Shown: positions 1 to 64,000, numbered from the stretch's first letter. The stretch is DNA of 64,000 nt from Candidatus Acidiferrales bacterium (GCA_035515795.1 DATJAY010000039.1:62001-126000); one strand, 5' to 3'. Notes: generated by a model not told the origin, from the letters alone. Translations and numbers: made by a program.

Positions 1-1
1 G

Positions 2-235
2 CCAAGCCCGTTTTGCATTCTAGATGAAGTCGATGGTCCGTTGGACGATAACAATACCGACAACTTTGTAAGAATGATCAAGAGATTTTCCGGAGATACG
101 CAGTTCATTGTAATTACTCATAACAAGCGTACCATGGAAGCCGCCGACACTTTGTACGGAGTGACGATGGAGGAGCAGGGAGTTTCAAAAGTCGTCGCGG
201 TTAGATTTGTAGACGATTGGGTGGCAAAGGAATGA
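2..235 (+). CDS. smc: Chromosome segregation protein SMC, C-terminal end (partial)
   Basis: This is the last 77 codons of an SMC ATPase; the gene begins outside the window. The reading frame starts at base 2 and shows the Walker B/D-loop segment [15 protein letters not shown] followed by [20 protein letters not shown], both characteristic of the C-terminal head domain of bacterial SMC. SMC forms a ring with ScpA and ScpB and helps compact and separate the chromosome. The stop codon overlaps the ATG of the next gene (ATGA), so the two are probably translationally coupled. Confidence 0.9.
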
Positions 236-945
236 CCAGTTTACGACCTAAGGTATTCGTCGACTTTGACGGAACCATCACGACGCAGGATGTCGGGAAC
301 CAATTTTTTAGAAAATTCGGAAACGAAACGGAGTCGCTGAAAGCGGTTGAGATGTGGAAGGCAGGCAAAATGTCCGGACGAGACCTGACGCTGAAAGAGG
401 CTGAATATGTTGCGGTGGACGAGGAAGATGCTTTAAGGTATGTCGAAACTTTCCAGATCGATCCAACATTCAAAGATTTTATCGCATACTGCAGATCGAG
501 CTCGATGGAAATTTCCGTTCTAAGCGATGGACTCGATTTTTACATCAAAAGAATTTTCGACTTGAACGGGATATCGGGTGTCCCGTTTTATTCAAATATT
601 GTTCGTTTCAATTCAAACGGAATCCGTGTTGAGTTCCCTTATCAGTCGGACTGCAGCAAGTGCGGTAATTGCAAGGGTCATCAAATTCTGACGAGGACCG
701 GGATTGATGACGTCGTAATCTACATAGGAAACGGATTTTCGGACCGGTGTGCCGTTCAATACGCCGATGTGATTTTCGCGAAGGACGAGCTGTTGAAATA
801 TTGCGAGGAAAGCAACATCACGTATTTCCCGTTCGAGACTTTTGAAGATGTGATGAGAAAAATGAACAAGACTTTCAATGATGGAAAGTTCAGAAAGCGC
901 CATCGCGCGGAACTGAAACGCAGAGAGGCTTATCTGGCAGAATGA
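232..945 (+). CDS. HAD-IB family phosphatase, MtnX-like
   Basis: A 237-residue haloacid dehalogenase-type phosphatase. Motif I is VDFDGTIT (nucleophile Asp11), motif II lies in SVLSDGLDF, and motif IV is [19 protein letters not shown] cysteine pair in the cap-side region is typical of relatives of MtnX and phosphoserine phosphatase. An in-frame start exists 15 bases upstream at 217, but the ATG at 232 overlaps the smc stop as ATGA and places the DFDGT motif at the usual distance from the N-terminus. The substrate cannot be told from sequence. Its position at the head of a lipid A/envelope gene block might suggest a phosphorylated envelope intermediate, but no methionine-salvage gene is nearby. 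Confidence 0.8.
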
Positions 946-1562
946 CGGCATTAATAAATAGAAATTGGAAAAACTATTTGTTCACCTACAGGAGCTATAC
1001 GCCTATCCCTTTTTTGATAGCCATGATATGGTTTGCTTCGCCGACGGTCATGTCGCTCGCTGTTGGTTTCGTCATTTCGCTCTTAGGAGAAGCGATACGT
1101 TTCTGGGGAGTATTATATGCGGGAAGCGAGACACGCACTACAGGAAAGGCGGGCGGGACACAGCTTGTTACAAGCGGCCCTTACGCTCACGTAAGGAATC
1201 CGCTGTACATCGGAAATATCCTGATATACCTAGGTGTTGGAATCATGTCGAATGCCCTTGTACCATGGCTGCAATTGATCGCTCTCTTTTATTTTATTCT
1301 CCAATACCGGGCCATTGTAAGCATCGAGGAAGAATATTTATCGAAGACGTTTTCCGATTGGAAAATCTATTGCGCAAATGTGCGTCGTTTTGTTCCGAAA
1401 TTAAAGACATTTCGAATTAATGATGATGTTGTTCCCGGCAGGCCGAATCCGCGACCTAATTTTCCGAGGGCCGTTCGCTCGGAACGCTCGTCCTTAATTG
1501 CGCTGACTTCATTGACAATTCTCCTGATCGTATTTCGCGTAATATCCAGGGGTGGTGCATGA
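942..1562 (+). CDS. Isoprenylcysteine carboxyl methyltransferase-family membrane protein
   Basis: A 206-residue integral membrane protein with several hydrophobic segments and the ICMT/phospholipid methyltransferase signature GPYAHVRNPLYIGN, followed by an EEEYL...W...Y segment near the C-terminus. Bacterial members use S-adenosylmethionine; the acceptor is usually unknown and is probably a lipid or small hydrophobic molecule. It overlaps the upstream phosphatase by 4 bases and lpxB by 4 bases, so it is co-transcribed with lipid A genes. The C-terminal 40 residues after residue 160 include a further hydrophobic stretch (LTSLTILLIVFRVI). Confidence 0.8.
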   Translation: MTALINRNWKNYLFTYRSYTPIPFLIAMIWFASPTVMSLAVGFVISLLGEAIRFWGVLYAGSETRTTGKAGGTQLVTSGPYAHVRNPLYIGNILIYLGVGIMSNALVPWLQLIALFYFILQYRAIVSIEEEYLSKTFSDWKIYCANVRRFVPKLKTFRINDDVVPGRPNPRPNFPRAVRSERSSLIALTSLTILLIVFRVISRGGA

Positions 1563-2716
1563 GCAAGACTTGTATGATTATTGCTGGTGAAATTTCCGGC
1601 GATAAGCACGCCGCTCGAGTGGTCGAGAGAATGAAAAGAGAAAGAGACCTGCGAGTGATTGGAATCGGAGGAGACAGGATGAAGGCTGCCGGAGTTGAAC
1701 TGCTCTATCATGTGAAAGAAATGTCGGTGATGGGGTTTGGCGAAATCATATCAAAGCTCCCGTTCTTCAGGAAAGTCAGACGCGATTTATCCCGCGTGAT
1801 TGCAGAGGAAAAACCTTCGGCGGTGATTCTCGTCGATTATCCCGGTTTCAATTTACGCTTTGCAGAACTTGCAAAGAGAAAAGGGTTGAAGGTGGTTTAT
1901 TTCATAAGCCCGCAAATATGGGCATGGGGAAAAGGCCGCATAAAGAAAATTCGACGGACTGTAGATTTAATGCTCACCATCTTCAAGTTTGAAGAAGAAA
2001 TGTATAAGAAGGAAAATGTGACCGCTCACTTTATCGGCCACCCCCTCGTCGACGAGATGAAAATTCCGCGCGCCGGCGAGGTCGAGAATTTCCGAGAAAA
2101 GTACTCAAGTGCTCTTTCGGCAGTAAATAAAAGGAGGAAATTTCTTGCGCTGCTGCCGGGAAGTCGGATGCAGGAGATAAAGCGGATTTTGCCGACGATG
2201 CTTGAATCAGTTAAAGTCCTGAAGATGGAATTAGCAGATGATGGCATCGAGCTTGAGACGATAATCGGATGTGCTCCTGGTGTCGAAGATGAAACATACC
2301 ACAAAATCGTGGAACAATCTGGATTCAATGCTCATTTGTGCCTTGAGGTAGAATTGCTGATGAGTTCAGCAGATGCAGGAATGGTGACAAGCGGCACGGC
2401 AACACTTGAGGCAGCTCTGCATAATTTGCCAATCGTGGTCGTGTACAAAACAAGCTTCGCTACATATTTCATAGGAAGATTGCTCGTCCGGTTAAAATCC
2501 ATCTCGCTGGTAAATATCGTGGCACAGCAAGAAATTGTCCATGAATTAGTTCAATACGGCTTCAAACCCCCAATGGCGGCGGCATTCGTCAAAGAGATCT
2601 TGACAGACAATCAAGCTGTGGATGAGATCAGGCGCAAGTATGCAGAACTGAAAAACATTATTGGCGGTGAGGGAGCATGCGACAGGGCAGCCGAATTGAT
2701 ATTGAAGATGATTTGA
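1559..2716 (+). CDS. lpxB: Lipid-A-disaccharide synthase
   Basis: A 385-residue GT19 glycosyltransferase that joins UDP-2,3-diacylglucosamine to lipid X, giving the lipid A disaccharide at the inner face of the cytoplasmic membrane. Recognisable segments run in order: GEISGDKHAARVV near the N-terminus, GIGGDRMKAAGVELLY, QIWAWGKGRIKKI, FIGHPLVDEM, LLPGSRMQEIKRI and the GTATLEAAL sugar-nucleotide site. Length is normal for the family. It overlaps both neighbours, and lpxK follows with a TGATG junction, so the two lipid A steps are coupled. Confidence 0.96.
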   Translation: MSKTCMIIAGEISGDKHAARVVERMKRERDLRVIGIGGDRMKAAGVELLYHVKEMSVMGFGEIISKLPFFRKVRRDLSRVIAEEKPSAVILVDYPGFNLRFAELAKRKGLKVVYFISPQIWAWGKGRIKKIRRTVDLMLTIFKFEEEMYKKENVTAHFIGHPLVDEMKIPRAGEVENFREKYSSALSAVNKRRKFLALLPGSRMQEIKRILPTMLESVKVLKMELADDGIELETIIGCAPGVEDETYHKIVEQSGFNAHLCLEVELLMSSADAGMVTSGTATLEAALHNLPIVVVYKTSFATYFIGRLLVRLKSISLVNIVAQQEIVHELVQYGFKPPMAAAFVKEILTDNQAVDEIRRKYAELKNIIGGEGACDRAAELILKMI

Positions 2717-3762
2717 TGGCACGGGGAATAAGAGATTTATTGTTGCCGTTCAGCACGTTATTTGGCGGTGTTGTTGCGGCAAGAAATTATGGCTATGATA
2801 ATCGTTTTCTTAGGATTAAGAAATTACCGAAGCCGGTCATTTCCGTCGGGAACATCTCCGTCGGCGGTTCGGGCAAGACGCCATTTGTGATGTATTTGGT
2901 AGAAAAGATTTTATCGCTCGGCAAAAAACCGGCTGTTCTGTCGCGGGGGTACAAGCGTGTGACAGATGATTTGATTATTTCATGTCCGCAAAAAGGGATT
3001 GAGCCGGACGTTCGAATGGTTGGAGATGAGCCTGCATTGATCTCCCAGAATTTTCCGGACATTCCCGTCGCTGTCCGGAAGGATCGTTATCATGCCGGGC
3101 TCGATGTCCTTGAAAAATTTGACGTGGATGTTTTCGTCTTGGATGACGGATTTCAAAATAGAGGGCTGCACCGCGACTTGGATTTTGTCCTGCTCAGAGG
3201 CTCCCTGGAAGACCTAAAGGATTATTATTTGCCATCGGGCCGCTTACGCGATTCTAAAAGGAGGATACGCCGGGCCGATCTGGTTGTCCTTACGTCACAC
3301 GGTGAGTGGAGCATCCCCGGGGGGGATTTCCTAAGGAATTACTCGAGTATTCCGATGGCCGGAGTAAGTTTTTTGCCGTGTTATTTCACGGATCATGCCG
3401 GACAGAGATATCCCCTTGAGATGATCGCCGGCAGAGAAGTTGCGGCCTTTTGTGCAATCGCAATGCCCGGACAGTTCTTTTCAGGAATCGAAAGCTTGAA
3501 GCCAGGAGCTGTGTCAAAAAGAACTTTTCGAGATCATCACTGGTTCGACGAATATGATATCGATGAAATATTCGGCGGCAATGAAGACTTGATAGCGGTG
3601 ACGACGGCGAAAGACGCGATGCGGATTTTTCTCGATGAAGAGTTGTGCGAGAAGGAGGAAGTGAAACAGATTTTTGCCCTGAACGAGAAAGCCATGGTCT
3701 GTTTCGGCGAAGATCATATAGAAGCAGCGCTCGTAAAAACCTTTGGTGAAAGTAATGAGTGA
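2716..3762 (+). CDS. lpxK: Tetraacyldisaccharide 4'-kinase
   Basis: A 348-residue kinase that phosphorylates the 4' position of the lipid A disaccharide. The P-loop is SVGNISVGGSGKTPFV (about residues 40-55), followed by the LDDGFQNRGLHRDLD segment typical of LpxK. An upstream in-frame start at 2677 lies inside lpxB; the ATG at 2716 overlaps the lpxB stop as TGATG and gives the normal N-terminus (MARGIRDLLLPFSTLFG, a membrane-associating helix). It directly follows lpxB, whose product it uses. Confidence 0.95.
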   Translation: MARGIRDLLLPFSTLFGGVVAARNYGYDNRFLRIKKLPKPVISVGNISVGGSGKTPFVMYLVEKILSLGKKPAVLSRGYKRVTDDLIISCPQKGIEPDVRMVGDEPALISQNFPDIPVAVRKDRYHAGLDVLEKFDVDVFVLDDGFQNRGLHRDLDFVLLRGSLEDLKDYYLPSGRLRDSKRRIRRADLVVLTSHGEWSIPGGDFLRNYSSIPMAGVSFLPCYFTDHAGQRYPLEMIAGREVAAFCAIAMPGQFFSGIESLKPGAVSKRTFRDHHWFDEYDIDEIFGGNEDLIAVTTAKDAMRIFLDEELCEKEEVKQIFALNEKAMVCFGEDHIEAALVKTFGESNE

Positions 3763-4474
3763 CAGGATCCGAAAGGTAGGAATGTCTGATTGCGGAGAAA
3801 AAGATGTTAATTACGAAAACTTCTTGCGACTTCTTCCCGATTCGGAAATTATCGTGCTGTCGAAACACAATTCAGATGAGCTTGAAAATTGTGACGGCCT
3901 CGTCTTGACGGGCGGCGTCGATGTCGCACCTGAACTTTACGGTGAATGGCCCGATGAAACGGTGAAAGTTGATTCGGAAAGAGATGGCATCGAATATAAG
4001 ATGATCGATGCGGCTTTGAAAAGGGATATCCCGATCGTTGGGATCTGCCGCGGCCTGCAGGTATTAAATGTCTATTTTGGCGGTACGCTGATAATCGATC
4101 TGGAAAAATTTCACGGAAGAAATCACCGGGCAATTTCAGATGATGAAGACAGGTTTCACAAGGTTATTCTGATTAGTGAATCGAAGTTGAAAAATTACAT
4201 AAAGCAGGAGGATGGAATAGTAAATAGTTCGCACCATCAAGCTGCAGACAGGATCGGCAGCGGATTGAAAGTCGTCGCGCGTGCCGATGACGGAACAGTC
4301 GAAGCGATTGAAAGCAGTGATGGACGGAGTATTGTCGCCGTTCAATGGCATCCTGAGCGGTTGAAGGCCGACAGCCCTTTTTCGCGGGGTGTGCTCGCTC
4401 TGTTCGATTATTATCTAAAAGATGCCGTCCCGAAGAAGGTCTTCGGGCAAAAGAGCATTTCTATACAGCAATGA
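3755..4474 (+). CDS. Class I glutamine amidotransferase-like hydrolase (peptidase C26 family)
   Basis: A 239-residue protein of the gamma-glutamyl-gamma-aminobutyrate hydrolase/PuuD type. The nucleophilic cysteine is in VGICRGLQVLN, the oxyanion region is LTGGVDVAPELYGE, and the catalytic histidine is in VQWHPERL. A TTG start at 3743 is possible, but the ATG at 3755 sits within ATGAGTGA across the lpxK stop and is more likely. The substrate is unknown: family members cut gamma-glutamyl amides. Being translationally coupled to lpxK may only reflect operon packing. Confidence 0.82.
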   Translation: MSDRIRKVGMSDCGEKDVNYENFLRLLPDSEIIVLSKHNSDELENCDGLVLTGGVDVAPELYGEWPDETVKVDSERDGIEYKMIDAALKRDIPIVGICRGLQVLNVYFGGTLIIDLEKFHGRNHRAISDDEDRFHKVILISESKLKNYIKQEDGIVNSSHHQAADRIGSGLKVVARADDGTVEAIESSDGRSIVAVQWHPERLKADSPFSRGVLALFDYYLKDAVPKKVFGQKSISIQQ

Positions 4475-4521
4475 TCAAGAGAAAAATATCTTAGAAAATA
4501 ACATTTAATGGAGGTCATAAG

Positions 4522-7317
4522 ATGAGTAAAACGAAATACGTGTATTTCTTCGGCAGCGGAAAAGCCGAGGGAAGGGCTGAAATGAAAAACCTTCTCGGTG
4601 GAAAGGGGGCGAATCTTGCGGAGATGACAAACATAGGTTTGCCGGTTCCTCCGGGATTCACAATCACCACTGAGGTTTGCACATACTATTATGCCAACAA
4701 GAGGAATTATCCTAAGTCATTAAAAGCTGAGGTCGACAAGGCTGTCAAGCGCCTTGAATCATCGGTGGGCGCAAAATTCGGCGAAAAAAATAATCCGCTT
4801 CTGGTTTCCGTCAGGTCCGGTGCGAGGGCTTCGATGCCGGGAATGATGGATACAATTCTTAATCTCGGAATAAATGATACAGTTGTAGAAGGGCTTGCAA
4901 AGAAGACCAACAATCCGCGGTTTGCGTATGATTCCTACAGGCGTTTCGTTCAAATGTACGGTGACGTGGTTCTCGGGTTGAAGCCGATTCACAAAGATGA
5001 AATAGATCCGTTCGAAGCGATCATCGAGCGGAAGAAAAAAGAAAAGGGCGTGCACCATGATACGGAATTAAACGCCAACGATTTGAAGGACCTGGTGATC
5101 AAATTCAAGAATGCCATCAAAGAAAAGACCGGCCACGACTTTCCGGAAAACCCGATAGAGCAGCTGTGGGGAGCGATCGGTGCCGTGTTTGGATCATGGA
5201 ACAACGATCGCGCGATCGCATATAGGAAAATGTACGACATTCCTGAATCATGGGGAACAGCCGTCAACGTAGTTGCCATGGTGTTTGGCAACATGGGCGA
5301 GACCTCAGGTACCGGCGTCGCGTTCACCCGCGATGCGGCGACGGGTGCAAATGTTTTTTACGGTGAATATCTGATGAACGCCCAGGGCGAAGACGTCGTC
5401 GCGGGGATTCGCACTCCCATTCCCATCTCGAAACTTGCTGATGAGAACCCGAAGGTATACAACCAGCTCGAAAAAATTCGCAAGACGCTCGAGAAACATT
5501 ATCGAGATATGAATGATATCGAGTTCACTATTCAAGAGGGTAAACTCTATATGCTGCAGTGCCGCGTCGGTAAGCGAACAGCATTTGCGGCAATCAAGAT
5601 AGCTGTGGACATGGTCGATGAGAAACTGATAACCGAAAAGGAAGCTCTCGGCAGAATCGAGCCTGATCAGTTGAATCAGCTTCTTAGACCGGTATTTGAT
5701 TTGAAGGAAAAAAGTGCTGCGGTGAATGACAGCCGGCTTCTCGCGAAAGGACTGAATGCAGGACCCGGAGCTGCAACCGGACGAATTGTTTTCAACGCAC
5801 CTGACGCTGAAGAGTGGCACAAACGGGGCGAGCAGGTTATTCTAACCCGCATCGAGACTTCTCCTGAAGATATCAGAGGAATGGATGCTGCGAACGGCAT
5901 CCTGACTGCGAGGGGCGGCATGACCTCGCACGCCGCGCTTGTGGCACGCCAGATGGGAAAAGTCTGCGTCGTAGGATGCTCGGCTCTTGAGATTGATTAC
6001 TCGACTCATACAATGCACGTTAATGGAAAAGTTGTTAAAGAGGGCGATTGGATTTCAATCGATGGGACAACCGGCGAGGTCATTCAAGGAAAGGTTGCAA
6101 CAAAGCCGTCGGAAGTCTTGCAGGTTATCATCGACAGAACTCTGGATCCCAAGGATGCCCCGATATTCCAGCAGTTTGAGAAAATCATGAAGTGGGCGGA
6201 CAAATACAGAACCCTGAAAATTCGTACGAACGCCGACCAGCCCGATCAAGCGTCAAACGCAGTGGCATTCGGCGCAGAAGGAATCGGTCTCTGCCGGACT
6301 GAACATATGTTTTTCGGTGAGGGTAAGATCGGGCCGATGCGTGAGATGATTCTCGCTGATACTCTGGACGCGCGCAAGAAGGCACTTGCAAAATTGCTCC
6401 CTCTCCAGCGAGCCGACTTCGAAGGAATTTTTGAAGCCATGAAAGGCATGCCGGTAACGATCAGGACCCTGGATCCGCCGCTCCACGAATTCCTGCCGCA
6501 TGAGGAAAAGGCACAGCGTGCACTAGCCCAGCAAATGGGAATCAGCTATGAGAAAGTCCACCAGCGCGTGGAAGATCTTCACGAGTTCAACCCGATGCTG
6601 GGATTCCGAGGATGCCGGCTGGGCATCATCTATCCTGAAATAACTGAGATGCAGAGCCGCGCTATCTTCGAAGCGGCAGCCAACGTCCAGAAAAAGGGAA
6701 TAAAGGTCGAGCCGGAAGTTATGATCCCGCTCGTCGGCAATGTGAAGGAACTTGACGGCCAGGCAAAGATTGTACGGCAAGCAGCCGAAGAGGTGATGAA
6801 GGAAAAAGGCGTGAAGTTCGAGTATCTTGTCGGAACCATGATAGAAATTCCGCGGGGTGCACTCACTGCCGATGAGGTTGCAAAGACGGCGGAGTTCTTC
6901 AGCTTTGGCACAAATGACTTGACTCAAACAACACTTGGTGTCAGCCGTGACGATGCGGGCCGCTTCCTGATTCCATACACGCAAATGGAAATCTACGCCA
7001 AGGATCCGTTTGAAGTATTGGATCGTGATGGTGTCGGTCAGTTGATGAAGATCGCGAAGGAAAAGGGCCGATCTGTCAAGCCGGGTCTTAAGCTCGGTAT
7101 TTGCGGCGAACATGGCGGCGAGCCGTCTTCGGTCGAGTTCTGTCACATGATTGGACTGAATTATGTCAGCTGCTCGCCATTCAGAGTGCCGATTGCGAGA
7201 CTGGCCGCTGCCCGTGCTGCGCTTACATATCCGGCGAAACCTCCTCTGAAGGCTCGCGGAGCAAGGCAGACGACCAAGAAGCCGTCATCCAAAAGAACGA
7301 AAAAGGCAAGAAGGTAA
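4522..7317 (+). CDS. ppdK: Pyruvate, phosphate dikinase
   Basis: A 931-residue enzyme interconverting pyruvate, ATP and phosphate with phosphoenolpyruvate, AMP and pyrophosphate. The N-terminal nucleotide-binding domain starts with [12 protein letters not shown], the swivelling phosphohistidine domain carries [16 protein letters not shown], and the C-terminal PEP/pyruvate barrel contains [23 protein letters not shown] and the catalytic cysteine region [16 protein letters not shown] ribosome site lies just before the ATG. After the last conserved helix (RLAAARAAL) there is an extra, strongly basic tail of about 28 residues rich in Lys and Arg, which is not typical of the family. Confidence 0.97.
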
Positions 7318-7329
7318 AACGTAGTCCCA

Positions 7330-7369
7330 TTTCCGGCCGCTTCTCCAATGAGGCGGTCGGAAATTTTTC
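7330..7369. terminator. Rho-independent terminator after ppdK
   Basis: An 11-bp stem, TTTCCGGCCGC with GCGGTCGGAAA (one G-U pair), encloses an 11-base loop and is followed directly by five T residues. It lies 13 bases behind the ppdK stop and separates ppdK from queA. Confidence 0.85.
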
Positions 7370-7414
7370 CAAAAACATCGAGAAGGGAAAACCAAACAAA
7401 GGGATTATGACTTT

Positions 7415-8452
7415 ATGAAACTTTCTGATTTTAAGTATCCGATTCCTCGCAACTTGATTGCAAAATCTCCTGCTCATCCGCGCGACCATGCGAAAATGAT
7501 GGTCGTCGATAGGAAGACCCAACAGATTGAGGACAAGAACTTTCATGAGATTGCAGATTATCTTGAGAAAGGAGACTCTGTTGTCGTAAATGAAACGAAG
7601 GTTTTTCCTGCGCGCCTGATGGGAAGAAAGGAAAAGACTAACGCAAAGATAGAAGTACTTCTCCTTAGGGAGTTGAATCATGAGGAAGGAATCTGGGATG
7701 TCGTTGTCGAACCTGCAAGGAAGGTCCGAATAGGAAACAAGATCTACTTCGATGAAGAGAAAATGTATGCGGAGGTGATCGACAATACTACCAGTCGCGG
7801 CAGGACTATCAAATTCAATTACAAGGGAGACATCTACAAGATACTCGACAGGATCGGGCAGATGCCGCTGCCGCATTACATCAAGAGAGAACCGACCGAT
7901 AAAGATAAGGAAGACTATCAGACTATCTACGCACGGGTGGTCGGCGCTGTGGCCGCTCCCACCGCGGGACTTCATTTCACGACGCGCCTTTTTTCAAAAC
8001 TGGAAAAGAGGGGCGTGAAAATTCTGCCGGTCACTCTCCACATCGGGATAGGAACGTTTCGAACAGTGGACGTCGAAGATTTGACCAAGCATCGAATGGA
8101 CTCGGAGTTCTTCGAAATCCCGCCTGAGACCGCAAAGGCGATTAACCAATCAATCGATTCCAGAAAGAGAGTATACGCAGTCGGGACCTCGGTCGTGCGG
8201 GTCCTCGAGTCAAATGTCACCACCGACAATCATGTCAAGGCTGGCAGAGGCTGGACGGATAAATTCATCTATCCTCCTTTTGATTTCAAGGTAGTTGACC
8301 ATCTGATAACTAATTTTCATTTACCCGAGACTACGCTGATCATGCTTGTGAGCGCGTTCACCGGTCATGATTTGATGATGCGTGCCTACAAGAAAGCGAT
8401 AAAAGACGGCTACCGGTTCTACAGTTATGGCGATGCAATGTTGATTCTGTAA
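7415..8452 (+). CDS. queA: S-adenosylmethionine:tRNA ribosyltransferase-isomerase
   Basis: A 345-residue enzyme that transfers the ribosyl part of S-adenosylmethionine to preQ1 in tRNA, making epoxyqueuosine. It begins MKLSDFKYPIPRNLIAKSPAHPRD and contains the family segments VVNETKVFPARL, GQMPLPHYIKRE, VAAPTAGLHFT and LHIGIGTFRTVDVEDL, ending with NFHLPETTLIMLVSAF. Length is as usual. It follows the ppdK terminator, and ispD starts on the base after its stop codon. Confidence 0.96.
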   Translation: MKLSDFKYPIPRNLIAKSPAHPRDHAKMMVVDRKTQQIEDKNFHEIADYLEKGDSVVVNETKVFPARLMGRKEKTNAKIEVLLLRELNHEEGIWDVVVEPARKVRIGNKIYFDEEKMYAEVIDNTTSRGRTIKFNYKGDIYKILDRIGQMPLPHYIKREPTDKDKEDYQTIYARVVGAVAAPTAGLHFTTRLFSKLEKRGVKILPVTLHIGIGTFRTVDVEDLTKHRMDSEFFEIPPETAKAINQSIDSRKRVYAVGTSVVRVLESNVTTDNHVKAGRGWTDKFIYPPFDFKVVDHLITNFHLPETTLIMLVSAFTGHDLMMRAYKKAIKDGYRFYSYGDAMLIL

Positions 8453-9181
8453 ATGGGAAAGAAAGTCATTGGTAGTCCCGCGAGGAGCAGGACAGACTTC
8501 CGCGGGATTGGAGTGATCATCCCGGCTGCGGGTGCCGGGAGTCGTCTCGGAGGTCTCGTCAAGCCTCTTGTAGATGTCAACGGTAGCGTGCTCCTCGCGC
8601 GCATCCTAGGTCTCTTCCGAGAACTGACGGACGTCAAAAAAATCTGCATTGCGGTCCCGAAAACTGCTTTTCGCAGATTTGAAGATGTTGTCCAAGCATT
8701 GAAGATGGAGAATCTCACCGTGATTGTCGAAGGAGGAGATAAGAGGGCGATTTCGGTTCGCAATGCATATGAGCAGCTTCGAACTCACATAACTGAGAAA
8801 GATCTTGTGTGCATCCATGATGCCGCGAGACCGCTTCTGTCGAAATCCGACCTTGACTCCGTCATCGACGCGGGATGGAAATATGGAGCAGCATTTCTTG
8901 CGGCAAAAATAAAAGATACTCTGAAGGTAGTTGACGAAAAGAATTTCTGCGAAAGAACTATCGACCGCTCGAGCATTTATGGCGCACAAACGCCGCAGGT
9001 CATGTTGTCGAAATTGCTGTCGAAGGCTTATAAGACGGTCAGGAATATCTCTGAAGCCACGGACGAGATCACGCTGATGGAGAAAATTGGCGTTAAAGCG
9101 TTGGCGGTTGAGCCCCGGCATTTGAATCCGAAACTGACCACACACGAAGACCTGGAGTTGATCAAGAGACTTATTTCCTGA
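8453..9181 (+). CDS. ispD: 2-C-methyl-D-erythritol 4-phosphate cytidylyltransferase
   Basis: A 242-residue nucleotidyltransferase of the MEP isoprenoid pathway, making CDP-methylerythritol from MEP and CTP. The nucleotide site is IIPAAGAGSRLGG, followed by the VCIHDAARPLLS segment, the YGAQTPQV segment and ATDEITLMEKIG. The N-terminus is about 17 residues longer than in the standard enzyme. The glycine-rich loop has LGGLVKP where many IspD proteins have MGG..PKQ, but the other motifs fit IspD better than other cytidylyltransferases. The 3' end overlaps the convergent gene on the minus strand by 11 bases. Confidence 0.87.
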   Translation: MGKKVIGSPARSRTDFRGIGVIIPAAGAGSRLGGLVKPLVDVNGSVLLARILGLFRELTDVKKICIAVPKTAFRRFEDVVQALKMENLTVIVEGGDKRAISVRNAYEQLRTHITEKDLVCIHDAARPLLSKSDLDSVIDAGWKYGAAFLAAKIKDTLKVVDEKNFCERTIDRSSIYGAQTPQVMLSKLLSKAYKTVRNISEATDEITLMEKIGVKALAVEPRHLNPKLTTHEDLELIKRLIS

Positions 9182-9842
9182 TATACTCCGCTCTCAGGAA
9201 GTCGGAAGGTAGAACTTGTCTGCCTTGACTCAGCGCGTCTCCGAACTGCTGACCCAATCTGTTTATAAAAACATCTCTTTGCTGCCCGACAGAATCCAGC
9301 TTGAAAGTCGATTCACCTTCCTCAACCCAAATTCCGATTGCATCTGGCAATTTTTTTGTCCCGGTTTCATAGGTTAAATATGCCGAACCGAAAAAGTGCA
9401 CTAGCTTCGCGCTGTCACCCCATTTGTCCCGCGGCGAGTCTGAAAAAAAGTATCGGGGCAATTTTGTTATTCGCGACGCTGCGTTGACCGAATCTTCGGC
9501 TGGAAGTGGAAGTCGGATGGTGCCTATTAAGGGAAATGTCGGCTTGATAAATGTGCGGTTCAAAACAGCAAACGAGATCGCAAGGAGTGCGTCGCCAACT
9601 CCATTTTCGGATAGTTCCATGCCTTTTTCGAAAAGCAAGTCGATATGTTTGAGCTCCTCGTTTCTTTCTGGGTTCACCTCGGGAAAATCGTCTCCTCTTA
9701 TGTAGCTTCGGAGGCTGTCTGTTATCTGGAGTACACCCGGCTCGAATATTTTTTTCAGAGCATCGAATTGAGCGTAAACACTTCCTGAAAAAAGCAGTGT
9801 CAAAAGAATTGAGAGAAGAAAGTTAAAAAGAGATCGTATCAA
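9171..9842 (-). CDS. Secreted protein of unknown function
   Basis: A 223-residue protein with a clear signal peptide (MIRSLFNFLLSILLTLLFSGSVYAQ, cleavage after VYA). The mature part contains DKWGDSAKLVHFFGSAYLTYE, which recalls the membrane-associated YfiM/DUF2279-like pattern of D(K)..H..GSAYLT, and an N-terminal segment about an 'effector' length of 60 residues without recognisable motif. I cannot assign a function. It overlaps the upstream carboxyltransferase gene by 4 bases (same strand), so it is probably co-transcribed with it. Confidence 0.65.
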   Translation of the reverse strand: MIRSLFNFLLSILLTLLFSGSVYAQFDALKKIFEPGVLQITDSLRSYIRGDDFPEVNPERNEELKHIDLLFEKGMELSENGVGDALLAISFAVLNRTFIKPTFPLIGTIRLPLPAEDSVNAASRITKLPRYFFSDSPRDKWGDSAKLVHFFGSAYLTYETGTKKLPDAIGIWVEEGESTFKLDSVGQQRDVFINRLGQQFGDALSQGRQVLPSDFLRAEYIRK

Positions 9843-11524
9843 GTTTGAACGACACCGACGTTAAACTTTTCGAGTTCTGGGTTGTTGTTTGCCATTTCTA
9901 TACCAAGTGAAATTGCATCACGAGTTTCCAGAGGATCTATTATGTCGTCGACCCATAATCTTGCGGCAGCATAAGTCGGTTCCATCTCATTTTCGTAACG
10001 TTTCTTTACTTCGTCGAGAAGTCTTGCTTGTTCATCGTCGGAAACCGTTTTGCCGTATCGCTTCAATTGCTGAAGACGAATGCTCATCAGAGTCTGGCTG
10101 GACTGTTCGCCGCCCATGACGGCGATCTTCGCCGACGGCCAGCAAAAAATCAGGCGAGGTTCATAGGCTTTCCCGCACATCGCATAGTTTCCGGCGCCGA
10201 AGCTGTTTCCGATTATGAACGTAAATTTCGGTACGGTGGAATTTGAGACAGCGTTAACCATCTTGGCTCCGTCTTTTATGATTCCGCTTCTTTCGGCCCG
10301 TGTTCCGACCATGAAACCTGTGACATCCTGGAAAAATACGATAGGTATCCTCTTTTGGTTACAATTCATGATGAATCTCGCGGCTTTGTTCGCCGCGTCG
10401 GAATATATCACTCCTCCGATCTGCATCTCACTTGAATTGTCCGCCTTTCTTGATCTTACCGCCGTACGCTGGTTTGCAACAATTCCGACCGACCAGCCGT
10501 CTACTCGCGCATAGGCGCAAATAAGCGACTTGCCGTAAGTTGCCTTGTATTCGTCAATCTCGCTCTTGTCGACAATTCGAGAGATGATTTCATACATGTC
10601 GTACGGTTTCGATCTTTCGACAGGAATAATTCCGCTGATTTCTTTCGGGTCGAATTTCGGCGGGTGCGGTTCCGATCGTTCGAAGCCGGCTTTCTCTTGC
10701 AGACCACGATGGGAAATTAAGTCACGAATTAGTTTCAATGCCTCAAGATCTGATTTCACCTTGTAGTCCGTTATGCCCGAGATGGAGGAATGAGTTTCAG
10801 CTCCGCCTAATCTTTCAATGTCGGTCTCTTCGCCGATCGCAGCTTTGACGAGGTGAGGCCCTGCGAGGAACACGCTTCCCGTCCCTTCCACTATTATCGA
10901 CTCATCGCTCATGATAGGGAGATAAGCGCCGCCGGCGACACACGGTCCCATGATTGCTGCCAATTGCGGAATTCCCATCGAGCTCAAGATCGCGTTGTTG
11001 TAAAAAATTCTTCCAAAATCATCTTTGTCAGGAAAGATCTCCGACTGCATCGGCAGAAATACTCCAGCGGAGTCGACTAAGTAAATTATCGGGATTCTAT
11101 TTCGAATGGCTATTTCCTGTGCCCTGAGATTCTTTTTGATCGTGAGAGGAAAGTAGGCACCCGCTTTCACAGTTGAGTCATTTGCGACGACGACAGCGTA
11201 TCGTCCATGAATTTTCCCGATTCCGGTCACAATGCCGGCGGATGGGGCTCCACCATACTCATCATAGAGCCCGTGTGCAGCAAGTGTCCCAATTTCTCTG
11301 AAAGGTGTGCCATGATCTATCAGATGCGATATGCGCTCGCGTGAAAGCATCTTGCCGCGTTCCTTTTGTTTTCTTGCCGCTTCCTCACCGCCACCTTTTT
11401 TCGCCTGCTCGATTTGTTTTTGGATTTTCTTTGAAAGCTCCCTATTCGTATCTTCATTCTGTGCGAAGGCTGCGGTTCGATCCATCTTGCTTCCACAGAT
11501 TGTCATGACTGCTCCATAGCTCAT
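9839..11524 (-). CDS. Acyl-CoA carboxylase carboxyltransferase (beta) subunit, methylcrotonyl-CoA carboxylase type
   Basis: A 561-residue crotonase-fold carboxyltransferase. The order of motifs (RGKMLSRERISHLIDHGTPF, AAHGLYDEYGGAPSAGIVTG, IYLVDSAGVFLPMQSEIFPD, MGPCVAGGAYLPIMSDESI, DVTGFMVGTRAERSG and GNSFGAGNYAMCGKAYEPR) follows methylcrotonyl-CoA carboxylase beta more closely than propionyl-CoA carboxylase beta. It would carboxylate a branched or short acyl-CoA using biotin loaded by a separate biotin carboxylase subunit, which is not in this window. A role in leucine or terpenoid-acyl breakdown is possible but is inference. Confidence 0.87.
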   Translation of the reverse strand: MSYGAVMTICGSKMDRTAAFAQNEDTNRELSKKIQKQIEQAKKGGGEEAARKQKERGKMLSRERISHLIDHGTPFREIGTLAAHGLYDEYGGAPSAGIVTGIGKIHGRYAVVVANDSTVKAGAYFPLTIKKNLRAQEIAIRNRIPIIYLVDSAGVFLPMQSEIFPDKDDFGRIFYNNAILSSMGIPQLAAIMGPCVAGGAYLPIMSDESIIVEGTGSVFLAGPHLVKAAIGEETDIERLGGAETHSSISGITDYKVKSDLEALKLIRDLISHRGLQEKAGFERSEPHPPKFDPKEISGIIPVERSKPYDMYEIISRIVDKSEIDEYKATYGKSLICAYARVDGWSVGIVANQRTAVRSRKADNSSEMQIGGVIYSDAANKAARFIMNCNQKRIPIVFFQDVTGFMVGTRAERSGIIKDGAKMVNAVSNSTVPKFTFIIGNSFGAGNYAMCGKAYEPRLIFCWPSAKIAVMGGEQSSQTLMSIRLQQLKRYGKTVSDDEQARLLDEVKKRYENEMEPTYAAARLWVDDIIDPLETRDAISLGIEMANNNPELEKFNVGVVQT

Positions 11525-11589
11525 TTTATCAATTCAAGGCTCAAAAGTCAAAGGCGGAAAATCACTGCGCTTTTGTCAATTTACTTCCA

Positions 11590-11618
11590 TTGACATTCTT
11601 ACAGCCTGTTTCTATATT
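11590..11618 (+). promoter_or_regulatory. Sigma70-like promoter before the M23 peptidase gene
   Basis: A perfect TTGACA (11590-11595) and a TATATT (11613-11618) are separated by 17 bases. The expected transcript start is only about 7-8 bases before the ATG at 11632, so the mRNA would have a very short leader. The box lies in the divergent gap between the carboxyltransferase gene and the peptidase gene. Confidence 0.6.
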
Positions 11619-11631
11619 ATTCCCTGTTGAA

Positions 11632-12519
11632 ATGCAGCGTAAATCATCCCATGAAAAGACAGCGTCAGCTAAGCTGACGTTTGTTATATTATCGGATGCT
11701 GAGAAGCCATCGAAGACATTCAAGGCATCTCGACTTCAATTAGTGCTGCTGGTTCTTTTTGGATTTGTTATTATCGGTGCTTTGAGCGTTTTCATCATGA
11801 TTGAAACGCCTCTCGGCAAGCTGATACTCCCGGAATATTTCAGTACGCGAGCGGAGCAGCTCGAAAGAATACGTTCACTGGAAGGTAAGGTAGAAGGTGT
11901 TCAGCAGCAATTAGCTTACCTGGCGTCGTATAATTTTAAATTGCGAGGCGCGCTGGGCGATACCGGAATTTTTGCAGATACAATAAACACGCAGCTGTCT
12001 CCACGGCATGAGGCCGCAACATCGGAGAATCAGATCGAGGCGCGACCAGAGTCAGTTGAGACTAAAGGGATGAACAATGAGGGCGCCTCACTACAAAGTA
12101 TGCCGGTTTCCCCGGGTACTGCTCAATCAAATGAAGGAAGTTCACTGTTCCCGTTACTGATGCCGGCGCAAGGTTTCGTTACTCGAAGCGTGGATTATTC
12201 CATTCAACATTACGGTCTTGATATTTCTGCACCGGAAGGAGAATCAATAGTCGCGCCCGCCGCCGGGGAAGTTTTGTTTGCTGATTGGACTTTGAGCGGA
12301 GGAAATACTTTGATAATCGCGCATGCAAACGACTACATCACGGTTTACAAACATTGTGAACGAATACTGGTGAATGTCGGCACGAAAGTGACGAGAGGTG
12401 AAGCCATCGCGCTTATCGGTTCCACCGGAGTTACGAGCACCGGACCGCACCTTCACTTTGAACTCTGGCAGAATGGTAAAAACCTCAACCCAGAGAATTA
12501 TTTACTAACGAAGAACTGA
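11632..12519 (+). CDS. M23-family murein peptidase, membrane anchored
   Basis: A 295-residue protein with a short basic cytoplasmic N-terminus, one membrane helix (about residues 38-60, LVLLVLFGFVIIGALSVFIM), a coiled region (AEQLERIRSLEGKVEGVQQQLAYL) and a C-terminal LytM/M23 domain. Zinc ligands are visible in HYGLDIS and in GPHLHFELW. A TTG start at 11590 is excluded because it forms the -35 box; ATG 11632 is preferred. The domain order matches envelope endopeptidases that shape the cell wall, and the following bactofilin gene strengthens this. Confidence 0.88.
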   Translation: MQRKSSHEKTASAKLTFVILSDAEKPSKTFKASRLQLVLLVLFGFVIIGALSVFIMIETPLGKLILPEYFSTRAEQLERIRSLEGKVEGVQQQLAYLASYNFKLRGALGDTGIFADTINTQLSPRHEAATSENQIEARPESVETKGMNNEGASLQSMPVSPGTAQSNEGSSLFPLLMPAQGFVTRSVDYSIQHYGLDISAPEGESIVAPAAGEVLFADWTLSGGNTLIIAHANDYITVYKHCERILVNVGTKVTRGEAIALIGSTGVTSTGPHLHFELWQNGKNLNPENYLLTKN

Positions 12520-12520
12520 C

Positions 12521-12886
12521 ATGGCAAAAGAAGAAACCCAAATTAACATAGTGGCACAGGGAACTCGCTTTGAAGGAAAGATTACGAGTTCAGGAAGCCT
12601 TCGAATAGATGGACAGGTAACCGGCGATATTTCGTTGACAGGTGATTTGGTCATCGGCGCCAACGGTGAAATATCGGGCAACGTGGACGCACAAACCGTG
12701 ACAGTCGGCGGAAAAGTTACCGGCAATATTAATGCGAAGAATAAATTAGTGTTCGAAAGCAAAGCAAGGATAAAGGGCGATATAAGAGCTTCCAAGTTGG
12801 TCATCGATGAAGGTGCGATGTTTGATGGAAAATGCGAGATGAGTGGTGATCGAAGACCTGACCAGAAGAGCGAACTGTTCAGATGA
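12521..12886 (+). CDS. Bactofilin (polymer-forming cytoskeletal protein)
   Basis: A 121-residue right-handed beta-helix protein with the bactofilin repeat pattern GTRFEGKITSSGSLRIDGQV, GDISLTGDLVIGANGEISGN, VDAQTVTVGGKVTGNI. Bactofilins form filaments that scaffold cell-wall enzymes. The gene starts 2 bases after the stop of the M23 peptidase, a pairing that is common across bacteria and suggests the two work together on cell shape. Confidence 0.93.
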   Translation: MAKEETQINIVAQGTRFEGKITSSGSLRIDGQVTGDISLTGDLVIGANGEISGNVDAQTVTVGGKVTGNINAKNKLVFESKARIKGDIRASKLVIDEGAMFDGKCEMSGDRRPDQKSELFR

Positions 12887-12919
12887 TTTGTGAATGCGGT
12901 CCCGCAGACGGGATCTTGG

Positions 12920-13174
12920 ATGAAGAAAAAGCAAACGCTCGGAGAAAGTCTGGGTGAAGCTTACAGACAGCTTGCACCTTTCATGGGACTCGGCACGGAG
13001 CTGGCTGCGTCTGTTGCAGGTATGTTGCTTATCGGTTTTTTCCTTGACAAGCATTTTAATACGTATCCCTGGCTGCTCTTAACAGGTGCTGCAGCAGGAC
13101 TGATCGGCGGATTCTTCAATTTCATAAGAGAAGTTCAAAAACTAAGCAAGAGTGATACCAAACGGAAAGGTTGA
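12920..13174 (+). CDS. atpZ: AtpZ/AtpI-family F0F1 ATP synthase-associated membrane protein
   Basis: An 84-residue protein with two membrane helices (ELAASVAGMLLIGFFLDKHF and PWLLLTGAAAGLIGGFFNFI) joined by the short loop typical of the AtpZ family, found in front of ATP synthase genes. A GTG start at 12890 would add ten residues; the ATG at 12920 is preceded by a weak GGGA site. Proposed family roles are assembly of the c-ring or cation transport. It overlaps the next gene by 23 bases. Confidence 0.75.
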   Translation: MKKKQTLGESLGEAYRQLAPFMGLGTELAASVAGMLLIGFFLDKHFNTYPWLLLTGAAAGLIGGFFNFIREVQKLSKSDTKRKG

Positions 13175-13604
13175 ATCTTCCTTACCGAAGATCGACAAGC
13201 CACAGATTCAGTCGATGCGCAAGAGAATGCTCAGGATATTGTTCGCCTGCTTGATTGCGATGGGAGTCATTTCGTTTTTACTCACCTGGAAATTTGCGAG
13301 CGGAGCTTTCGAGCTTGCGTATTTTCTGGGCGCATCGATCGGGCTATTGAACGGCGTCTTCGGATTTTTGACTATAGAGAAATTCATTGACAAAAGCAGC
13401 CTTGCATTCTTAAAGGGAGTTTTCATCGGAATGGGAATACGACTGTTGGTTCTCCTTGGAATCTTCATAATGCTTATAAAGGTTTTCAAGATTCACATAG
13501 TCGGCTTAGTCACCGGCTTATTAATCTTTTACTTCGCCATGACGATATTCGAAGTAGTTTTTCTGAATAGGAGAGTTGAAATCAAAAATGGGACGCGAAC
13601 GTGA
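13152..13604 (+). CDS. atpI: ATP synthase subunit I-like membrane protein
   Basis: A 150-residue protein with four hydrophobic helices (LFACLIAMGVISFLLTW; LAYFLGASIGLLNGVFGFL; FIGMGIRLLVLLGIFIM; VGLVTGLLIFYFAMTIFEV). It begins with GTG inside the atpZ gene. Position between atpZ and atpB, together with size and topology, fits the weakly conserved AtpI family, thought to assist F0 assembly. The final bases overlap the GTG of atpB (GTGA). Confidence 0.7.
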   Translation: MIPNGKVESSLPKIDKPQIQSMRKRMLRILFACLIAMGVISFLLTWKFASGAFELAYFLGASIGLLNGVFGFLTIEKFIDKSSLAFLKGVFIGMGIRLLVLLGIFIMLIKVFKIHIVGLVTGLLIFYFAMTIFEVVFLNRRVEIKNGTRT

Positions 13605-14521
13605 TTTTTGACCCTGGATTTGTGGGTGCTTCAAATCTGATTGCAGCAAACGCAGGCAGTACTGCCCCCGATACAGTTATGTCGGCTGCGGCAAGTTCCT
13701 CCAGCGCTTCAAATGGAACCTGGATAATCGAGCACGTTGCAGATTCTCACATTCTGGAGTTCAAGCCGTTCGGCGAGATTCATCTTCCCCAGTTTCCGCC
13801 GGTGCACATCGGCGGCATGACGATAGATTTTTCTTTGACAAAGCATATTGTGATGATCTGGTTTGCAGTGCTCCTCCTGCTGATTTTTGTGCAAGCGGCG
13901 ATGAGAAGCTATCGAAAGGATCGTGCCGGCAAGAAGCCATTGGTACCTCATGGACTGGCGAACGCTCTTGAGGTGGTAGTAGTATTTGTGAGAGACGATA
14001 TCGTGCTGGGTGCGATCGGTGAAAAAGGCAAAAGACTCCTTCCATATTTTCTAACCTTATTCTTTTTCGTTCTCTTTTCGAATTTTGTAGGATTGATTCC
14101 GTACACCTCGACTCCGACAGGAAACATAAATGTGACTGCCGCTCTCGCAATAATAGCATTCTTCGTGATTCAAATTTCAGGGATTGTCGATCACGGGTTC
14201 GTCGGCTACTTTAGAGGATTGATGCCTCCTCATATTCCCCTGTTTGTCATCCCTGTTATGGTTATCGTAGAAATTCTGGGACTCTTCACGAAGCCGTTCG
14301 CTCTCTGCGTTCGTCTTTTTGCGAATATGTCCGCCGGCCACATTGTGATTTTCTCGTTGATAGGATTAATTTTTATCTTCCACTCGATATTTATCGCACC
14401 TATCTCGATCGCTTTTGCCGTCTTCATAAGTTTGCTGGAAATACTTGTCGGACTCATACAGGCTTATATTTTTACGATGCTGACCGCACTTTTCGTCGGG
14501 TTGGCGATTCATCAACATTAA
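13601..14521 (+). CDS. atpB: F0 ATP synthase subunit a
   Basis: A 306-residue subunit a of the proton channel. The essential arginine lies in FALCVRLFANMSAGHIV, and the last helices (ISIAFAVFISLLEILVGLIQAYIF, in two parts) match the family. It has a long non-conserved N-terminus of about 70 residues containing a Ser/Ala-rich stretch before the first helix. The start is GTG, overlapping the stop of the preceding gene. Confidence 0.95.
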   Translation: MIFDPGFVGASNLIAANAGSTAPDTVMSAAASSSSASNGTWIIEHVADSHILEFKPFGEIHLPQFPPVHIGGMTIDFSLTKHIVMIWFAVLLLLIFVQAAMRSYRKDRAGKKPLVPHGLANALEVVVVFVRDDIVLGAIGEKGKRLLPYFLTLFFFVLFSNFVGLIPYTSTPTGNINVTAALAIIAFFVIQISGIVDHGFVGYFRGLMPPHIPLFVIPVMVIVEILGLFTKPFALCVRLFANMSAGHIVIFSLIGLIFIFHSIFIAPISIAFAVFISLLEILVGLIQAYIFTMLTALFVGLAIHQH

Positions 14522-14579
14522 GAAGTCAACGTTAAAAATTAAAAATTCATCATCCAAAATTTAAAATTAGGAGAATAAA

Positions 14580-14807
14580 ATGCCGGATTTAGGATTAACA
14601 CATCTTGCGGCGGGAATTGGCGCCGGACTAGCCGTGATTGGCGGAGGACTTGGGATTGGAAAGCTTGCGTCTTCTGCGATGGAAGCGAGCGGACGTCAAC
14701 CCGACGCGCTCGGCGATATCAGAACTTCCATGATTATTGCAGCCGCCCTTATCGAGGGTGTCACCCTCTTCGCTGAGGTCATAACCATTATACTTGCTTT
14801 AAAGTGA
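14580..14807 (+). CDS. atpE: F0 ATP synthase subunit c
   Basis: A 75-residue two-helix proteolipid. Helix 1 has the packing motif GGGLGIGKLASSAMEA, the loop is GRQPDALGDI, and helix 2 carries the ion-binding glutamate in AALIEGVTLFAEV. The residues that bind sodium in Na+-type rings (Gln in helix 1, Ser after the Glu) are replaced by Ile and Gly, so proton coupling is expected. An AGGAG site lies before the ATG. Confidence 0.95.
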   Translation: MPDLGLTHLAAGIGAGLAVIGGGLGIGKLASSAMEASGRQPDALGDIRTSMIIAAALIEGVTLFAEVITIILALK

Positions 14808-14870
14808 ATAGCCGATCGCTAAACGGACTGCCGGGCGGCTACACGATAGCGAACAGCAAATAGGAGCGAC

Positions 14871-15356
14871 ATGCTTGAACTAAATACTGGATTGATAATC
14901 TGGACCGCGTTGACCTTCGGCGTACTTCTAGTAGTCTTGCGGTCGTATGCATGGAAACCCATTCTCAATAATCTTGAGACCCGCGAAGAATCGATCCGTC
15001 AATCTCTGGAAAGAGCCGAAGAAGCAAAGAGGGAAGCCGAGCGAATCCTGGAAGAGAATAAGAAGAACCTTGCAAAAGCCGAGGAGATGGCCCAGCAGGT
15101 GCTTCGGGAGGCTCGCGAACTTGGTGAAAAAATTAGATCTGAGTTGGCATCGAAGGCGAGAGCAGAGGGAGACAAACTCCTTGAAAGAGCACGCGATGAA
15201 ATCGAGCGCGACAAGCAGCTTGCGATGACTCAGCTTCACGGACTGGTTGCCGAACTTGCGGTCAAAGCCGCGGAAAAAATTCTTGATGAAACTATCGACG
15301 AGGTGAAGCAGAAAAAGTTGGTCGAGAATTTTATCAACTCCCTGGGCAAAAATTAA
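14871..15356 (+). CDS. atpF: F0 ATP synthase subunit b
   Basis: A 161-residue peripheral-stalk subunit: one N-terminal membrane helix (LIIWTALTFGVLLVVL) then the conserved WKPILNNLETREESI and a long, charged coiled coil. TAGGAG precedes the ATG. It binds the delta subunit and holds F1 against rotation. Confidence 0.94.
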   Translation: MLELNTGLIIWTALTFGVLLVVLRSYAWKPILNNLETREESIRQSLERAEEAKREAERILEENKKNLAKAEEMAQQVLREARELGEKIRSELASKARAEGDKLLERARDEIERDKQLAMTQLHGLVAELAVKAAEKILDETIDEVKQKKLVENFINSLGKN

Positions 15357-15362
15357 GAAGCA

Positions 15363-15902
15363 ATGAAGGAAACCAGAGCAGCAAAAAGATACGCCGGAGC
15401 TTTACTCGGACTTGCGTCGGAGATGAAGATAACTGAAAAGGTTGCCGCCGACATGCAATTGATCCGGGATTGGGTAGAGTCATCGAACGATCTCAGGCTT
15501 TTTTTTCAAAGTCCGATAATTGATCGGCAAAAGAAGCGGAAATCGGTAGAGGCGCTTTTTAAAGGACGAGTCGACGATCTGACTGCGCGGTTTCTTTTCC
15601 TCCTTATTGATAAAGGCCGGGAGGTCTTGACTTACTTTATTGCCGTCGAGTACGGCGTCCTGCACGACATCCTTGTTGGCATCGAAAATGCCGATCTGAA
15701 AGCTCCTTATGAATTTAATAGGGCCGAGGAAGCTAAAGTACAGTCCAAATTAGAGCAGATGACCGGCAAGAAGGTTCGTATTTCTTTTTCGATTGAGAAA
15801 GACCTGATCGGCGGGTTCATGGCACAGATCGGCGACACTGTGTACGACGGGAGTGTTCGTCGACAGCTGGAAATCTTAAGGCAGCAGCTTGCCGGCGGTT
15901 AG
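15363..15902 (+). CDS. atpH: F1 ATP synthase subunit delta
   Basis: A 179-residue OSCP/delta subunit with the N-terminal AAKRYAGALLGLASE, the central LFFQSPIIDRQKKR and the C-terminal KDLIGGFMAQIGDTVYDGSV typical of the family. It connects the stalk to the top of F1. It starts 6 bases after atpF. Confidence 0.94.
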   Translation: MKETRAAKRYAGALLGLASEMKITEKVAADMQLIRDWVESSNDLRLFFQSPIIDRQKKRKSVEALFKGRVDDLTARFLFLLIDKGREVLTYFIAVEYGVLHDILVGIENADLKAPYEFNRAEEAKVQSKLEQMTGKKVRISFSIEKDLIGGFMAQIGDTVYDGSVRRQLEILRQQLAGG

Positions 15903-15924
15903 TTTGAAGTGCAAAGTGAAAAGC

Positions 15925-15957
15925 AATCTATTGTCGATTATCAACAATAGATTTTTG
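15925..15957. terminator. Terminator-like hairpin between atpH and atpA
   Basis: A perfect 10-bp stem (AATCTATTGT and ACAATAGATT, 9-base loop) is followed by TTTG. It lies in the 93-base gap between atpH and atpA. It may partly stop transcription inside the ATP synthase operon or protect processed mRNA ends; the T run is short. Confidence 0.5.
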
Positions 15958-15995
15958 TCTTGAAAAGTAAAATTTGAAATTGAGAATCTAAGAAA

Positions 15996-17540
15996 ATGGC
16001 ACAAGTAAGACCTGATGAAATAACTGCGATATTGCGAAAGCAAATTTCCGGTTACGAGCGCGAAGTCGACATCTACGATGTCGGGACCGTTTTGCAGGTA
16101 GGCGATGGAATAGCGCGCGTCTACGGCTTGCAGAAAGTTATGGCAAGCGAGCTGATCGAATTTCCCAACGGCGTCTTCGGAATGGCACTAAATCTTGAAG
16201 AGGACAATGTCGGCTGCATGTTGTTCGGCAACGATACTCTGGTGAAAGAAGGAGATCAGGTTCGTCGAACAGGAAAAGTGATGTCGATGCCCGTCGGGGA
16301 AGCGATGTCGGGGCGCGTCATTAATCCGCTGGGCCAGCCGATTGACGGGAAAGGTGCGATCGAGACTAAAGAGTCTCTTCCTGTTGAAAGGAAAGCGCTC
16401 GGAGTCATCGCAAGGATGCCGGTGAAGCAGCCCCTGAATACAGGACTCAAGGCGATTGACTCGATGATCCCGATCGGACGGGGACAGCGCGAGCTCATTA
16501 TAGGCGACAGGCAGACGGGTAAAACGGCAATTGCCGTTGATACAATTATCAACCAAAAGTACACTCATACGGACACCGCCCAGAAAAGAGGCATCAAACC
16601 CGTTTATTGCATATACGTCGCCATAGGACAAAAAGCGTCTACCGTGGCACAGGTCGTAGCGCAGCTTGAAGAGCAAGGAGCCATGGAGTATACGACCGTC
16701 GTCTCTGCGGCCGCAAGCACGCCTTCGCCGATGCAGTTCATTGCACCTTATTCGGGATGTACACTCGGAGAATTTTTCCGGGACAGCGGTCGCGACTCGC
16801 TGGTTATTTACGACGATCTGTCAAAACATGCGTGGGCATATCGTCAAGTCTCTCTGCTTCTTCGCAGGCCGCCGGGACGCGAAGCCTATCCCGGAGATGT
16901 TTTTTATCTGCATAGCAGGCTTCTCGAGCGCGCGTCGAAACTCAGCGACGAGCTCGGCGGCGGAAGTCTGACGGCACTTCCCATCATCGAGACGCAGGCG
17001 AACGACGTATCCGCTTATATTCCGACAAACGTAATCTCGATCACCGACGGACAAATTTATCTCGAGCCGAGTCTTTTCAACTCCGGCGTACGTCCGGCGA
17101 TCAACGTCGGAATTTCTGTCTCGCGGGTCGGCGGAAACGCGCAGATCAAAGCGATGCGTAAGGTCGCAGGAAGACTGAGATTGGATCTCGCGCAATTTCG
17201 CGCGCTGGAAGCATTCATAAAATTCGGATCCGACCTTGACAAGGTAACACAGGCGCAGATTCGGAGAGGCCAGCGTTTGGTTGAGTTGCTCAAACAGAAG
17301 CAGTATGTGCCGATGCCGGTTGAGAAACAGGTGGTGCTCATCTTCACCGGAACCAACGGCTATCTGGATGAACTCCCGGTCGAAAGCATTGATAGATTTG
17401 AGAAGGAGTTTCTTGAGATGATGGAGTTGAAGCATCGGAACATTCTTGACAGGATCGCAGATACGAAGGACATAGATCTTGAAACCGATAAAAGGCTTCA
17501 TGAAATAACGAGAGACTTTGTTGTGCTATTCAAGAAATAG
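15996..17540 (+). CDS. atpA: F1 ATP synthase subunit alpha
   Basis: A 514-residue subunit alpha of full length. The P-loop is GDRQTGKTA (about residue 170), followed by the alpha-specific [21 protein letters not shown], the signature [17 protein letters not shown] and the C-terminal helical domain. It forms the F1 hexamer with beta, whose gene (atpD) is not in this cluster. Confidence 0.97.
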
Positions 17541-17594
17541 CTTTCATCTTGTTACTAAGGTCTGGAAGCGTAAGACTCACGAAAGGAACAGGAA

Positions 17595-18479
17595 TTGCCG
17601 ACGCTCCGCGAAATAAGACGGCGCATATCTGGCGTAACGAGCACTGAAAAAATCACAAAGGCGATGAAGATGGTCGCTGCGGCGAAGCTTCGCCGTGCAC
17701 AGGCTGCCGTCATTGCTGCACGCCCGTACTCACGGAAGATCAGCGAGCTCATGAAGCATCTTGCAGCCAACGCGGACCTTAGTGAACATCCGCTTGTGAA
17801 AGAGAGAGATCTGAAAAGGGCTGCCATCGTCGTCGTTACTGCCGATCGGGGATTCTGCGGGGCCTTCAACTCGAACATTATCAAATCAACGAACGACCTC
17901 ATAGCAACACGGTACCAGAATTTGTCCGGCGGAGTGAAGTTGTTTGCCGTAGGAAGAAAAGGGTATGATTTCTTTTCGAGGCGGAAATATGAAGTAATCG
18001 GGAATTACTCCGGTGTGTACCATGATCTCCAGTTCCATATCGCAAAGGACATTGCATCGGAAATCATCAAAGGATATTTAAGCCGCGACTATGACCGGGT
18101 CGAGATCGTGTATAACGAATTCAAGAACATAATCCAGCAGCGATTGTTAATAGAACAGTTCCTTCCGATTCCGAGAGAAACTTTGTCGGCCGAAGGATTG
18201 TCACATCACCTGCAAGAGTACATTTACGAACCCGACAGCTCGTCCATTCTCGAGTCTTTGATCCCTCGTCATCTTGAATATCAGATTTGGAGAGTGCTGC
18301 TGGAAAGTAACGCCGCGAGTGAAGGGGCGCGCATGGCAGCGATGGACAACGCGAGCGAAAACGCCGGTGAATTGATCGCAACGCTGACGCTCCAATATAA
18401 TAAAGCACGGCAGGCGTCCATCACCAAAGAATTGCTCGAGGTCGTTTCCGGCGCCGAAGCGCTGACGGCAGCGGGCTGA
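17595..18479 (+). CDS. atpG: F1 ATP synthase subunit gamma
   Basis: A 294-residue rotor subunit with the N-terminal LREIRRRISGVTSTEKITKA (coiled coil), the central VVTADRGFCGAFNSNI and the C-terminal MAAMDNASENAGELI. The start codon is TTG with an AGGAACAGGA site before it. The family normally would be followed by atpD and atpC; here the next gene is an unrelated methyltransferase. Confidence 0.95.
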   Translation: MPTLREIRRRISGVTSTEKITKAMKMVAAAKLRRAQAAVIAARPYSRKISELMKHLAANADLSEHPLVKERDLKRAAIVVVTADRGFCGAFNSNIIKSTNDLIATRYQNLSGGVKLFAVGRKGYDFFSRRKYEVIGNYSGVYHDLQFHIAKDIASEIIKGYLSRDYDRVEIVYNEFKNIIQQRLLIEQFLPIPRETLSAEGLSHHLQEYIYEPDSSSILESLIPRHLEYQIWRVLLESNAASEGARMAAMDNASENAGELIATLTLQYNKARQASITKELLEVVSGAEALTAAG

Positions 18480-18489
18480 GAAAAACGAA

Positions 18490-18516
18490 ATGCCGTAACC
18501 ATAAGGGGTACGGTAT
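18490..18516. terminator. Possible hairpin after atpG
   Basis: ATGCCGTA and TACGGTAT form an 8-bp stem with one G-U pair and an 11-base loop, 10 bases after atpG. There is no T run, so it is only a weak candidate for the end of the ATP synthase transcript. Confidence 0.3.
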
Positions 18517-18650
18517 CGGATCTCTGGATCGTCTCGATCTCGCAATCGGATAGCATGTTGATCCGCGGTTCAATAGTTTTTTCAGTTCTTCTTTCCTATA
18601 GAGGCATCGGAGTGAACGACCTTTAATAAGTATTCAACGGATATCAGAAG

Positions 18651-19463
18651 ATGAGTAAATATGTTCATGGATACTCCGACAGGGAGTCGAGAAGGTTACA
18701 TGATCAAGCAGACACGCTCGATGAATTGTTGCATCATGATTCTATCTTTTCGGAAGGATCAAAAGTGTTGGAGGTAGGCTGTGGAGTCGGATCTCAAACT
18801 AAAATAATAGCGAAAAAAAATCCTGCCTGTGAATTTACCTCGGTTGACATTTCGGAAACGTCGCTTGAAAAGGCAAGAAACTCGATCTGCAAGCTTGGGA
18901 TTAATAATGTGACGTTCCAGGTAGGTGATATTTTCGACTTACAGTTTGGCCCGGAATCGTTCGACCACATATTTGTCTGCTTCGTTCTGGAGCACTTATC
19001 TAATCCATTGGGGGCGTTGCTTAACTTAAAGAATGTATTACGGAAAGACGGAACGATCATGGTTGTAGAAGGCGACCACGGGTCCGCGTATTACTATCCT
19101 CGGAGCGACGCTGCTCAGGAAGCCATAGACTGCCAGGTAAAGTTGCAGTCGAAGCATGGAGGTAATGCCCTTATTGGCAGAGAACTTTATCCGCTGTTGC
19201 GTAAAGCAGGCTTCGCTCATTGCACGGTCACGCCCCGATTGGTTTATGTGGATTCAAGTAAGCCGCGGTTAGTCGATGGCTTCATTAGAAACACGTTTAC
19301 TGCCATGATTGAGGGTGTTAAAGAAGAGGCAATAAGTAATTCGTTGATAGGGGAAGGCAGATGGGAACAGGGGATTAACGACCTCTATCGCACCACGAAA
19401 GACGATGGAGTTTTCTGCTACACTTTTTTCAAAGGTAAAGGAACGAAAACGCGGAACCCATGA
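18651..19463 (+). CDS. Class I SAM-dependent methyltransferase
   Basis: A 270-residue methyltransferase. The S-adenosylmethionine site is VLEVGCGVGSQTKIIAKK, followed by the acidic strand SVDISETSLEKA and motif QVGDIFDLQ, then FDHIFVCFVLEHL. The acceptor is not evident. The N-terminus (YSDRESRRLHDQADTL) resembles small-molecule methyltransferases that act on quinone-like or amine substrates. It stands alone between the ATP synthase cluster and a convergent gene. Confidence 0.82.
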   Translation: MSKYVHGYSDRESRRLHDQADTLDELLHHDSIFSEGSKVLEVGCGVGSQTKIIAKKNPACEFTSVDISETSLEKARNSICKLGINNVTFQVGDIFDLQFGPESFDHIFVCFVLEHLSNPLGALLNLKNVLRKDGTIMVVEGDHGSAYYYPRSDAAQEAIDCQVKLQSKHGGNALIGRELYPLLRKAGFAHCTVTPRLVYVDSSKPRLVDGFIRNTFTAMIEGVKEEAISNSLIGEGRWEQGINDLYRTTKDDGVFCYTFFKGKGTKTRNP

Positions 19464-19479
19464 TCTGAATCATGGGTTC
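19454..19479. terminator. Bidirectional terminator-like hairpin between convergent genes
   Basis: A perfect 11-bp stem (GAACCCATGAT and ATCATGGGTTC) with a CTGA loop overlaps the end of the methyltransferase gene and ends 7 bases before the stop of the convergent arginine decarboxylase. It lacks a T run on either side, but its placement between two convergent ends suits termination. Confidence 0.5.
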
Positions 19480-19485
19480 GACTCA

Positions 19486-20037
19486 CTACGGCAAAAGTAT
19501 TCCCGCTGCGATCACCGTCGTCCAAATCCCGCGTTTATCTCCTTCGGCCGATTGTGTCACGTTGAAAGTCTTAACTATTTTCCCGCTCATCTTGTATTGC
19601 TGCTCCCGTTCATCCCATGCTGCGTTGGAATCGAATTCGATGCCCAGAGTTGTCGCAAGCATCGTGGCTGCGAGGTCTTCGGCATATTCGCCCGCTTTTT
19701 CATCGGTCTCCCCGAACGGATGGTGCTCGGAAAGATAGCCGTATTGGGACGAATCGTTCGGGGTCGCTACCCCGATTGATGCGGCGACCAATCTGTTGGG
19801 CTCGTTTGTGGAATTTCTGGCCAGCACGCAAAATGTGATCTGTCCGGGCTGAAGAAGCTTCAGTCCATCGTCAATCGGAATGCGTTTGCATCCCGCAGGA
19901 AAAATACTCGATACGGTGACCAAGTTGCATTTCTCGATTTTCGCGTCGCGCAGCGCCAGCTCGAAAGACTGAAGATAGTCGCGATGGCGGCCTACCCCTT
20001 TGGTGAAAAAAATTCTGGTCGGGACATACAATTTCAC
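19486..20037 (-). CDS. Pyruvoyl-dependent arginine decarboxylase
   Basis: A 183-residue proenzyme that converts arginine to agmatine, the first step of one polyamine route. The self-cleavage site is the serine pair in [16 protein letters not shown] (about residues 41-48), which yields a beta chain and an alpha chain with an N-terminal pyruvoyl group. Further family segments are [22 protein letters not shown] and [18 protein letters not shown]. The size agrees with the archaeal and bacterial PvlArgDC family. Confidence 0.92.
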
Positions 20038-20105
20038 ATCTCCTTTTATTGGTTAAACGTTTCTACTCTAAGTTGTTGATAAATCAGCTCTACCTATGTT
20101 TGAAA

Positions 20106-21314
20106 TTACCTTTTTATTTTGTAAAACTTTCTTTTTCCAACTTTCAGGATAAATGGTGTATCAACTCTCAATCGGGCATTCGGATCAGCGACCTTCGTGC
20201 CGTCAATTGTTACACCGCCCTGGTTAACTAAACGACGGGCATCACCGTTCGATTTTGCAGCACCTATTTCGACTAGGAGCTGGAAGATTACCAATTCGCC
20301 ACGGCCTAATGTGACCTCCTCGATTTCTTCAGGTGTTTCCTTCCTTACAAAAATCTTGTCGAAGTTCTTTTCCGCTTGCTCTGCTGCTTCCTGATCATGG
20401 TAAAGCGTCACGATCTCTCGAGCCAGCCTTCTCTTTAAGTCTCGCGGGTTTACCGATTGGGATTCAAGTTGGTTCTTGATTGTCTTAAGCTCTGGCTCCG
20501 GCACGTCAGTCGTGAGAACAAAATAATCGTAGATCAGGGTATCAGGAATTGAGAGAGTCTTGCCGTACATTTCGTCAGGCGGATCGGTTATCGCGATGTA
20601 GTTCCCCAACGACTTGGACATTTTCTCGACGCCGTCGGTTCCGATTAAAAGCGGCATGGTCAAAATCACCTGCGGTTCCAATTGATACTCGCGCTGAATG
20701 TCCCTTCCGACGAGAAGGTTAAATTTCTGGTCCGTGCCGCCAAGCTCGATGTCAGCTTTGATCGCCACCGAATCCATAGCTTGGGCAAGAGGGTAAAGGA
20801 ACTCATGGACGCTTATCGGCTCTCCGCTGCCGTACCGTTTTTCGAAATCATCCCGCTCCAGCATTCGTGCAACGGTATATTTGCTTGCAAGCTTAATAAC
20901 GTCCTCGAAATTCATGTTTCCAAGCCAGTCGGAGTTATAGACTATCTTTAGATCTTTCGTCGAAAGAATTTTCGATGCCTGCTTGAAGTATGACTCTCCG
21001 TTTTGCCGCGTCTCTTCGAGAGTCATCGATGGTCTGGATTTGTTTCTTCCCGACGGGTCGCCGATCATCCCGGTAAAATCACCGACGATCAGTATTGCGG
21101 TGTGTCCAAGATCTTGAAATTGTCTGAGCTTTCGGAGCACGACTGAGTGTCCGAGGTGAAGGTCGGGCCGGCTCGGGTCACAGCCCAGCTTTACATTGAG
21201 AGGAACCTTGCCCTTGATTGATTTCTCAATCTTACTCGCAAGTTCTTCTTCCGGAATGATTTCTGCGGTGCCCCGCCTAATCAGATCAAGTTGTTCGTTG
21301 AGTGAAGGAAACAA
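20106..21314 (-). CDS. tyrS: Tyrosyl-tRNA synthetase, TyrZ-like type
   Basis: A 402-residue class I synthetase. The HIGH-equivalent is [18 protein letters not shown], the KMSKS loop is [12 protein letters not shown], and the C-terminal S4-like RNA-binding domain is in [20 protein letters not shown]. The wording [18 protein letters not shown] after the HIGH helix is that of the second bacterial TyrRS group (TyrZ) and not the E. coli TyrS group. It charges tRNA-Tyr. Confidence 0.95.
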
Positions 21315-21384
21315 CCTTAGCTATTTTTCTCCTGTCGAATTGTCCGAATGGATCCTGTCGAGAATAGGAAATTTTCCGGCATGG

Positions 21385-21870
21385 TCATGCTTGAGCGTCG
21401 TTACCGTGCTGGCGCAACTCGCGCTCCTGATCGCGTTTCTTGATCGCATCACGTTTATCGAAAGATCTTTTCCCTTTAGCGAGAGCAAGTTCCAGTTTAG
21501 CTAAGCCGTGCTTCCAATAAAGCCGGATAGGAACAAGCGAAAGACCCTTCTGTTTTGTCTTGCCGAAAATCTTTTTGATCTCTCTCTTGTGTAAGAGAAG
21601 TTTTCTCGATCTCTTGGGATTATGATTGAAAGGACCGGCATTCTGGTATGCTGCGACATGCATGTTGTGAAGCCAAATTTCCCCGTCCTTGATGGAGGCG
21701 AAACAATCGCTGATATCGACCTTTCCTTGTCTCACAGATTTTACTTCGCTTCCCTTTAGAACGATTCCCACTTCGGTAGTCTCCAGAATCTGATACTCGT
21801 GACGCGCACGCTTATTCTGAGCTACAGTTTTCTCCTCTGGTTCCATTTGATTTTCCACTTGGCCTTCCAT
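21385..21870 (-). CDS. smpB: SsrA-binding protein (trans-translation)
   Basis: A 161-residue tmRNA partner. The conserved core is NKRARHEYQILETTEVGIVL, GSEVKSVRQGKVDISDCFA, NPKRSRKLLLHKREIKKI and LVPIRLYWKHGLAKLELALA, with the basic C-terminal tail KGKRSFDKRDAIKKRD that enters the ribosome. A second ATG eight residues downstream could be the real start, since the first residues are not conserved. tyrS follows 70 bases downstream on the same strand. Confidence 0.95.
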   Translation of the reverse strand: MEGQVENQMEPEEKTVAQNKRARHEYQILETTEVGIVLKGSEVKSVRQGKVDISDCFASIKDGEIWLHNMHVAAYQNAGPFNHNPKRSRKLLLHKREIKKIFGKTKQKGLSLVPIRLYWKHGLAKLELALAKGKRSFDKRDAIKKRDQERELRQHGNDAQA

Positions 21871-22158
21871 GTTTAATTATCGTTCGATCTCGAAGATCCC
21901 AAAGGTTTCTTCGAGAAAGAAACGTTTTTGGTGCAATCTCGGGTATCACCCTACACTTGTTAATACTCTTAGCCGTTTCCCGACTGCGACATAAAATGCA
22001 AAATTTTACCTTTCAAAGTCAAGATGGAAAGGAAAGATTTTTTGTGAGGGGGTAGAATTCCAGCGTGATGCGGGTAAGTCATTGGTTTAACTAATCCGCC
22101 GCGTAATATTCCTTTATTTCCCGCTGTTTGATATATTGAATCAAAAAAGCGAACTGAA
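21871..22158. other. Divergent intergenic region between smpB and glyQS
   Basis: This 288-base gap must hold the promoters of both smpB (minus) and glyQS (plus). It contains a 7-bp inverted repeat, CTCGAAG...CTTCGAG, near 21896-21922. I found no convincing T-box, riboswitch or open reading frame in it. Confidence 0.4.
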
Positions 22159-23634
22159 ATGACACAGGCGTCGAAAACTGAGTTGACTCTTGACAAGATA
22201 GTATCACTTGCAAAAAGGAGAGGATTTGTTTTTCAATCGAGTGAAATATACGGCGGCCTGAACGGCTGCTGGGATTACGGTCCCCTTGGCGTGGAAATGC
22301 TGAACAATGTGAAGCAGCAATGGTGGAAGAACATGACCTACCGTGAAAATATCGAAGGCATTGATGCATCCATCCTTATGCATCCGCGTGTGTGGGAAGC
22401 TTCAGGACACGTCGAGAATTTTACCGATCCGATGGTCGATTGCAAACAGTGCAAAGCGAGATATCGTGTCGATGTTCTTTTTGATGACTTGTCGATCAAG
22501 AAAAAGAAGGAAGTATTGCGCGAGCTTGTTCCGCAGAAATTTGCAGGGCAACAGAAAGATGACGTAATAGAAGCGGAGTTTGCAGAAGCGGTTTCCACCG
22601 ACCAGGAGGCAGCTGAAATCGCGGTGATGCTCCCGTGTCCTAATTGCGGAAATAAAGGGACATTCACTGAAGCCCGCAAGTTCAATCTCATGTTTAAAAC
22701 TTTTGTCGGGCCTGTCGAGGATTCGTCGTCGGTAGTTTACCTGCGTCCTGAAACTGCACAGGGCATCTTCGTGAACTTTCAGAACGTGTTGACCGCATCG
22801 CGGCAGAAGCTTCCGTTCGGCATCGCGCAGATCGGGAAAGCATTTCGCAATGAAATAAATACCAAGAATTTTCTTTTTCGGACGCGCGAGTTCGAGCAGA
22901 TGGAGATGCAGTTTTTCGTCAAGCCGGGAACGGATGATAAGTGGTTCGAATACTGGCGCGCAGAGCGAATGCAATGGTACATTGATCTCGGCATGAAGAA
23001 AGAGCAGCTGCAATGGCACCAGCATCCAAAGGACAAGCTGGCACACTATGCTAAGGACGCCTATGACATAGAATTTCTTTTCCCGTTCGGATGGGGCGAG
23101 ATTGAAGGAATTCATAACAGGACCAATTACGATCTATCGCGGCACGAAGAATATTCCGGAAAGTCTATGAAGTATTTCGATGAAGAGACGAAGGACAAAT
23201 ATACCCCATTTGATATTGAAACATCGGCTGGTGCGAGCAGATCTTTCATGGCATTTCTCGTCGGTTCGTACCATGAGGAGGAGGCACCGACAGCGGAGGG
23301 CGGAACAGAGACTCGAGTCGTCCTCAAACTTCATCCGAAACTCGCTCCGATCAAAGCGGCTGTCTTTCCTCTGGTGAATCGCGAGGACATGCCGGAAATT
23401 GCGCGGAAGATCGAAAAGGATTTGCGCCCGCAGTTCCGGGTATTTTATGACGACAGCGGCGCAGTTGGTCGGCGATACCGGCGCCAGGATGAGACTGGAA
23501 CCCCGTTTTGTGTGACGGTGGATTCCCAAACTCTGCAGGACCAGACGGTGACGATTCGAGACAGGGACTCGATGCAGCAGGAACGAATTGCTTCGGCACG
23601 GATTGCAGAATATTTGGCAGACAAGCTGAAGTAA
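22159..23634 (+). CDS. glyQS: Glycyl-tRNA synthetase, dimeric (alpha2) type
   Basis: A 491-residue class II synthetase of the single-chain type found in archaea, eukaryotes and some bacteria, not the alpha2beta2 type. It opens with [20 protein letters not shown] and [14 protein letters not shown], has motif 2 at [21 protein letters not shown], and ends with an anticodon-binding domain ([32 protein letters not shown]). A CPNCGNKG pair in the middle may bind zinc. Confidence 0.96.
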
Positions 23635-24464
23635 TGGAAGAAATGAAATCAAAGACACGGAAAAAGATTTCGCATCAAAAATCACACGCCAAAAGGAAAC
23701 GTGTCGGGGCAGAAACGGATTCTTCCCAAACTAATGGAGGCGAATTCAAAGGCTTTTTTAAGGAGACATTTGAATTCCTGGGCGAATTATACACGCATAA
23801 TTCCGTAACGTGGTTCAACAAACACAGAGAAGAGTACGAAAAATATTTGATGAACCCGGCACGTGCCTTCGTGACTTCAATTGGGCCCTTCATCAAGTTC
23901 ATCAACCCCACATTTGATACTGAGCCGAAATTCAACAGGACACTTGTCCGCTTAAACAGGGACATGAGATTTGCCAAGAAACCTTATAAAGACTTTTTCT
24001 TGATACGGTTCGGGAAAGGGAAATGGGATTCAGAGTTGTTTCTTTATCTTGATAGAAACGGTATTGAGATTGGATCCTTTGTGAACAATGAAAAGAAAGA
24101 CAGCCGCAGACTCTTTGAGGAGAATATTTCCGCTCACGTTTCCGCTTTTCTCGAGATTTGCAGGAAGTTTAAGATAGGCGTCGAGTTTTCCGCTTACGAG
24201 CTGCGAAGCGGTACGGAACCCATTGCGGAAAAATTCAACCCGAAACGCGACCACATAAAATTCAGAGGTATAGATTACCTTATCTTCGGGAAAGAATTAG
24301 GAAAGTCAGACCGCACAATTTATTCAAAGAGTCTTCTCGCGCTCGCAATGAAGATATACAACAGGCTATATCCTCTTTACATTTTTTCTGCATCGGGTGA
24401 TCCTGCAGCGGAATGCGAGGAGTATTCAAATCGTGTGGGTCTTTTGAAAATATCGAGCACCTGA
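23634..24464 (+). CDS. DUF2461-family protein
   Basis: A 276-residue protein. After a basic, low-complexity N-terminus (KSKTRKKISHQKSHAKRKR) it shows the DUF2461 pattern: FEFLGELYTHNSVTWFNKHREEYE, PKFNRTLVRLNRDMRFAKKPYKDFF. Family members are cytoplasmic and of unknown function. An open frame extends upstream to 23508 within glyQS, but the ATG at 23634 overlaps the glyQS stop (TAATG) and is the expected start. Confidence 0.78.
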   Translation: MEEMKSKTRKKISHQKSHAKRKRVGAETDSSQTNGGEFKGFFKETFEFLGELYTHNSVTWFNKHREEYEKYLMNPARAFVTSIGPFIKFINPTFDTEPKFNRTLVRLNRDMRFAKKPYKDFFLIRFGKGKWDSELFLYLDRNGIEIGSFVNNEKKDSRRLFEENISAHVSAFLEICRKFKIGVEFSAYELRSGTEPIAEKFNPKRDHIKFRGIDYLIFGKELGKSDRTIYSKSLLALAMKIYNRLYPLYIFSASGDPAAECEEYSNRVGLLKISST

Positions 24465-24559
24465 GAAAGTATTATTCCCATGAGCCGCGAAAGATCGCCA
24501 GTGGCTGCAGCAGATCGAACCTCACCGGTTAATAACTTAATTCCCGGGTCGACAGGCAT

Positions 24560-25912
24560 GTGATCACCGATAAATATGGAGGGCTGCATGTTTTCGAAAA
24601 CTCTACCGTCGGCCGATTGCTGCAAGAGATTGTAGACGGTTCAATTGAGGCAGTGAAGCCTTCGACTCTGTTTGAGCGGGGCTTTTACCTATACGGCAAT
24701 AGACTTGACGCATTTGGTAAAGAGCTCGATCTGGATAGGTACAAAAACATAAAGTGCATTGCAATAGGAAAATCCGCCGAAGCCATGACGTATGAGATCG
24801 AGAAGAAACTTGGGAATAATGCCACCGGAATAATTGCATCACCGGTCGAGAAACATTTCGAAGTGAAAGGATTTCGATTCTTCAAGACGGGACATCCGTT
24901 TCCAGACAGGGAAAGTGTAGATGCCGCGGGAGAAATCATCAGCTCCGTTTCCTCGTGCGCCGAAAAAGACCTGCTGATTTTCTTGATATCCGGCGGCGGA
25001 AGCGCGGCGGCATTTCTTCCCGTAAGCGGGGTGAGTTTAAGTGAAGTAAATGAGACACTGAAACTCCTTTTCGATAACGGGTTTCCTATTGATAAAATAA
25101 ATTTGGTGAGACGGCACCTTTCCCAAGTGGGGGGCGGAAAACTGGCGGCACTTTCGCCGGAGTCTGAAAAAATGTCCTTGATAATTTCAGATGTAATCGG
25201 AGATGATCTGCCGAGCATCGCGAGCGGACTGAGCATCGAGGATCCGACTACTCCAATCGACGCATTCGCTTTTCTTGAAGGAAGCGGCCTGATGGATAGA
25301 GTACCTAAATCGATCCCGCAAATTTTGTTGGAGACTGGCAAATCGTATTCGAAGGTTAATCTTAAAAACAATTATGTGAAAATAATCGCATCCAACGTCG
25401 ATGCAATGAGCGCTGCGCAAAATGCCGGAATCAAGGAGGGCTTTAGTGCGCTCGTCTTGACTCGCTTCCTTGATTTGAACACGCAGAGCGCTGCCGATCT
25501 GCTGGTTTCAATCGCGCGTTCGATCGGGCTCGAAGGTAAGAGGGATCCTACACTTATACTTCTCGGAGGTGAGACAACCGTAAAGATCACCGGCTCGGGA
25601 ACAGGAGGAAGAAACCAGCAACTTGTTCTCGAAGCCTTATATAAACTCGCTAAACTTCCAATCAAACTTGAGACGTTGGGCAATTTAATTGTTTTTTCCT
25701 TCGGTACGGATGGCAAGGATGGAAACAGCGATGCCGCCGGTGCATATGCTTCAGTTGATGTGCTGAAGAGAGTTGAAAATGGACCGGCGGTAGTCGAGAA
25801 ATACATCTCGGAAAACGATTCATATTCATTCTTCGCAAAATATGGCGGCCTGATTATGACAGGTCCTACCGATACCAACGTCATGGATATAATGGGAATA
25901 ATTGCGGAATGA
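24560..25912 (+). CDS. Glycerate 2-kinase (MOFRL family)
   Basis: A 450-residue kinase making 2-phosphoglycerate from glycerate. The N-terminal DUF4147 domain has CIAIGKSAEAMTYEIE, LIFLISGGGSAAAFLP and INLVRRHLSQVGGGKLA; the C-terminal MOFRL domain has LLGGETTVKITGSGTGGRNQ and FGTDGKDGNSDAAGAY. The start is GTG at 24560, as the nearby ATG codons are out of frame. It links glyoxylate or serine-derived carbon to glycolysis. Its end overlaps the next gene by 4 bases. Confidence 0.92.
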   Translation: MITDKYGGLHVFENSTVGRLLQEIVDGSIEAVKPSTLFERGFYLYGNRLDAFGKELDLDRYKNIKCIAIGKSAEAMTYEIEKKLGNNATGIIASPVEKHFEVKGFRFFKTGHPFPDRESVDAAGEIISSVSSCAEKDLLIFLISGGGSAAAFLPVSGVSLSEVNETLKLLFDNGFPIDKINLVRRHLSQVGGGKLAALSPESEKMSLIISDVIGDDLPSIASGLSIEDPTTPIDAFAFLEGSGLMDRVPKSIPQILLETGKSYSKVNLKNNYVKIIASNVDAMSAAQNAGIKEGFSALVLTRFLDLNTQSAADLLVSIARSIGLEGKRDPTLILLGGETTVKITGSGTGGRNQQLVLEALYKLAKLPIKLETLGNLIVFSFGTDGKDGNSDAAGAYASVDVLKRVENGPAVVEKYISENDSYSFFAKYGGLIMTGPTDTNVMDIMGIIAE

Positions 25913-27324
25913 TTGCGATTGACGAAGTCGTTGAGCTGAAAATCGATTCTATCGCGCTTGAAGGAAAAGCGATAGCAAAAATAGATGGCTATGTCATATT
26001 TGTTTCCGGCGGCGTTCCCGGCGACATTGTGAAAGCAAAGGTCTTCAAGCGCAAGCGAGATTATGCAGAAGCAAAGGTGGTTGAAATAGTAAAGCCTTCC
26101 TCATTCCGCGCCGTACCACGGTGTCGTTACTTCGGAATCTGCGGCGGCTGCAAATGGCAAAATCTTGATTATGAAGAACAAATCCGATTTAAGCGTCAGC
26201 AAGTGATCGATGTGTTCGAAAGAATCGGCGGCCTTGAAATTGAAGTGGCGAAAACTATCGGTGCGGGCGAAGTATATGAATACCGTAACAAGCTCGAGCT
26301 TACGTTCTCCGATAATCCGTTCAGGATACTGGAGCATGATACGGGCGAGGTCGCTCTCGGTTTTCATTCGCCGGGAAGGTATGATAAGACGATAGATGTC
26401 GAACATTGCCACCTTGCGGACAAAAATGTCAATGATGTGATAAACTGGTTCCGCGACGCGATCGCGCCGGATTCTAAACTGAGACGTGAACTCGGTCTAA
26501 CGATTTATAATTCCGAGAAACATTCCGGGTTGCTCAGGTTTTTGACCGTAAGAAAATCATTTGCAACAGAAGAATTGATGGTTAGCCTGACCGTGTTGGA
26601 GGAAAATGGTATCATTGACGGACTTGCTTCGAGACTGCACGACGAGTTGCGGTTCGTCTCGACGTTTGCTTCGATTGTCAATTCGACTCGCGCGCAGATT
26701 GCTTCGGGGAGAATATGGAAGACGCATTTCGGAAGCGGTTACATCACCGACAAGATTGGGAATTATTCTTTCAGAATTTCTCCGCTTTCATTTTTTCAGA
26801 CAAATACCCGTCAGGCTGAGGAACTCTACAAAGTTGTCAAAACGAATTTGAATGAGAATATGAGAATAATCTTCGATCTTTACAGTGGGACGGGAAGCAT
26901 ATCCTTGTATTTATCTGCGCTTGCGGAAGAAATCTGTGGATTTGAGCTCGTTGAATCAGCGGTGAGAGATGCGAACGAAAATGCAGACTTAAACGGAGTC
27001 AGAAACGTCAAGTTTATTCAAACAGACCTGCTCGATCTCTTCAAAGGAAGAGATATTCTAGAAAACTTCTCGAGGCAATCTCTTCCGATGCCCGGGATAA
27101 TTGTTTTGGACCCGCCGCGAAGCGGACTGCATCCGAAAATAGCGGCGAATATTCATCTGCTCGGTGCGAAGAAAATTATCTACGTCAGTTGCAACCCGGC
27201 AACGCAGGCGAGAGATGCAAAAGAAATTGTCTCAAAGGGATATAAACCGGTAAGGTCACAGCCTGTCGACATGTTTCCCCAGACACACCATATTGAAAAT
27301 GTTCTGACACTGCAAAAGGCTTAA
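25909..27324 (+). CDS. rlmD: 23S rRNA (uracil-C5)-methyltransferase, RlmD/RumA type
   Basis: A 471-residue RNA methyltransferase. It has an N-terminal TRAM domain (residues 1-60), a [4Fe-4S] cysteine set in CRYFGICGGCKWQN with a fourth cysteine near VEHCHLADK, a SAM-binding segment IIFDLYSGTGSISLYLS, the motif VLDPPRSGLHPKI and the catalytic cysteine in YVSCNPATQARD. TrmA and RlmC/D relatives look similar, so the exact uridine is inferred. Confidence 0.87.
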   Translation: MIAIDEVVELKIDSIALEGKAIAKIDGYVIFVSGGVPGDIVKAKVFKRKRDYAEAKVVEIVKPSSFRAVPRCRYFGICGGCKWQNLDYEEQIRFKRQQVIDVFERIGGLEIEVAKTIGAGEVYEYRNKLELTFSDNPFRILEHDTGEVALGFHSPGRYDKTIDVEHCHLADKNVNDVINWFRDAIAPDSKLRRELGLTIYNSEKHSGLLRFLTVRKSFATEELMVSLTVLEENGIIDGLASRLHDELRFVSTFASIVNSTRAQIASGRIWKTHFGSGYITDKIGNYSFRISPLSFFQTNTRQAEELYKVVKTNLNENMRIIFDLYSGTGSISLYLSALAEEICGFELVESAVRDANENADLNGVRNVKFIQTDLLDLFKGRDILENFSRQSLPMPGIIVLDPPRSGLHPKIAANIHLLGAKKIIYVSCNPATQARDAKEIVSKGYKPVRSQPVDMFPQTHHIENVLTLQKA

Positions 27325-27340
27325 TACCTTTGCGGGAGGA

Positions 27341-28537
27341 TTAGTTGGCTCGGACTTTCTCTGCTTTACGTCCGCCTTTTTCATCTCTGATTTTTTCCGC
27401 ATAGTGAATCGCGGCTGAGTGGATCTTCTCCAGATCGATCATCTTGATGCACTCCAGGTCATAAGGACAGACCTTTTTCCAACAGGGTGAGCAGAAGAGC
27501 CCCTGAGGAATAAACTTTTCGCCGCGATCGTAGAGATCGATTTCAGTCCAGCAGCTCAATCCAAACCACACCAGGACATGTTTTCTAAGTGCAATCGCCA
27601 GATGCATCCCGTAACTGTCGCCGGTGATGACCACGTCTGAGGCATTTTCATAGACGATTCCCTTGCGAAGCCCTTCCGTCGTCGGCGTATTGAACAAGCG
27701 CGTCTTCAGCTCGGGATTGCGTTCGGTCGCCATGGAATAAATTTGCCTGTTGCGTTCCGTATCCTCGCGCCCGCCGAGGAGCAGCATTTTGATCCCCCCA
27801 TCTTCGGAGAACATTTCTATCAACTGCAGATGCTGTGCGATGGTCATCTTCTTGTTCGGATAAAGGTCCGAACAGCCAGTATTGAAACCGACTACGACGT
27901 CGTGTTCATGTATACCTTTTGACCGTTTGTACCATGATGTCAGTTCCGTTTCTTCATCAGTCAACTTCAGAACGTATTCGTCGCGGGCGTAAGGAAGCCG
28001 AAACGTCTCAGCGAGAATATCCTGACCCGTTTGCTGGTTGACTCTGAATTTTTCATAATCGTCTACTCCTAACAGATAGTTGTAGCTCGCTTCTTTGTTG
28101 AGCGGTATGATTTGCCCGTTCTCATTTAATCCGAATCCCAATTTCTTTTTCGCGTCCAGTCTCATCGTCAGGGCCGCTGACTTCCGCGACTTATCGGCAT
28201 TAAATACGAGGTCGAATCTCATCTGCTCCAGTATGAGCCAATTCTCCGCGTCCCAGACGAATACATCATCGATATATGGATTCTCGTGAAGAAGAGGAGC
28301 GGCCGACTTCAGAGTGATCCAGCCAATGTAGCTGTCCGGATATTTTCTTTTTATCGGCGCGAGCTGCGCTGTTGTCATCAGCACATCGCCCATCGCATCC
28401 AGATTGACGATCAGGATTTTTGTCCCGAACGGTTTATCGGGATTCGCGCATTCGTCGTAACAATTCTTGTACGGAAAGCATGGCTTGTAACCTGTAAACC
28501 TCCTGCAATCGGGGATATTGAATTCAAATACTTTCAT
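27341..28537 (-). CDS. Glycosyltransferase family 9 protein (heptosyltransferase-like)
   Basis: A 398-residue ADP-heptose:LPS heptosyltransferase relative. The Rossmann segment LIVNLDAMGDVLMTTAQLAP and the C-terminal donor site VITGDSYGMHLAIALRKHVL match GT9. Unlike most members it has a cysteine-rich N-terminus (CRRFTGYKPCFPYKNCYDEC) and another group near the end (FCSPCWKKVCPYDLEC), which could hold a metal or cluster. It overlaps the start of the second GT9 gene by 14 bases; the pair probably builds LPS core or a related glycan. Confidence 0.83.
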   Translation of the reverse strand: MKVFEFNIPDCRRFTGYKPCFPYKNCYDECANPDKPFGTKILIVNLDAMGDVLMTTAQLAPIKRKYPDSYIGWITLKSAAPLLHENPYIDDVFVWDAENWLILEQMRFDLVFNADKSRKSAALTMRLDAKKKLGFGLNENGQIIPLNKEASYNYLLGVDDYEKFRVNQQTGQDILAETFRLPYARDEYVLKLTDEETELTSWYKRSKGIHEHDVVVGFNTGCSDLYPNKKMTIAQHLQLIEMFSEDGGIKMLLLGGREDTERNRQIYSMATERNPELKTRLFNTPTTEGLRKGIVYENASDVVITGDSYGMHLAIALRKHVLVWFGLSCWTEIDLYDRGEKFIPQGLFCSPCWKKVCPYDLECIKMIDLEKIHSAAIHYAEKIRDEKGGRKAEKVRAN

Positions 28538-29609
28538 CTAGTTTCCTCTCCTTAGAAAACCGGGGCGTGCTTTCCGCCGGCTTACCGCGCCTAATTTTTG
28601 AAATCAGGCATGTTAATTTCTCATAGACGATTTCGGCATCAAGCTCTTTCATGCACGGGTTTCCTATCGGGCATTTTGTTAAGTTGCATTCGAGACAGTC
28701 GAGCTTTTCATTCCTTGCGATTTCGGAAATGTTTCCGTAAGGTCCCTGCGAGCGCGGGTTGGTGGGCCCGAAAATCGCAAGCGTCGGAATATCTAAAGCT
28801 GCAGCTATGTGCATCGGGCCGGAATCGTTCGTGATTAAAAGGAGCGATTCGTCCATTATAGCCCCCATCTCGTGAAGCGAAGTCTCCGGGGCAAGGATGG
28901 AATTTGAGGACGAGGAAATGTCCTCTGCCTCAACCTTCTCCGACGGTCCGTAGAGTATAACCACATCAAGATTCAGTCTGTCATGGATCATGAGGCAAAG
29001 GTCGATGAATTGGTCAGCCTTCCACCTTTTGATTTCCCAGCCGCCGCCGATATTTATCGTGACGAAGGTTCCATGATGAAGGTCATGCTCTTCAAGAAAT
29101 TTATTCCCAAAAAGCTTTGATGTTTCATCAAGATAAAATAAAGGCTGGGACTGTTGGATCGGGATTCCGATTTGCCGAAGCGCGTCCAAATTGAACTCGA
29201 CATTATGGTGCTCGCCGCTCCTTGAAGGCACGAGAATATTATAAGCAAACCTCCTCCACTTGAAAGGGTAGCCAATCCTGAACTTCGCACCGCTGCACAA
29301 GGTGATTATTGCCGTGCGGGGGTTTGCGAAAAGATCTATGATCAGATCGTAATTATTTTTTCTGACCCGCAAAATTATTGACACCGAAGATTGCGTTTGC
29401 GCGTTGAAGGAAACAACCTGGTCTATGAATGGATTACCGTTCAAGACGGATGCAGCAAAGCTCTCGACCAGAAAGTCGATATGAGCCGCGGGGAATTCCC
29501 ATCTCAGGTTTGGCAGTACGGCAGTGGAAAGAAGCACATCGCCTATCGCCCGTGGCTTAATGATAAGTATTCTTTTTATTTTTGATCTGTCGATATCAGA
29601 TTCTTTCAT
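28524..29609 (-). CDS. Glycosyltransferase family 9 protein (heptosyltransferase-like)
   Basis: A 361-residue GT9 enzyme with RILIIKPRAIGDVLLSTAVL at the N-terminus and the donor site LLITNDSGPMHIAAALDIP. A CLECNLTKCPIGNPC cysteine stretch lies near the C-terminus, as in the neighbouring GT9. The frame is open 51 bases upstream, but the ATG at 29609 gives a normal N-terminus and leaves a 70-base divergent gap to the porQ-like gene. Confidence 0.85.
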   Translation of the reverse strand: MKESDIDRSKIKRILIIKPRAIGDVLLSTAVLPNLRWEFPAAHIDFLVESFAASVLNGNPFIDQVVSFNAQTQSSVSIILRVRKNNYDLIIDLFANPRTAIITLCSGAKFRIGYPFKWRRFAYNILVPSRSGEHHNVEFNLDALRQIGIPIQQSQPLFYLDETSKLFGNKFLEEHDLHHGTFVTINIGGGWEIKRWKADQFIDLCLMIHDRLNLDVVILYGPSEKVEAEDISSSSNSILAPETSLHEMGAIMDESLLLITNDSGPMHIAAALDIPTLAIFGPTNPRSQGPYGNISEIARNEKLDCLECNLTKCPIGNPCMKELDAEIVYEKLTCLISKIRRGKPAESTPRFSKERKLDESI

Positions 29610-29679
29610 GGGTTGCGCACAAAATATAATCAATAAAGGTGGTCTTGAAAAATACGACAACCGCGGCTACATTTATGCA

Positions 29680-30606
29680 ATGAAAATTTTGTTGTTTTCG
29701 GTTGTTTTATTAATGGCAAGTTCCGCTTTCTCTCAGTCGGCCTACGATTTTCTTAACATCGATGTCAGTGCCCGAGAAGCGTCTCTGGCGGGAAGCGCGA
29801 TGTCGCGAACGGATGATCCAACCGGATTCTATTATAATCCCGCGGTTTCTGTCGGAGCAAAAGACCGAGCAGTAACCTTCGGTTTTCTTAAACATGTCCT
29901 CGATATCAATGCGGGATATCTTTTCTCGACGTTCCAGCTTCAAGACGAGGGATATTTCGGAGTCGGCATCAGCTACATCAATTACGGCAGCTTTACTTAC
30001 CTGGACAACGACGACAACGCATTCGGAAACTTCAGTGCCGGCGATGTCGCCTTGACATTGAATTATTCAAATTATCTCGCGAACAATTTCAGCTACGGAT
30101 TTAACATAAGGGGTATCTATTCTTCGATAGCATCGTATTCTTCTTCGGCAGCGGCGTTTGATGCAGGCCTGTATTATGATTTCCCTGAGAATCTTTTTGG
30201 GATTGGCTTTTCAATCGTCAACGTCGGCACCCAAGTCACAAAATATCGGAGTACGCAGGAGACATTGCCTTTTGACATGCGGCTAGGTGTGTCAAAACAG
30301 CTTGAGCATTTACCCCTCGTTTTGAATTTGGCTTTCCAACATCTCGGCGATCCGAACCTGAGTGCGACGGACAAACTTCGCTCGTTCGTCATCGGAGGCG
30401 AGTTTTTGCTCTCTGAAAATTTCCACGCGCGGATCGGCTACAATAATCTTGAGCATCAGCAAATGAAGATCGGACTTACTTCAGGCATCGAGGGACTTTC
30501 TTTCGGCGTCGGATTGAATATCATGGGGTACGGTTTTGATTATGCGTATTCTTCGTGGGGAAAAATCGGCGGGCTGCACAGAGTGAATGTGACAACATCG
30601 TTTTAG
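29680..30606 (+). CDS. porQ: PorV/PorQ-family outer-membrane protein, probably T9SS PorQ
   Basis: A 308-residue protein with a signal peptide (MKILLFSVVLLMASSAFSQ) and a beta-barrel-like sequence. It opens with SAYDFLNIDVSAREASLAGS and TDDPTGFYYNPAVS, the hallmark of the PorV/PorQ/UPF0164 family. PorQ takes part in type IX secretion at the outer membrane. The T9SS cargo protein at 45135 agrees with a working T9SS in this genome. PorV is larger, so PorQ is the better guess. Confidence 0.78.
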   Translation: MKILLFSVVLLMASSAFSQSAYDFLNIDVSAREASLAGSAMSRTDDPTGFYYNPAVSVGAKDRAVTFGFLKHVLDINAGYLFSTFQLQDEGYFGVGISYINYGSFTYLDNDDNAFGNFSAGDVALTLNYSNYLANNFSYGFNIRGIYSSIASYSSSAAAFDAGLYYDFPENLFGIGFSIVNVGTQVTKYRSTQETLPFDMRLGVSKQLEHLPLVLNLAFQHLGDPNLSATDKLRSFVIGGEFLLSENFHARIGYNNLEHQQMKIGLTSGIEGLSFGVGLNIMGYGFDYAYSSWGKIGGLHRVNVTTSF

Positions 30607-30689
30607 AAACGCACAGACCATCCGAGAAAATTGTTCTTGACGATATTCTTGAAAATCATTTCCAGATAAGATAGATTCATATCACAAAG

Positions 30690-31472
30690 ATGAACAGTCG
30701 AGCTCGTTTTTTGCTGAGAATATTATGGTCGAACCTTGCCAAGAAGTTCTACATTTTTCTTGTCATTTTTATGGCGCTGTTTTCATTGATGAACTGGTAC
30801 ATAATGCCATGGTACGTCAACGATGGAGGAACCGTAACGGTTCCGGATGTTGCCGGTTTGAATGAGGTGGAAGCGAGACATGCGCTCGATACTCTGGGGC
30901 TGCAATTCCAGCTTGGCGGAACAAAGGAGAGCAAGCTTCCCCCAAATACAGTATTATCACAGAATCCGGAGGCGGGCTCCGTAGTAAAACACGGGAGGCG
31001 CGTCTACCTGGTGTTGAGCGGCGGAGTGGAGAGGTCTTCAATCCCTGATTTGCAGGGGCATACACAGCGCGAGGCACAATTCATGCTCGAGAGGGCCGGG
31101 TTTAGATTGGGAAGCGTGACTTCTGATTCGTCAAGCGCGTTTCCTCAAAATGTAGTAATGTCGCAGTCGATTCCGCCGAACACCATGGCCGTTTCCGGCA
31201 CAATGGTGGCAATAATAGTTTCAAGCGGGCCTCCGGTAGCCGGCCAAGTTGCCATACCGGATTTGGTGGGAAGGCCGTTGTCGGAAGCTCAGAAAATTAT
31301 TTCTAATTCCGGTTTCATCCTCGGGAAGATTACTTTTCAGCCGAGCACGAAGTTGGTACCTAACACTGTGCTTGAACAGTATCCCCGCTCGAACGAACCC
31401 GCGGCCAGAGGAACTCATATTGATTTGTTCGTCTCATCCATTGCAAGCCAGAAACAAGTCAAGGAGAATTGA
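30690..31472 (+). CDS. PASTA-domain membrane protein
   Basis: A 260-residue protein with one N-terminal membrane helix (FYIFLVIFMALFSLMNWYIM) and three extracytoplasmic PASTA domains, at about residues 45-115, 116-180 and 185-255. Each ends in a segment such as VVKHGRRVYLVLSGG or MVAIIVSSGPP. PASTA domains often bind cell-wall fragments. No kinase domain is attached, unlike PknB. It is followed immediately by rpe. Confidence 0.88.
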   Translation: MNSRARFLLRILWSNLAKKFYIFLVIFMALFSLMNWYIMPWYVNDGGTVTVPDVAGLNEVEARHALDTLGLQFQLGGTKESKLPPNTVLSQNPEAGSVVKHGRRVYLVLSGGVERSSIPDLQGHTQREAQFMLERAGFRLGSVTSDSSSAFPQNVVMSQSIPPNTMAVSGTMVAIIVSSGPPVAGQVAIPDLVGRPLSEAQKIISNSGFILGKITFQPSTKLVPNTVLEQYPRSNEPAARGTHIDLFVSSIASQKQVKEN

Positions 31473-31474
31473 CA

Positions 31475-32134
31475 TTGGGAACGAACTCGACAAAAGTTGC
31501 ACCCTCGATTCTCGCCGCCGATTTCACGAAACTCGGAGAGCAGATTCGTCTTGCTGAAAAAGGCGGGGCGGACTGGATTCACATTGATGTAATGGACGGC
31601 CACTTCGTTCCAAATTTGACTTTCGGACCGATGATCGTTTCGACCGTAAACCAGCTTACGGACAAAACCCTCGATGTGCACTTGATGATTGAGAATCCTG
31701 ATTTCTTTCTGGAGGATTTCGTAAAGGCCGGGGCTGACCGGCTCGTCGTCCACTATGAAGCTGTCGTTCACTTAAACAACATCATCAACAGGATAAAGAA
31801 GCTTGGAGCAAAAGCGGGAGTTGCAATCAACCCTTCGACGCCAATTGATGTCCTGAAGGAGATCATCAGCGATGCCGATCAGATCCTTGTGATGTCGGTG
31901 AATCCGGGGTTTGGAGGGCAGAGGTTTATAGAGAGTTCATATCGAAGATTATCGGAAGTCAAGGCTCTTGTGCCGAAGGGGAAGGAAGTTTATATCGAAG
32001 TCGACGGTGGAGTTGCTCCGGAGAATGCTTCGCAGCTCGTGAGGGCGGGGGCAAACGTACTGATCGCGGGTACATCAGTCTTCAAATCAGAAGATATTCC
32101 GGGCGCAGTAAGAAAACTAAAAGCGGCTCAGTAA
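31475..32134 (+). CDS. rpe: Ribulose-phosphate 3-epimerase
   Basis: A TIM-barrel epimerase of about 219 residues that interconverts ribulose 5-phosphate and xylulose 5-phosphate. Motifs are VAPSILAADFTKLGEQI, WIHIDVMDGHFVPNLTFGP, VLVMSVNPGFGGQRFI-type segment and VDGGVAPENA. There is no ATG start: two in-frame TTG codons exist, at 31469 and 31475. An AAGGAG site ends 8 bases before the second and only 2 before the first, so 31475 is preferred. Confidence 0.93.
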   Translation: MGTNSTKVAPSILAADFTKLGEQIRLAEKGGADWIHIDVMDGHFVPNLTFGPMIVSTVNQLTDKTLDVHLMIENPDFFLEDFVKAGADRLVVHYEAVVHLNNIINRIKKLGAKAGVAINPSTPIDVLKEIISDADQILVMSVNPGFGGQRFIESSYRRLSEVKALVPKGKEVYIEVDGGVAPENASQLVRAGANVLIAGTSVFKSEDIPGAVRKLKAAQ

Positions 32135-32223
32135 AACTTTTGTGGCCGCTTTGCCGCGGCATTGGTCGAAACATTCCAAGTCCATCGCAAAGTTGGCTAA
32201 GCTCAATCGGAGATTCCACTTCC

Positions 32224-33585
32224 ATGAAGGAACACATCAGGATCGCTTCGGGGCAGGGTTATTGGGGTGACCTCCCGCAGGCGCCTTATTGGCAGGTCAG
32301 CAAAGGTCCGATCGATTATCTCGTAATGGACTACCTTGCCGAGGTAACCATGTCCATTTTGCAGAAACAAAAGTCGCGCGATCCAAAGCTCGGATACGCA
32401 AAGGATCTGCTCACGACCATGGAGCAAATACTCCCGATAGTCATTGAGAAAAATATAAAAATCATAACAAACGGTGGAGGGGTGAATCCGCGATCGTGTC
32501 GTGATGCTATTTATGAAATTGCGAAGAAATGCGGCGCAAAAGGGTTGAAGATAGGCATCGTCCACGGAGATGATATATATGACCGAATCGACGACCTGCT
32601 GAACTCCGGGACAGACTTGAAAAATATGGATACGGGCGAGACTCTGCGAAGTGTTCGCGAACATCTGCGAAGCGCCAATGTTTACTTCGGTGCATTTCCC
32701 ATCGCACAGGCATTGAAGGAAGGAGCGCAGATTGTTCTGACCGGCAGGACCACCGATACCGGCCTGTCGCTTGCGCCGATGATCTACGAGTTCGGGTGGA
32801 ACGAAACCGCTTATGATAAGCTTGCGGCGGGAATCGTCGCCGGCCATATTCTGGAATGCGGAGGCCAATCTTCGGGCGGAAATTTCTTGAAAGATTGGAA
32901 AAGGGTTCCGGATCTTGCAAACATTGGATTTCCTATTGCTGAAGCTTCTCCGGATGGGACTTTTTACATTACGAAGCATGATGCTACAGGCGGCATGGTG
33001 TCCGTTGACACTGTCAAGGAACAACTGATTTATGAGATCGGCGACCCGAAAGAGTATATCACACCGGAAGTTGTGGCGGATTTTACGACGATCAATCTGG
33101 AACAGGCAGGACAAAACCGAGTAAAAGTGTTTGGCATTAAAGGTAAGGCGCCAACGGATTTCTACAAGGTTTCGATGTCGTACCTGGATGGTTATTACGC
33201 TGTCGGAACATTAACTTACGGCTGGCCCGAAGCATTGGAAAAGGCGCAGCTCGCTGACAAGATCATAAGGCAGCGGCTGAAAGATTTGGGATTCGACTAT
33301 GATGAGTTCAATACCGAATTCCTGGGGTACGATTCGTGCCATGGCCCGCTGAGTCCGAGACCGGTTGATATCAATGAAATAGTCTTGCGAGTCGCAGTCA
33401 GGAGCAAGGATGAAGACGCCGTCGATGCGTTTGGAAGACAGCTTGTCCCGCTTGTGCTGACAGGTCCGCCGACAGTCACAGGTTTCGGGAGCGGTCGTCC
33501 GAAGCCGCAGGAAGTTATTGCGTACTGGCCGTCGCTGATAAAAAAATCTCTGGTGAATCCTGTGGTGGAAGTCGTTGAGTTGTAA
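32224..33585 (+). CDS. AtuA-family (DUF1446) acyclic terpene utilisation-like protein
   Basis: A 453-residue DUF1446 protein: IRIASGQGYWGDLPQAPYW, IDYLVMDYLAEVTMSIL, ITNGGGVNPRSCRDAI, VLTGRTTDTGLSLAPMIYEF and ILECGGQSSGGNFL. AtuA is encoded in the citronellol/geraniol breakdown clusters of Pseudomonas, but its reaction is unknown. The open frame begins at 32140; the ATG at 32224 aligns with the conserved N-terminus. The small C-terminal domain found in longer AtuA proteins is encoded here by the next gene. Confidence 0.85.
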   Translation: MKEHIRIASGQGYWGDLPQAPYWQVSKGPIDYLVMDYLAEVTMSILQKQKSRDPKLGYAKDLLTTMEQILPIVIEKNIKIITNGGGVNPRSCRDAIYEIAKKCGAKGLKIGIVHGDDIYDRIDDLLNSGTDLKNMDTGETLRSVREHLRSANVYFGAFPIAQALKEGAQIVLTGRTTDTGLSLAPMIYEFGWNETAYDKLAAGIVAGHILECGGQSSGGNFLKDWKRVPDLANIGFPIAEASPDGTFYITKHDATGGMVSVDTVKEQLIYEIGDPKEYITPEVVADFTTINLEQAGQNRVKVFGIKGKAPTDFYKVSMSYLDGYYAVGTLTYGWPEALEKAQLADKIIRQRLKDLGFDYDEFNTEFLGYDSCHGPLSPRPVDINEIVLRVAVRSKDEDAVDAFGRQLVPLVLTGPPTVTGFGSGRPKPQEVIAYWPSLIKKSLVNPVVEVVEL

Positions 33586-33638
33586 GATTCCAATTTTGAA
33601 TTGTCGAATGAAGATTTAGGATTTAAAATTCGGTATTT

Positions 33639-33974
33639 ATGAAAAGGGTTCAATTGCTGAAGCTGGCTCACGCCCGAAGCGGCGACAAAGGCGATGCTTC
33701 GAACATCGGTCTAATAGCACGCAGGCCGGAATACTACCCGATTCTCAAGGAAAAAGTGACCGCCGAAGTCGTTAGAAGACATTTCGCAGGAATCTGTAAG
33801 GGGGAAGTGGATCGTTTTGAACTGCCGAACCTGCATGCGTTGAATTTTCTGCTGCACGAGGCCCTTGGTGGCGGCGGCACAGTGTCGCTCAGAAACGACG
33901 CTCAGGGAAAGACATTGAGCACGGCGCTATTGAGACTTGAGATCGAAGTGCCGGACGATTTTCCTCTAGATTAG
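33639..33974 (+). CDS. AtuA-like C-terminal domain protein
   Basis: A 111-residue protein with LAHARSGDKGDASNIGLIAR and FELPNLHALNFLLHEALGGGGTVSLR, the pattern of the separate domain that sits at the C-terminus of long AtuA proteins. It follows the DUF1446 gene by 53 bases, and the two products probably act as one complex. Function unknown. Confidence 0.83.
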   Translation: MKRVQLLKLAHARSGDKGDASNIGLIARRPEYYPILKEKVTAEVVRRHFAGICKGEVDRFELPNLHALNFLLHEALGGGGTVSLRNDAQGKTLSTALLRLEIEVPDDFPLD

Positions 33975-34292
33975 ACTTCGTTTGAGTGCCACTTGTATTT
34001 CGCAAGAAGTGGAAGTGTGTCGTAATCCCTGCTGAAATTCTTATCTCTATCCCTATGGCCCACAAACCTCCATGAGAACTTATCAGAATGCACGTTTGTT
34101 ACTTCCTTTGGTGTCAAGTCGCTGGCGAATCATCTCATATCACATGAGTCCGATTAGTCGTTGATGTATTCGGCGGCTCGCACAAACGGTTCCTCCTGAC
34201 AACGAATAGACAACAAGTCTTCTTTTTGCTCGTTCCGGGAATTGAGAATCAACCCTTATTTGGAAGATAAGACCAGAACAAATCTTAGGATC
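33975..34292. other. Non-coding gap before the metallophosphoesterase
   Basis: About 300 bases without a credible gene. No terminator, repeat or RNA structure stood out. A TTG at 34242 could extend the following gene into this gap. Confidence 0.4.
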
Positions 34293-35963
34293 ATGGACAT
34301 GAACCACGACGACATTTCATCTCTCCTTGCTACATGTGAGGATGCGGGCCTCGCTCCGAAATATGTGGTCAACCCGGATACTTACCGTGAGTCAAATACA
34401 TCCATTTTCAAGCAGTCTTTTCCATTGCGAACTCCTCCTGTAGAATACAACGCCGGTGCGAGAGACATCTTCGTCGTCAGCGATCTTCACATAGCTGCCG
34501 GAAGAAATTCGGAAGGCGTATATCGTGGAACGGAAAATTTCTTTGCGGACGATTCGTTTGGCAGATTTCTCGATCAGGCGCATGAGGCCGCGAAAGGAAA
34601 TGGGGCCGTGCTGATAATCAACGGAGATATTTTCGATTTTCTCCGTGTAACCGAATACCCGGGAAAGATCAGAAAGTTGCGATTCAGCAACATGATCAAA
34701 CGTTTTGTCAAGGGTGACTCGCCGGGAAGCCAAACAATGCCGATGAAAACAGATGTGACTTTTGCCGACTGGCAGTCGGAACTGATGAAGCTTGGGGTCA
34801 TGAAGAGCATAGAGGAACTGGAGCTCAGCATTTCGAGACGAGAAAAAAAATATGGTCTCGGGACAGAAGCTTTCAAGACGGTGTATAAGCTTCGATCAAT
34901 CAGACTTGGACACCCCGTCTTTTTCGATGAGCTGGCAAAGTGGATGGAAGCGGGACACAAAATGATTATTGTGAAGGGAAACCATGACGTCGAAATCTAC
35001 TGGCCGATGACACGGAATTACATACGACTCATGCTTGCGGAAGATATTGCCCGGCGCGGAAAAAATCAGAATATTTTCAAGATACTGGCCGATATAGTTC
35101 TGCCAAATGTCACCTTCGTAGACGACTCGATTCTGATCGATAACGAATTTTACGTCGAGCACGGACACCGCTACGACAAGTTCACCACGGTGCTGGGCAG
35201 TCCCGTGCTCGAGAAGACTCCGAACGAGATCAACATTCCCTTCGGTTCATTTTTCAATAGGTACCTCATCAACCGCGTAGAATTATATTTTCCTTTCCTG
35301 GACAAAGTGCGGCCGGCAGGGAATGTTCTGCCGATACTCATGAGAGAGAATTTTCCGCTTGCAATGAAAGTCCTGTTCCAGCATATACCGCTTCTCATCA
35401 GGATATTGTTCACCAACTGGCGCTATGTTTGGTTCACTTACCGCTCGGTGCTTCTGGTCGTGCTTATGCTGTTGGCTCCCTTTCTCGTTGCTTTTAACAT
35501 TGAACCAACGCTCTTCACTCGGCTGCAACAGGATATTTCATCCATCGGAAGTCTGCAAGGAATAGCCAAGATGATTGTCGACCAGGCTGAGAATGTCGGT
35601 TTACTCTTTCTGTCGTATGTGCTTTCCCGGCTGGTCGGCTGGTTTCAAATAAGCGAGCCATCGACACTTGAAAAGTTCGCCCGCATGAGATTCTCGGGGA
35701 CCTCGTACAGGATCATGACCATGGGACACACCCACAATCCAGGTTCATGCCTTATCGATGAGAAGTGCTTGTTCTATAATACCGGGACGTGGATTCCAGT
35801 AATCGAAAACTCCACCGCTTCTGTCCGGGAGGACAAGACATTTACTTTTTTGCACCTCATAAGAAATAACGATAACCGGCTAGTCCCTGCGGGCGGAGTT
35901 CTTCAAAGATGGGACGACGAAGCCGGACGGGTCGAACCTCAACTGCTGATAGAAAGCAAATAG
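34293..35963 (+). CDS. Membrane-associated metallophosphoesterase
   Basis: A calcineurin-like phosphoesterase of about 556 residues. Metal-binding motifs are VVSDLHIAAGR, LIINGDIFDFL, IIVKGNHDVEIY, VEHGHRYDKF and MTMGHTHNPGS, in the right order. Between the fourth and fifth motifs lies an insert of about 180 residues with hydrophobic helices (VLLVVLMLLAPFLVAFNI and others), so it is probably held at the membrane. Start is uncertain: TTG 34242, ATG 34293 or ATG 34299; the last has the best spaced AGGA. LpxH-like hydrolases share the motifs but lack the insert; substrate unknown. Confidence 0.8.
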   Translation: MDMNHDDISSLLATCEDAGLAPKYVVNPDTYRESNTSIFKQSFPLRTPPVEYNAGARDIFVVSDLHIAAGRNSEGVYRGTENFFADDSFGRFLDQAHEAAKGNGAVLIINGDIFDFLRVTEYPGKIRKLRFSNMIKRFVKGDSPGSQTMPMKTDVTFADWQSELMKLGVMKSIEELELSISRREKKYGLGTEAFKTVYKLRSIRLGHPVFFDELAKWMEAGHKMIIVKGNHDVEIYWPMTRNYIRLMLAEDIARRGKNQNIFKILADIVLPNVTFVDDSILIDNEFYVEHGHRYDKFTTVLGSPVLEKTPNEINIPFGSFFNRYLINRVELYFPFLDKVRPAGNVLPILMRENFPLAMKVLFQHIPLLIRILFTNWRYVWFTYRSVLLVVLMLLAPFLVAFNIEPTLFTRLQQDISSIGSLQGIAKMIVDQAENVGLLFLSYVLSRLVGWFQISEPSTLEKFARMRFSGTSYRIMTMGHTHNPGSCLIDEKCLFYNTGTWIPVIENSTASVREDKTFTFLHLIRNNDNRLVPAGGVLQRWDDEAGRVEPQLLIESK

Positions 35964-35974
35964 AAAGTAAAGCC

Positions 35975-36790
35975 ATGATTAAGATGCTCAAACTATTCTG
36001 TGCCGTTTCGGCTGTGTTCATCGCAGCCGGCTGTGGTTCATTCTTCAGCGGAGCCGGCGAGGATTTGGGCAGTGGTGCGATGAAACCTGTGAACACATAC
36101 GCCGACTCGATAGGCTATAATCTTGTGAAGGGTGCAAGGACCAGCCTTGGAGATCCCAGAACCACACAAGTGATCGATTCGTTATTGAGCAATATCATTG
36201 ACAGCACAAACGCACAGCTGCGGATACTGAGAGATTCTCTGTTAGGAGTACAAACAGATCAGAGAGTTGCAGCCCTGCGGGAGACGCTTCTTGGCAGGGT
36301 GACCAGAGAAGATCTGGTGGAGTTGAGAAATTCTGTCCTCGACAAAAACCTGCAGAACTATATTTCCGAGATTCTAAACAAATTTGACAATTCCGTCGGC
36401 GAGGCAGGAGGCAGCCTGAGAGACTCACTGCTCGGCACAAAGTCGAACTCGCTGGTGAAAGCAATCATCGACACGGCAATGAACGATCTTCAGGCGCGCC
36501 TTACGTACGAAGTGTACCCGGAAATGAGAGCGAACCTGAGTTTCGTCGAACGAAATGCAACGTGGGTGATAATTCTCATCGGAGCGATAGCTCTCATTAT
36601 CATTGGTTTTATCTGGCGCCAGAAGGACAAATATCTGCGGATGGCAAAAATGCTTACCTACCACATCTCAGAGCTTCCCGACGAAGCATTAAGAGAATCG
36701 CTGAAGACAAGCATTTCCCGCAACGCCAAGATGGTCGGGATCGAAGGTGATCTCCGAGACCTGCTGATGAAACAGGGGCTCCTCGGATAG
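35975..36790 (+). CDS. Lipoprotein with C-terminal membrane helix, unknown function
   Basis: A 271-residue protein with a lipobox (FIAAGC, Cys about residue 20). The mature part is helical, with recurring LRDSLLG-like elements (LRDSLLGVQT, LRETLLGRVT, LRDSLLGTKS) about 35-100 residues apart, and then a strong membrane helix (WVIILIGAIALIIIGFIW) before a soluble tail of about 45 residues. A lipid anchor plus a later membrane helix is unusual. The frame is open from 35909, but only ATG 35975 yields the signal peptide. It follows the phosphoesterase by 11 bases. Confidence 0.7.
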   Translation: MIKMLKLFCAVSAVFIAAGCGSFFSGAGEDLGSGAMKPVNTYADSIGYNLVKGARTSLGDPRTTQVIDSLLSNIIDSTNAQLRILRDSLLGVQTDQRVAALRETLLGRVTREDLVELRNSVLDKNLQNYISEILNKFDNSVGEAGGSLRDSLLGTKSNSLVKAIIDTAMNDLQARLTYEVYPEMRANLSFVERNATWVIILIGAIALIIIGFIWRQKDKYLRMAKMLTYHISELPDEALRESLKTSISRNAKMVGIEGDLRDLLMKQGLLG

Positions 36791-37180
36791 CTGCACCGAC
36801 AAATGTTCTCTGAGTAATACGGATGGTGTTTACCGCGCGATTGATATGGGAACTTTGTACACATACCGCCTGTTGTTTGGTAGTGATAAATTTCACGCCA
36901 TGGTGGAATGGTCAATTCATTTCCGATCCAGGAATAGAAGAATGTTGAGTGCAGCGGCATCAATAGACATGTAGTGAAAATAGGAGAGCGTCGCGACGAG
37001 TCACATTTCAGGGTCAGGTTTCTCTATGGTGTCTTCCTTCCGAGAGGAGTCACTTACACAGTTGGATTCTGAGTGCATCCGGCAATCACATCTTAAATAA
37101 TGCAACCACTTCAAAAAGTGATATCGAAATTTAATTTTACATCGTTCAGATAATTTCACAATCAACAAAAGGAGGAGACG
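36791..37180. other. Non-coding region, 390 bases
   Basis: No convincing gene, RNA or repeat was found here. The end nearest 37180 is AT-rich and carries an AAAGGAGGAG ribosome site for the next gene, so the promoter of the following two-gene unit probably lies in the last 100 bases. Confidence 0.4.
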
Positions 37181-37747
37181 GTGTCTTCAAAAATCTGGAC
37201 CTACGATAGCCTGGCGCAGGCAACTCCGGCGGAGCTCGAAAATATTCTTATAACAGGACAGCCGCCGGATCTGGAAGAACTGAACGGCTATATTTATTGC
37301 GGCTGGAACCACGAATGGATCGGCAACCTTTCTGGAAAAAAATTCAAGAAGGGTTTCATGAAGAAAGACGGACAGAACCTCGGGTATAACGAGATAGTGA
37401 TACAGGATGGTACAGGATACACCGGTCCCTGGAACCAGCACATCGGCGCGGACGGCAAGCCCGAACAGCTCGGCTACTTCCGCACTTCTTATGTGAAGAA
37501 CGAGCCGCCGGCAAAACTGAACCAGCGGTATATGAACCTCGGGTATTTTGATTACGACATCCCGCACATGCACAAATGGTACTTCAGTTTCTTCAAGGTG
37601 ATAAGGGACTTCGTCGTAACACCCAACCCGGGGGACAACACTCTGCTCCTGTGCAAAGCGTACCTCCGCGTCTTTCCATTCCTGAACATATTCTATTGCT
37701 ACTTCCAGCTCGGAAACAGGGAGAAAATAAAGTACCTGCCATGGTAG
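37181..37747 (+). CDS. Protein of unknown function next to GMC oxidoreductase
   Basis: A 188-residue protein starting at GTG with a strong AAAGGAGGAG site. It is rich in Tyr, Trp, Gly and Asn (GYIYCGWNHEWIGNLSGKKF, YMNLGYFDYDIPHMHKWYF) and has no signal peptide or clear membrane helix. I do not recognise the family. It lies 36 bases before the GMC oxidoreductase gene, which suggests a shared transcript and a partner or substrate-handling role. Confidence 0.65.
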   Translation: MSSKIWTYDSLAQATPAELENILITGQPPDLEELNGYIYCGWNHEWIGNLSGKKFKKGFMKKDGQNLGYNEIVIQDGTGYTGPWNQHIGADGKPEQLGYFRTSYVKNEPPAKLNQRYMNLGYFDYDIPHMHKWYFSFFKVIRDFVVTPNPGDNTLLLCKAYLRVFPFLNIFYCYFQLGNREKIKYLPW

Positions 37748-37783
37748 GCAGAAATCATCCAACATTTTGGAAGGAAAGTTGAA

Positions 37784-40183
37784 ATGCTGACTATACAAGA
37801 GAAGAGGTTGATATCGTACCTCAAGACGCTGCTGGTGATTTATTTGCTCGCGCTCGTGTTCATTACGATGAGCGTTCCGGGAAAATTCGACATCAACGTG
37901 CCGGAGGCCATCCTAATATTAACGGGATTTGCAGTTCTCACCCTGGTCGATGCTCTGATGTGCTGGTACGCAATCGCGGACATACGACGCTACATTTTTC
38001 TCGTCAGGATTAACATCTGGGAGTCTATTATTCTTTCAGTCATTGGAATCTGCAATCTTATCTGGCACGCGGCGGAGGGACAGATTTACCTTTGGGCGGT
38101 CGCTCCGTCATTTTCCACGGTCATGTGGTCAATAACCGTCTTCAGCGTGTTGAACGCCGTCATCGGATCCCTCTTCCTTTCTTCGTCGCAAAAGGCAAGA
38201 TATAATCTGAAATATTTTTCTCCTCTTCAGTTCAGAACGCTCGCTGCACTCGCAGAAGTTGTCATTTACGGCGAGCACGAGGTGATCTCGAGCGAGGACG
38301 TGGCGCATAATGTGGATTCTTATTTCAGCAGCTTCGAGGCGAAATCGAAGTGGACGATGGCGCTGGTGATCAGCGGACTATATTTCTACCCGATCCTGTC
38401 GCTTCTCCCGCCGCTTCCTTATATCGCTCCGGGAAGCAGACACGAGTTTTTGAAAAAACGATTTTACTGGGACGTCGAAAAGCGCTTGATACCTGGATGG
38501 TGGAGAACGCTTGCGCAGGGAATGATCAGGATCGCGAAACAAATGTGTTATATCGGATACTATAATGACAAACGGACATTCGCCTCCGTAGGTTACGTGC
38601 CGTTCTCGGAACGTAAGGACCATGACGAGAGGGTGAGCAAGTCGCCGAGACAGCCCGATCCGCCTTTGTATGTGAAAACCGAGAAGGATTTTCAGAAAGA
38701 TTCCATAAGCGGCGACGTTGTCATCATCGGCTCCGGTGCAGGCGCTTCGATCCTCGCGAAAGGTGTCGTTGAAAGCGGCAGGAAAGTGGTTATGATAGAA
38801 AGGGGGAACCACGAACGGCCCGAGACATTTACCGAAAACGAGATGGACATGGTCTCGCGACTCTTCCAGGACGGCGCGATCCAGGCCGCGAGAGACTTCA
38901 GGTTCACAGTGTTCCAGGGAAGCTGCGTCGGCGGTTCGACGGTCGTCAATAACGCCGTGTGTTTCAAGATTCCGGAGCCGGTACTTGACAGATGGGTCGA
39001 CCCGAAAGGGCTGAACACCGGCCTTGACAAACAAGGCGTCATGGATTCTATGGACACCGCCTGGAAAATAATCCATGCAAACCACATGGATGAAGACAAG
39101 GTGAGACTCAATCCCGGCGGTTACTTGTTCAAAAAAGGATGCATGAAACTTGGATACAATCTCGCACCGGACGTCACCGATTCCGTCAACGCGAATATTT
39201 CGGGATGCTACGGGTGCGGCTACTGCAATATCGGCTGTAATTATAATAAGAAACTCTCGATGCTCGTCACCGTTCTTCCCGATATACAGAAGAAATTCGG
39301 GAAAGAGAGCCTGGAGATCATAGCGGGCTGTGAAGCGATCAAATTGCAGAGAAGCGGGAACAAAATCTCCTACGTGGAGGGTCAGTTTAATGACGGGAGA
39401 AAATTGAAAGTCTACGGGAAAACCTTCGTCGTCGCGGCGGGAGCAATCTCCTCGAGCATCCTCCTCCTGAAATCGAAACTCGGAATAAAGAACGCAGGGA
39501 TGAGACTGGCGTTCAATACCGGCTCCCAGCTAACTGCTGCGTTTCCGACCAAAATAGATTCTTACGACGGCCTGCAGATTTCTCATTACATGAAGATACT
39601 TCCCGATACGGGCTTTATCATGGAATCATGGTACAACCCGCCGATGTTCCAGTCGACTGCGATGCCCGGATGGTTCGAGGATCATTACAACAACATGAGA
39701 CGATACGACAAGCTCGCATGCGTCGGTGTGCTGGTCGGGTCCGAATCGAACGCACGCGCGCGAGTTGCCGGACTTACGCACAGGGAGATCGATTACACAC
39801 CGACTCCCGGCGATTTCCAGAAACTGTTGAAGGGACTCGAAGTGGCAGGCGACATCATGTTTGCTGCCGGCGCAGACTCAGTGATGCCGAATACTTTCAA
39901 GTACTACGAGTTCAAATCGACAAAAGAATCCAACAAGATGCACGAGTACATCAAAGACCCGACTGAGATCACTCTGGGCACGGGCCATCCGCAAGGCGGG
40001 AACGTCATTGCGAGCAGTGCCGAGACCGGAGTTGTGAATGCAGAGTTCAAGGTGTTCGGATACGATAACCTGTTCATAGCCGACGCGAGCGTATTTCCGA
40101 CGAGCCTCGGCGTTAATCCACAGTTGACCGTGATGGGATTGGCGAACTATGCAGTGCAGTTCGTGAAAGAAAACAGGGGATAG
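37784..40183 (+). CDS. Membrane-anchored GMC-family oxidoreductase
   Basis: A 799-residue protein. The first 300 residues hold several membrane helices (LLVIYLLALVFITMSV, AILILTGFAVLTLVDALM and others). From about residue 305 comes a GMC flavoenzyme: FAD site DVVIIGSGAGASILAKGV, SCVGGSTVVNNAVCF, a cysteine cluster GCYGCGYCNIGC, the active-site TGHPQGGN and the C-terminal VNPQLTVMGLANYAV. The cysteine pattern is that of long-chain alcohol oxidase-like GMC proteins. It probably oxidises a hydrophobic alcohol or sterol-like compound at the membrane. The frame stays open past its TAG stop (see the repeat that follows). Confidence 0.83.
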   Translation: MLTIQEKRLISYLKTLLVIYLLALVFITMSVPGKFDINVPEAILILTGFAVLTLVDALMCWYAIADIRRYIFLVRINIWESIILSVIGICNLIWHAAEGQIYLWAVAPSFSTVMWSITVFSVLNAVIGSLFLSSSQKARYNLKYFSPLQFRTLAALAEVVIYGEHEVISSEDVAHNVDSYFSSFEAKSKWTMALVISGLYFYPILSLLPPLPYIAPGSRHEFLKKRFYWDVEKRLIPGWWRTLAQGMIRIAKQMCYIGYYNDKRTFASVGYVPFSERKDHDERVSKSPRQPDPPLYVKTEKDFQKDSISGDVVIIGSGAGASILAKGVVESGRKVVMIERGNHERPETFTENEMDMVSRLFQDGAIQAARDFRFTVFQGSCVGGSTVVNNAVCFKIPEPVLDRWVDPKGLNTGLDKQGVMDSMDTAWKIIHANHMDEDKVRLNPGGYLFKKGCMKLGYNLAPDVTDSVNANISGCYGCGYCNIGCNYNKKLSMLVTVLPDIQKKFGKESLEIIAGCEAIKLQRSGNKISYVEGQFNDGRKLKVYGKTFVVAAGAISSSILLLKSKLGIKNAGMRLAFNTGSQLTAAFPTKIDSYDGLQISHYMKILPDTGFIMESWYNPPMFQSTAMPGWFEDHYNNMRRYDKLACVGVLVGSESNARARVAGLTHREIDYTPTPGDFQKLLKGLEVAGDIMFAAGADSVMPNTFKYYEFKSTKESNKMHEYIKDPTEITLGTGHPQGGNVIASSAETGVVNAEFKVFGYDNLFIADASVFPTSLGVNPQLTVMGLANYAVQFVKENRG

Positions 40184-40531
40184 AGCCCGCGCATTGCGGA
40201 AAGGCTTCCGCTTGCCGGGAAAAATGGCCCGCTGATTGCGCCGAGTCCTCCGCTGGCTGCGGAAAGTCTCCCGCTGGTTGTGAAAAGTCTCCCGCTGGTA
40301 GCGAAAAGTTGGTCGCTGGCTGCGCAGAATTGTCCGCTGGTCGGGAAAAACGGCCCGCTCGTTGTGCAAAGTTCTCCGCTGGCTGCGAAAAGTAGCTCGC
40401 TGACTGCGAAAAGTTGGTCGCTGGTTACGCCGAACTCCCCGCTGGTCGTGCCGAATCAATTGTTGGCTGCGAAAAGGCGTCTGGAGGTTGAGCAAGACTC
40501 TCCGCCGGGTCCGGAAAACTCTTTGTCTTGA
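40184..40531 (+). repeat. Degenerate 21-bp tandem repeat array behind the GMC gene
   Basis: About fifteen head-to-tail units of exactly 21 bases, consensus close to CCGCTGGCTGCGAAAAGTTGG, fill the stretch after the GMC stop. Unit length is a multiple of three, and the frame that continues through the GMC TAG stays open to 40531. Read that way each unit gives a heptapeptide near P-L-x-A-K-S-x (PLVAKSW, SLAAQNC, PLVGKNG, PLAAKSS). The units differ at many positions. There is no own ATG, only GTG 40280. Whether it is translated is unknown. Confidence 0.85.
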
Positions 40532-40584
40532 AGGGAAAAGGCATTATTCGTTGAGAAGGGACATGTTTCGCTTGCGCCGTTGAG

Positions 40585-40666
40585 GTTGACTAAGCTGCGG
40601 CGATAATTTATATTTTCAGCGGAATGAATGTCATGCGGGTTCGCGGCAGGCTAATCAAAGTTAGGC
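40585..40666 (+). repeat. Copy D (shortened) of the interspersed cassette-end repeat
   Basis: The segment from GTTGACTAAGCTGCGGCG to TTTTCAGCGGAATGAA matches the repeat found at 43298 and 49420. It then jumps to a short end containing ATGCGGGTTCG and finishes at GTTAGGC (40660-40666), a perfect GTTRRRY box. It may mark the first cassette junction of the array. Confidence 0.5.
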
Positions 40667-40691
40667 AGCATTCCGATGGGAACAGGATAAA

Positions 40692-41918
40692 GTGACGATC
40701 AATAAGAAGCAGATTGCGGCTGTAATCGTTGTTTTGCTTTTGGCGGGTGTTGTTATGCTGAAGTGGAACACAATCCGATGGGCTTATTATGAAAGCCGAC
40801 TTCTCCGGGCGAAAAGACGGCTCTTTGCACTCGAACAACAGGGAAAGGCCTACCGGCCTGCGCATGAGATTCTTTACGAGACCGAATGGATTTGTGATGC
40901 GACCCATGACTATCGACGCATGGGAGAACGCATAGAGGCATTGGAAGACGTTATGCAGGATACGGCCAATGCACAGGCGACGGATGAGCAATCTGAAATC
41001 GACGGCAGCTGGGGAAAGTGGTACACGGAATGGTTTTTCAAGTTAGATGCTTCTTATGACCAGATAATGGACCTTGCCCATCAAGGCCTGGTTCCGAAAT
41101 ATCCAGTGCATTTTCTGGATCGGATCAATTCGCCCGAGAAATTAACCTCGCATCTCAATCATTTGCTGATCTCGGATCTGAAGGCGGAGAGCGTAGACCA
41201 TCGGCGGGAATTGAACGAGACAATTTCCGATCTGATGCGGCTGATCCTGCGCGATCGACCGAGGAATTACGCTTATGATCCGCGCCTCAAAGCAGCGCTG
41301 TTGGATTGGCTGCTCAACACTGCGCGCAATCCGGAAACCGGTTACTGGGGGGCATGGTATCGCACCCCAAACGATGCGAGGATTAAAAAGACCGATGACC
41401 TGAGCATCACCTTTCACATCGTCAGTTATCTCAAGGGAAACGTACCTGATTGGCAGAAGATCATTGCGACCACGCTGGCGATAAAAGATAAGAAGTATCC
41501 TCTCGGCTGGCTTGAAGGAAGCGGTTACTTGAATCATAACAACATGGATGTGGTTCAGATATTCAGTATGGGATGGAGCCAGGCTACATCGGATCAACGA
41601 GAAGCCATGCGAGTCGAAATTCGGAAGATGCTCCGCTGGTGCCTGAGCGAATCGCTGCAGCCGGACGGGTCATTCAAACTTCAGGACAGCGATGACTCGC
41701 GAGAAACAAGCGAGAGTTTCGGGGCCTCTTTCCTCGCGCGCCTGGGCTACTTCGACCGGTCGAAGCGATTCTGGACCGATGAGGACTTTCCCGAAGCCGC
41801 CAATGTTCGCACAAATATCATTCAGTTCATCCGCGCCCATATTCACTCAGGTGGTGAAGGCGGAGTTTATTACCGCAATGCACTTGAAGAGTTAGGCGCT
41901 CCCGCCGACATTAATTAA
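40692..41918 (+). CDS. Signal-anchored protein of unknown function
   Basis: A 408-residue protein with an N-terminal membrane anchor (QIAAVIVVLLLAGVVMLKW) and a mostly helical outer part rich in Trp and Arg. Segments such as ALLDWLLNTARNPETGYWGAW and WCLSESLQPDGSFKL recall alpha/alpha-toroid folds of terpene-cyclase-like and glycosidase-like proteins, but no catalytic motif is clear. The start is GTG with an AGGA site 5 bases before. It follows a GTTAGGC box and may be the first cassette of the array. Confidence 0.65.
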   Translation: MTINKKQIAAVIVVLLLAGVVMLKWNTIRWAYYESRLLRAKRRLFALEQQGKAYRPAHEILYETEWICDATHDYRRMGERIEALEDVMQDTANAQATDEQSEIDGSWGKWYTEWFFKLDASYDQIMDLAHQGLVPKYPVHFLDRINSPEKLTSHLNHLLISDLKAESVDHRRELNETISDLMRLILRDRPRNYAYDPRLKAALLDWLLNTARNPETGYWGAWYRTPNDARIKKTDDLSITFHIVSYLKGNVPDWQKIIATTLAIKDKKYPLGWLEGSGYLNHNNMDVVQIFSMGWSQATSDQREAMRVEIRKMLRWCLSESLQPDGSFKLQDSDDSRETSESFGASFLARLGYFDRSKRFWTDEDFPEAANVRTNIIQFIRAHIHSGGEGGVYYRNALEELGAPADIN

Positions 41919-42262
41919 TGTCGGCTTCCAAATAACTCGTCGAATAAGTTTCAAGATAAGAGAAACTGAAGTGGGCACGCAAAGCTTGACTATATGGTGG
42001 AGAGGAATTAGATTTTTGGCGAGATGAAATGGCGCGGGACAGGATGATGGCTGGAAGAGTGGAGTCAGTTCGTGATTATATAATCAAATTGGGTAGAATA
42101 TCGGAAACATTTGACAAACAAATTTGTGAAAGTTCAGAAGATTGGCGTGAAAGGAATCAGTAATGACCCATGTTGGGATAAAGTTGTGCGCGGTGGGCGC
42201 GAACTCAGCGGTCGGGTTCGTAATGAGCTTGATCTAGTTATTGTGAGGAGGTACTGAATTAT
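41919..42262. other. Intergenic region with a decayed or very small open frame
   Basis: This 344-base gap contains an ATG-started frame of 44 codons at 42029-42163 (MARDRMMAGRVESVRDYIIK at its start) without a good ribosome site. The bases after its stop could continue in another frame (GGRELSGRVRNELDLVIV), which suggests a broken gene. A GTTATTG box at 42237-42243 precedes the next gene. AT-rich compared with the flanking chromosome. Confidence 0.35.
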
Positions 42263-42682
42263 TTGATTACGTTACTAAATATTATTACGTCCATATTTAC
42301 TATTGGGGCTTCTGGAATTGCTATTTATTTGTTTCTTTTCAAACAAAAACCAATCAAATCAATATTCAGGTTATTGGTTAGTTTTTCCTTTCAAATCACC
42401 CAACAAGAATTGAAAGATAAATTAGAACTTCTAAATGACCTGAACGCGAACGACGAAGAGCAGAAGAAGGAAGTAATCAATATTTTCAACGACGTCGAGG
42501 GTCAACTACGTGGTAACGGTATCTTACTGCAAAATTGCAAAGAAATATTGAAAAAGATTACTAGACTCAATAATAATACTGATGAATTAAACGAGCCCAA
42601 AAAGCGGAGCGTTATCAGCGAGTTGAGGGAGAATCTGCGTAATATTGAAATCAAAAGTTTCGAAGAAATCTATAAGAGGTAA
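42263..42682 (+). CDS. Small membrane-anchored coiled-coil protein, unknown function
   Basis: A 139-residue protein: one N-terminal membrane helix (IITSIFTIGASGIAIYLFLF), then a charged helical domain (TQQELKDKLELLNDLNANDE). It starts with TTG 10 bases after a strong GAGGAGGT site. Base composition is clearly more AT-rich than the surrounding genes, suggesting recent arrival. The next gene starts 2 bases after its stop, so the two form a unit. Not recognised. Confidence 0.6.
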   Translation: MITLLNIITSIFTIGASGIAIYLFLFKQKPIKSIFRLLVSFSFQITQQELKDKLELLNDLNANDEEQKKEVINIFNDVEGQLRGNGILLQNCKEILKKITRLNNNTDELNEPKKRSVISELRENLRNIEIKSFEEIYKR

Positions 42683-42684
42683 GT

Positions 42685-43044
42685 ATGAACAAAGTAGTTC
42701 AAGCTGTGAACTCGATGATTCTCAAATCGGACAGAATTACCCAAATAACGGATGGCATTATGGGTGAGTTATTTTTTCTGTATGATCAAAAATACAAGTG
42801 GTCGATACTCAAGAGCGGACTAGAATACTACTTGCATTTTTACAGAACAGATATGCCGATATCAGAATTAGCTCAAATCCAAGATTGGGACAGATTCACA
42901 AACATCTTCAGTACTTTCTCAACAAAAGAATTGAAAACTCGAGAGGCAAATGAATCATTTGCGGAATTATATCAGTTGTTAAGAAATAGAAGGCTAGATA
43001 TGGATAAGGCGCTTGATGATATCATTGGTGATGAAAACGCATAG
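42685..43044 (+). CDS. Small protein of unknown function, partner of the upstream membrane protein
   Basis: A 119-residue soluble, helical, AT-rich protein with no recognised motif (begins MNKVVQAVNSMILKSDRI). GAGGTAAG of the preceding gene's end serves as its ribosome site. The two-gene layout (membrane-anchored helical protein plus small soluble protein) recalls accessory immunity-type modules, but nothing in the sequence proves it. Confidence 0.55.
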   Translation: MNKVVQAVNSMILKSDRITQITDGIMGELFFLYDQKYKWSILKSGLEYYLHFYRTDMPISELAQIQDWDRFTNIFSTFSTKELKTREANESFAELYQLLRNRRLDMDKALDDIIGDENA

Positions 43045-43125
43045 CTTGCATATGACTTCGCGTCAAGATGTTATTCGCCATTGAAGCAGGTTTACTATCC
43101 ATACTTCACAAGGGAGGAAAACCGA

Positions 43126-43266
43126 ATGAAAGTAAAAGTCTTGGTGCTTTGTTCTGTTAGTGTTCTTTTCTTTGCTGGTTGTGCTGCCACACGGTATGGG
43201 CCTGCGTCTGGGAGCGCCTTTGGCTACAGGGAATCCAAGATTCAGAGAGACGTGTATCTCTTTTAA
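43126..43266 (+). pseudogene. Truncated copy of the CC0125-like lipoprotein gene
   Basis: The first 41 codons closely match the intact gene at 48749 (lipobox LFFAGC, then AATRYGPASGSAFGYRESKI). A 5-base deletion after the codons for QRD shifts the frame to an early stop, and the gene's second half is missing, replaced by the repeat starting near 43298. Similarity to the intact copy also covers the leader, back to the GTT at 43070. The gene product, if made, would be a 46-residue lipopeptide. Confidence 0.85.
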
Positions 43267-43297
43267 GGGAAATGGCTATACCTCGCCCAAGCTGGTA

Positions 43298-43403
43298 ATG
43301 TTGACTATGCTGCGGCGACAGACTATATTTTCAGCAGAATGAAACGCGTCGTGTGGTATACAAGGGGACTGAATGCAATTCGATATACTCCAGAATGATG
43401 CCA
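43298..43403 (+). repeat. Copy A of the interspersed cassette-end repeat
   Basis: About 105 bases from AATGTTGACTATGC through GTCGTGTGGTATACAAGG to TGATGCCA. It is over 85% identical by eye to copy B at 49418-49525, and more distantly related to copies C and D. In every copy it sits just in front of a GTT-type box. It shows a short conserved open frame (SRMKRVVWYTRGLNAIR) of doubtful meaning. Confidence 0.75.
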
Positions 43404-43480
43404 GAATAACGGAGCTTTTGTTCGTTACTCGGGCAGCCGCCGCCCAAGAAATGCAATGCGTTATTGGAATAGTTATGCGC
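43404..43480 (+). other. attC-like site 1
   Basis: A 77-base imperfect inverted repeat. It starts with GAATAAC (43404-43410), the exact complement of the GTTATTC that opens this unit at 43070, and ends with GTTATGCGC (43472-43480). The centre holds GGGC...GCCC flanked by partly complementary arms. The end half (CAATGCG...GAATAGTTATG) resembles attC-like site 4. Confidence 0.6.
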
Positions 43481-43510
43481 AACGCAACCGCCAGTTGATA
43501 TCGAGAAAAG

Positions 43511-44311
43511 ATGCACTACATAAAAATCAGAAATCAGGGATCTGGGAACTGCAACATCTGTGGAAAGGCAGCACCCCTAACCTGGGATCACATCCCGCCG
43601 CGAGGGGGTATCGACCTTACCCCTGTCGAGATGCGCAGTATCTTCCAACTCCTCACGGGTGCAACAGAGGGGTACAAGTTCGTCGAATCTCAAAATGGAG
43701 CTAAGTACCGCACCATTTGTAAGCAGTGCAATGAGATCATGGGATCGAAGTACGATACTGTTATCAATTCGTTCGCAATCAGCGTTGGGAAATATCTTAG
43801 GACGGCACTGACCCTGCCACCTGTTCTAAACCACCCCACGAGGCCAGGCGCACTCATAAGAGGAATTCTTGGCCACCTCATCGCGGTAAAAGTTCAACAC
43901 GACCAAGTTGCCTTCGACAAGAATGTTGCACCGGCCGTGCTTGACGAATCGAGCCCGCTGCCCGACGATGTCTTTGTTTATTACTGGCTCTATCCTTACG
44001 AAACTTCCATCGTCATCCGCGATTTATTCATCTCCTACGTGCCACTGGGCGTCAAAGGGTTTTTCCTTTGTCATCTACTAAAATACTTCCCGGTCGCTTA
44101 CCTTGTCACGGACAAACCATTCTTTCGATCTCTGCCCGAATTAACGAATTACCGTGCCCTTTCACCGCGCGATGAGGTGGCGATTCCAATATACTTAAAG
44201 TCAGTCATGCCACTAAACTGGCCTGAGACCACGGACGACTGCCATGTTCTTCTTGGTGGAGAAAGTCTGCAGAACTCGGTCTTTGCCGTTCCCAAACGAG
44301 GTAAGCGATGA
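43511..44311 (+). CDS. HNH-like zinc-finger protein, possible nuclease
   Basis: A 266-residue protein. Its N-terminus has two zinc-knuckle pairs and a DH motif: CNICGKAAPLTWDHIPPRGG and later CKQCNEIMGS, arranged as in HNH/endonuclease VII-type domains in which DHIPP holds the catalytic His. The remaining 200 residues have no motif I recognise. It begins 39 bases after the GTT box of its unit. Proteins with this DHIPP-type head are often encoded on accessory DNA. Confidence 0.6.
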   Translation: MHYIKIRNQGSGNCNICGKAAPLTWDHIPPRGGIDLTPVEMRSIFQLLTGATEGYKFVESQNGAKYRTICKQCNEIMGSKYDTVINSFAISVGKYLRTALTLPPVLNHPTRPGALIRGILGHLIAVKVQHDQVAFDKNVAPAVLDESSPLPDDVFVYYWLYPYETSIVIRDLFISYVPLGVKGFFLCHLLKYFPVAYLVTDKPFFRSLPELTNYRALSPRDEVAIPIYLKSVMPLNWPETTDDCHVLLGGESLQNSVFAVPKRGKR

Positions 44312-44336
44312 GGAACATACTGAAAGCGGTTGCGCA

Positions 44337-44454
44337 GCGCCTAACACGCCAGACAAAGACGCTCGTCATTTGGATATATCGTTCTCGCTTCATGGCACGC
44401 ACATCATATGAAGAAGGAGCGCGCCACGACTTTGTCCCGCAGAACGTTATGCGC
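44337..44454 (+). other. attC-like site 2
   Basis: A 118-base site with GCGCCTAAC (44337-44345) and GTTATGCGC (44446-44454) as outer boxes (8 of 9 paired), and inner boxes GACAAAG (44352-44358) and CTTTGTC (44430-44436), a perfect pair. The loop holds CTTCAT...ATGAAG. The layout R''-spacer-L''...L'-spacer-R' is that of attC. Part of the loop (CATGGCACGCACATCATATG) recurs at 51260. Confidence 0.72.
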
Positions 44455-44490
44455 AAACGGGCGCGTGGAAATACTTCAACCCTATTTAAT

Positions 44491-44895
44491 ATGGCCAAGG
44501 GATTGAGTACCATCAAGTTGCTGAGTCTTGCCGTGCTATTGTCGCTTGCGAGCTTCCATTGTACAAGCAATCGTAGGTTGATCGTGATGGTTCGCCCGCA
44601 TTCCGCTGACACACTGACGATGCTCACGTTAGGCGGTATTTCGCACGATTACGTTTACATTATTCCAGGTCATTGGAGAACACTGGACGTACCTAAAGAC
44701 AACTTCCTACACGTAAGGGATCCATTTGCGATCCTCGCCGATTCGACATGGAAGCTTGTTCAATGTCCAATCGATAGCATCATGGTGGAAAACACATTAG
44801 TCAACCCTAGATGGCTTAGCATCCTAAGCGTTAATAATTGGGATCGGGACTCAATTCGCAAGAGTCCGTCTCTCGTATACTCGTATAATTTTTGA
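44491..44895 (+). CDS. Small lipoprotein of unknown function
   Basis: A 134-residue protein with a lipoprotein signal (LLSLAVLLSLASFHC, Cys about residue 22). The mature part has no recognised domain. The frame is open from 44308, but that start lies in front of attC-like site 2 and would give a nonsense N-terminus; ATG 44491 gives the signal peptide. Its unit runs from GTT 44446 to GTT 45091 and is the best supported cassette. Confidence 0.68.
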   Translation: MAKGLSTIKLLSLAVLLSLASFHCTSNRRLIVMVRPHSADTLTMLTLGGISHDYVYIIPGHWRTLDVPKDNFLHVRDPFAILADSTWKLVQCPIDSIMVENTLVNPRWLSILSVNNWDRDSIRKSPSLVYSYNF

Positions 44896-44961
44896 AGAAT
44901 GATTCAGCATTTGAAAACCTGCGCACTCTCAACACGCATCGTAATTTATGGGCGCCCGTCA

Positions 44962-45099
44962 GCGCATAACATGTCCCCAAAAGACGCTCATTTATTATAT
45001 ACCATGGAGTTCGCTTCATGCTCTTGCCCGCAAGATAGATGCTACGCAATTATTTTTGGCGGGCAAGAGCACGACTCCTTTGCCGCGGACGTTAGCTGC
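44962..45099 (+). other. attC-like site 3
   Basis: A 138-base site. GCGCATAAC (44962-44970) is the perfect 9-base complement of the GTTATGCGC that opens this unit at 44446, and the site ends in GTTAGCTGC (45091-45099). Inner arms TCCCCAAAAGA and TCCTTTGCCGCGGA pair partly. In the centre there is a perfect 13-bp stem (TGCTCTTGCCCGC, 45019-45031, and its complement 45059-45071). Confidence 0.75.
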
Positions 45100-45134
45100 A
45101 ATTGCCCGATTGGGCTTAACCAACGGAGAAACAA

Positions 45135-48100
45135 ATGAGACATACTCTACGAATCATTTTATTAACGACTTTAGCGTTTTTCACTTGGATTACGCCATTG
45201 CCTGCTCAGTGGATCCGCACTGCCGGGCCACTGTCCACATCGATATACTGTGTGGCTTTAAGCGGTGCAAATATTTTTGCAGGAACGTTTGGGCAAGGAA
45301 TGTTCCTATCCTCCGACAACGGAAATACCTGGACTGCAGTCAATAACGGGTTAACCTGCAACTACGTCGGGGCGGTAATTTCAAACGGGACAAATATTAT
45401 TGCCGGGACTGCTGGCGCCGCTAATAATGGGATATTTCTTTCCACCAATAATGGTACAAGCTGGACGTCTTACAGTACCGGTATGATGGAGGTCGGGGCA
45501 CTTATTGCGATCAATGACACCATGGTACTCGCAAGCGTTGGGAGCGCTGTCTACCGATCGACCAACAACGGCAGCTCATGGAGCAAAATTGATTCAAACC
45601 TCGACGACATCGATGCCTTCGCATTAAGCGGATCAAACATTTTTGCCGGGACGAGAGGGAGTAAAGTCATTCGTTCGACCGACAATGGATCAACATGGGG
45701 AGATGCCAGCTCCGGTCTTCCCGGTTTCGGACAGCTCTCGAGTGTCGCTGTGTGCGGCACGGACATTCTTGCCGGGGTTTACACCGAAGGAGTTTATCGC
45801 TCGACAGACAATGGGGGAAGCTGGACATCTGCGAGCACCGGATTGACAAATCTTGATATGCGCGCACTTCAGGTTGTGGGATCGAGCATTTTCGCGGCAA
45901 CTGAAGGAGGAGTATTTCTTTCTACCGACAATGGTACGAGCTGGAGCGCGGTCAGAAGCGGACTAACAGATACTCTCGTATATTCATTGGCTTCAAACGG
46001 AACAAACCTCTTTGCTGGAACATTCGGCCCGGTATACCGACTTCCTCTCTCTTACTTCTCTCCACTGTCAGCTCCCGTGCTGAGTTTCCCGGCCGACGGT
46101 TCGGTAAATCAAGCCCTTGCTCCCGTTTTGAGATGGGCAGAAGATACCGCCGCGTTCAGTTATCACATACAACTGGCGCAGGATTCGACATTCGCTACGA
46201 TTGTCTATGATGATTCTACTATCAAGGCGGATTCTGTTCATGTTGGCATTCTTTCCAAAAATACATCCTATTTTTGGAGGCTGAAGAGTCTCAATCTCGC
46301 CGGTTCCAGTGATTGGTCGGTGTCCCGCCGTTTCACGACGCATGATGTTTTACCCGTGGGACTTGTGTCACCGGCGAACAACTCGATCAATCAACCGCTA
46401 AGCCTTACTCTATCATGGTCGACGCCCGCTTATTTCTCCACATATCGTCTTCAGGTGGCAATGGATTCGAGTTTTTCATCACCCGTGTTTGATGACTCAA
46501 CTATCACTGGGGCCGCGAAACAACTGGGTCTTGTCGCAAGCGACACAGATTACTTCTGGCGGGTAATGGTTATTGATTCGGGGAGCAGAAGTCCATGGTC
46601 TCCCACCTGGCGATTCAAGACGTTGATTCTTGCTCCTTCAATTGTAAACATATCTCCGGGGGATAACGAGATAACACTGAGCTGGAGTGCGAGCTCAAGT
46701 CCAGGAGTGATCAAGTATAAACTCTACCGTGGCACTTCCTCTCCTGCATCGACGCTCGTTGACAGCACGATTGCGACCAGCTACGTTGATTCCGGGCTTA
46801 CCAATGGCACAAGATATTTCTACCGAATCACGTCTGAAAACAGCCATTATGTTGAGGGACCTCCGAGTTCAGAAGTCAATAGCATTCCATTCAATCAACC
46901 TCCACATGCCGCCAGGCTCAGCAATGTCCTCTTGTTGAGCTCGGGGCGCAGTGCTTTTGCTCATCTCACATTTTCGAGTCAAGGAAGTGTAGATTCTGAT
47001 GGAACAATCGATTCCACTTTATGGTTCGTGAATAATCAACGAACTGCTACGGGGCCCTCGCTTGCTTACGATTTTGGTCCCGGAACAACCAGGGTTACAT
47101 TGGTAGTGATCGACAACCAGAATGCGATGGATTCGTCTGTAGCATTTGTAAACAGGGCAGCCTATGTAAGAACGTTGGGCGGACAAGTCACATCAGGTCT
47201 GAGTATGGTGGGTGGTAATGTGTTATATGCAAGCGCATCAGGTGATGCCGTCTACCGTTTAGATAGCAACGAAAATGTTGTGTACAAGCTGCAAGTCGCC
47301 GGAAGTATTGGCTCATCTTGTTCCATTGCGTATGATTCGACCGTTTATATCCCATCCTCGGACAATAACCTCTATGCATTCTCAAAGAACGCCACTTCCG
47401 TTTGGTCGGCTTTGCCGTTAGGCGGGAATACATCGGCGACACCCGCTGTTGATTCGACTCTGCAGAGAGTTTATATCGGTGTCTCGAATAATAATTTCAT
47501 TGGCGTCGATCGATTGACCGGCAACGTTGTGTGGAACTTCTTTACGAGTTCTCCAATTTCTAACTGCGCCGTAATCTCCAGCGACAGGAGACTGGTATTT
47601 CCGACAAACGATGGAACGGTCTACGGGGTCGATCTCGAGGCGAGCAATGCACCAACTGCTCCATCATGGATGCTGTCTCTCACGGATCCTTCACCGACCT
47701 CTCCTGCAATAGATCAATATGGCTATTTCTATTTTGGAACTGCCGGGGGGAATCTTTATGCTGTGTCAATGAAAAGAGGCGAGCAGGCATCTCAACGCTG
47801 GAACCTGCATCTGGGAGGGCATCTTGTTGCAGCGCCCGTGATTGATGCAAACGGAATTCTTTACATCGGATCGACTGATTCTACGCTGTATGCCGTCAAC
47901 ATAACATCGAAGAGTGTAGTTTGGCGGTTCAAAACTGGCGGCTCGATACGATACACGGCTGCTATTTCTCCGGCTGGAACGATTTACTTTGACAACGATG
48001 CGGGACAGCTTTATTGCCTGGACAACCTGGGGAATGCGTTATGGTCTTTTGATGATTCCCCAGACAGCCTCCAGGCTATCGGGACGATACTGTACAACGA

Positions 48101-48560
48101 TGGGATGGTCTATGCTGGAGCGGGCGCAAAAAGTATTATCGCCATCTATGATGGCAGCGGAACACAATCAGGCGCCTATAGGGTGTCAAACGCTGGGATA
48201 CCAATCTGGGGAACATTCCAGGGAAATAATCAAAGAACAGGTCTCCAGACCATTTCGATAATTTCCTCCACATCGAATCCTAAGGATAAACTCCCGACAT
48301 CGTATGCTCTCTATGCAAATTATCCCAATCCGTTTAATCCTTCGACCATAATTAGCTATGATACTCCAAAACTTACTCATGTCACGCTCATCGTGTACGA
48401 TGTTCTCGGTCGGCAAGTTGAGTTGTTGGTGAACGGAGAAAAAATGCCTGGCCGATATCAGGCTAGCTTTGATGCTGGCGCATTACCGAGCGGAGTGTAT
48501 TTTTACAGATTCCAAGCCGGTGCGTACCATGATACCAAGAAGCTTTTGTTGCTCAAATGA
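45135..48560 (+). CDS. Large secreted T9SS cargo protein with beta-propeller repeats
   Basis: A 1141-residue protein. A signal peptide (ending LPAQW) is followed by six or so BNR/sialidase-like repeats with IFAGTFGQGMFLSSDNGNTW pattern (residues 20-310), two fibronectin-like segments with FWRLKSLN and FWRVMVID, a type III domain near 500-590, a PKD-like stretch, and a PQQ-type propeller (LYAVNITSKSVVWRFKTGGS) near 690-1000. The last 80 residues are a T9SS type A sorting domain (NYPNPFNPSTIISY ... GVYFYRFQAG). It would be exported and fixed to the surface. It fills one cassette-like unit, which is very large for a cassette. Confidence 0.87.
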   Translation: MRHTLRIILLTTLAFFTWITPLPAQWIRTAGPLSTSIYCVALSGANIFAGTFGQGMFLSSDNGNTWTAVNNGLTCNYVGAVISNGTNIIAGTAGAANNGIFLSTNNGTSWTSYSTGMMEVGALIAINDTMVLASVGSAVYRSTNNGSSWSKIDSNLDDIDAFALSGSNIFAGTRGSKVIRSTDNGSTWGDASSGLPGFGQLSSVAVCGTDILAGVYTEGVYRSTDNGGSWTSASTGLTNLDMRALQVVGSSIFAATEGGVFLSTDNGTSWSAVRSGLTDTLVYSLASNGTNLFAGTFGPVYRLPLSYFSPLSAPVLSFPADGSVNQALAPVLRWAEDTAAFSYHIQLAQDSTFATIVYDDSTIKADSVHVGILSKNTSYFWRLKSLNLAGSSDWSVSRRFTTHDVLPVGLVSPANNSINQPLSLTLSWSTPAYFSTYRLQVAMDSSFSSPVFDDSTITGAAKQLGLVASDTDYFWRVMVIDSGSRSPWSPTWRFKTLILAPSIVNISPGDNEITLSWSASSSPGVIKYKLYRGTSSPASTLVDSTIATSYVDSGLTNGTRYFYRITSENSHYVEGPPSSEVNSIPFNQPPHAARLSNVLLLSSGRSAFAHLTFSSQGSVDSDGTIDSTLWFVNNQRTATGPSLAYDFGPGTTRVTLVVIDNQNAMDSSVAFVNRAAYVRTLGGQVTSGLSMVGGNVLYASASGDAVYRLDSNENVVYKLQVAGSIGSSCSIAYDSTVYIPSSDNNLYAFSKNATSVWSALPLGGNTSATPAVDSTLQRVYIGVSNNNFIGVDRLTGNVVWNFFTSSPISNCAVISSDRRLVFPTNDGTVYGVDLEASNAPTAPSWMLSLTDPSPTSPAIDQYGYFYFGTAGGNLYAVSMKRGEQASQRWNLHLGGHLVAAPVIDANGILYIGSTDSTLYAVNITSKSVVWRFKTGGSIRYTAAISPAGTIYFDNDAGQLYCLDNLGNALWSFDDSPDSLQAIGTILYNDGMVYAGAGAKSIIAIYDGSGTQSGAYRVSNAGIPIWGTFQGNNQRTGLQTISIISSTSNPKDKLPTSYALYANYPNPFNPSTIISYDTPKLTHVTLIVYDVLGRQVELLVNGEKMPGRYQASFDAGALPSGVYFYRFQAGAYHDTKKLLLLK

Positions 48561-48574
48561 CCGAAGGGGCATCT

Positions 48575-48701
48575 GCAACTAACGGCGGCAACAATGTCGT
48601 TCACGGATAACATGCCGAATAAAGGAGTTTACTCGGAGCCGCGCCCACTTCATATTATCATGGTTGCCCCGTGCTGCATTGTTTCCGCGGACGTTGTTCA
48701 C
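48575..48701 (+). other. attC-like site after the T9SS cargo gene
   Basis: GCAACTAAC (48575-48583) complements 8 of 9 bases of GTTAGCTGC, which opens this unit at 45091. Inner arms GCGGCAACAATG (48585-48596) and CATTGTTTCCGC (48677-48688) pair at 11 of 12 positions. The site ends at GTTGTTCAC (48693-48701). The spacer on the left side is only one base, which is short. Confidence 0.62.
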
Positions 48702-48748
48702 CGTTGAAGCAGGTTTACTATCCATATTTCACAAAGGAGGGAAACTGA

Positions 48749-49165
48749 ATGAAAGTAAAAGTCCTGCTGCTTTGTTCTGTTAGTGTTCTTTTCTTTGCCG
48801 GTTGTGCTGCCACACGGTATGGGCCTGCGTCCGGAAGCGCCTTTGGCTACAGGGAATCCAAGATTCAGAGAGACATGTATAATGTCTCTTTTAAGGGAAA
48901 TGGTTTTACCTCGCCCACTACCGCAATGAACTATTTCCTTTACAGGTGCGCCGAGATCACCGTGCGGGATGGCTATGATTACTTTATCATCGCGGAAGGT
49001 GAAAGCAATCCGGAACTTGTGCTGGCAGGGAGGTCCACACTCACGAAACCTCAATATACCGGTACAATCAAGCTGTATAAAGGCGAAAAGCCGGCAGATG
49101 ATCCGAATGCGTACGACGCGAAAGAGTTGATGGAGAACCTGGAGCCGCAGATTATCCGGCAATAG
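48749..49165 (+). CDS. CC0125/CC1285-like lipoprotein (intact copy)
   Basis: A 138-residue lipoprotein: signal MKVKVLLLCSVSVLFFAGC, then GYRESKIQRDMYNVSFKGN and FLYRCAEITVRDGYDYFII, the pattern of small lipoproteins of the CC0125/CC1285 group, function unknown. AAAGGAGG lies before the ATG. A damaged copy is at 43126. The two agree from the GTT box onward, 56 bases before the ATG. Confidence 0.82.
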   Translation: MKVKVLLLCSVSVLFFAGCAATRYGPASGSAFGYRESKIQRDMYNVSFKGNGFTSPTTAMNYFLYRCAEITVRDGYDYFIIAEGESNPELVLAGRSTLTKPQYTGTIKLYKGEKPADDPNAYDAKELMENLEPQIIRQ

Positions 49166-49290
49166 GATCTGAGCGCCTCGGGCTCCGCTTCGCTCCGCCG
49201 CAATTTGCCTTGTGACGATTTTTGCTTACGTAAAAACATGTGCCAGCGCGCTTCACGGGACACAAAACTCGCATAAGCTGCTAAGGTAAT
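49166..49290. other. Non-coding stretch behind the lipoprotein gene
   Basis: No gene is visible. Together with the 122-bp element and the repeat that follow, this forms the 482-base gap up to 49648. Confidence 0.4.
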
Positions 49291-49412
49291 AGTGTCTCAG
49301 TTTCATCCTGGTTGTCATTCCGGCGAATGCCGGAATCCAGTCATTGACCTGGATGCCAGCTTTTGCTGGCATGACAAGATCTCGCCTATTTGGATGTTCA
49401 AATTGAGACACT
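49291..49412. mobile_element. MITE/REP-like palindromic element
   Basis: A 122-base element bounded by inverted repeats AGTGTCTCAGTTT and AAATTGAGACACT (12 of 13 paired). Inside it lies a nearly complete palindrome made of GTCATTCCGGCGAATGCCGG and CTGGATGCCAGCTTTTGCTGG. The CCGGAATCCAG type of palindrome is widespread as interspersed REP-like repeats in bacteria. It has no coding capacity and is absent at the matching place in copy A of the cassette. Confidence 0.72.
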
Positions 49413-49417
49413 GCCGC

Positions 49418-49525
49418 TAATGTTGACTATGCCGTGACGACAGATTATATTTTCAACGGAATGAAATGCGTCGTGTGGTATACAAGGGGACTGAATGCAA
49501 TTCGATGTACTTCAGATTGATGGCA
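49418..49525 (+). repeat. Copy B of the interspersed cassette-end repeat
   Basis: Matches copy A (43298-43403) nearly base for base: TGTTGACTATG, ACAGATTATATTTTCA, GTCGTGTGGTATACAAGGGG, CTGAATGCAATTCGAT. It directly precedes an attC-like site, as in copy A. Confidence 0.75.
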
Positions 49526-49602
49526 GAATAACGAACTTTTTGTTCGTTATTTGTCCACCTAAGGTACAAAAAACGCAATGCGGTTTCGAAATAGTTAGTT
49601 CC
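49526..49602 (+). other. attC-like site 4
   Basis: A 77-base site, the same length as site 1. It starts GAATAAC (49526-49532), ends GTTAGTTCC (49594-49602), and includes a perfect 10-bp hairpin AATAACGAAC/GTTCGTTATT with a T5 loop. The starting box complements 6 of 7 bases of GTTGTTC, which opens this unit at 48693. Confidence 0.58.
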
Positions 49603-49647
49603 AATGTCATCTAGTAACAAAATCATTTCTAACTAAAGGAGTAATCC

Positions 49648-50403
49648 ATGGAAAAACAAACTACGCTGGACAGACTTGAAGAGAAAATCTTATTTCGCGT
49701 CTCCCGCTTCTTCTTTCTGTCGCTCGCTATGATCTCGATGCTGGTATTGCTTATTGGAGCAATATATCTAGCCTGGAGTCTCATACCCGTAAATCGTGCT
49801 CCGGATCCGCGCGATGTGATTCTCACTGCGAAAGATGTGAGAGAAAACCTCGAATCCAACGGCAATGCGGGGAACCTTGCTTCAACTGAAAATGCCAATG
49901 CTGAAAATTCGAAAACCCCAGATGAACTGAAATTGGATAGTTATATCGATACCCTCAAGCAATTAATGCCTCCGCCCGAATACTCCTGGGATGCAAAAGG
50001 ATATTATACAAAAGATGCGTTCAGCCAGTACGTCACAACTGATATTGGACTCACTCAAAGATTGAAAGACTTCACCGACCAACTGAGCGACGTTGAAGAA
50101 TCCAACCAGGCACTGTCGCAACTATGCTCAGTATTGCGAGAGTTCCCACAGGACGGACGGCTGAAACCATTAGAGTCTTTTACAGAACTTTACCTTCAGA
50201 AGAGGAACGACCGTTTTGAACTCGTCAAGTCGATTGATTCTCAGTACGAAACGGCATTGGCAGAAAAGGTCGCGGGCAAATCTGAAAGCTTGATCGTCAT
50301 CGTATCTGCAGTCTCGACCATGGCTTTTTTAGCAATCTTTCTTGTCCTTCTCTCAGTTCAAAGAAGTATTAAGAATTTGTCAGCCCAAAGTCAGTCGAAC
50401 TGA
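49648..50403 (+). CDS. Two-helix membrane protein of unknown function
   Basis: A 251-residue protein with a membrane helix near each end (FFFLSLAMISMLVLLIGAIYL at about 28-48, in part; IVIVSAVSTMAFLAIFLVLL at about 218-237) and a helical periplasmic middle with Gln/Asn/Glu-rich stretches. No family recognised. A GGAG site precedes the ATG. Its stop codon lies inside the next attC-like site. Confidence 0.65.
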   Translation: MEKQTTLDRLEEKILFRVSRFFFLSLAMISMLVLLIGAIYLAWSLIPVNRAPDPRDVILTAKDVRENLESNGNAGNLASTENANAENSKTPDELKLDSYIDTLKQLMPPPEYSWDAKGYYTKDAFSQYVTTDIGLTQRLKDFTDQLSDVEESNQALSQLCSVLREFPQDGRLKPLESFTELYLQKRNDRFELVKSIDSQYETALAEKVAGKSESLIVIVSAVSTMAFLAIFLVLLSVQRSIKNLSAQSQSN

Positions 50404-50455
50404 AGGCGCTTCAGCAAACAGCATAAAACATACGAAGCGCGCGGCGAGGTTGAAC
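50394..50455 (+). other. attC-like site 5, compact
   Basis: A 62-base site: GTCGAAC, 5-base spacer, GCGCTTC (50406-50412), loop, GAAGCGC (50434-50440, perfect pair), 8-base spacer, GTTGAAC (50449-50455, a perfect GTTRRRY). The size and order match the shortest attC sites. The first box does not complement the start box of its own unit well (about 4 of 7), so it is weaker evidence for a cassette. Confidence 0.5.
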
Positions 50456-50506
50456 GGGAGTACGTCGGCTGAAACTGCGCACGTAACAATCATTGAAAGG
50501 AGATAA

Positions 50507-51100
50507 ATGAAATCGATTCCGTTCGTTTTATCAATTAGCTTGATTTTGTTCACTCTTTCATCTTGCAAGAAAAGCAACCCAGCCGGCCCATCGGGGGGCG
50601 ACCAAATTTGGCCGCTCAAGGTCGGGGACTCCTGGACTTTTACCATTACGCAGTACGACAGCACCGGGAATGTTACGGCGACTTTTCCGTACACTTATTC
50701 AGTTACCGGAGATACGGTAGTTGCCGGTGAGACATGGTATCTCGTCTCGAATTGGGGGCCATATCCTTGCACGAACAGAGATGATGGTCTTTGGGAAATG
50801 GAAGTTTCGATCTCGGGAATATTCCAGGGACTTCTATTTAAATATCCCGCTAATACCGGAGACGCTTGGTGGAGCGGGGCCGATTCAGTTTATGTCCAGT
50901 CGACGAGCGCATCGATAACAGTTCCCAGGGGTACTTATACTTGTTATGAGTATTTATTATTCTATAGATCTAGTCTTGTGGTGGACTATTATTATTGTCC
51001 GGGTACCGGGTGGATTGAGAGCGACTGGTACGCGACCACGAGCACAGGCCAATCGTACAAGAGACATCATAGCGAGCTTACTTCTTTCACACTCAAATAG
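50507..51100 (+). CDS. Lipoprotein of unknown function (WPLKVGDSWTF type)
   Basis: A 197-residue lipoprotein with signal SISLILFTLSSC (Cys about residue 22). The mature N-terminus DQIWPLKVGDSWTFTITQYD is shared in pattern with the lipoprotein at 51350 (YFPLHIGDTWTYDR), and both end with a D/SWYA..G segment. Beta-rich, no catalytic motif. AAGGAG precedes the ATG. Confidence 0.72.
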   Translation: MKSIPFVLSISLILFTLSSCKKSNPAGPSGGDQIWPLKVGDSWTFTITQYDSTGNVTATFPYTYSVTGDTVVAGETWYLVSNWGPYPCTNRDDGLWEMEVSISGIFQGLLFKYPANTGDAWWSGADSVYVQSTSASITVPRGTYTCYEYLLFYRSSLVVDYYYCPGTGWIESDWYATTSTGQSYKRHHSELTSFTLK

Positions 51101-51349
51101 ATCATGCTTGCTGTCATATGCTCTGCATCGGATGACAAACTCCTAAAGGCGTCAATCATGACGCTTCCTGATCAGGAACGTATCCCGCTCATTATTATTA
51201 GAAAAGGAACATGCGAGATGCCGCAAGGCGGCATCGGGACAGGCTCTTATAAATCGCATCATGGCGCGCACATCATATGAAGGGATTGCTGTTGGGAGCT
51301 TCAAGCGAGACGCGCTGGAAAAATCTTTGAAAGGAGAAATGTCAATGCC
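51101..51349. other. Hairpin-rich intergenic region with possible attC remnant
   Basis: Contains a 14-base palindrome TTCCTGATCAGGAA, a GCGTCA/TGACGC hairpin and an 8-bp GATGCCGC/GCGGCATC hairpin. The part 51243-51299 runs from GCTC to GTTGGGAGC and carries CATGGCGCGCACATCATATG, found with one change inside attC-like site 2. It may be a decayed cassette junction. Confidence 0.45.
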
Positions 51350-51976
51350 ATGAGACTAATCAAGAGACTATTGCTTGTTGCGCCGTTAACTATTCTGCTT
51401 TCAACTTGCAGCAATCCATCGGCGCCGACCACTTCGAGCGAGATTTCCTTATACTTCCCGCTGCACATCGGCGATACCTGGACGTACGATAGGAACATGC
51501 CAGGAGAATACGCTTACATCGAAAGGCGCATAATCAGTACTGTTTATGATACCGACGGTTCCTTACTCTATGGCTACAACGAAGATCTGCAGACCTACAA
51601 TCCCCCTCCGAATCTTCCCATTACGGCTTACTATTCCGTGCACGGTGGTACGGCTTATATTTATTATCCCACGGGGGATAGCTCGGCCGGACACGCCCTG
51701 TATTCCAGAGTCCCGCTGCTCAAGGAACCTCTGACGGTGGGAAACAAATGGGCCTTGTCTGAAAATTCTCTGGATAGTTTTTCTATCGTATCATCCGGAC
51801 AGGTCAATTTCAACGGATTGCCGGTCTATGCGGTCGTAGTCATGGAAAAGAGCCAGCGCGAGATCGACTCTTCATGGTACGCGCAGGGAATCGGCTTTTT
51901 GAGGCAACGGGCTATCACAATTCCCGACTCATTGCACTGGAATTATGATTTGGACAGTTATCACCTTGTTCAATAG
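51350..51976 (+). CDS. Lipoprotein of unknown function, paralogous to the previous one
   Basis: A 208-residue lipoprotein (signal LLLVAPLTILLSTC, Cys about residue 20). Mature part starts SNPSAPTTSSEISLYFPLHI, then GDTWTYDRN; the aromatic PLxxGDxWTY pattern and late SSWYAQGIGFLRQ match the gene at 50507. Such proteins are common as unassigned lipoproteins in Bacteroidota and Ignavibacteria. AAGGAG lies before the ATG. Confidence 0.72.
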   Translation: MRLIKRLLLVAPLTILLSTCSNPSAPTTSSEISLYFPLHIGDTWTYDRNMPGEYAYIERRIISTVYDTDGSLLYGYNEDLQTYNPPPNLPITAYYSVHGGTAYIYYPTGDSSAGHALYSRVPLLKEPLTVGNKWALSENSLDSFSIVSSGQVNFNGLPVYAVVVMEKSQREIDSSWYAQGIGFLRQRAITIPDSLHWNYDLDSYHLVQ

Positions 51977-52021
51977 TGTGGGTTTTTTGGCTCGTTAAGG
52001 CGAAAGCTCACCATCCGCCAT

Positions 52022-52750
52022 ATGAAGCAACTCGATCGACTCTTCGTCGTTGTTTTGACCGTGTTGATCGTGATCAGTGCAGTCATGACAGACTCTTGCC
52101 GAAAAGAGAATGAGAGAAACAAATCTATGAGTGAAACGCAGAAAGCCGCCGGACTTTTTAAGAAGCTGAATATGGCTCCTTCGAATTCCCGGGTCATCAC
52201 GCTGTCGGAATTTGACAGCCTGGCCAAAGAGTCGGGGTTTACGGACGGGGATGAGGCATTGAAAGAAATAGTGAATGAGAAGCTTATTGATAGTTATAGA
52301 ATTCAATCAGGAGGAATCAGGTTATCGGCAACCCGTTTGAATTTGGATTACAAAGACGAGAAGTTCTCTTGTCCGGGAATGAAGGGATTTACTTTCGTCT
52401 ATCCCTTGTTCGAAAATTTCGGCGGGCCATTTACTGCAAAAGGAGAAAAGCCACAGGAATGCACTGTCTTTTTCGTCGATGCAGTTTTGGATCTTCCGCT
52501 TTCAGCTCCACAGATGAAAGTAAAACAAGTAGTGCTGGCGTCGACCGCCCATGTCGTCGCTCCAAAGGGCAGCGCGAAAAACTCCCACCAAACGTACTAC
52601 ACCCGGCTCAGCTCTGATGAATACGAGTTCTTCTCGACCAAGGCCGCATTTGTTGTATGTGTCAGTTTAATCAATATCCCGAACAGCGGCGGGTTCGATA
52701 GACCCGTGTTCTGGGAAAAAGTTACTGATAGTTTCGAGTTCACATTTTAG
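52022..52750 (+). CDS. Lipoprotein of unknown function
   Basis: A 242-residue protein with signal RLFVVVLTVLIVISAVMTDSC (Cys about residue 26) followed by a charged linker RKENERNKSMSE. No recognised domain. It starts 45 bases after the preceding stop, with no attC-like element between, so these two lipoprotein genes may share a unit. Confidence 0.66.
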   Translation: MKQLDRLFVVVLTVLIVISAVMTDSCRKENERNKSMSETQKAAGLFKKLNMAPSNSRVITLSEFDSLAKESGFTDGDEALKEIVNEKLIDSYRIQSGGIRLSATRLNLDYKDEKFSCPGMKGFTFVYPLFENFGGPFTAKGEKPQECTVFFVDAVLDLPLSAPQMKVKQVVLASTAHVVAPKGSAKNSHQTYYTRLSSDEYEFFSTKAAFVVCVSLINIPNSGGFDRPVFWEKVTDSFEFTF

Positions 52751-52815
52751 ATCTCGCAACAATATGGAGTCCAAATCAATGACAGATTCTGAACTCCTTT
52801 TTAATCGGAGGACTA

Positions 52816-53265
52816 ATGAGAAAAACGACGAATGTCCAACCACATTCTTCTGAACAAGACGACGTGCAAGAAATTAATAGCTTAACTCACGAATGGGAAA
52901 CCGCTATCAAAGCCAAAGATATAAACAGGCTTTTGAGCCTCATGACGGACGACGTAGTTTTCCTGGCACCTAAGGCACTGCCCATAAAAGGGAAGAACGG
53001 AGTTGAAGAAGTCTATCGAACCATGTTTGCCGGGTTCGACATTGAACAGGAATCAAGATACGAGGAAATTCAGGTGATCGGCAGCTGGGCATTTGCCTGG
53101 GGCACCGACTCTCTCACTTTCACTCCAGCTGCTGGAGGCGATTCGGTTAAAATGAAAGGCCACTGTGTGACGATCCTGCAACGGCAGGCAGGCGGAGCCT
53201 GGAAGTTTGCCCGCGGGATTAATAACATGTCGCAGGAGAGTTCACCGTCGATGCCGCAGCGGTGA
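52816..53265 (+). CDS. SnoaL-like/DUF4440 (SgcJ-EcaC) family protein
   Basis: A 149-residue NTF2-fold protein: EINSLTHEWETAIKAKDINR, LLSLMTDDVVFLAPKALPIK, then GSWAFAWGTDSLTF, KGHCVTILQRQAGG and WKFARGINN. This is the DUF4440/SnoaL-like pattern, found in enzymes and in binding proteins. No signal peptide. GGAGG precedes the ATG. Confidence 0.8.
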   Translation: MRKTTNVQPHSSEQDDVQEINSLTHEWETAIKAKDINRLLSLMTDDVVFLAPKALPIKGKNGVEEVYRTMFAGFDIEQESRYEEIQVIGSWAFAWGTDSLTFTPAAGGDSVKMKGHCVTILQRQAGGAWKFARGINNMSQESSPSMPQR

Positions 53266-53267
53266 AA

Positions 53268-53407
53268 GTTGAATATGCGGTGATGACAAAGTATATTTCC
53301 CGAGGAAATGAAAGACGTGGTGTGGTGGATAGGGGAATAAAGACAATGCTGCATACTTCGGAGTAATGGGACAAAAAACGCGACGCCGTTTTGTGTCAGT
53401 TATGCGT
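53268..53407 (+). repeat. Copy C of the cassette-end repeat with attC-like end
   Basis: A more distant copy of the repeat at 43298 and 49418 (GTTGAATATGCGGTGATGAC, AAGTATATTTCCCGAGG, GTGGTGTGGTGGATA). Its end has an 11-bp stem GACAAAAAACG/CGTTTTGTGTC (53370-53380 and 53387-53397, one mismatch), then GTTATGC at 53399-53405. The opening AAC box is not clear (GAGTAAT). Confidence 0.55.
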
Positions 53408-53439
53408 CATGCGGTTCCGGTGAGTCGAAGTAAGGGTCG

Positions 53440-53880
53440 ATGAATTCCAGAGTTCCTGAAGCCATTATTGTGTTGATCATACTATTTGCGGCTTCATTTT
53501 GCCGAAGCCAGTCGGGCAACTCCGCTTCGGCTGCCAATGGGGCACATGGCGAGATCAGCATTGTCGCGCTATCAGATTCTGGTGTAGGAATTCGATCTCG
53601 AACGTCTGGTTTTGACACTACAGCCGCATTCATAGGCTCAAATAGATCCGATGGTTATCCGTTATGGAGAATCTATCTACCACATTCGGACACATTGCGA
53701 CTGATCGTGTCGGATATTAACGAAAGTGTGGTTTACGATGCCGAAGTCAGACCGCTTGGCACCGGTTGGTTTGACATCAGAATTTACCCTGAACTCAACC
53801 TGCCGAAGGCCGCAGTTTATTTCTTGCAGGCGATCTTCTGTGACTCGACCTTCGAGCGGAAGTTCATTTACTTGAAGTGA
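53440..53880 (+). CDS. Small exported protein, possibly a stand-alone T9SS CTD-like domain
   Basis: A 146-residue protein with signal AIIVLIILFAASFC (lipobox-like) then SQSGNSASAANG. The rest is beta-rich; its end (LPKAAVYFLQAIFCDSTFERK) parallels the last strands of T9SS sorting domains (GVYFYRFQAGAYHDTKK in the protein at 45135). Homology is suggested, not shown. It starts 35 bases after the GTTATGC of the preceding junction. Confidence 0.6.
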   Translation: MNSRVPEAIIVLIILFAASFCRSQSGNSASAANGAHGEISIVALSDSGVGIRSRTSGFDTTAAFIGSNRSDGYPLWRIYLPHSDTLRLIVSDINESVVYDAEVRPLGTGWFDIRIYPELNLPKAAVYFLQAIFCDSTFERKFIYLK

Positions 53881-53972
53881 CTAACTAGACAAGAAAAATG
53901 TACGAGACCTCGAAAGTTGCGTCATACGCAGTACCTAATTGTGCGAATCACGACGCTCGATCGTTACATATC
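53879..53972 (+). other. Weak attC-like candidate
   Basis: GACTAAC overlaps the gene's stop codon and complements 5 of 7 bases of the unit's opening GTTATGC. GCGTC/GACGC and CTCGA/TCGA arms lie inside, ending near GTTACAT. Spacing is irregular, so this is only a possibility for the last junction of the array. Confidence 0.25.
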
Positions 53973-54031
53973 GTGGTACGCAGCAACATTAGATTTCAGC
54001 CTGATCTCTCTATACTCACAAAGGGATTTCC

Positions 54032-54973
54032 ATGAACGATGACATTACAGTACAGCAAGAACTTCCATCATTACTTCAGCGCATATTTGTCGGTAAGCGG
54101 GGCATACGAGCCGGCTGGAGCATCGGCATCTTTGTTGTTCTTCTGGGATTATTCACTGCCGCATTCTTTTTCCCGGCCAAGAATCTTTTCGAAAAGAACA
54201 ATTTGTCCTTGACGGATGCCATGCCGCTGCAAAGCGGTGCCGGGGAGCTGGCAGCACTTCTGGGTTTGCTGGCTGCATCGGTGGTTATGGCACTTATCGA
54301 ACGTAAGCCGCTCATCTCTTACGGATTAGAGGGCACTCGTCGCTTCGCAAGATTTTGTTACGGGTTTGTCTTCGGCATAACAGCGCTTTCTGTTTTGGTT
54401 GGCGTGATGACACTTTGCGGCTTCCTTTCCTTCGATGGGCAAAACATTTACGGTTGGCAGGCTGTAGAATTCGCACTCGGTTGGGTTATTGTGTTCCTTC
54501 TCGTGGGTTTGTATGAAGAATATTTTTTGCGCGGTTATATACAAGCCACATTAACGCGCGGCATTGGATTTTGGTGGAGCGCACTTCTTCTTTCTGCAGC
54601 TTTCGGTTGTCTTCACCTTACCAACCCGGGGGAATCTCCGGCCGGAATATTTTCTGCCGCACTTGTCGGTATGGTTTTTTGTATCAGCCTGTGGTATCTC
54701 AAAAATCTCTGGTGGGCGATAGGTTTTCATGCCTCGTGGGATTGGGCAGAATCGTATCTCTGGGGAACGCCAGACAGCGGCAGGGTTGTGCAAGGGCATC
54801 TCTTTTCAGTGCATTCGCAGGGAAATATTCTCTGGAGCGGAGGGGCTACAGGTCCTGAAGGAAGTTTGATGGTACTTCCTCTGCTCGTTATTATCGCGCT
54901 GGTGATGTGGATTGTTTGGGGCAGAGCAAACAAACATGATGCCCGCAGCGATAGTACGGCAGTGTCTAATTAA
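54032..54973 (+). CDS. CPBP-family intramembrane metalloprotease
   Basis: A 313-residue protein with about eight membrane helices and the CPBP (Abi, CAAX-type) motifs: EEYFLRGYIQ (motif 1, EExxxR), FGCLHLTNPG (motif 2 with His) and FHASWDWAE (motif with His). Members cleave prenylated or other membrane peptides and sometimes give bacteriocin immunity. It closes the run of plus-strand accessory genes. Confidence 0.88.
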   Translation: MNDDITVQQELPSLLQRIFVGKRGIRAGWSIGIFVVLLGLFTAAFFFPAKNLFEKNNLSLTDAMPLQSGAGELAALLGLLAASVVMALIERKPLISYGLEGTRRFARFCYGFVFGITALSVLVGVMTLCGFLSFDGQNIYGWQAVEFALGWVIVFLLVGLYEEYFLRGYIQATLTRGIGFWWSALLLSAAFGCLHLTNPGESPAGIFSAALVGMVFCISLWYLKNLWWAIGFHASWDWAESYLWGTPDSGRVVQGHLFSVHSQGNILWSGGATGPEGSLMVLPLLVIIALVMWIVWGRANKHDARSDSTAVSN

Positions 54974-55053
54974 GCATGAGAATTAGCACGACCTGTTGAA
55001 TTCCTTTTGATCTTCGTCAGTCAATCGGAAGGAGTCGGGAAGATATGACCCGC

Positions 55054-55560
55054 CTATTGTCGGTTTGCTCTTCTTTTCTGTATGCATGCACTTGCGAGGA
55101 GTGCACCGAAGATTGTGAAGATAGAGTAAACGATCACGATCAAGAAGAAACTTAGTAAGGTGTCAAGTAGTGCCGGCCTCTTGGCTGCAGCGATCGCCTG
55201 GCTCAGCTGGTCCATGATGTCGCTCGGTATTTGCACGTTACCGAGCAATCTTTTCATCAGATTCTGCAGCATCCTGAACTTGACATCGGCGATGAACGGA
55301 CCGATCGTTATATCGAGAACGGTCTCGAATCCTGCGGCGAAAATTCCTGTCCAGAGTCCCAGGTAGAATCCGTCTATGTTCAACATCTGCTGCTCCTGGG
55401 GCAGGTCCATTCTGAAAAATACTACAGCCAGCACGCCTCCGAACAAAAGCCCGGCACAGCAAAAGCAGTTGACGAGATTTAATCCCGGTACGAAATTTAT
55501 TACGGCCAGGATAAGTCCTGCAAACAACGCGGGTCGAAAATAAGTCGAGCTATTTTTCAT
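55054..55560 (-). CDS. Integral membrane protein of unknown function
   Basis: A 168-residue protein with about four hydrophobic helices (ALFAGLILAVINFVPGL, CCAGLLFGGVLAVVFF, LGLWTGIFAAGFETVL, FFLIVIVYSIFTIFGALLA). It resembles the small DUF4199-like membrane proteins in topology only. It overlaps the DUF2085 gene by 11 bases and ends the minus-strand arginine operon. Confidence 0.65.
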   Translation of the reverse strand: MKNSSTYFRPALFAGLILAVINFVPGLNLVNCFCCAGLLFGGVLAVVFFRMDLPQEQQMLNIDGFYLGLWTGIFAAGFETVLDITIGPFIADVKFRMLQNLMKRLLGNVQIPSDIMDQLSQAIAAAKRPALLDTLLSFFLIVIVYSIFTIFGALLASACIQKRRANRQ

Positions 55561-56176
55561 TGATTAAAAACTCTCTTCTTGCCGAACGGCTTCCTCCGAA
55601 TGGAGCCGGAGCAGATTTTTTTCTTATGTGGTTTCCTTGGGAAAATTCTCTCATAAGTGATATCCACACAGGGACAAAAAAGAAAGCAGTAGAAACTCCG
55701 AGAAGTCCACCGGTGATGGATCTTGACAAGAAGGTGTTTTGGGTAATGCCGAGAAAATTAACGCTGAAATCGGCGGCGAGCGTCGCGATGGGAATTGCAA
55801 TATAGATTAAACCCGGCATTGAGACGTTGCGGAGTGATCTGAAAAAAGGATAGACTGCTATGCCGAAAGTGAGTCCGTAATAGATCGATGCACATCTCGA
55901 ACAAACTGCAAGCTTGTATCCGAACAGGTGGAAGCTTCGCGCATCCATCTGATGGCATACCGGCTGGAAAAATTTGTAAATCAAATCTGCAGCGACTCCG
56001 AAATGAAGAAGAAATGGCGGCATGGTGAAGAGCAAATCGAAACAAAATGCCAAAGCAAGAAGGAGAAGATAACCGCCGACACTTGTCATTCCTTCACGCT
56101 TCTGGCGTGGATCCGTGTCATTAGTCAGCTCAGATTCCGGACGAAAGCCGCTGCGAATGAACTTGTACCTTTTCAC
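55550..56176 (-). CDS. DUF2085 membrane protein
   Basis: A 208-residue membrane protein with the DUF2085 signature FFQPVCHQMDARSFHLFGYK and LAVCSRCASIYYGLTFG, in which the cysteines and histidine may bind a metal. Function unknown. It overlaps argB by 4 bases. Confidence 0.83.
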   Translation of the reverse strand: MKRYKFIRSGFRPESELTNDTDPRQKREGMTSVGGYLLLLALAFCFDLLFTMPPFLLHFGVAADLIYKFFQPVCHQMDARSFHLFGYKLAVCSRCASIYYGLTFGIAVYPFFRSLRNVSMPGLIYIAIPIATLAADFSVNFLGITQNTFLSRSITGGLLGVSTAFFFVPVWISLMREFSQGNHIRKKSAPAPFGGSRSARREFLINEK

Positions 56177-56940
56177 GCCACGATCCGTGTCCCGGCGGTT
56201 CTTCCGGAAACCAAGTCTGAAGCTCCTTCAGCATTCGTAATAAATGCTTTTCCTGAGCCGTTTCCCAAAGTGAAGAATGCTGCTTCGATCTTTGGAACCA
56301 TTCCGCCTGCTATCACATTTAGAGCTTTCAGGTTCTGGAATTCTTTCTCGCGCAATTCGGGAATCACCTTGCCGTCTTTCAAGACTCCGGGGACATTCGA
56401 CAGGAACAATGCCAACTCCGCCTTGATGGATGAAGCGACCGCCGCCGCCGCGTAATCTGCATTTACGTTCAGAGATATGATCGAGTCCTTGTCGGCGCTG
56501 ATCGGCGAAAGTACGACGGCAAATTTCTGCATTAACTCTTCAATGGCAGAGGCATTGACCGATTCCACTTCTCCTACAAAACCCATGTCTTCTCCGTCGC
56601 GTTCCGTCCTCTTTGCAACAAGAATTTTTCCGTCAACGCCGCTCAATCCGATGGCGTTCACTCCGATCTGCTGGAGTGATTTGACGAGTCTCTTGTTAAT
56701 CAATCCGGAGAGCACCATCTCCACAGCTTCAAGGCTCTGTGAATCCGTATATCTGAATCCTTTGATGAACTTGGTTTCTATATTCAACTTGGCAAGGAGT
56801 TTCGTGATTTCCTTTCCACCGCCGTGCACCAGGACCACATTGTGGTGATCGCCCCGGATTTTTGCGACAAGCGTCGACACCTTCTTCAAGAAACCCTGGT
56901 CGTCGATTTCATTTCCGCCGATCTTCAGTACGATTTTCAA
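56173..56940 (-). CDS. argB: Acetylglutamate kinase
   Basis: A 255-residue amino acid kinase, second step of arginine synthesis. KIGGNEI and VLVHGGGKEITKLL form the ATP and substrate sites, with GLSGVDGKIL and ISLNVNADYAAAAVASSIKA further on. It lacks the N-terminal helix found in arginine-inhibited hexameric enzymes, so it is probably the dimeric, less feedback-sensitive kind. It overlaps argC by 4 bases. Confidence 0.94.
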   Translation of the reverse strand: MKIVLKIGGNEIDDQGFLKKVSTLVAKIRGDHHNVVLVHGGGKEITKLLAKLNIETKFIKGFRYTDSQSLEAVEMVLSGLINKRLVKSLQQIGVNAIGLSGVDGKILVAKRTERDGEDMGFVGEVESVNASAIEELMQKFAVVLSPISADKDSIISLNVNADYAAAAVASSIKAELALFLSNVPGVLKDGKVIPELREKEFQNLKALNVIAGGMVPKIEAAFFTLGNGSGKAFITNAEGASDLVSGRTAGTRIVA

Positions 56941-57989
56941 ATGAGACCTTCCGATTCAGTCAATCCGCACATCACATTGAAATTCTGCACTGCCTGGCCG
57001 GCCGCTCCTTTGCCGAGGTTATCGATCGAAGAAACGACAATTGCATAGGGGGAATTTTCGACTTTCTTCACAGAAATAACACAGAGATTTGTGTTGATCG
57101 TGTGTTGAAACGTCGCTATGGAATTATCCGCCAGCACCCTGATGAAAGTCTCGTCCTCGTAGTTTTTGTTGAAAATGTGGATCAATTCTTCCGTGGGAAT
57201 ATCCTGGCTGAGCTTAACATAGATTGTATTCAACATTCCTCTTGTGATCGGCACAAGGTGCGGCGAAAAAATAATTTTCACATTCGTGTTCGCTGCCTTC
57301 TTCAGCTCCTGCTCGATCTCGCCGGTGTGCCTGTGAACGTAGCCGATGTTATAAGGTGAGACGTTCTCGTTTACTTCCGCGAAAAGATAGCGTGCCTCTA
57401 CTTTTCTTCCCGCGCCTGTGACCCCGGATTTTGCGTCAATAATAATCGGTTCCGATAGATCAGCGAGTTTAGTTTTGAGGAGGGGATAGACGCCGAGAAT
57501 AGTCGCAGTCGGGTAGCAGCCAGGGTTCGCCACGAATTGAGCCTTATAAATTGCCTCGCGGTTGATTTCGGTCAATCCATAGACAAAATCGTCCAGGAAA
57601 TCCGGGCTTGTATGTTTTTGACCGTACCATTTCGCGTATTCTTCCGCGTCGTCGAATCTATAATCGGCGCTTAGATCAATTATTTTTACTCTTCGCGACG
57701 AATCGACGATTTTTTCCACGACATTCTTTGCGGCGCCGTGCGGAAGCGAAAGAAATACGGCGTCAACTTGCCCGAGGTCTACATCCTCGTTCCTGACTAT
57801 TTTCGTGTCGTCGGCAGTTGCGAATATCTCGCTCAGCCTTTTCCCGGCGGATGTTTCCGCGGTGACGTATTTTATTTCCGCTTGATTGTGCCGCTTAAGA
57901 ATCTTGTACAGCTCATAGCCTGCGTATCCCGAAGCTCCGAATATCGCAACTCGGATTCTCACTGCGTTATTTCCGGTTTCACTTTTCAT
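56937..57989 (-). CDS. argC: N-acetyl-gamma-glutamyl-phosphate reductase
   Basis: A 350-residue NADPH-dependent reductase, third step of arginine synthesis. The nucleotide site is VAIFGASGYAGYELYKIL, the catalytic cysteine is in VANPGCYPTATIL, and AKSGVTGAGRKVEAR and HRHTGEIEQEL follow. Length is normal. It is upstream of, and coupled to, argB. Confidence 0.95.
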   Translation of the reverse strand: MKSETGNNAVRIRVAIFGASGYAGYELYKILKRHNQAEIKYVTAETSAGKRLSEIFATADDTKIVRNEDVDLGQVDAVFLSLPHGAAKNVVEKIVDSSRRVKIIDLSADYRFDDAEEYAKWYGQKHTSPDFLDDFVYGLTEINREAIYKAQFVANPGCYPTATILGVYPLLKTKLADLSEPIIIDAKSGVTGAGRKVEARYLFAEVNENVSPYNIGYVHRHTGEIEQELKKAANTNVKIIFSPHLVPITRGMLNTIYVKLSQDIPTEELIHIFNKNYEDETFIRVLADNSIATFQHTINTNLCVISVKKVENSPYAIVVSSIDNLGKGAAGQAVQNFNVMCGLTESEGLI

Positions 57990-58087
57990 CTAACTCTCTT
58001 ACCCTCTGTTTCTGTCCATGTGCATTGCCGTTCCTATTCTGTGAATGTGTACAACGGCTCCTTTAATTCTCAAGCCCTCTTCTTCTG

Positions 58088-59323
58088 TTAATGTGCGTCC
58101 TTTTCCAATCCGAATCCTTTGTGAAGGACCTGGGCAGCTTTCTTCATGTCACTTTCATTTACCACAATCGATATTTTTATCTCGCTCGTGGAAATCATTT
58201 GGATGTTTATCCCTGCATCGGCGAGCGTCTTGAACATTTTTGCGGCAACGCCCGAGTGGGTCCTCATCCCGACGCCGACTAACGAAACCTTGGCGATTCT
58301 GTCATCCCCGACAACGCGCGTCGCTTTATTCTGCTTCACCAACTCATTCAGAATTCGTATTGCCTGTTTGTAATCGGTTCGCGGAACGGTGAAGCTCATG
58401 TCGGTGTATCCCTCAGAGCTTGCGCTTTGAATTATCATGTCGACGTTGATCTCCGCTGCAGCGAGCGGCGCGAAGATGCTGTGAGCAATTCCCGGTTTAT
58501 CGGAAACATGGATCACCGTTATCTTCGCCTGATTTTTGTCATGTGAAATTCCTGTGACAACAACGCTCTCCATGTCGAGCGTTTCGTTAACAACCATGGT
58601 ACCCTCGCTGTTATTAAAACTGCTTCTTACGTGAATTGGAATATCAAATTTCATCCCGAAAAGGACAGATCTTGTCTGGAGAACTTTTGATCCCGAGCTC
58701 GCAAGCTCGAACATTTCCTCGAAGCTTATTCGCTTAAGCTTAGTGGCAGCCGGGACAATGTTAGGGTCGGCAGTGTAAACTCCGTCGACGTCTGTATATA
58801 TTTCGCACACAAGACCGTCTTTTACGTTTGGCTTCATAGCTGCGGCAATTGCAACGGCGGTCGTATCCGAACCACCGCGGCCTAGTGTGGTGATGTCCCC
58901 CTGCTCATCAACTCCTTGGAAGCCTGCGACCACGGCAATGGCGCCTTCCTTGAGGACGTTTCTCAGTCTTTTGACATCGATCCGTTTTATGTGCGCCTTT
59001 GTAAAGGACGAATCTGTCAATAGCCTGACCTGATGGTTTTGAAGCGAACGAGCTTTGCAGCCTATGGAGTTTAACGTCATCGAAAGAAGGGCGGAAGAAA
59101 CCTGTTCTCCAGTGGATACGAGGACATCCATTTCGCGCGGGTCGGGTTCGGTTACTGCGGACTTCGCGAGATCGATGAGCCGGTTCGTTTCGCCCGCCAT
59201 GGCACTGACGACCGCAACCACGTCGTTCCCCTGTGATTTAGTCTCAGCGACTCGTTTAGCAACATTGCGAATTCGTTCGATAGTTCCTACCGATGTTCCG
59301 CCAAATTTCTGAACAACTAGCAT
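58088..59323 (-). CDS. lysC: Aspartate kinase
   Basis: A 411-residue enzyme for the first step of the lysine, threonine and methionine pathway. [15 protein letters not shown] begins the kinase domain, with [11 protein letters not shown] and [11 protein letters not shown]; two ACT domains occupy about residues 265-411 and probably bind an end product. The single-function form agrees with the separate thrC upstream. Confidence 0.95.
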
Positions 59324-59364
59324 GTCAATAAAATGTTAAATATTAAATTTCGAACTTCAAATTC

Positions 59365-60417
59365 TTAACTTTGGATGAGTTTGAGCACCTCGGATAGAAT
59401 TGGTTTCGCCGCAAGCGGAGGTGGAACGTCTCTGGACGCCGTGTCGGGATCTTTTAATCCATTTCCCGTCAAAGTACAGACGACCACATCTTTATCGGTG
59501 AAATAATTCCTTCCGATAAGTTGTTTCAGTCCGGCAACTGAAGAAGCCGAGGCTGGTTCGCAGAAGATTCCTTCGGTGGATGCTATTAGTCTCTGCGCCG
59601 ACAAAATTTCCGCGTCGGTCACTATGTTGATTTGTCCTTTCGATTCGTCCAGAGCCTGGACCGCCTGCTTCCAGCTTGCCGGATTGCCGATACGAATCGC
59701 TGTAGCGACCGTTTCGGGATGTTCAACCACTTTTCCATGAACGATCGGCGCGGCACCCTCTGCCTGGAAGCCGAGCATCTTCGGAAGACTGGTGCGGTTC
59801 TTCTCCGACCATTCTCTGTAGCCTTTCCAGTATGCCGTTATATTGCCTGCGTTGCCCACCGGCAGCGAATGATGCGTCGGGATTTTTCCGAGAACCTCGA
59901 TGATTTCAAATGATGCTGTCTTCTGTCCTTCTATGCGAAACGGGTTGATCGAGTTGACGATCACCACTTTTGTCTTCTCTCCGATCTCTCGAACTATTCT
60001 CAGTGCGTCGTCGAAGTTGCCGTCGATCTCGATCACCTTTGCACCGTAGATCAGTGCCTGTGCCAGCTTACCGATGGCAATTTTTCCTTTCGGCAAAATC
60101 ACAAACGCCCGGAGTCCTGCCTTTGCGGCGTAAGCGGCTGCGGATGCAGACGTGTTTCCGGTAGATGCACAAATGACCGCCTCCGCTCTATCTTGAACGG
60201 CTTTCGTAATCGCGACAGTCATTCCACGATCCTTGAAGGAGCCGGTAGGGTTCATTCCTTCAAATTTGAGGAAAATTTTCGCCGGCGATTTGATATCTTT
60301 CCGGAGATTGTCGGCCTCGATTAACGGCGTGTTTCCTTCTAAGAGGGTGACAGGTTTCACTCCTTCCGAGAAAGGAAGGTAGCTGAGATATTTATTTATT
60401 ACTCCAGAATATGACAT
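59365..60417 (-). CDS. thrC: Threonine synthase
   Basis: A 350-residue PLP enzyme converting O-phosphohomoserine to threonine. The PLP lysine is in MNPTGSFKDRGM, the phosphate loop is VGNAGNITAYW, and ASTGNTSASAAAYAAKAGL lies between. The compact size is that of the short (Bacillus-like) class. It precedes lysC in the same direction. Confidence 0.93.
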   Translation of the reverse strand: MSYSGVINKYLSYLPFSEGVKPVTLLEGNTPLIEADNLRKDIKSPAKIFLKFEGMNPTGSFKDRGMTVAITKAVQDRAEAVICASTGNTSASAAAYAAKAGLRAFVILPKGKIAIGKLAQALIYGAKVIEIDGNFDDALRIVREIGEKTKVVIVNSINPFRIEGQKTASFEIIEVLGKIPTHHSLPVGNAGNITAYWKGYREWSEKNRTSLPKMLGFQAEGAAPIVHGKVVEHPETVATAIRIGNPASWKQAVQALDESKGQINIVTDAEILSAQRLIASTEGIFCEPASASSVAGLKQLIGRNYFTDKDVVVCTLTGNGLKDPDTASRDVPPPLAAKPILSEVLKLIQS

Positions 60418-60440
60418 TTCAATACGATTTCAAATTAATT

Positions 60441-61469
60441 TTAAAAGGTTAGAACGATCTTTCCAAAATGCCGGCGGCTCTCAATGATCTCGTGCGCCTT
60501 CCGAACTTCGGTGAAGTGCACGGTTCTATCAATGACAGCCTTGAACTTTTTCTCACTGAGCAATTCAAGCAATGTGAACAGCAGGCTTTTGCTTCCCATC
60601 ATGCTTCCGTAAATCGTCAATTGCCTGGAGAAAACGTAGCGGAGATCTGTCAAGGCATTGAACCCGGTCGTCGCACCGCAGGTAACAATCCTTCCACCTC
60701 GTCTCGCCGAAAGCACGCTGTCGTTCCAGGTTGCCTTGCCAACGTGCTCGAAGACAATGTCGACGCCGCGCTTGTCGGTGATTCTCCTGACGCCCTGATA
60801 GATGCTTTCCGAGTTATAATTGATCACCTCGTTCGCACCGAGCGCTCGAGCTTTCTCAAGTTTTTCATCGGAGCCTGCGACGGCGATTACTCGGGCATTG
60901 AACATCCTGGCAATTTCGATTGCAGCGGTTCCAACTCCGCTGCTTGCTCCGAGAACCAGGACACTCTCCAGCGGTTGAATCTTCGCCTTCTCAACGAGCA
61001 TTTGATATGCCGTTATGAAAACCAGTGCCGAAGCCGCGGCATCCTCGAACGAAACGTTGTTGGGCAGCCTGAAAACGTTGTTTTTTTTCACAGCTACGAG
61101 TTCAGCATCGGTCCCGTTGCAGTGTTCGCCAATGATTTTGTACTCGGCACAAAGATTATCTTTTCCGCTCAAACATTGTTCGCACCGGCCGCATGAAGTA
61201 GAAGGTGAAATCAAAACTCTGTCGCCGATCTTTAAGTCGTCCGCTTCCTCTCCGGCTTCTGCAATCGTTCCGGCACCATCTGATCCCAAAATCATGGGAA
61301 GGGGAAGTGTCACGTTGCGGAATCCATTCCGAACCCATATATCCAGATGGTTTATTGAAGCAGCCTCTATTTTAACGATTACTTCATTTGATTGGGGTAT
61401 CGGAGCGGCAATTTCATCGACGACCACTTTGTCAACGCCGCCGTGCTCGTGTATACGAATAGCGCGCAT
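60441..61469 (-). CDS. Zinc-binding alcohol dehydrogenase / quinone reductase family protein
   Basis: A 342-residue MDR enzyme. GSDGAGTIAEAGEEADDLKI and GDRVL give the catalytic domain, CGRCEQCLSGKDNLC the structural-zinc loop, and VLVLGASSGVGTAAIEIARM the NAD(P) site. Probably oxidises an alcohol or reduces an enone; substrate not evident. It is 1 base from the fabG-like gene upstream. Confidence 0.87.
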   Translation of the reverse strand: MRAIRIHEHGGVDKVVVDEIAAPIPQSNEVIVKIEAASINHLDIWVRNGFRNVTLPLPMILGSDGAGTIAEAGEEADDLKIGDRVLISPSTSCGRCEQCLSGKDNLCAEYKIIGEHCNGTDAELVAVKKNNVFRLPNNVSFEDAAASALVFITAYQMLVEKAKIQPLESVLVLGASSGVGTAAIEIARMFNARVIAVAGSDEKLEKARALGANEVINYNSESIYQGVRRITDKRGVDIVFEHVGKATWNDSVLSARRGGRIVTCGATTGFNALTDLRYVFSRQLTIYGSMMGSKSLLFTLLELLSEKKFKAVIDRTVHFTEVRKAHEIIESRRHFGKIVLTF

Positions 61470-61470
61470 T

Positions 61471-62229
61471 TTAACCGACTAAGACTGAGCCGCCGTTGAC
61501 GTTAAGAATCTCTCCGGTAATATGACGTGCAAGTTCGGAAGCGAGAAACAGGATTGGTCCCGCGATATCTTCGCCCGTCGGAATTCTTCCGAGAGGGATA
61601 TCCCTGCGTATTTCCTCTCTATAATTCTCATCGTTTAATGCCTCGGCGCTCATCTCGGTGTCGACCCATCCGGGCGCAACACTGTTCACCCGGATGTTGT
61701 ACGGACCGAGTTCCGTGGATAGGCTTTTCGTCAGTGAAATCACTGCTCCTTTCGTGGCAGCATAATGAGAATGCAGCGCCTCTCCACGCTGACCTGCGGT
61801 CGATGAAACGTTTACGATCGCGCCGCCGCCCTGCTTCTTCATTATCGGTACGACATACCTGCAGAATAGAAAGGTCCCTTTCAAATTGACATCCATGGTC
61901 TCGTCCCACACTTTTTCATCCATCTTGTCTATTTCACCGTAGGTCCAAATTCCCGCGTTGTTCACCAGAACATTGATTTTGCCGAAGTCATTCAATACAT
62001 CTTGCACGATTTGTTTTACGTCTTTTTTTTTGCCGACGTCGCCTCTATATGCGTTTGCTTTTCTTCCGAGCATTTTTATTTCGTTTATCACTTCGCTCGC
62101 GTGCTTGTCTCTTCCACGATATGTAATGGCAACATCTGCGCGCGCTTTCGCAAACCACTTTGCAGTCGCCGCGCCGATTCCTCTTGATCCTCCGGTTACT
62201 AACACTACTTGATTGCTAAAATCTATCAT
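61471..62229 (-). CDS. SDR-family oxidoreductase, FabG-like
   Basis: A 252-residue short-chain dehydrogenase. The cofactor loop is VTGGSRGIGAATAKWF, then NNAGIWTYGEIDK, catalytic Ser in IVNVSSTAGQ and YxxxK in HYAATKGAVISL, with PGWVDTEM near the end. FabG (3-oxoacyl-ACP reductase) is the nearest general label, but no fatty acid genes lie next to it, so another ketone or alcohol is possible. Confidence 0.85.
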   Translation of the reverse strand: MIDFSNQVVLVTGGSRGIGAATAKWFAKARADVAITYRGRDKHASEVINEIKMLGRKANAYRGDVGKKKDVKQIVQDVLNDFGKINVLVNNAGIWTYGEIDKMDEKVWDETMDVNLKGTFLFCRYVVPIMKKQGGGAIVNVSSTAGQRGEALHSHYAATKGAVISLTKSLSTELGPYNIRVNSVAPGWVDTEMSAEALNDENYREEIRRDIPLGRIPTGEDIAGPILFLASELARHITGEILNVNGGSVLVG

Positions 62230-62399
62230 CTCGTTTCCAAACGGCCGTTGATTGTATAATTCAAAATAATTAAGAAGAGCTATTGATTCAATAATGTTTG
62301 GATTTTATTTGACGTTTGATAGGTCATGACTTCACACTGTCCATCTTATCCGGCCGGCTACATTGTAAAAGACGCCCGCTTGCGTTAAATTCATGTAAA

Positions 62400-63353
62400 A
62401 TGACAGTCCGAGTAGATCCTTTTGGGACAGAGAAGTTCCCGGCAAAAAAAATTCCGCATAGTCAGCTTGAAGTTTTGATCCGTCAATTTGATGCCACGAT
62501 GCGCCATGCGAGCCAGGCAACGCGGCATGTTTATAAGAAAGGACTGGATCAACTCTTAGCTTTCACTAAGACGAATGGATTTAAGTTTACGCCGAGCGAC
62601 TTCAATAGTTTTCGTCTCTGGTTATTCAATGGGCGGAATCTTTCGACCAACACAGTGAATGTTTATTTGACCGCGTCGAGAAGATTTTGCGAATTTTTGA
62701 TCGAACATGGTCTCTTGAAAAAGAATCCGGCCTGGAAGATACATGGAACGAAGCCGGAGTTCAAAACGGCGGAAGTAAATCTGACGGAAGTCTCAGCGGC
62801 GATATCTAGCATAGACAGGAGCACGGTTTTGGGAAAGCGCGATTTTGTCTTTTTGTCTGCGATCCTTGATACCGGCGTTTCGATCTCCGAGCTGATCGAT
62901 GCAAACGTCGGCGATCTGAAAAGAGACGGGAGAAAGGCGAGACTATCTGTAAAGCTCAAAGGAACACATGCCAAAAATCTGACACTAACTTTACCCGAAC
63001 AGGATACGGCAGCATTGTACGATTACTTGAATGCACGCGGATCGGCTGCGGCAGGCGAACCGCTTTTCTGCGCCCTGCGCGGTGGAGGAACCTCTAAGGC
63101 AAGGCTTTCCTTGCGTGGAGTTCGTTTTGCGATGGGACGCAGGTTGAATTTCGGAAACGATCGAAAAATCAGGCTCGACTCGCTGCGGACTTATTGTTTG
63201 GTTAGACTTATGTCCAAAGGTAAGACTTCCAAAGAAATACGTTCCATAATGCGCTTCAAAAGCAATATGCCGTTTAGAAAAATCATGTTTAACGCGCCGC
63301 ATAGCCGAAGATTCGAATCTCCGAGCGGCATCCTGCATTCTGAGAAGACCTAA
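62400..63353 (+). CDS. Tyrosine recombinase-like protein lacking catalytic residues
   Basis: A 317-residue protein with a XerC/D-like layout: a helical core-binding domain (RHVYKKGLDQLLAFTKTNG, STNTVNVYLTASRRFCEFLI) and a catalytic-type domain. Where active enzymes have TGLRxSEL, this has TGVSISEL (first Arg lost); HxLRH is DSLRT (His lost, Arg kept); LGHKS is MRFKS (His lost); and no nucleophile Tyr is found near the end. It probably binds DNA without cutting. ATG 62400 is preferred over an earlier start at 62316, which would add an unconserved leader. It lacks signs of an integron integrase. Confidence 0.72.
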   Translation: MTVRVDPFGTEKFPAKKIPHSQLEVLIRQFDATMRHASQATRHVYKKGLDQLLAFTKTNGFKFTPSDFNSFRLWLFNGRNLSTNTVNVYLTASRRFCEFLIEHGLLKKNPAWKIHGTKPEFKTAEVNLTEVSAAISSIDRSTVLGKRDFVFLSAILDTGVSISELIDANVGDLKRDGRKARLSVKLKGTHAKNLTLTLPEQDTAALYDYLNARGSAAAGEPLFCALRGGGTSKARLSLRGVRFAMGRRLNFGNDRKIRLDSLRTYCLVRLMSKGKTSKEIRSIMRFKSNMPFRKIMFNAPHSRRFESPSGILHSEKT

Positions 63354-63387
63354 TTCTTGGGCGGGACAAAAGCTCTAGCGAAATAAA

Positions 63388-64000
63388 ATGAAATACGATT
63401 TTGCATCAATTGAGAAAAAGTGGCAGAAACACTGGGAAGAGAAAAAAACAAATCGCGTCAACCTTGGCGACATCAAGAGGAAACTTTATTGCCTCGTAAT
63501 GTTTCTCTATCCGAGCGCAGATAAACTCCATATAGGACACTGGTACAATTTCGGCCCGACGGATACGTGGGCACGTTTCAAGCGATTGAACGGTTTCAAC
63601 GTGTTCGAGCCGATGGGGTACGATGCATTCGGACTCCCGGCCGAGAACTATGCGATCAAGACCGGAGTGCATCCGCAGGACAGCACGCAGAAAAATATAT
63701 CCGTGATCCGTGAACAACTCAAGACCATGGGCGCAATGTACGACTTCGATTACGAAGTCGATACTTCAAAACCGGAATACTACCGATGGACCCAATGGGT
63801 TTTCCTGCAATTATACAGAATGGGTCTCGCATACCGGACAAATGCACCTGTCAACTGGTGCCCGAAGGATCAGACGGTTCTTGCCAACGAACAGGTCGTC
63901 GAGGGAGCATGTGAAAGATGTGGCACTCCTGTGATTCGAAAATCCATGACTCAGTGGTTTTTCAGGATTACAGCTTATGCAGATAAGCTGCTCGAAGGGT
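63388..64000 (+). CDS. leuS: Leucyl-tRNA synthetase, N-terminal part (runs off the window)
   Basis: The first 204 codons of a class I synthetase. [18 protein letters not shown] is followed by the HIGH motif in [18 protein letters not shown] and then the [14 protein letters not shown] segment specific to LeuRS. CERCGTP is part of the zinc-binding insert. The rest, including KMSKS, lies beyond the window. Confidence 0.95.

Follow-up and report, generated by a model that had tools for sequence, protein, structure and literature searches.

In classical integrons, the I2 helix of the integrase and an extrahelical base in the L'' box of attC together select the bottom strand, crossover takes place at R', and the attC core travels with its cassette. 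The I2 patch has been held necessary for cassette capture, single-strand recombination has been traced back to it, and no intermediates are said to link Xer with IntI (PMC7790495, PMC4792948). When VCR sites are deprived of their extrahelical bases, crossover occurs at R' or at R'', depending on the strand that is supplied (PMC2727003). Integrons, as well as the integrase-less outlier arrays termed CALINs, are known, also from Chlorobi and Ignavibacteriae (PMC9024848); archaeal integrons have been described as being for the most part CALINs, the integrase, where there was one, being a patch-bearing IntI (PMC9668308).

The locus that we analyzed lies in a window of 64,000 nt from the draft genome, in 39 contigs, of Candidatus Acidiferrales bacterium (GCA_035515795.1, DATJAY010000039.1:62001-126000). 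A first-pass annotation of this window had described an integron-like cassette array of five units without an integrase beside it. The array and its lack of an integrase are borne out within the 64 kb, and all five units bounded by GTT (43.07-49.6 kb) are real, although of two kinds: units 2, 3 and 4 end in attC-type sites as proposed, while units 1 and 5 end in attI-type sites without an attC match. We assign a probability of roughly 0.7 to the reading that the window holds a CALIN of an integron-like cassette system, the arrays of which are headed by an integrase lacking the IntI patch. A recombinase encoded near 62.5 kb was rejected as a candidate integrase of the array, as it belongs to a different family and has no array linkage. 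The features of the window are as follows, where R1 is the covariance model made from the three window sites and R2 is an improved model, whose scores here include training sites:

40576..40664, plus strand: copy of the promoter-like block, ending in ATCAAA^GTTAGGC, before the gene at 40692-41918
43070..43471, plus strand: block copy 1 (unit 1), with a decayed lipoprotein gene start, a sigma70-like promoter (TTGACT 43301-43306, 17 nt, TATATT 43324-43329) and an attI-like end; two-copy repeat D1/D2
43403..43475, plus strand: orphan attI-like site 1, one repeat decayed, insertion point GTT 43472
43472..44345, plus strand: cassette body 2 (GTT...AAC), front-tail pairing 17/20, tail 44343; gene 43511-44311, 266 aa, weak HNH_5 match under the cut-off (Pfam)
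44336..44454, plus strand: attC-type site 2, hairpin core 44346-44445; R1 70.8 bits, R2 91.5 bits, training site
44446..44970, plus strand: cassette body 3, front-tail pairing 17/20, tail 44968; lipoprotein-like gene ending at 44895
44961..45099, plus strand: attC-type site 3, hairpin core 44971-45090 with a long inner palindrome; R2 75.1 bits, training site
45091..48583, plus strand: cassette body 4, unusually long, front-tail pairing 14/20, tail 48581; gene 45135-48560, 1141 aa, beta-propeller/fn3 with T9SS sorting tail PF18962 (Pfam)
48574..48701, plus strand: attC-type site 4; R2 51.3 bits, training site
48693..49593, plus strand: block copy 2 (unit 5), with lipoprotein gene 48749-49165, a MITE-like insert at about 49290-49415, a promoter (TTGACT 49423-49428, TATATT 49446-49451) and an attI-like end
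49527..49597, plus strand: orphan attI-like site 2, AATAACGAAC-ttttt-GTTCGTTATT, then AACGCAATGCGGTTTCGAAATA; insertion point GTT 49594
53265..53402, plus strand: promoter-like block and orphan attI-like site (AACGCGACGCCGTTTTGTGTCA^GTTA), with the gene 53441-53880 next
53930..53996, plus strand: truncated attC-like remnant 3' of the 53441-53880 gene, a weak match (R2 18.3 bits, E 0.12) read by eye

Bodies 2, 3 and 4 start with GTTA and end in an AAC box, the sequence 5' of which is complementary to the front of the same body; this pairing extends far past the R boxes, with a gap at positions 10-11, and on the 3' side of each body lie some 100-120 nt capable of forming a hairpin. Two motifs are common to the three junctions: TAAC-12 nt-G(A/T)CG(C/T)TC flanks them on one side, and on the opposite side there is CCGC(A/G)G(A)AC-GTT, which within the 64 kb occurs only at these junctions. 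The L arms pair at 9/11 positions in site 2 (GCCAGACAAAG / CTTTGTCCCGC, spacers AC and AGAAC) and at 10/11 in site 4 (CGGCAACAATG / CATTGTTTCCG, spacers GG and CGGAC); those of site 3 are degenerate when read without gaps (4/11), yet pair if a 2-nt bulge is allowed. The boxes and front/tail pairings quoted earlier (7/7, 8/9, 9/9, 8/9 and 6/7) all exist in the sequence. Their use as a cassette signature stands less well, given that front/tail pairing by itself barely exceeds dinucleotide shuffles, and what makes the observation significant is the site family that the junctions share. A search with Rfam gave no match, and a generic scan of the window for canonical attC sites did no better than in shuffles, because the geometry of these sites differs.

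Of the 13 genomes of the genus, 11 contained matches to model R1, often in clusters. In 24 fetched stretches the model listed 100 sites; nearly every array keeps its sites to a single strand, with a spacing of mostly 0.5-1.5 kb. These sequences showed an inner stem of 11 bp rather than 7, with changes on both sides at 10 of the 11 pairs; its cells pair in 83.7% of cases compared with 69.5% after shuffling, and covariation is 0.398 against 0.164 (0/500 shuffles), a signal that is abolished by sliding one column. The alignment had been fitted to a 7-bp stem, the four outer pairs lying outside that model. With R2, we found 39 sites at E <= 1 in this genome, clustered on contigs C36, C4, C3, C5, C33, C11 and C27 in addition to the window, and 256 sites at E <= 1e-4 in 12 of the 13 genomes of the genus. 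The attC covariance search that had been suggested as a check thus yielded, using our own model, 91.5, 75.1 and 51.3 bits at three sites, and nothing at 43404 or 49526, the right ends of units 1 and 5.

As in attC, there are R''/L''/L'/R' boxes that fold as a hairpin, and both stems covary. The extrahelical base of L'', visible in the classical sites of class 1 integrons and of genome G043, is absent, the 11 pairs being consecutive and without a bulge. The end-to-end pairing of 110 complete bodies is 65-100% at positions 1-10, 5% at position 11 and 60-75% at positions 12-18, after which it falls to background; 33 bodies gave the same profile, with shuffled partners at about 30% at the variable positions. 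Therefore, the R arm of a closed body measures about 18 bp and includes a fixed mismatch. The full site consists of an R arm formed by the ends of the gene body (10 bp, mismatch, about 7 bp), a spacer that is unpaired and asymmetric (2 and 5 nt), and an L arm of 11 bp formed by the ends of a hairpin core of about 100 nt.

A genome-wide search for intI, also suggested by the first-pass annotation, returned no IntI over the TIGR02249 cut-off (265 bits), the best stretch reaching 127 bits; it did, however, lead to two patchless recombinases that head arrays elsewhere in the genome. These two best-scoring recombinases, at C36:11935-12813 and C4:169983-170852, are located directly 5' of same-strand arrays. 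They keep the catalytic residues but miss a 31-residue IntI block and about ten further residues, and the IntI patch (I2 helix) is likewise absent from 22 aligned relatives. Scored whole, the patchless proteins reach 211-224 bits against TIGR02249, below its cut-off of 265, and against the XerA profile NF040815 they come close to the cut-off of 220, the proteins from C36, genome G012 and C4 obtaining 229, 222 and 204 bits, respectively. The best solved relative, both by sequence and by fold (structure model with pLDDT 81 and pTM 0.62), is VchIntIA (2a3v), whose residues 181-238 remain unmatched.

In a survey of the class, such a recombinase (E <= 1e-65) occurred in 51 of 197 genomes and a true IntI over the cut-off in 37 of 197. 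In a quick tree calculated without the patch columns, IntI forms a single clade (SH-aLRT 100); a few patchless recombinases of archaea and spirochaetes stand next to it, and the remaining patchless ones fall outside. Rooting of the tree is unsafe, because the Xer outgroups are long branches; an origin of IntI from a patchless relative would fit this topology, which is compatible with it but does not prove it. Other Xer-like genes are also present in the genome.

The data show the site family and its covariation, the arrangement and strand of the sites, the attI, and the association with the patchless recombinase. At 17 patchless recombinase loci from six families of the class, R2 detected 66 sites downstream on the same strand and 2 elsewhere, both of the latter in the locus whose recombinase gene has stop codons; 13 of these 17 loci were fetched after the training sites had been chosen. 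These data bear on the possibility that the array is a classical IntI array that lost its integrase, with the patchless recombinase as a bystander and with IntI acting in trans or having built the arrays in the past. True IntI genes, apparently decayed, do exist in congeners G007 and G009, and CALINs are common (PMC9024848). Nonetheless, this genome has no IntI above the cut-off, 18 loci of the class with a true IntI yielded not a single R2 site, compared with same-strand sites at the 17 patchless loci, and the geometry, namely, a 2/5-nt spacer, an 11-bp stem and no extrahelical base, is unlike that of IntI sites. We consider this alternative distinctly improbable. What had been recognized as an integron-like array is one, with sites that point to the patchless-recombinase family instead of the classical IntI/attC type.

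Beyond the class, a recombinase search of the named genome collection gave at least 553 confirmed stretches in many phyla, Nitrospirae, Clostridium, Dehalococcoidia, Bacteroidota and archaea being among the best 80. Cultivated bacteria are represented, for instance by Clostridium, Algoriphagus and Gillisia. We scanned loci across phyla by geometry only (AAC, 1-3 nt, 11-bp arm, loop, arm, 4-6 nt, GTT): 299 kb of downstream sequence contained 45 sites on the same strand and 5 on the opposite one, as compared with 3 upstream (534 kb, both strands together), 1 in shuffled sequence and none at class 1 integron loci. Examples recognized by eye are AAC-AA-TGGCGGAAAAGA...TCTTTTCCGCCA-AGAAC-GTT in a Nitrospirae MAG and AAC-AC-GGGTTTTGCGT...ACGCAAAGCCC-GAAACC-GTT in Spirosoma. 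In 25 of the best 80 stretches, a contig end lies 300 bp or less behind the recombinase match, as is expected when a repeat array follows. Among the matches listed, a strict same-strand site was present at only 25 of the 46 named loci whose downstream sequence reached 1.5 kb or more, and therefore the association with arrays is not claimed for every member.

At most recombinase loci a GTT is found between the recombinase stop and the first cassette, at +37 to +118; it pairs at 6-9 of 9 positions with the tail of the first cassette, and lies 3' of dif-like inverted repeats, often two, for example AAACGACATATGTCGTTT and AAAAACGAAATACGTTTTT. The same dif-like inverted repeat and ATA^GTTA end are present at the right ends of units 1 and 5, where the AAC boxes at 43404 and 49526, earlier taken as R'', turn out to be attI arms. 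A single block of lipoprotein gene, promoter and attI is present twice, as units 1 and 5; the copies share 91-93% identity in one part and 82% in the other, and their homology starts at GTT 43070/48693 and stops exactly at GTT 43472/49594. The attI architecture is preserved at the right end of unit 5 (49527-49597), with an inverted repeat of 10 bp; it is decayed at unit 1, where the site is 82% identical to this copy, and partial at 53377-53402, within a block (53265..53402) 71% identical to the unit-5 promoter block. A simple attI motif matches the window twice, at 49572 and 53377, against 1 in 20 shuffles. The window therefore contains several orphan promoter-attI blocks, each with one or few cassettes. 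The block at 40576..40664, which shares 79-86% identity with the block copies across 44-53 nt, is a possible fourth orphan attI, a weak candidate in which no inverted repeat was found. Elsewhere, contig C27 carries an orphan attI that matches the one of the C4 integrase with 94% identity across 35 nt. As for gene content, the GMC oxidoreductase gene flanking the array and the unit-5 lipoprotein are both absent from 12 of 12 congeners.

The history of the bodies differs from that of the hairpins. One body, encoding a 116-aa membrane protein, is identical at 438 of 439 positions in G002 and G008, two species of the genus; outside the body identity is at background, the breaks falling exactly in front of the left-hand GTT and behind the right-hand AAC, and the hairpins at both ends are unrelated. 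Since a near-identical body thus joins unrelated hairpins, body and hairpin seem to move separately. As both genomes are drafts, a contig could be chimeric, despite the exactness of the breaks. The sample is small, with four pairs homologous over the full body (99.8, 86.9, 82.6 and 78.1% identity), only one of them nearly identical; their hairpins show identities of 0.75, 0.65, 0.46 and 0.72 on the 3' side and 0.65, 0.65, 0.55 and 0.59 on the 5' side, which in all four pairs is within background (median 0.61, 95th percentile 0.76). Near-identical hairpins beside unrelated genes were set aside as proof of movement, because classical chromosomal integrons show them too. Site 2 has a hairpin that shares 90% identity with one in congener G007. 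The longest ORF runs along the array in 61 of 66 bodies, the other 5 having ORFs of similar length on both strands, and therefore the bodies are not inverted. About a fifth of the hairpins have mismatched L arms, which indicates that other events, such as recombination inside hairpins, also take place.

These observations weigh on two further explanations. The main mechanistic rival is a double-strand reaction of Xer type, in which the body-hairpin junctions are dif-like sites and direct junction repeats recombine without any folded strand. It draws on the XerA-like character of the enzyme and on the dif-like repeats of attI, and it also predicts independent movement of body and hairpin. However, the junctions flanking a body are mutually inverted, so that inverted bodies would be expected, as opposed to the orientation count just given; and what is conserved in the covarying 11-bp stem, and in the 18-bp arm including its fixed mismatch, is structure rather than sequence. 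We regard this reaction as unlikely, if the strongest of the competing accounts. As for mere accident, whereby repeated terminators, or homologous recombination between REP-like repeats, gave rise to similar junctions, the MITE-like repeat of unit 5 and the mismatched hairpin arms, suggestive of some homologous recombination, are what can be adduced; the spacing, the one-strand orientation, the exact GTT/AAC breaks, the recombinase association and the covariation would all be left unexplained, which makes its likelihood next to negligible.

An integron-like system with a patchless integrase is, in our judgment, the probable and best explanation, recombination activity being inferred. Such a system would have three parts: first, a tyrosine recombinase of about 300 aa from the XerA/IntI branch without the IntI-specific patch; second, an attI just 3' of its stop codon, in which dif-like inverted repeats precede the insertion point, GTT; and third, gene bodies (GTT...AAC) alternating with hairpin cores of about 100 nt. 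With both I2 and the extrahelical base missing, the integrase presumably would not choose between strands. Crossover could then take place at R' on the bottom strand or at R'' on the top strand, one strand moving a body with its 3' hairpin and the other a 5' hairpin with its body, such that bodies and hairpin cores would assort independently and, after a few moves, become unlinked without inversion. Once inserted, a body would share its R arm with a foreign neighbour, the long arm would be broken and the site weaker, and retention would be favoured. The patchless recombinase may thereby move cassettes and serve the window array in trans, from C36 or C4.

The lineage had been presented as the surprise, which it is not, integrons of Chlorobi and Ignavibacteriae having been reported already (PMC9024848). 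The open-access literature that we searched describes no attC-type array with a patchless recombinase at its head, although an earlier description is possible. Hairpin arrays with an integrase devoid of I2, and with sites devoid of the base that I2 reads, make the question of whether I2 is necessary directly testable. A program that takes the patch as the mark of an integron would call arrays of this kind 'lacking an integrase', and part of the many bacterial and archaeal CALINs may be complete systems of the patchless type. It is tempting to go further, although here the odds are somewhat against us, and to speculate that this is a widespread class of cassette systems in bacteria and archaea, separate from IntI integrons, with a patchless XerA-like integrase, symmetric hairpins, no strand choice and two kinds of independently shuffled modules, which would account for part of the CALINs and represent the missing Xer-IntI intermediate. 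If true, ideas of how integrons work and arose would change.

When compared with known systems, this one works like an integron, yet it departs from integrons in IntI score, patch and extrahelical base, and apparently also in that the site does not travel with the cassette. Shared with integrons, including chromosomal and archaeal ones, are the tyrosine recombinase, attI, promoterless cassettes in one orientation, RYYYAAC...GTTRRRY boxes, hairpins, complementarity between the front and tail of a cassette, and an attI next to the integrase with the first cassette starting from GTT. Here, in contrast, the array behind the recombinase, on the same strand, follows an enzyme without the IntI patch; the inner stem has 11 bp and no extrahelical base, the spacer 2/5 nt and the R arm about 18 bp with a fixed mismatch; and body and hairpin core swap partners (4/4 pairs, a small sample). 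Like a CALIN, for which two or more attC sites without a nearby IntI suffice, the window has three attC-type sites, as scored by our own model, and no IntI nearby, but related arrays elsewhere in this genome are headed by a recombinase, one that a search keyed to the patch would not recognize as an integron integrase. With XerA and XerC-XerD (NF040815; PDB 5hxy, 4a8e), the recombinase has in common its length, its patch-free domain layout, its catalytic residues and the dif-like repeats of attI; unlike these single-copy dimer resolvases, however, it heads cassette arrays in many phyla, and its closest solved structure is that of the integron integrase VchIntIA.

In about one fifth of the hairpins, the cores of about 100 nt that lie between gene bodies, the two 11-bp L arms are of differing, non-matching types (for instance, at positions 983 and 3456 of stretch L134, with many more in the site set A4), and the odd L'' of one site was found to match the odd L' of another. 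These arms look as if recombination between hairpins had happened in their loops. The same hairpin lies at the end of all four contigs C25, C46, C51 and C78 of the congener G009, which suggests that identical hairpins occur in several arrays and break the assembly there.

Two repeats occur in and near the window array. First, a MITE-like repeat of about 126 bp lies within unit 5 (window about 49290-49415), with more copies on contigs C3, C2, C14, C24, C27 and C35 of this genome, at no more than 93% identity. Second, a repetitive, Pro/Leu-rich tandem stretch of CCGCTG type is present at two places in the genome (window 40180-40530 and L029 2500-2790), each time 5' of a promoter-attI-like block.

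The window encodes a tyrosine recombinase that belongs to a family other than that of the array recombinases and has no link to the array:

Window about 62300-63350, plus strand, 346-aa ORF with a PF13495 match (32 bits)

Among the patchless integrases of this genome, that of C4 carries an additional N-terminal part of about 110 residues (L118 9645-9980), for which no Pfam match was found. The C36 integron directly follows an apparent groEL end, read by eye (L117 6600-6720).

True IntI genes are present in two congeners, on contig C66 of G007 (L067) and contig C4 of G009 (L069). No window-type attC was found near either gene, and both look truncated or internally deleted.
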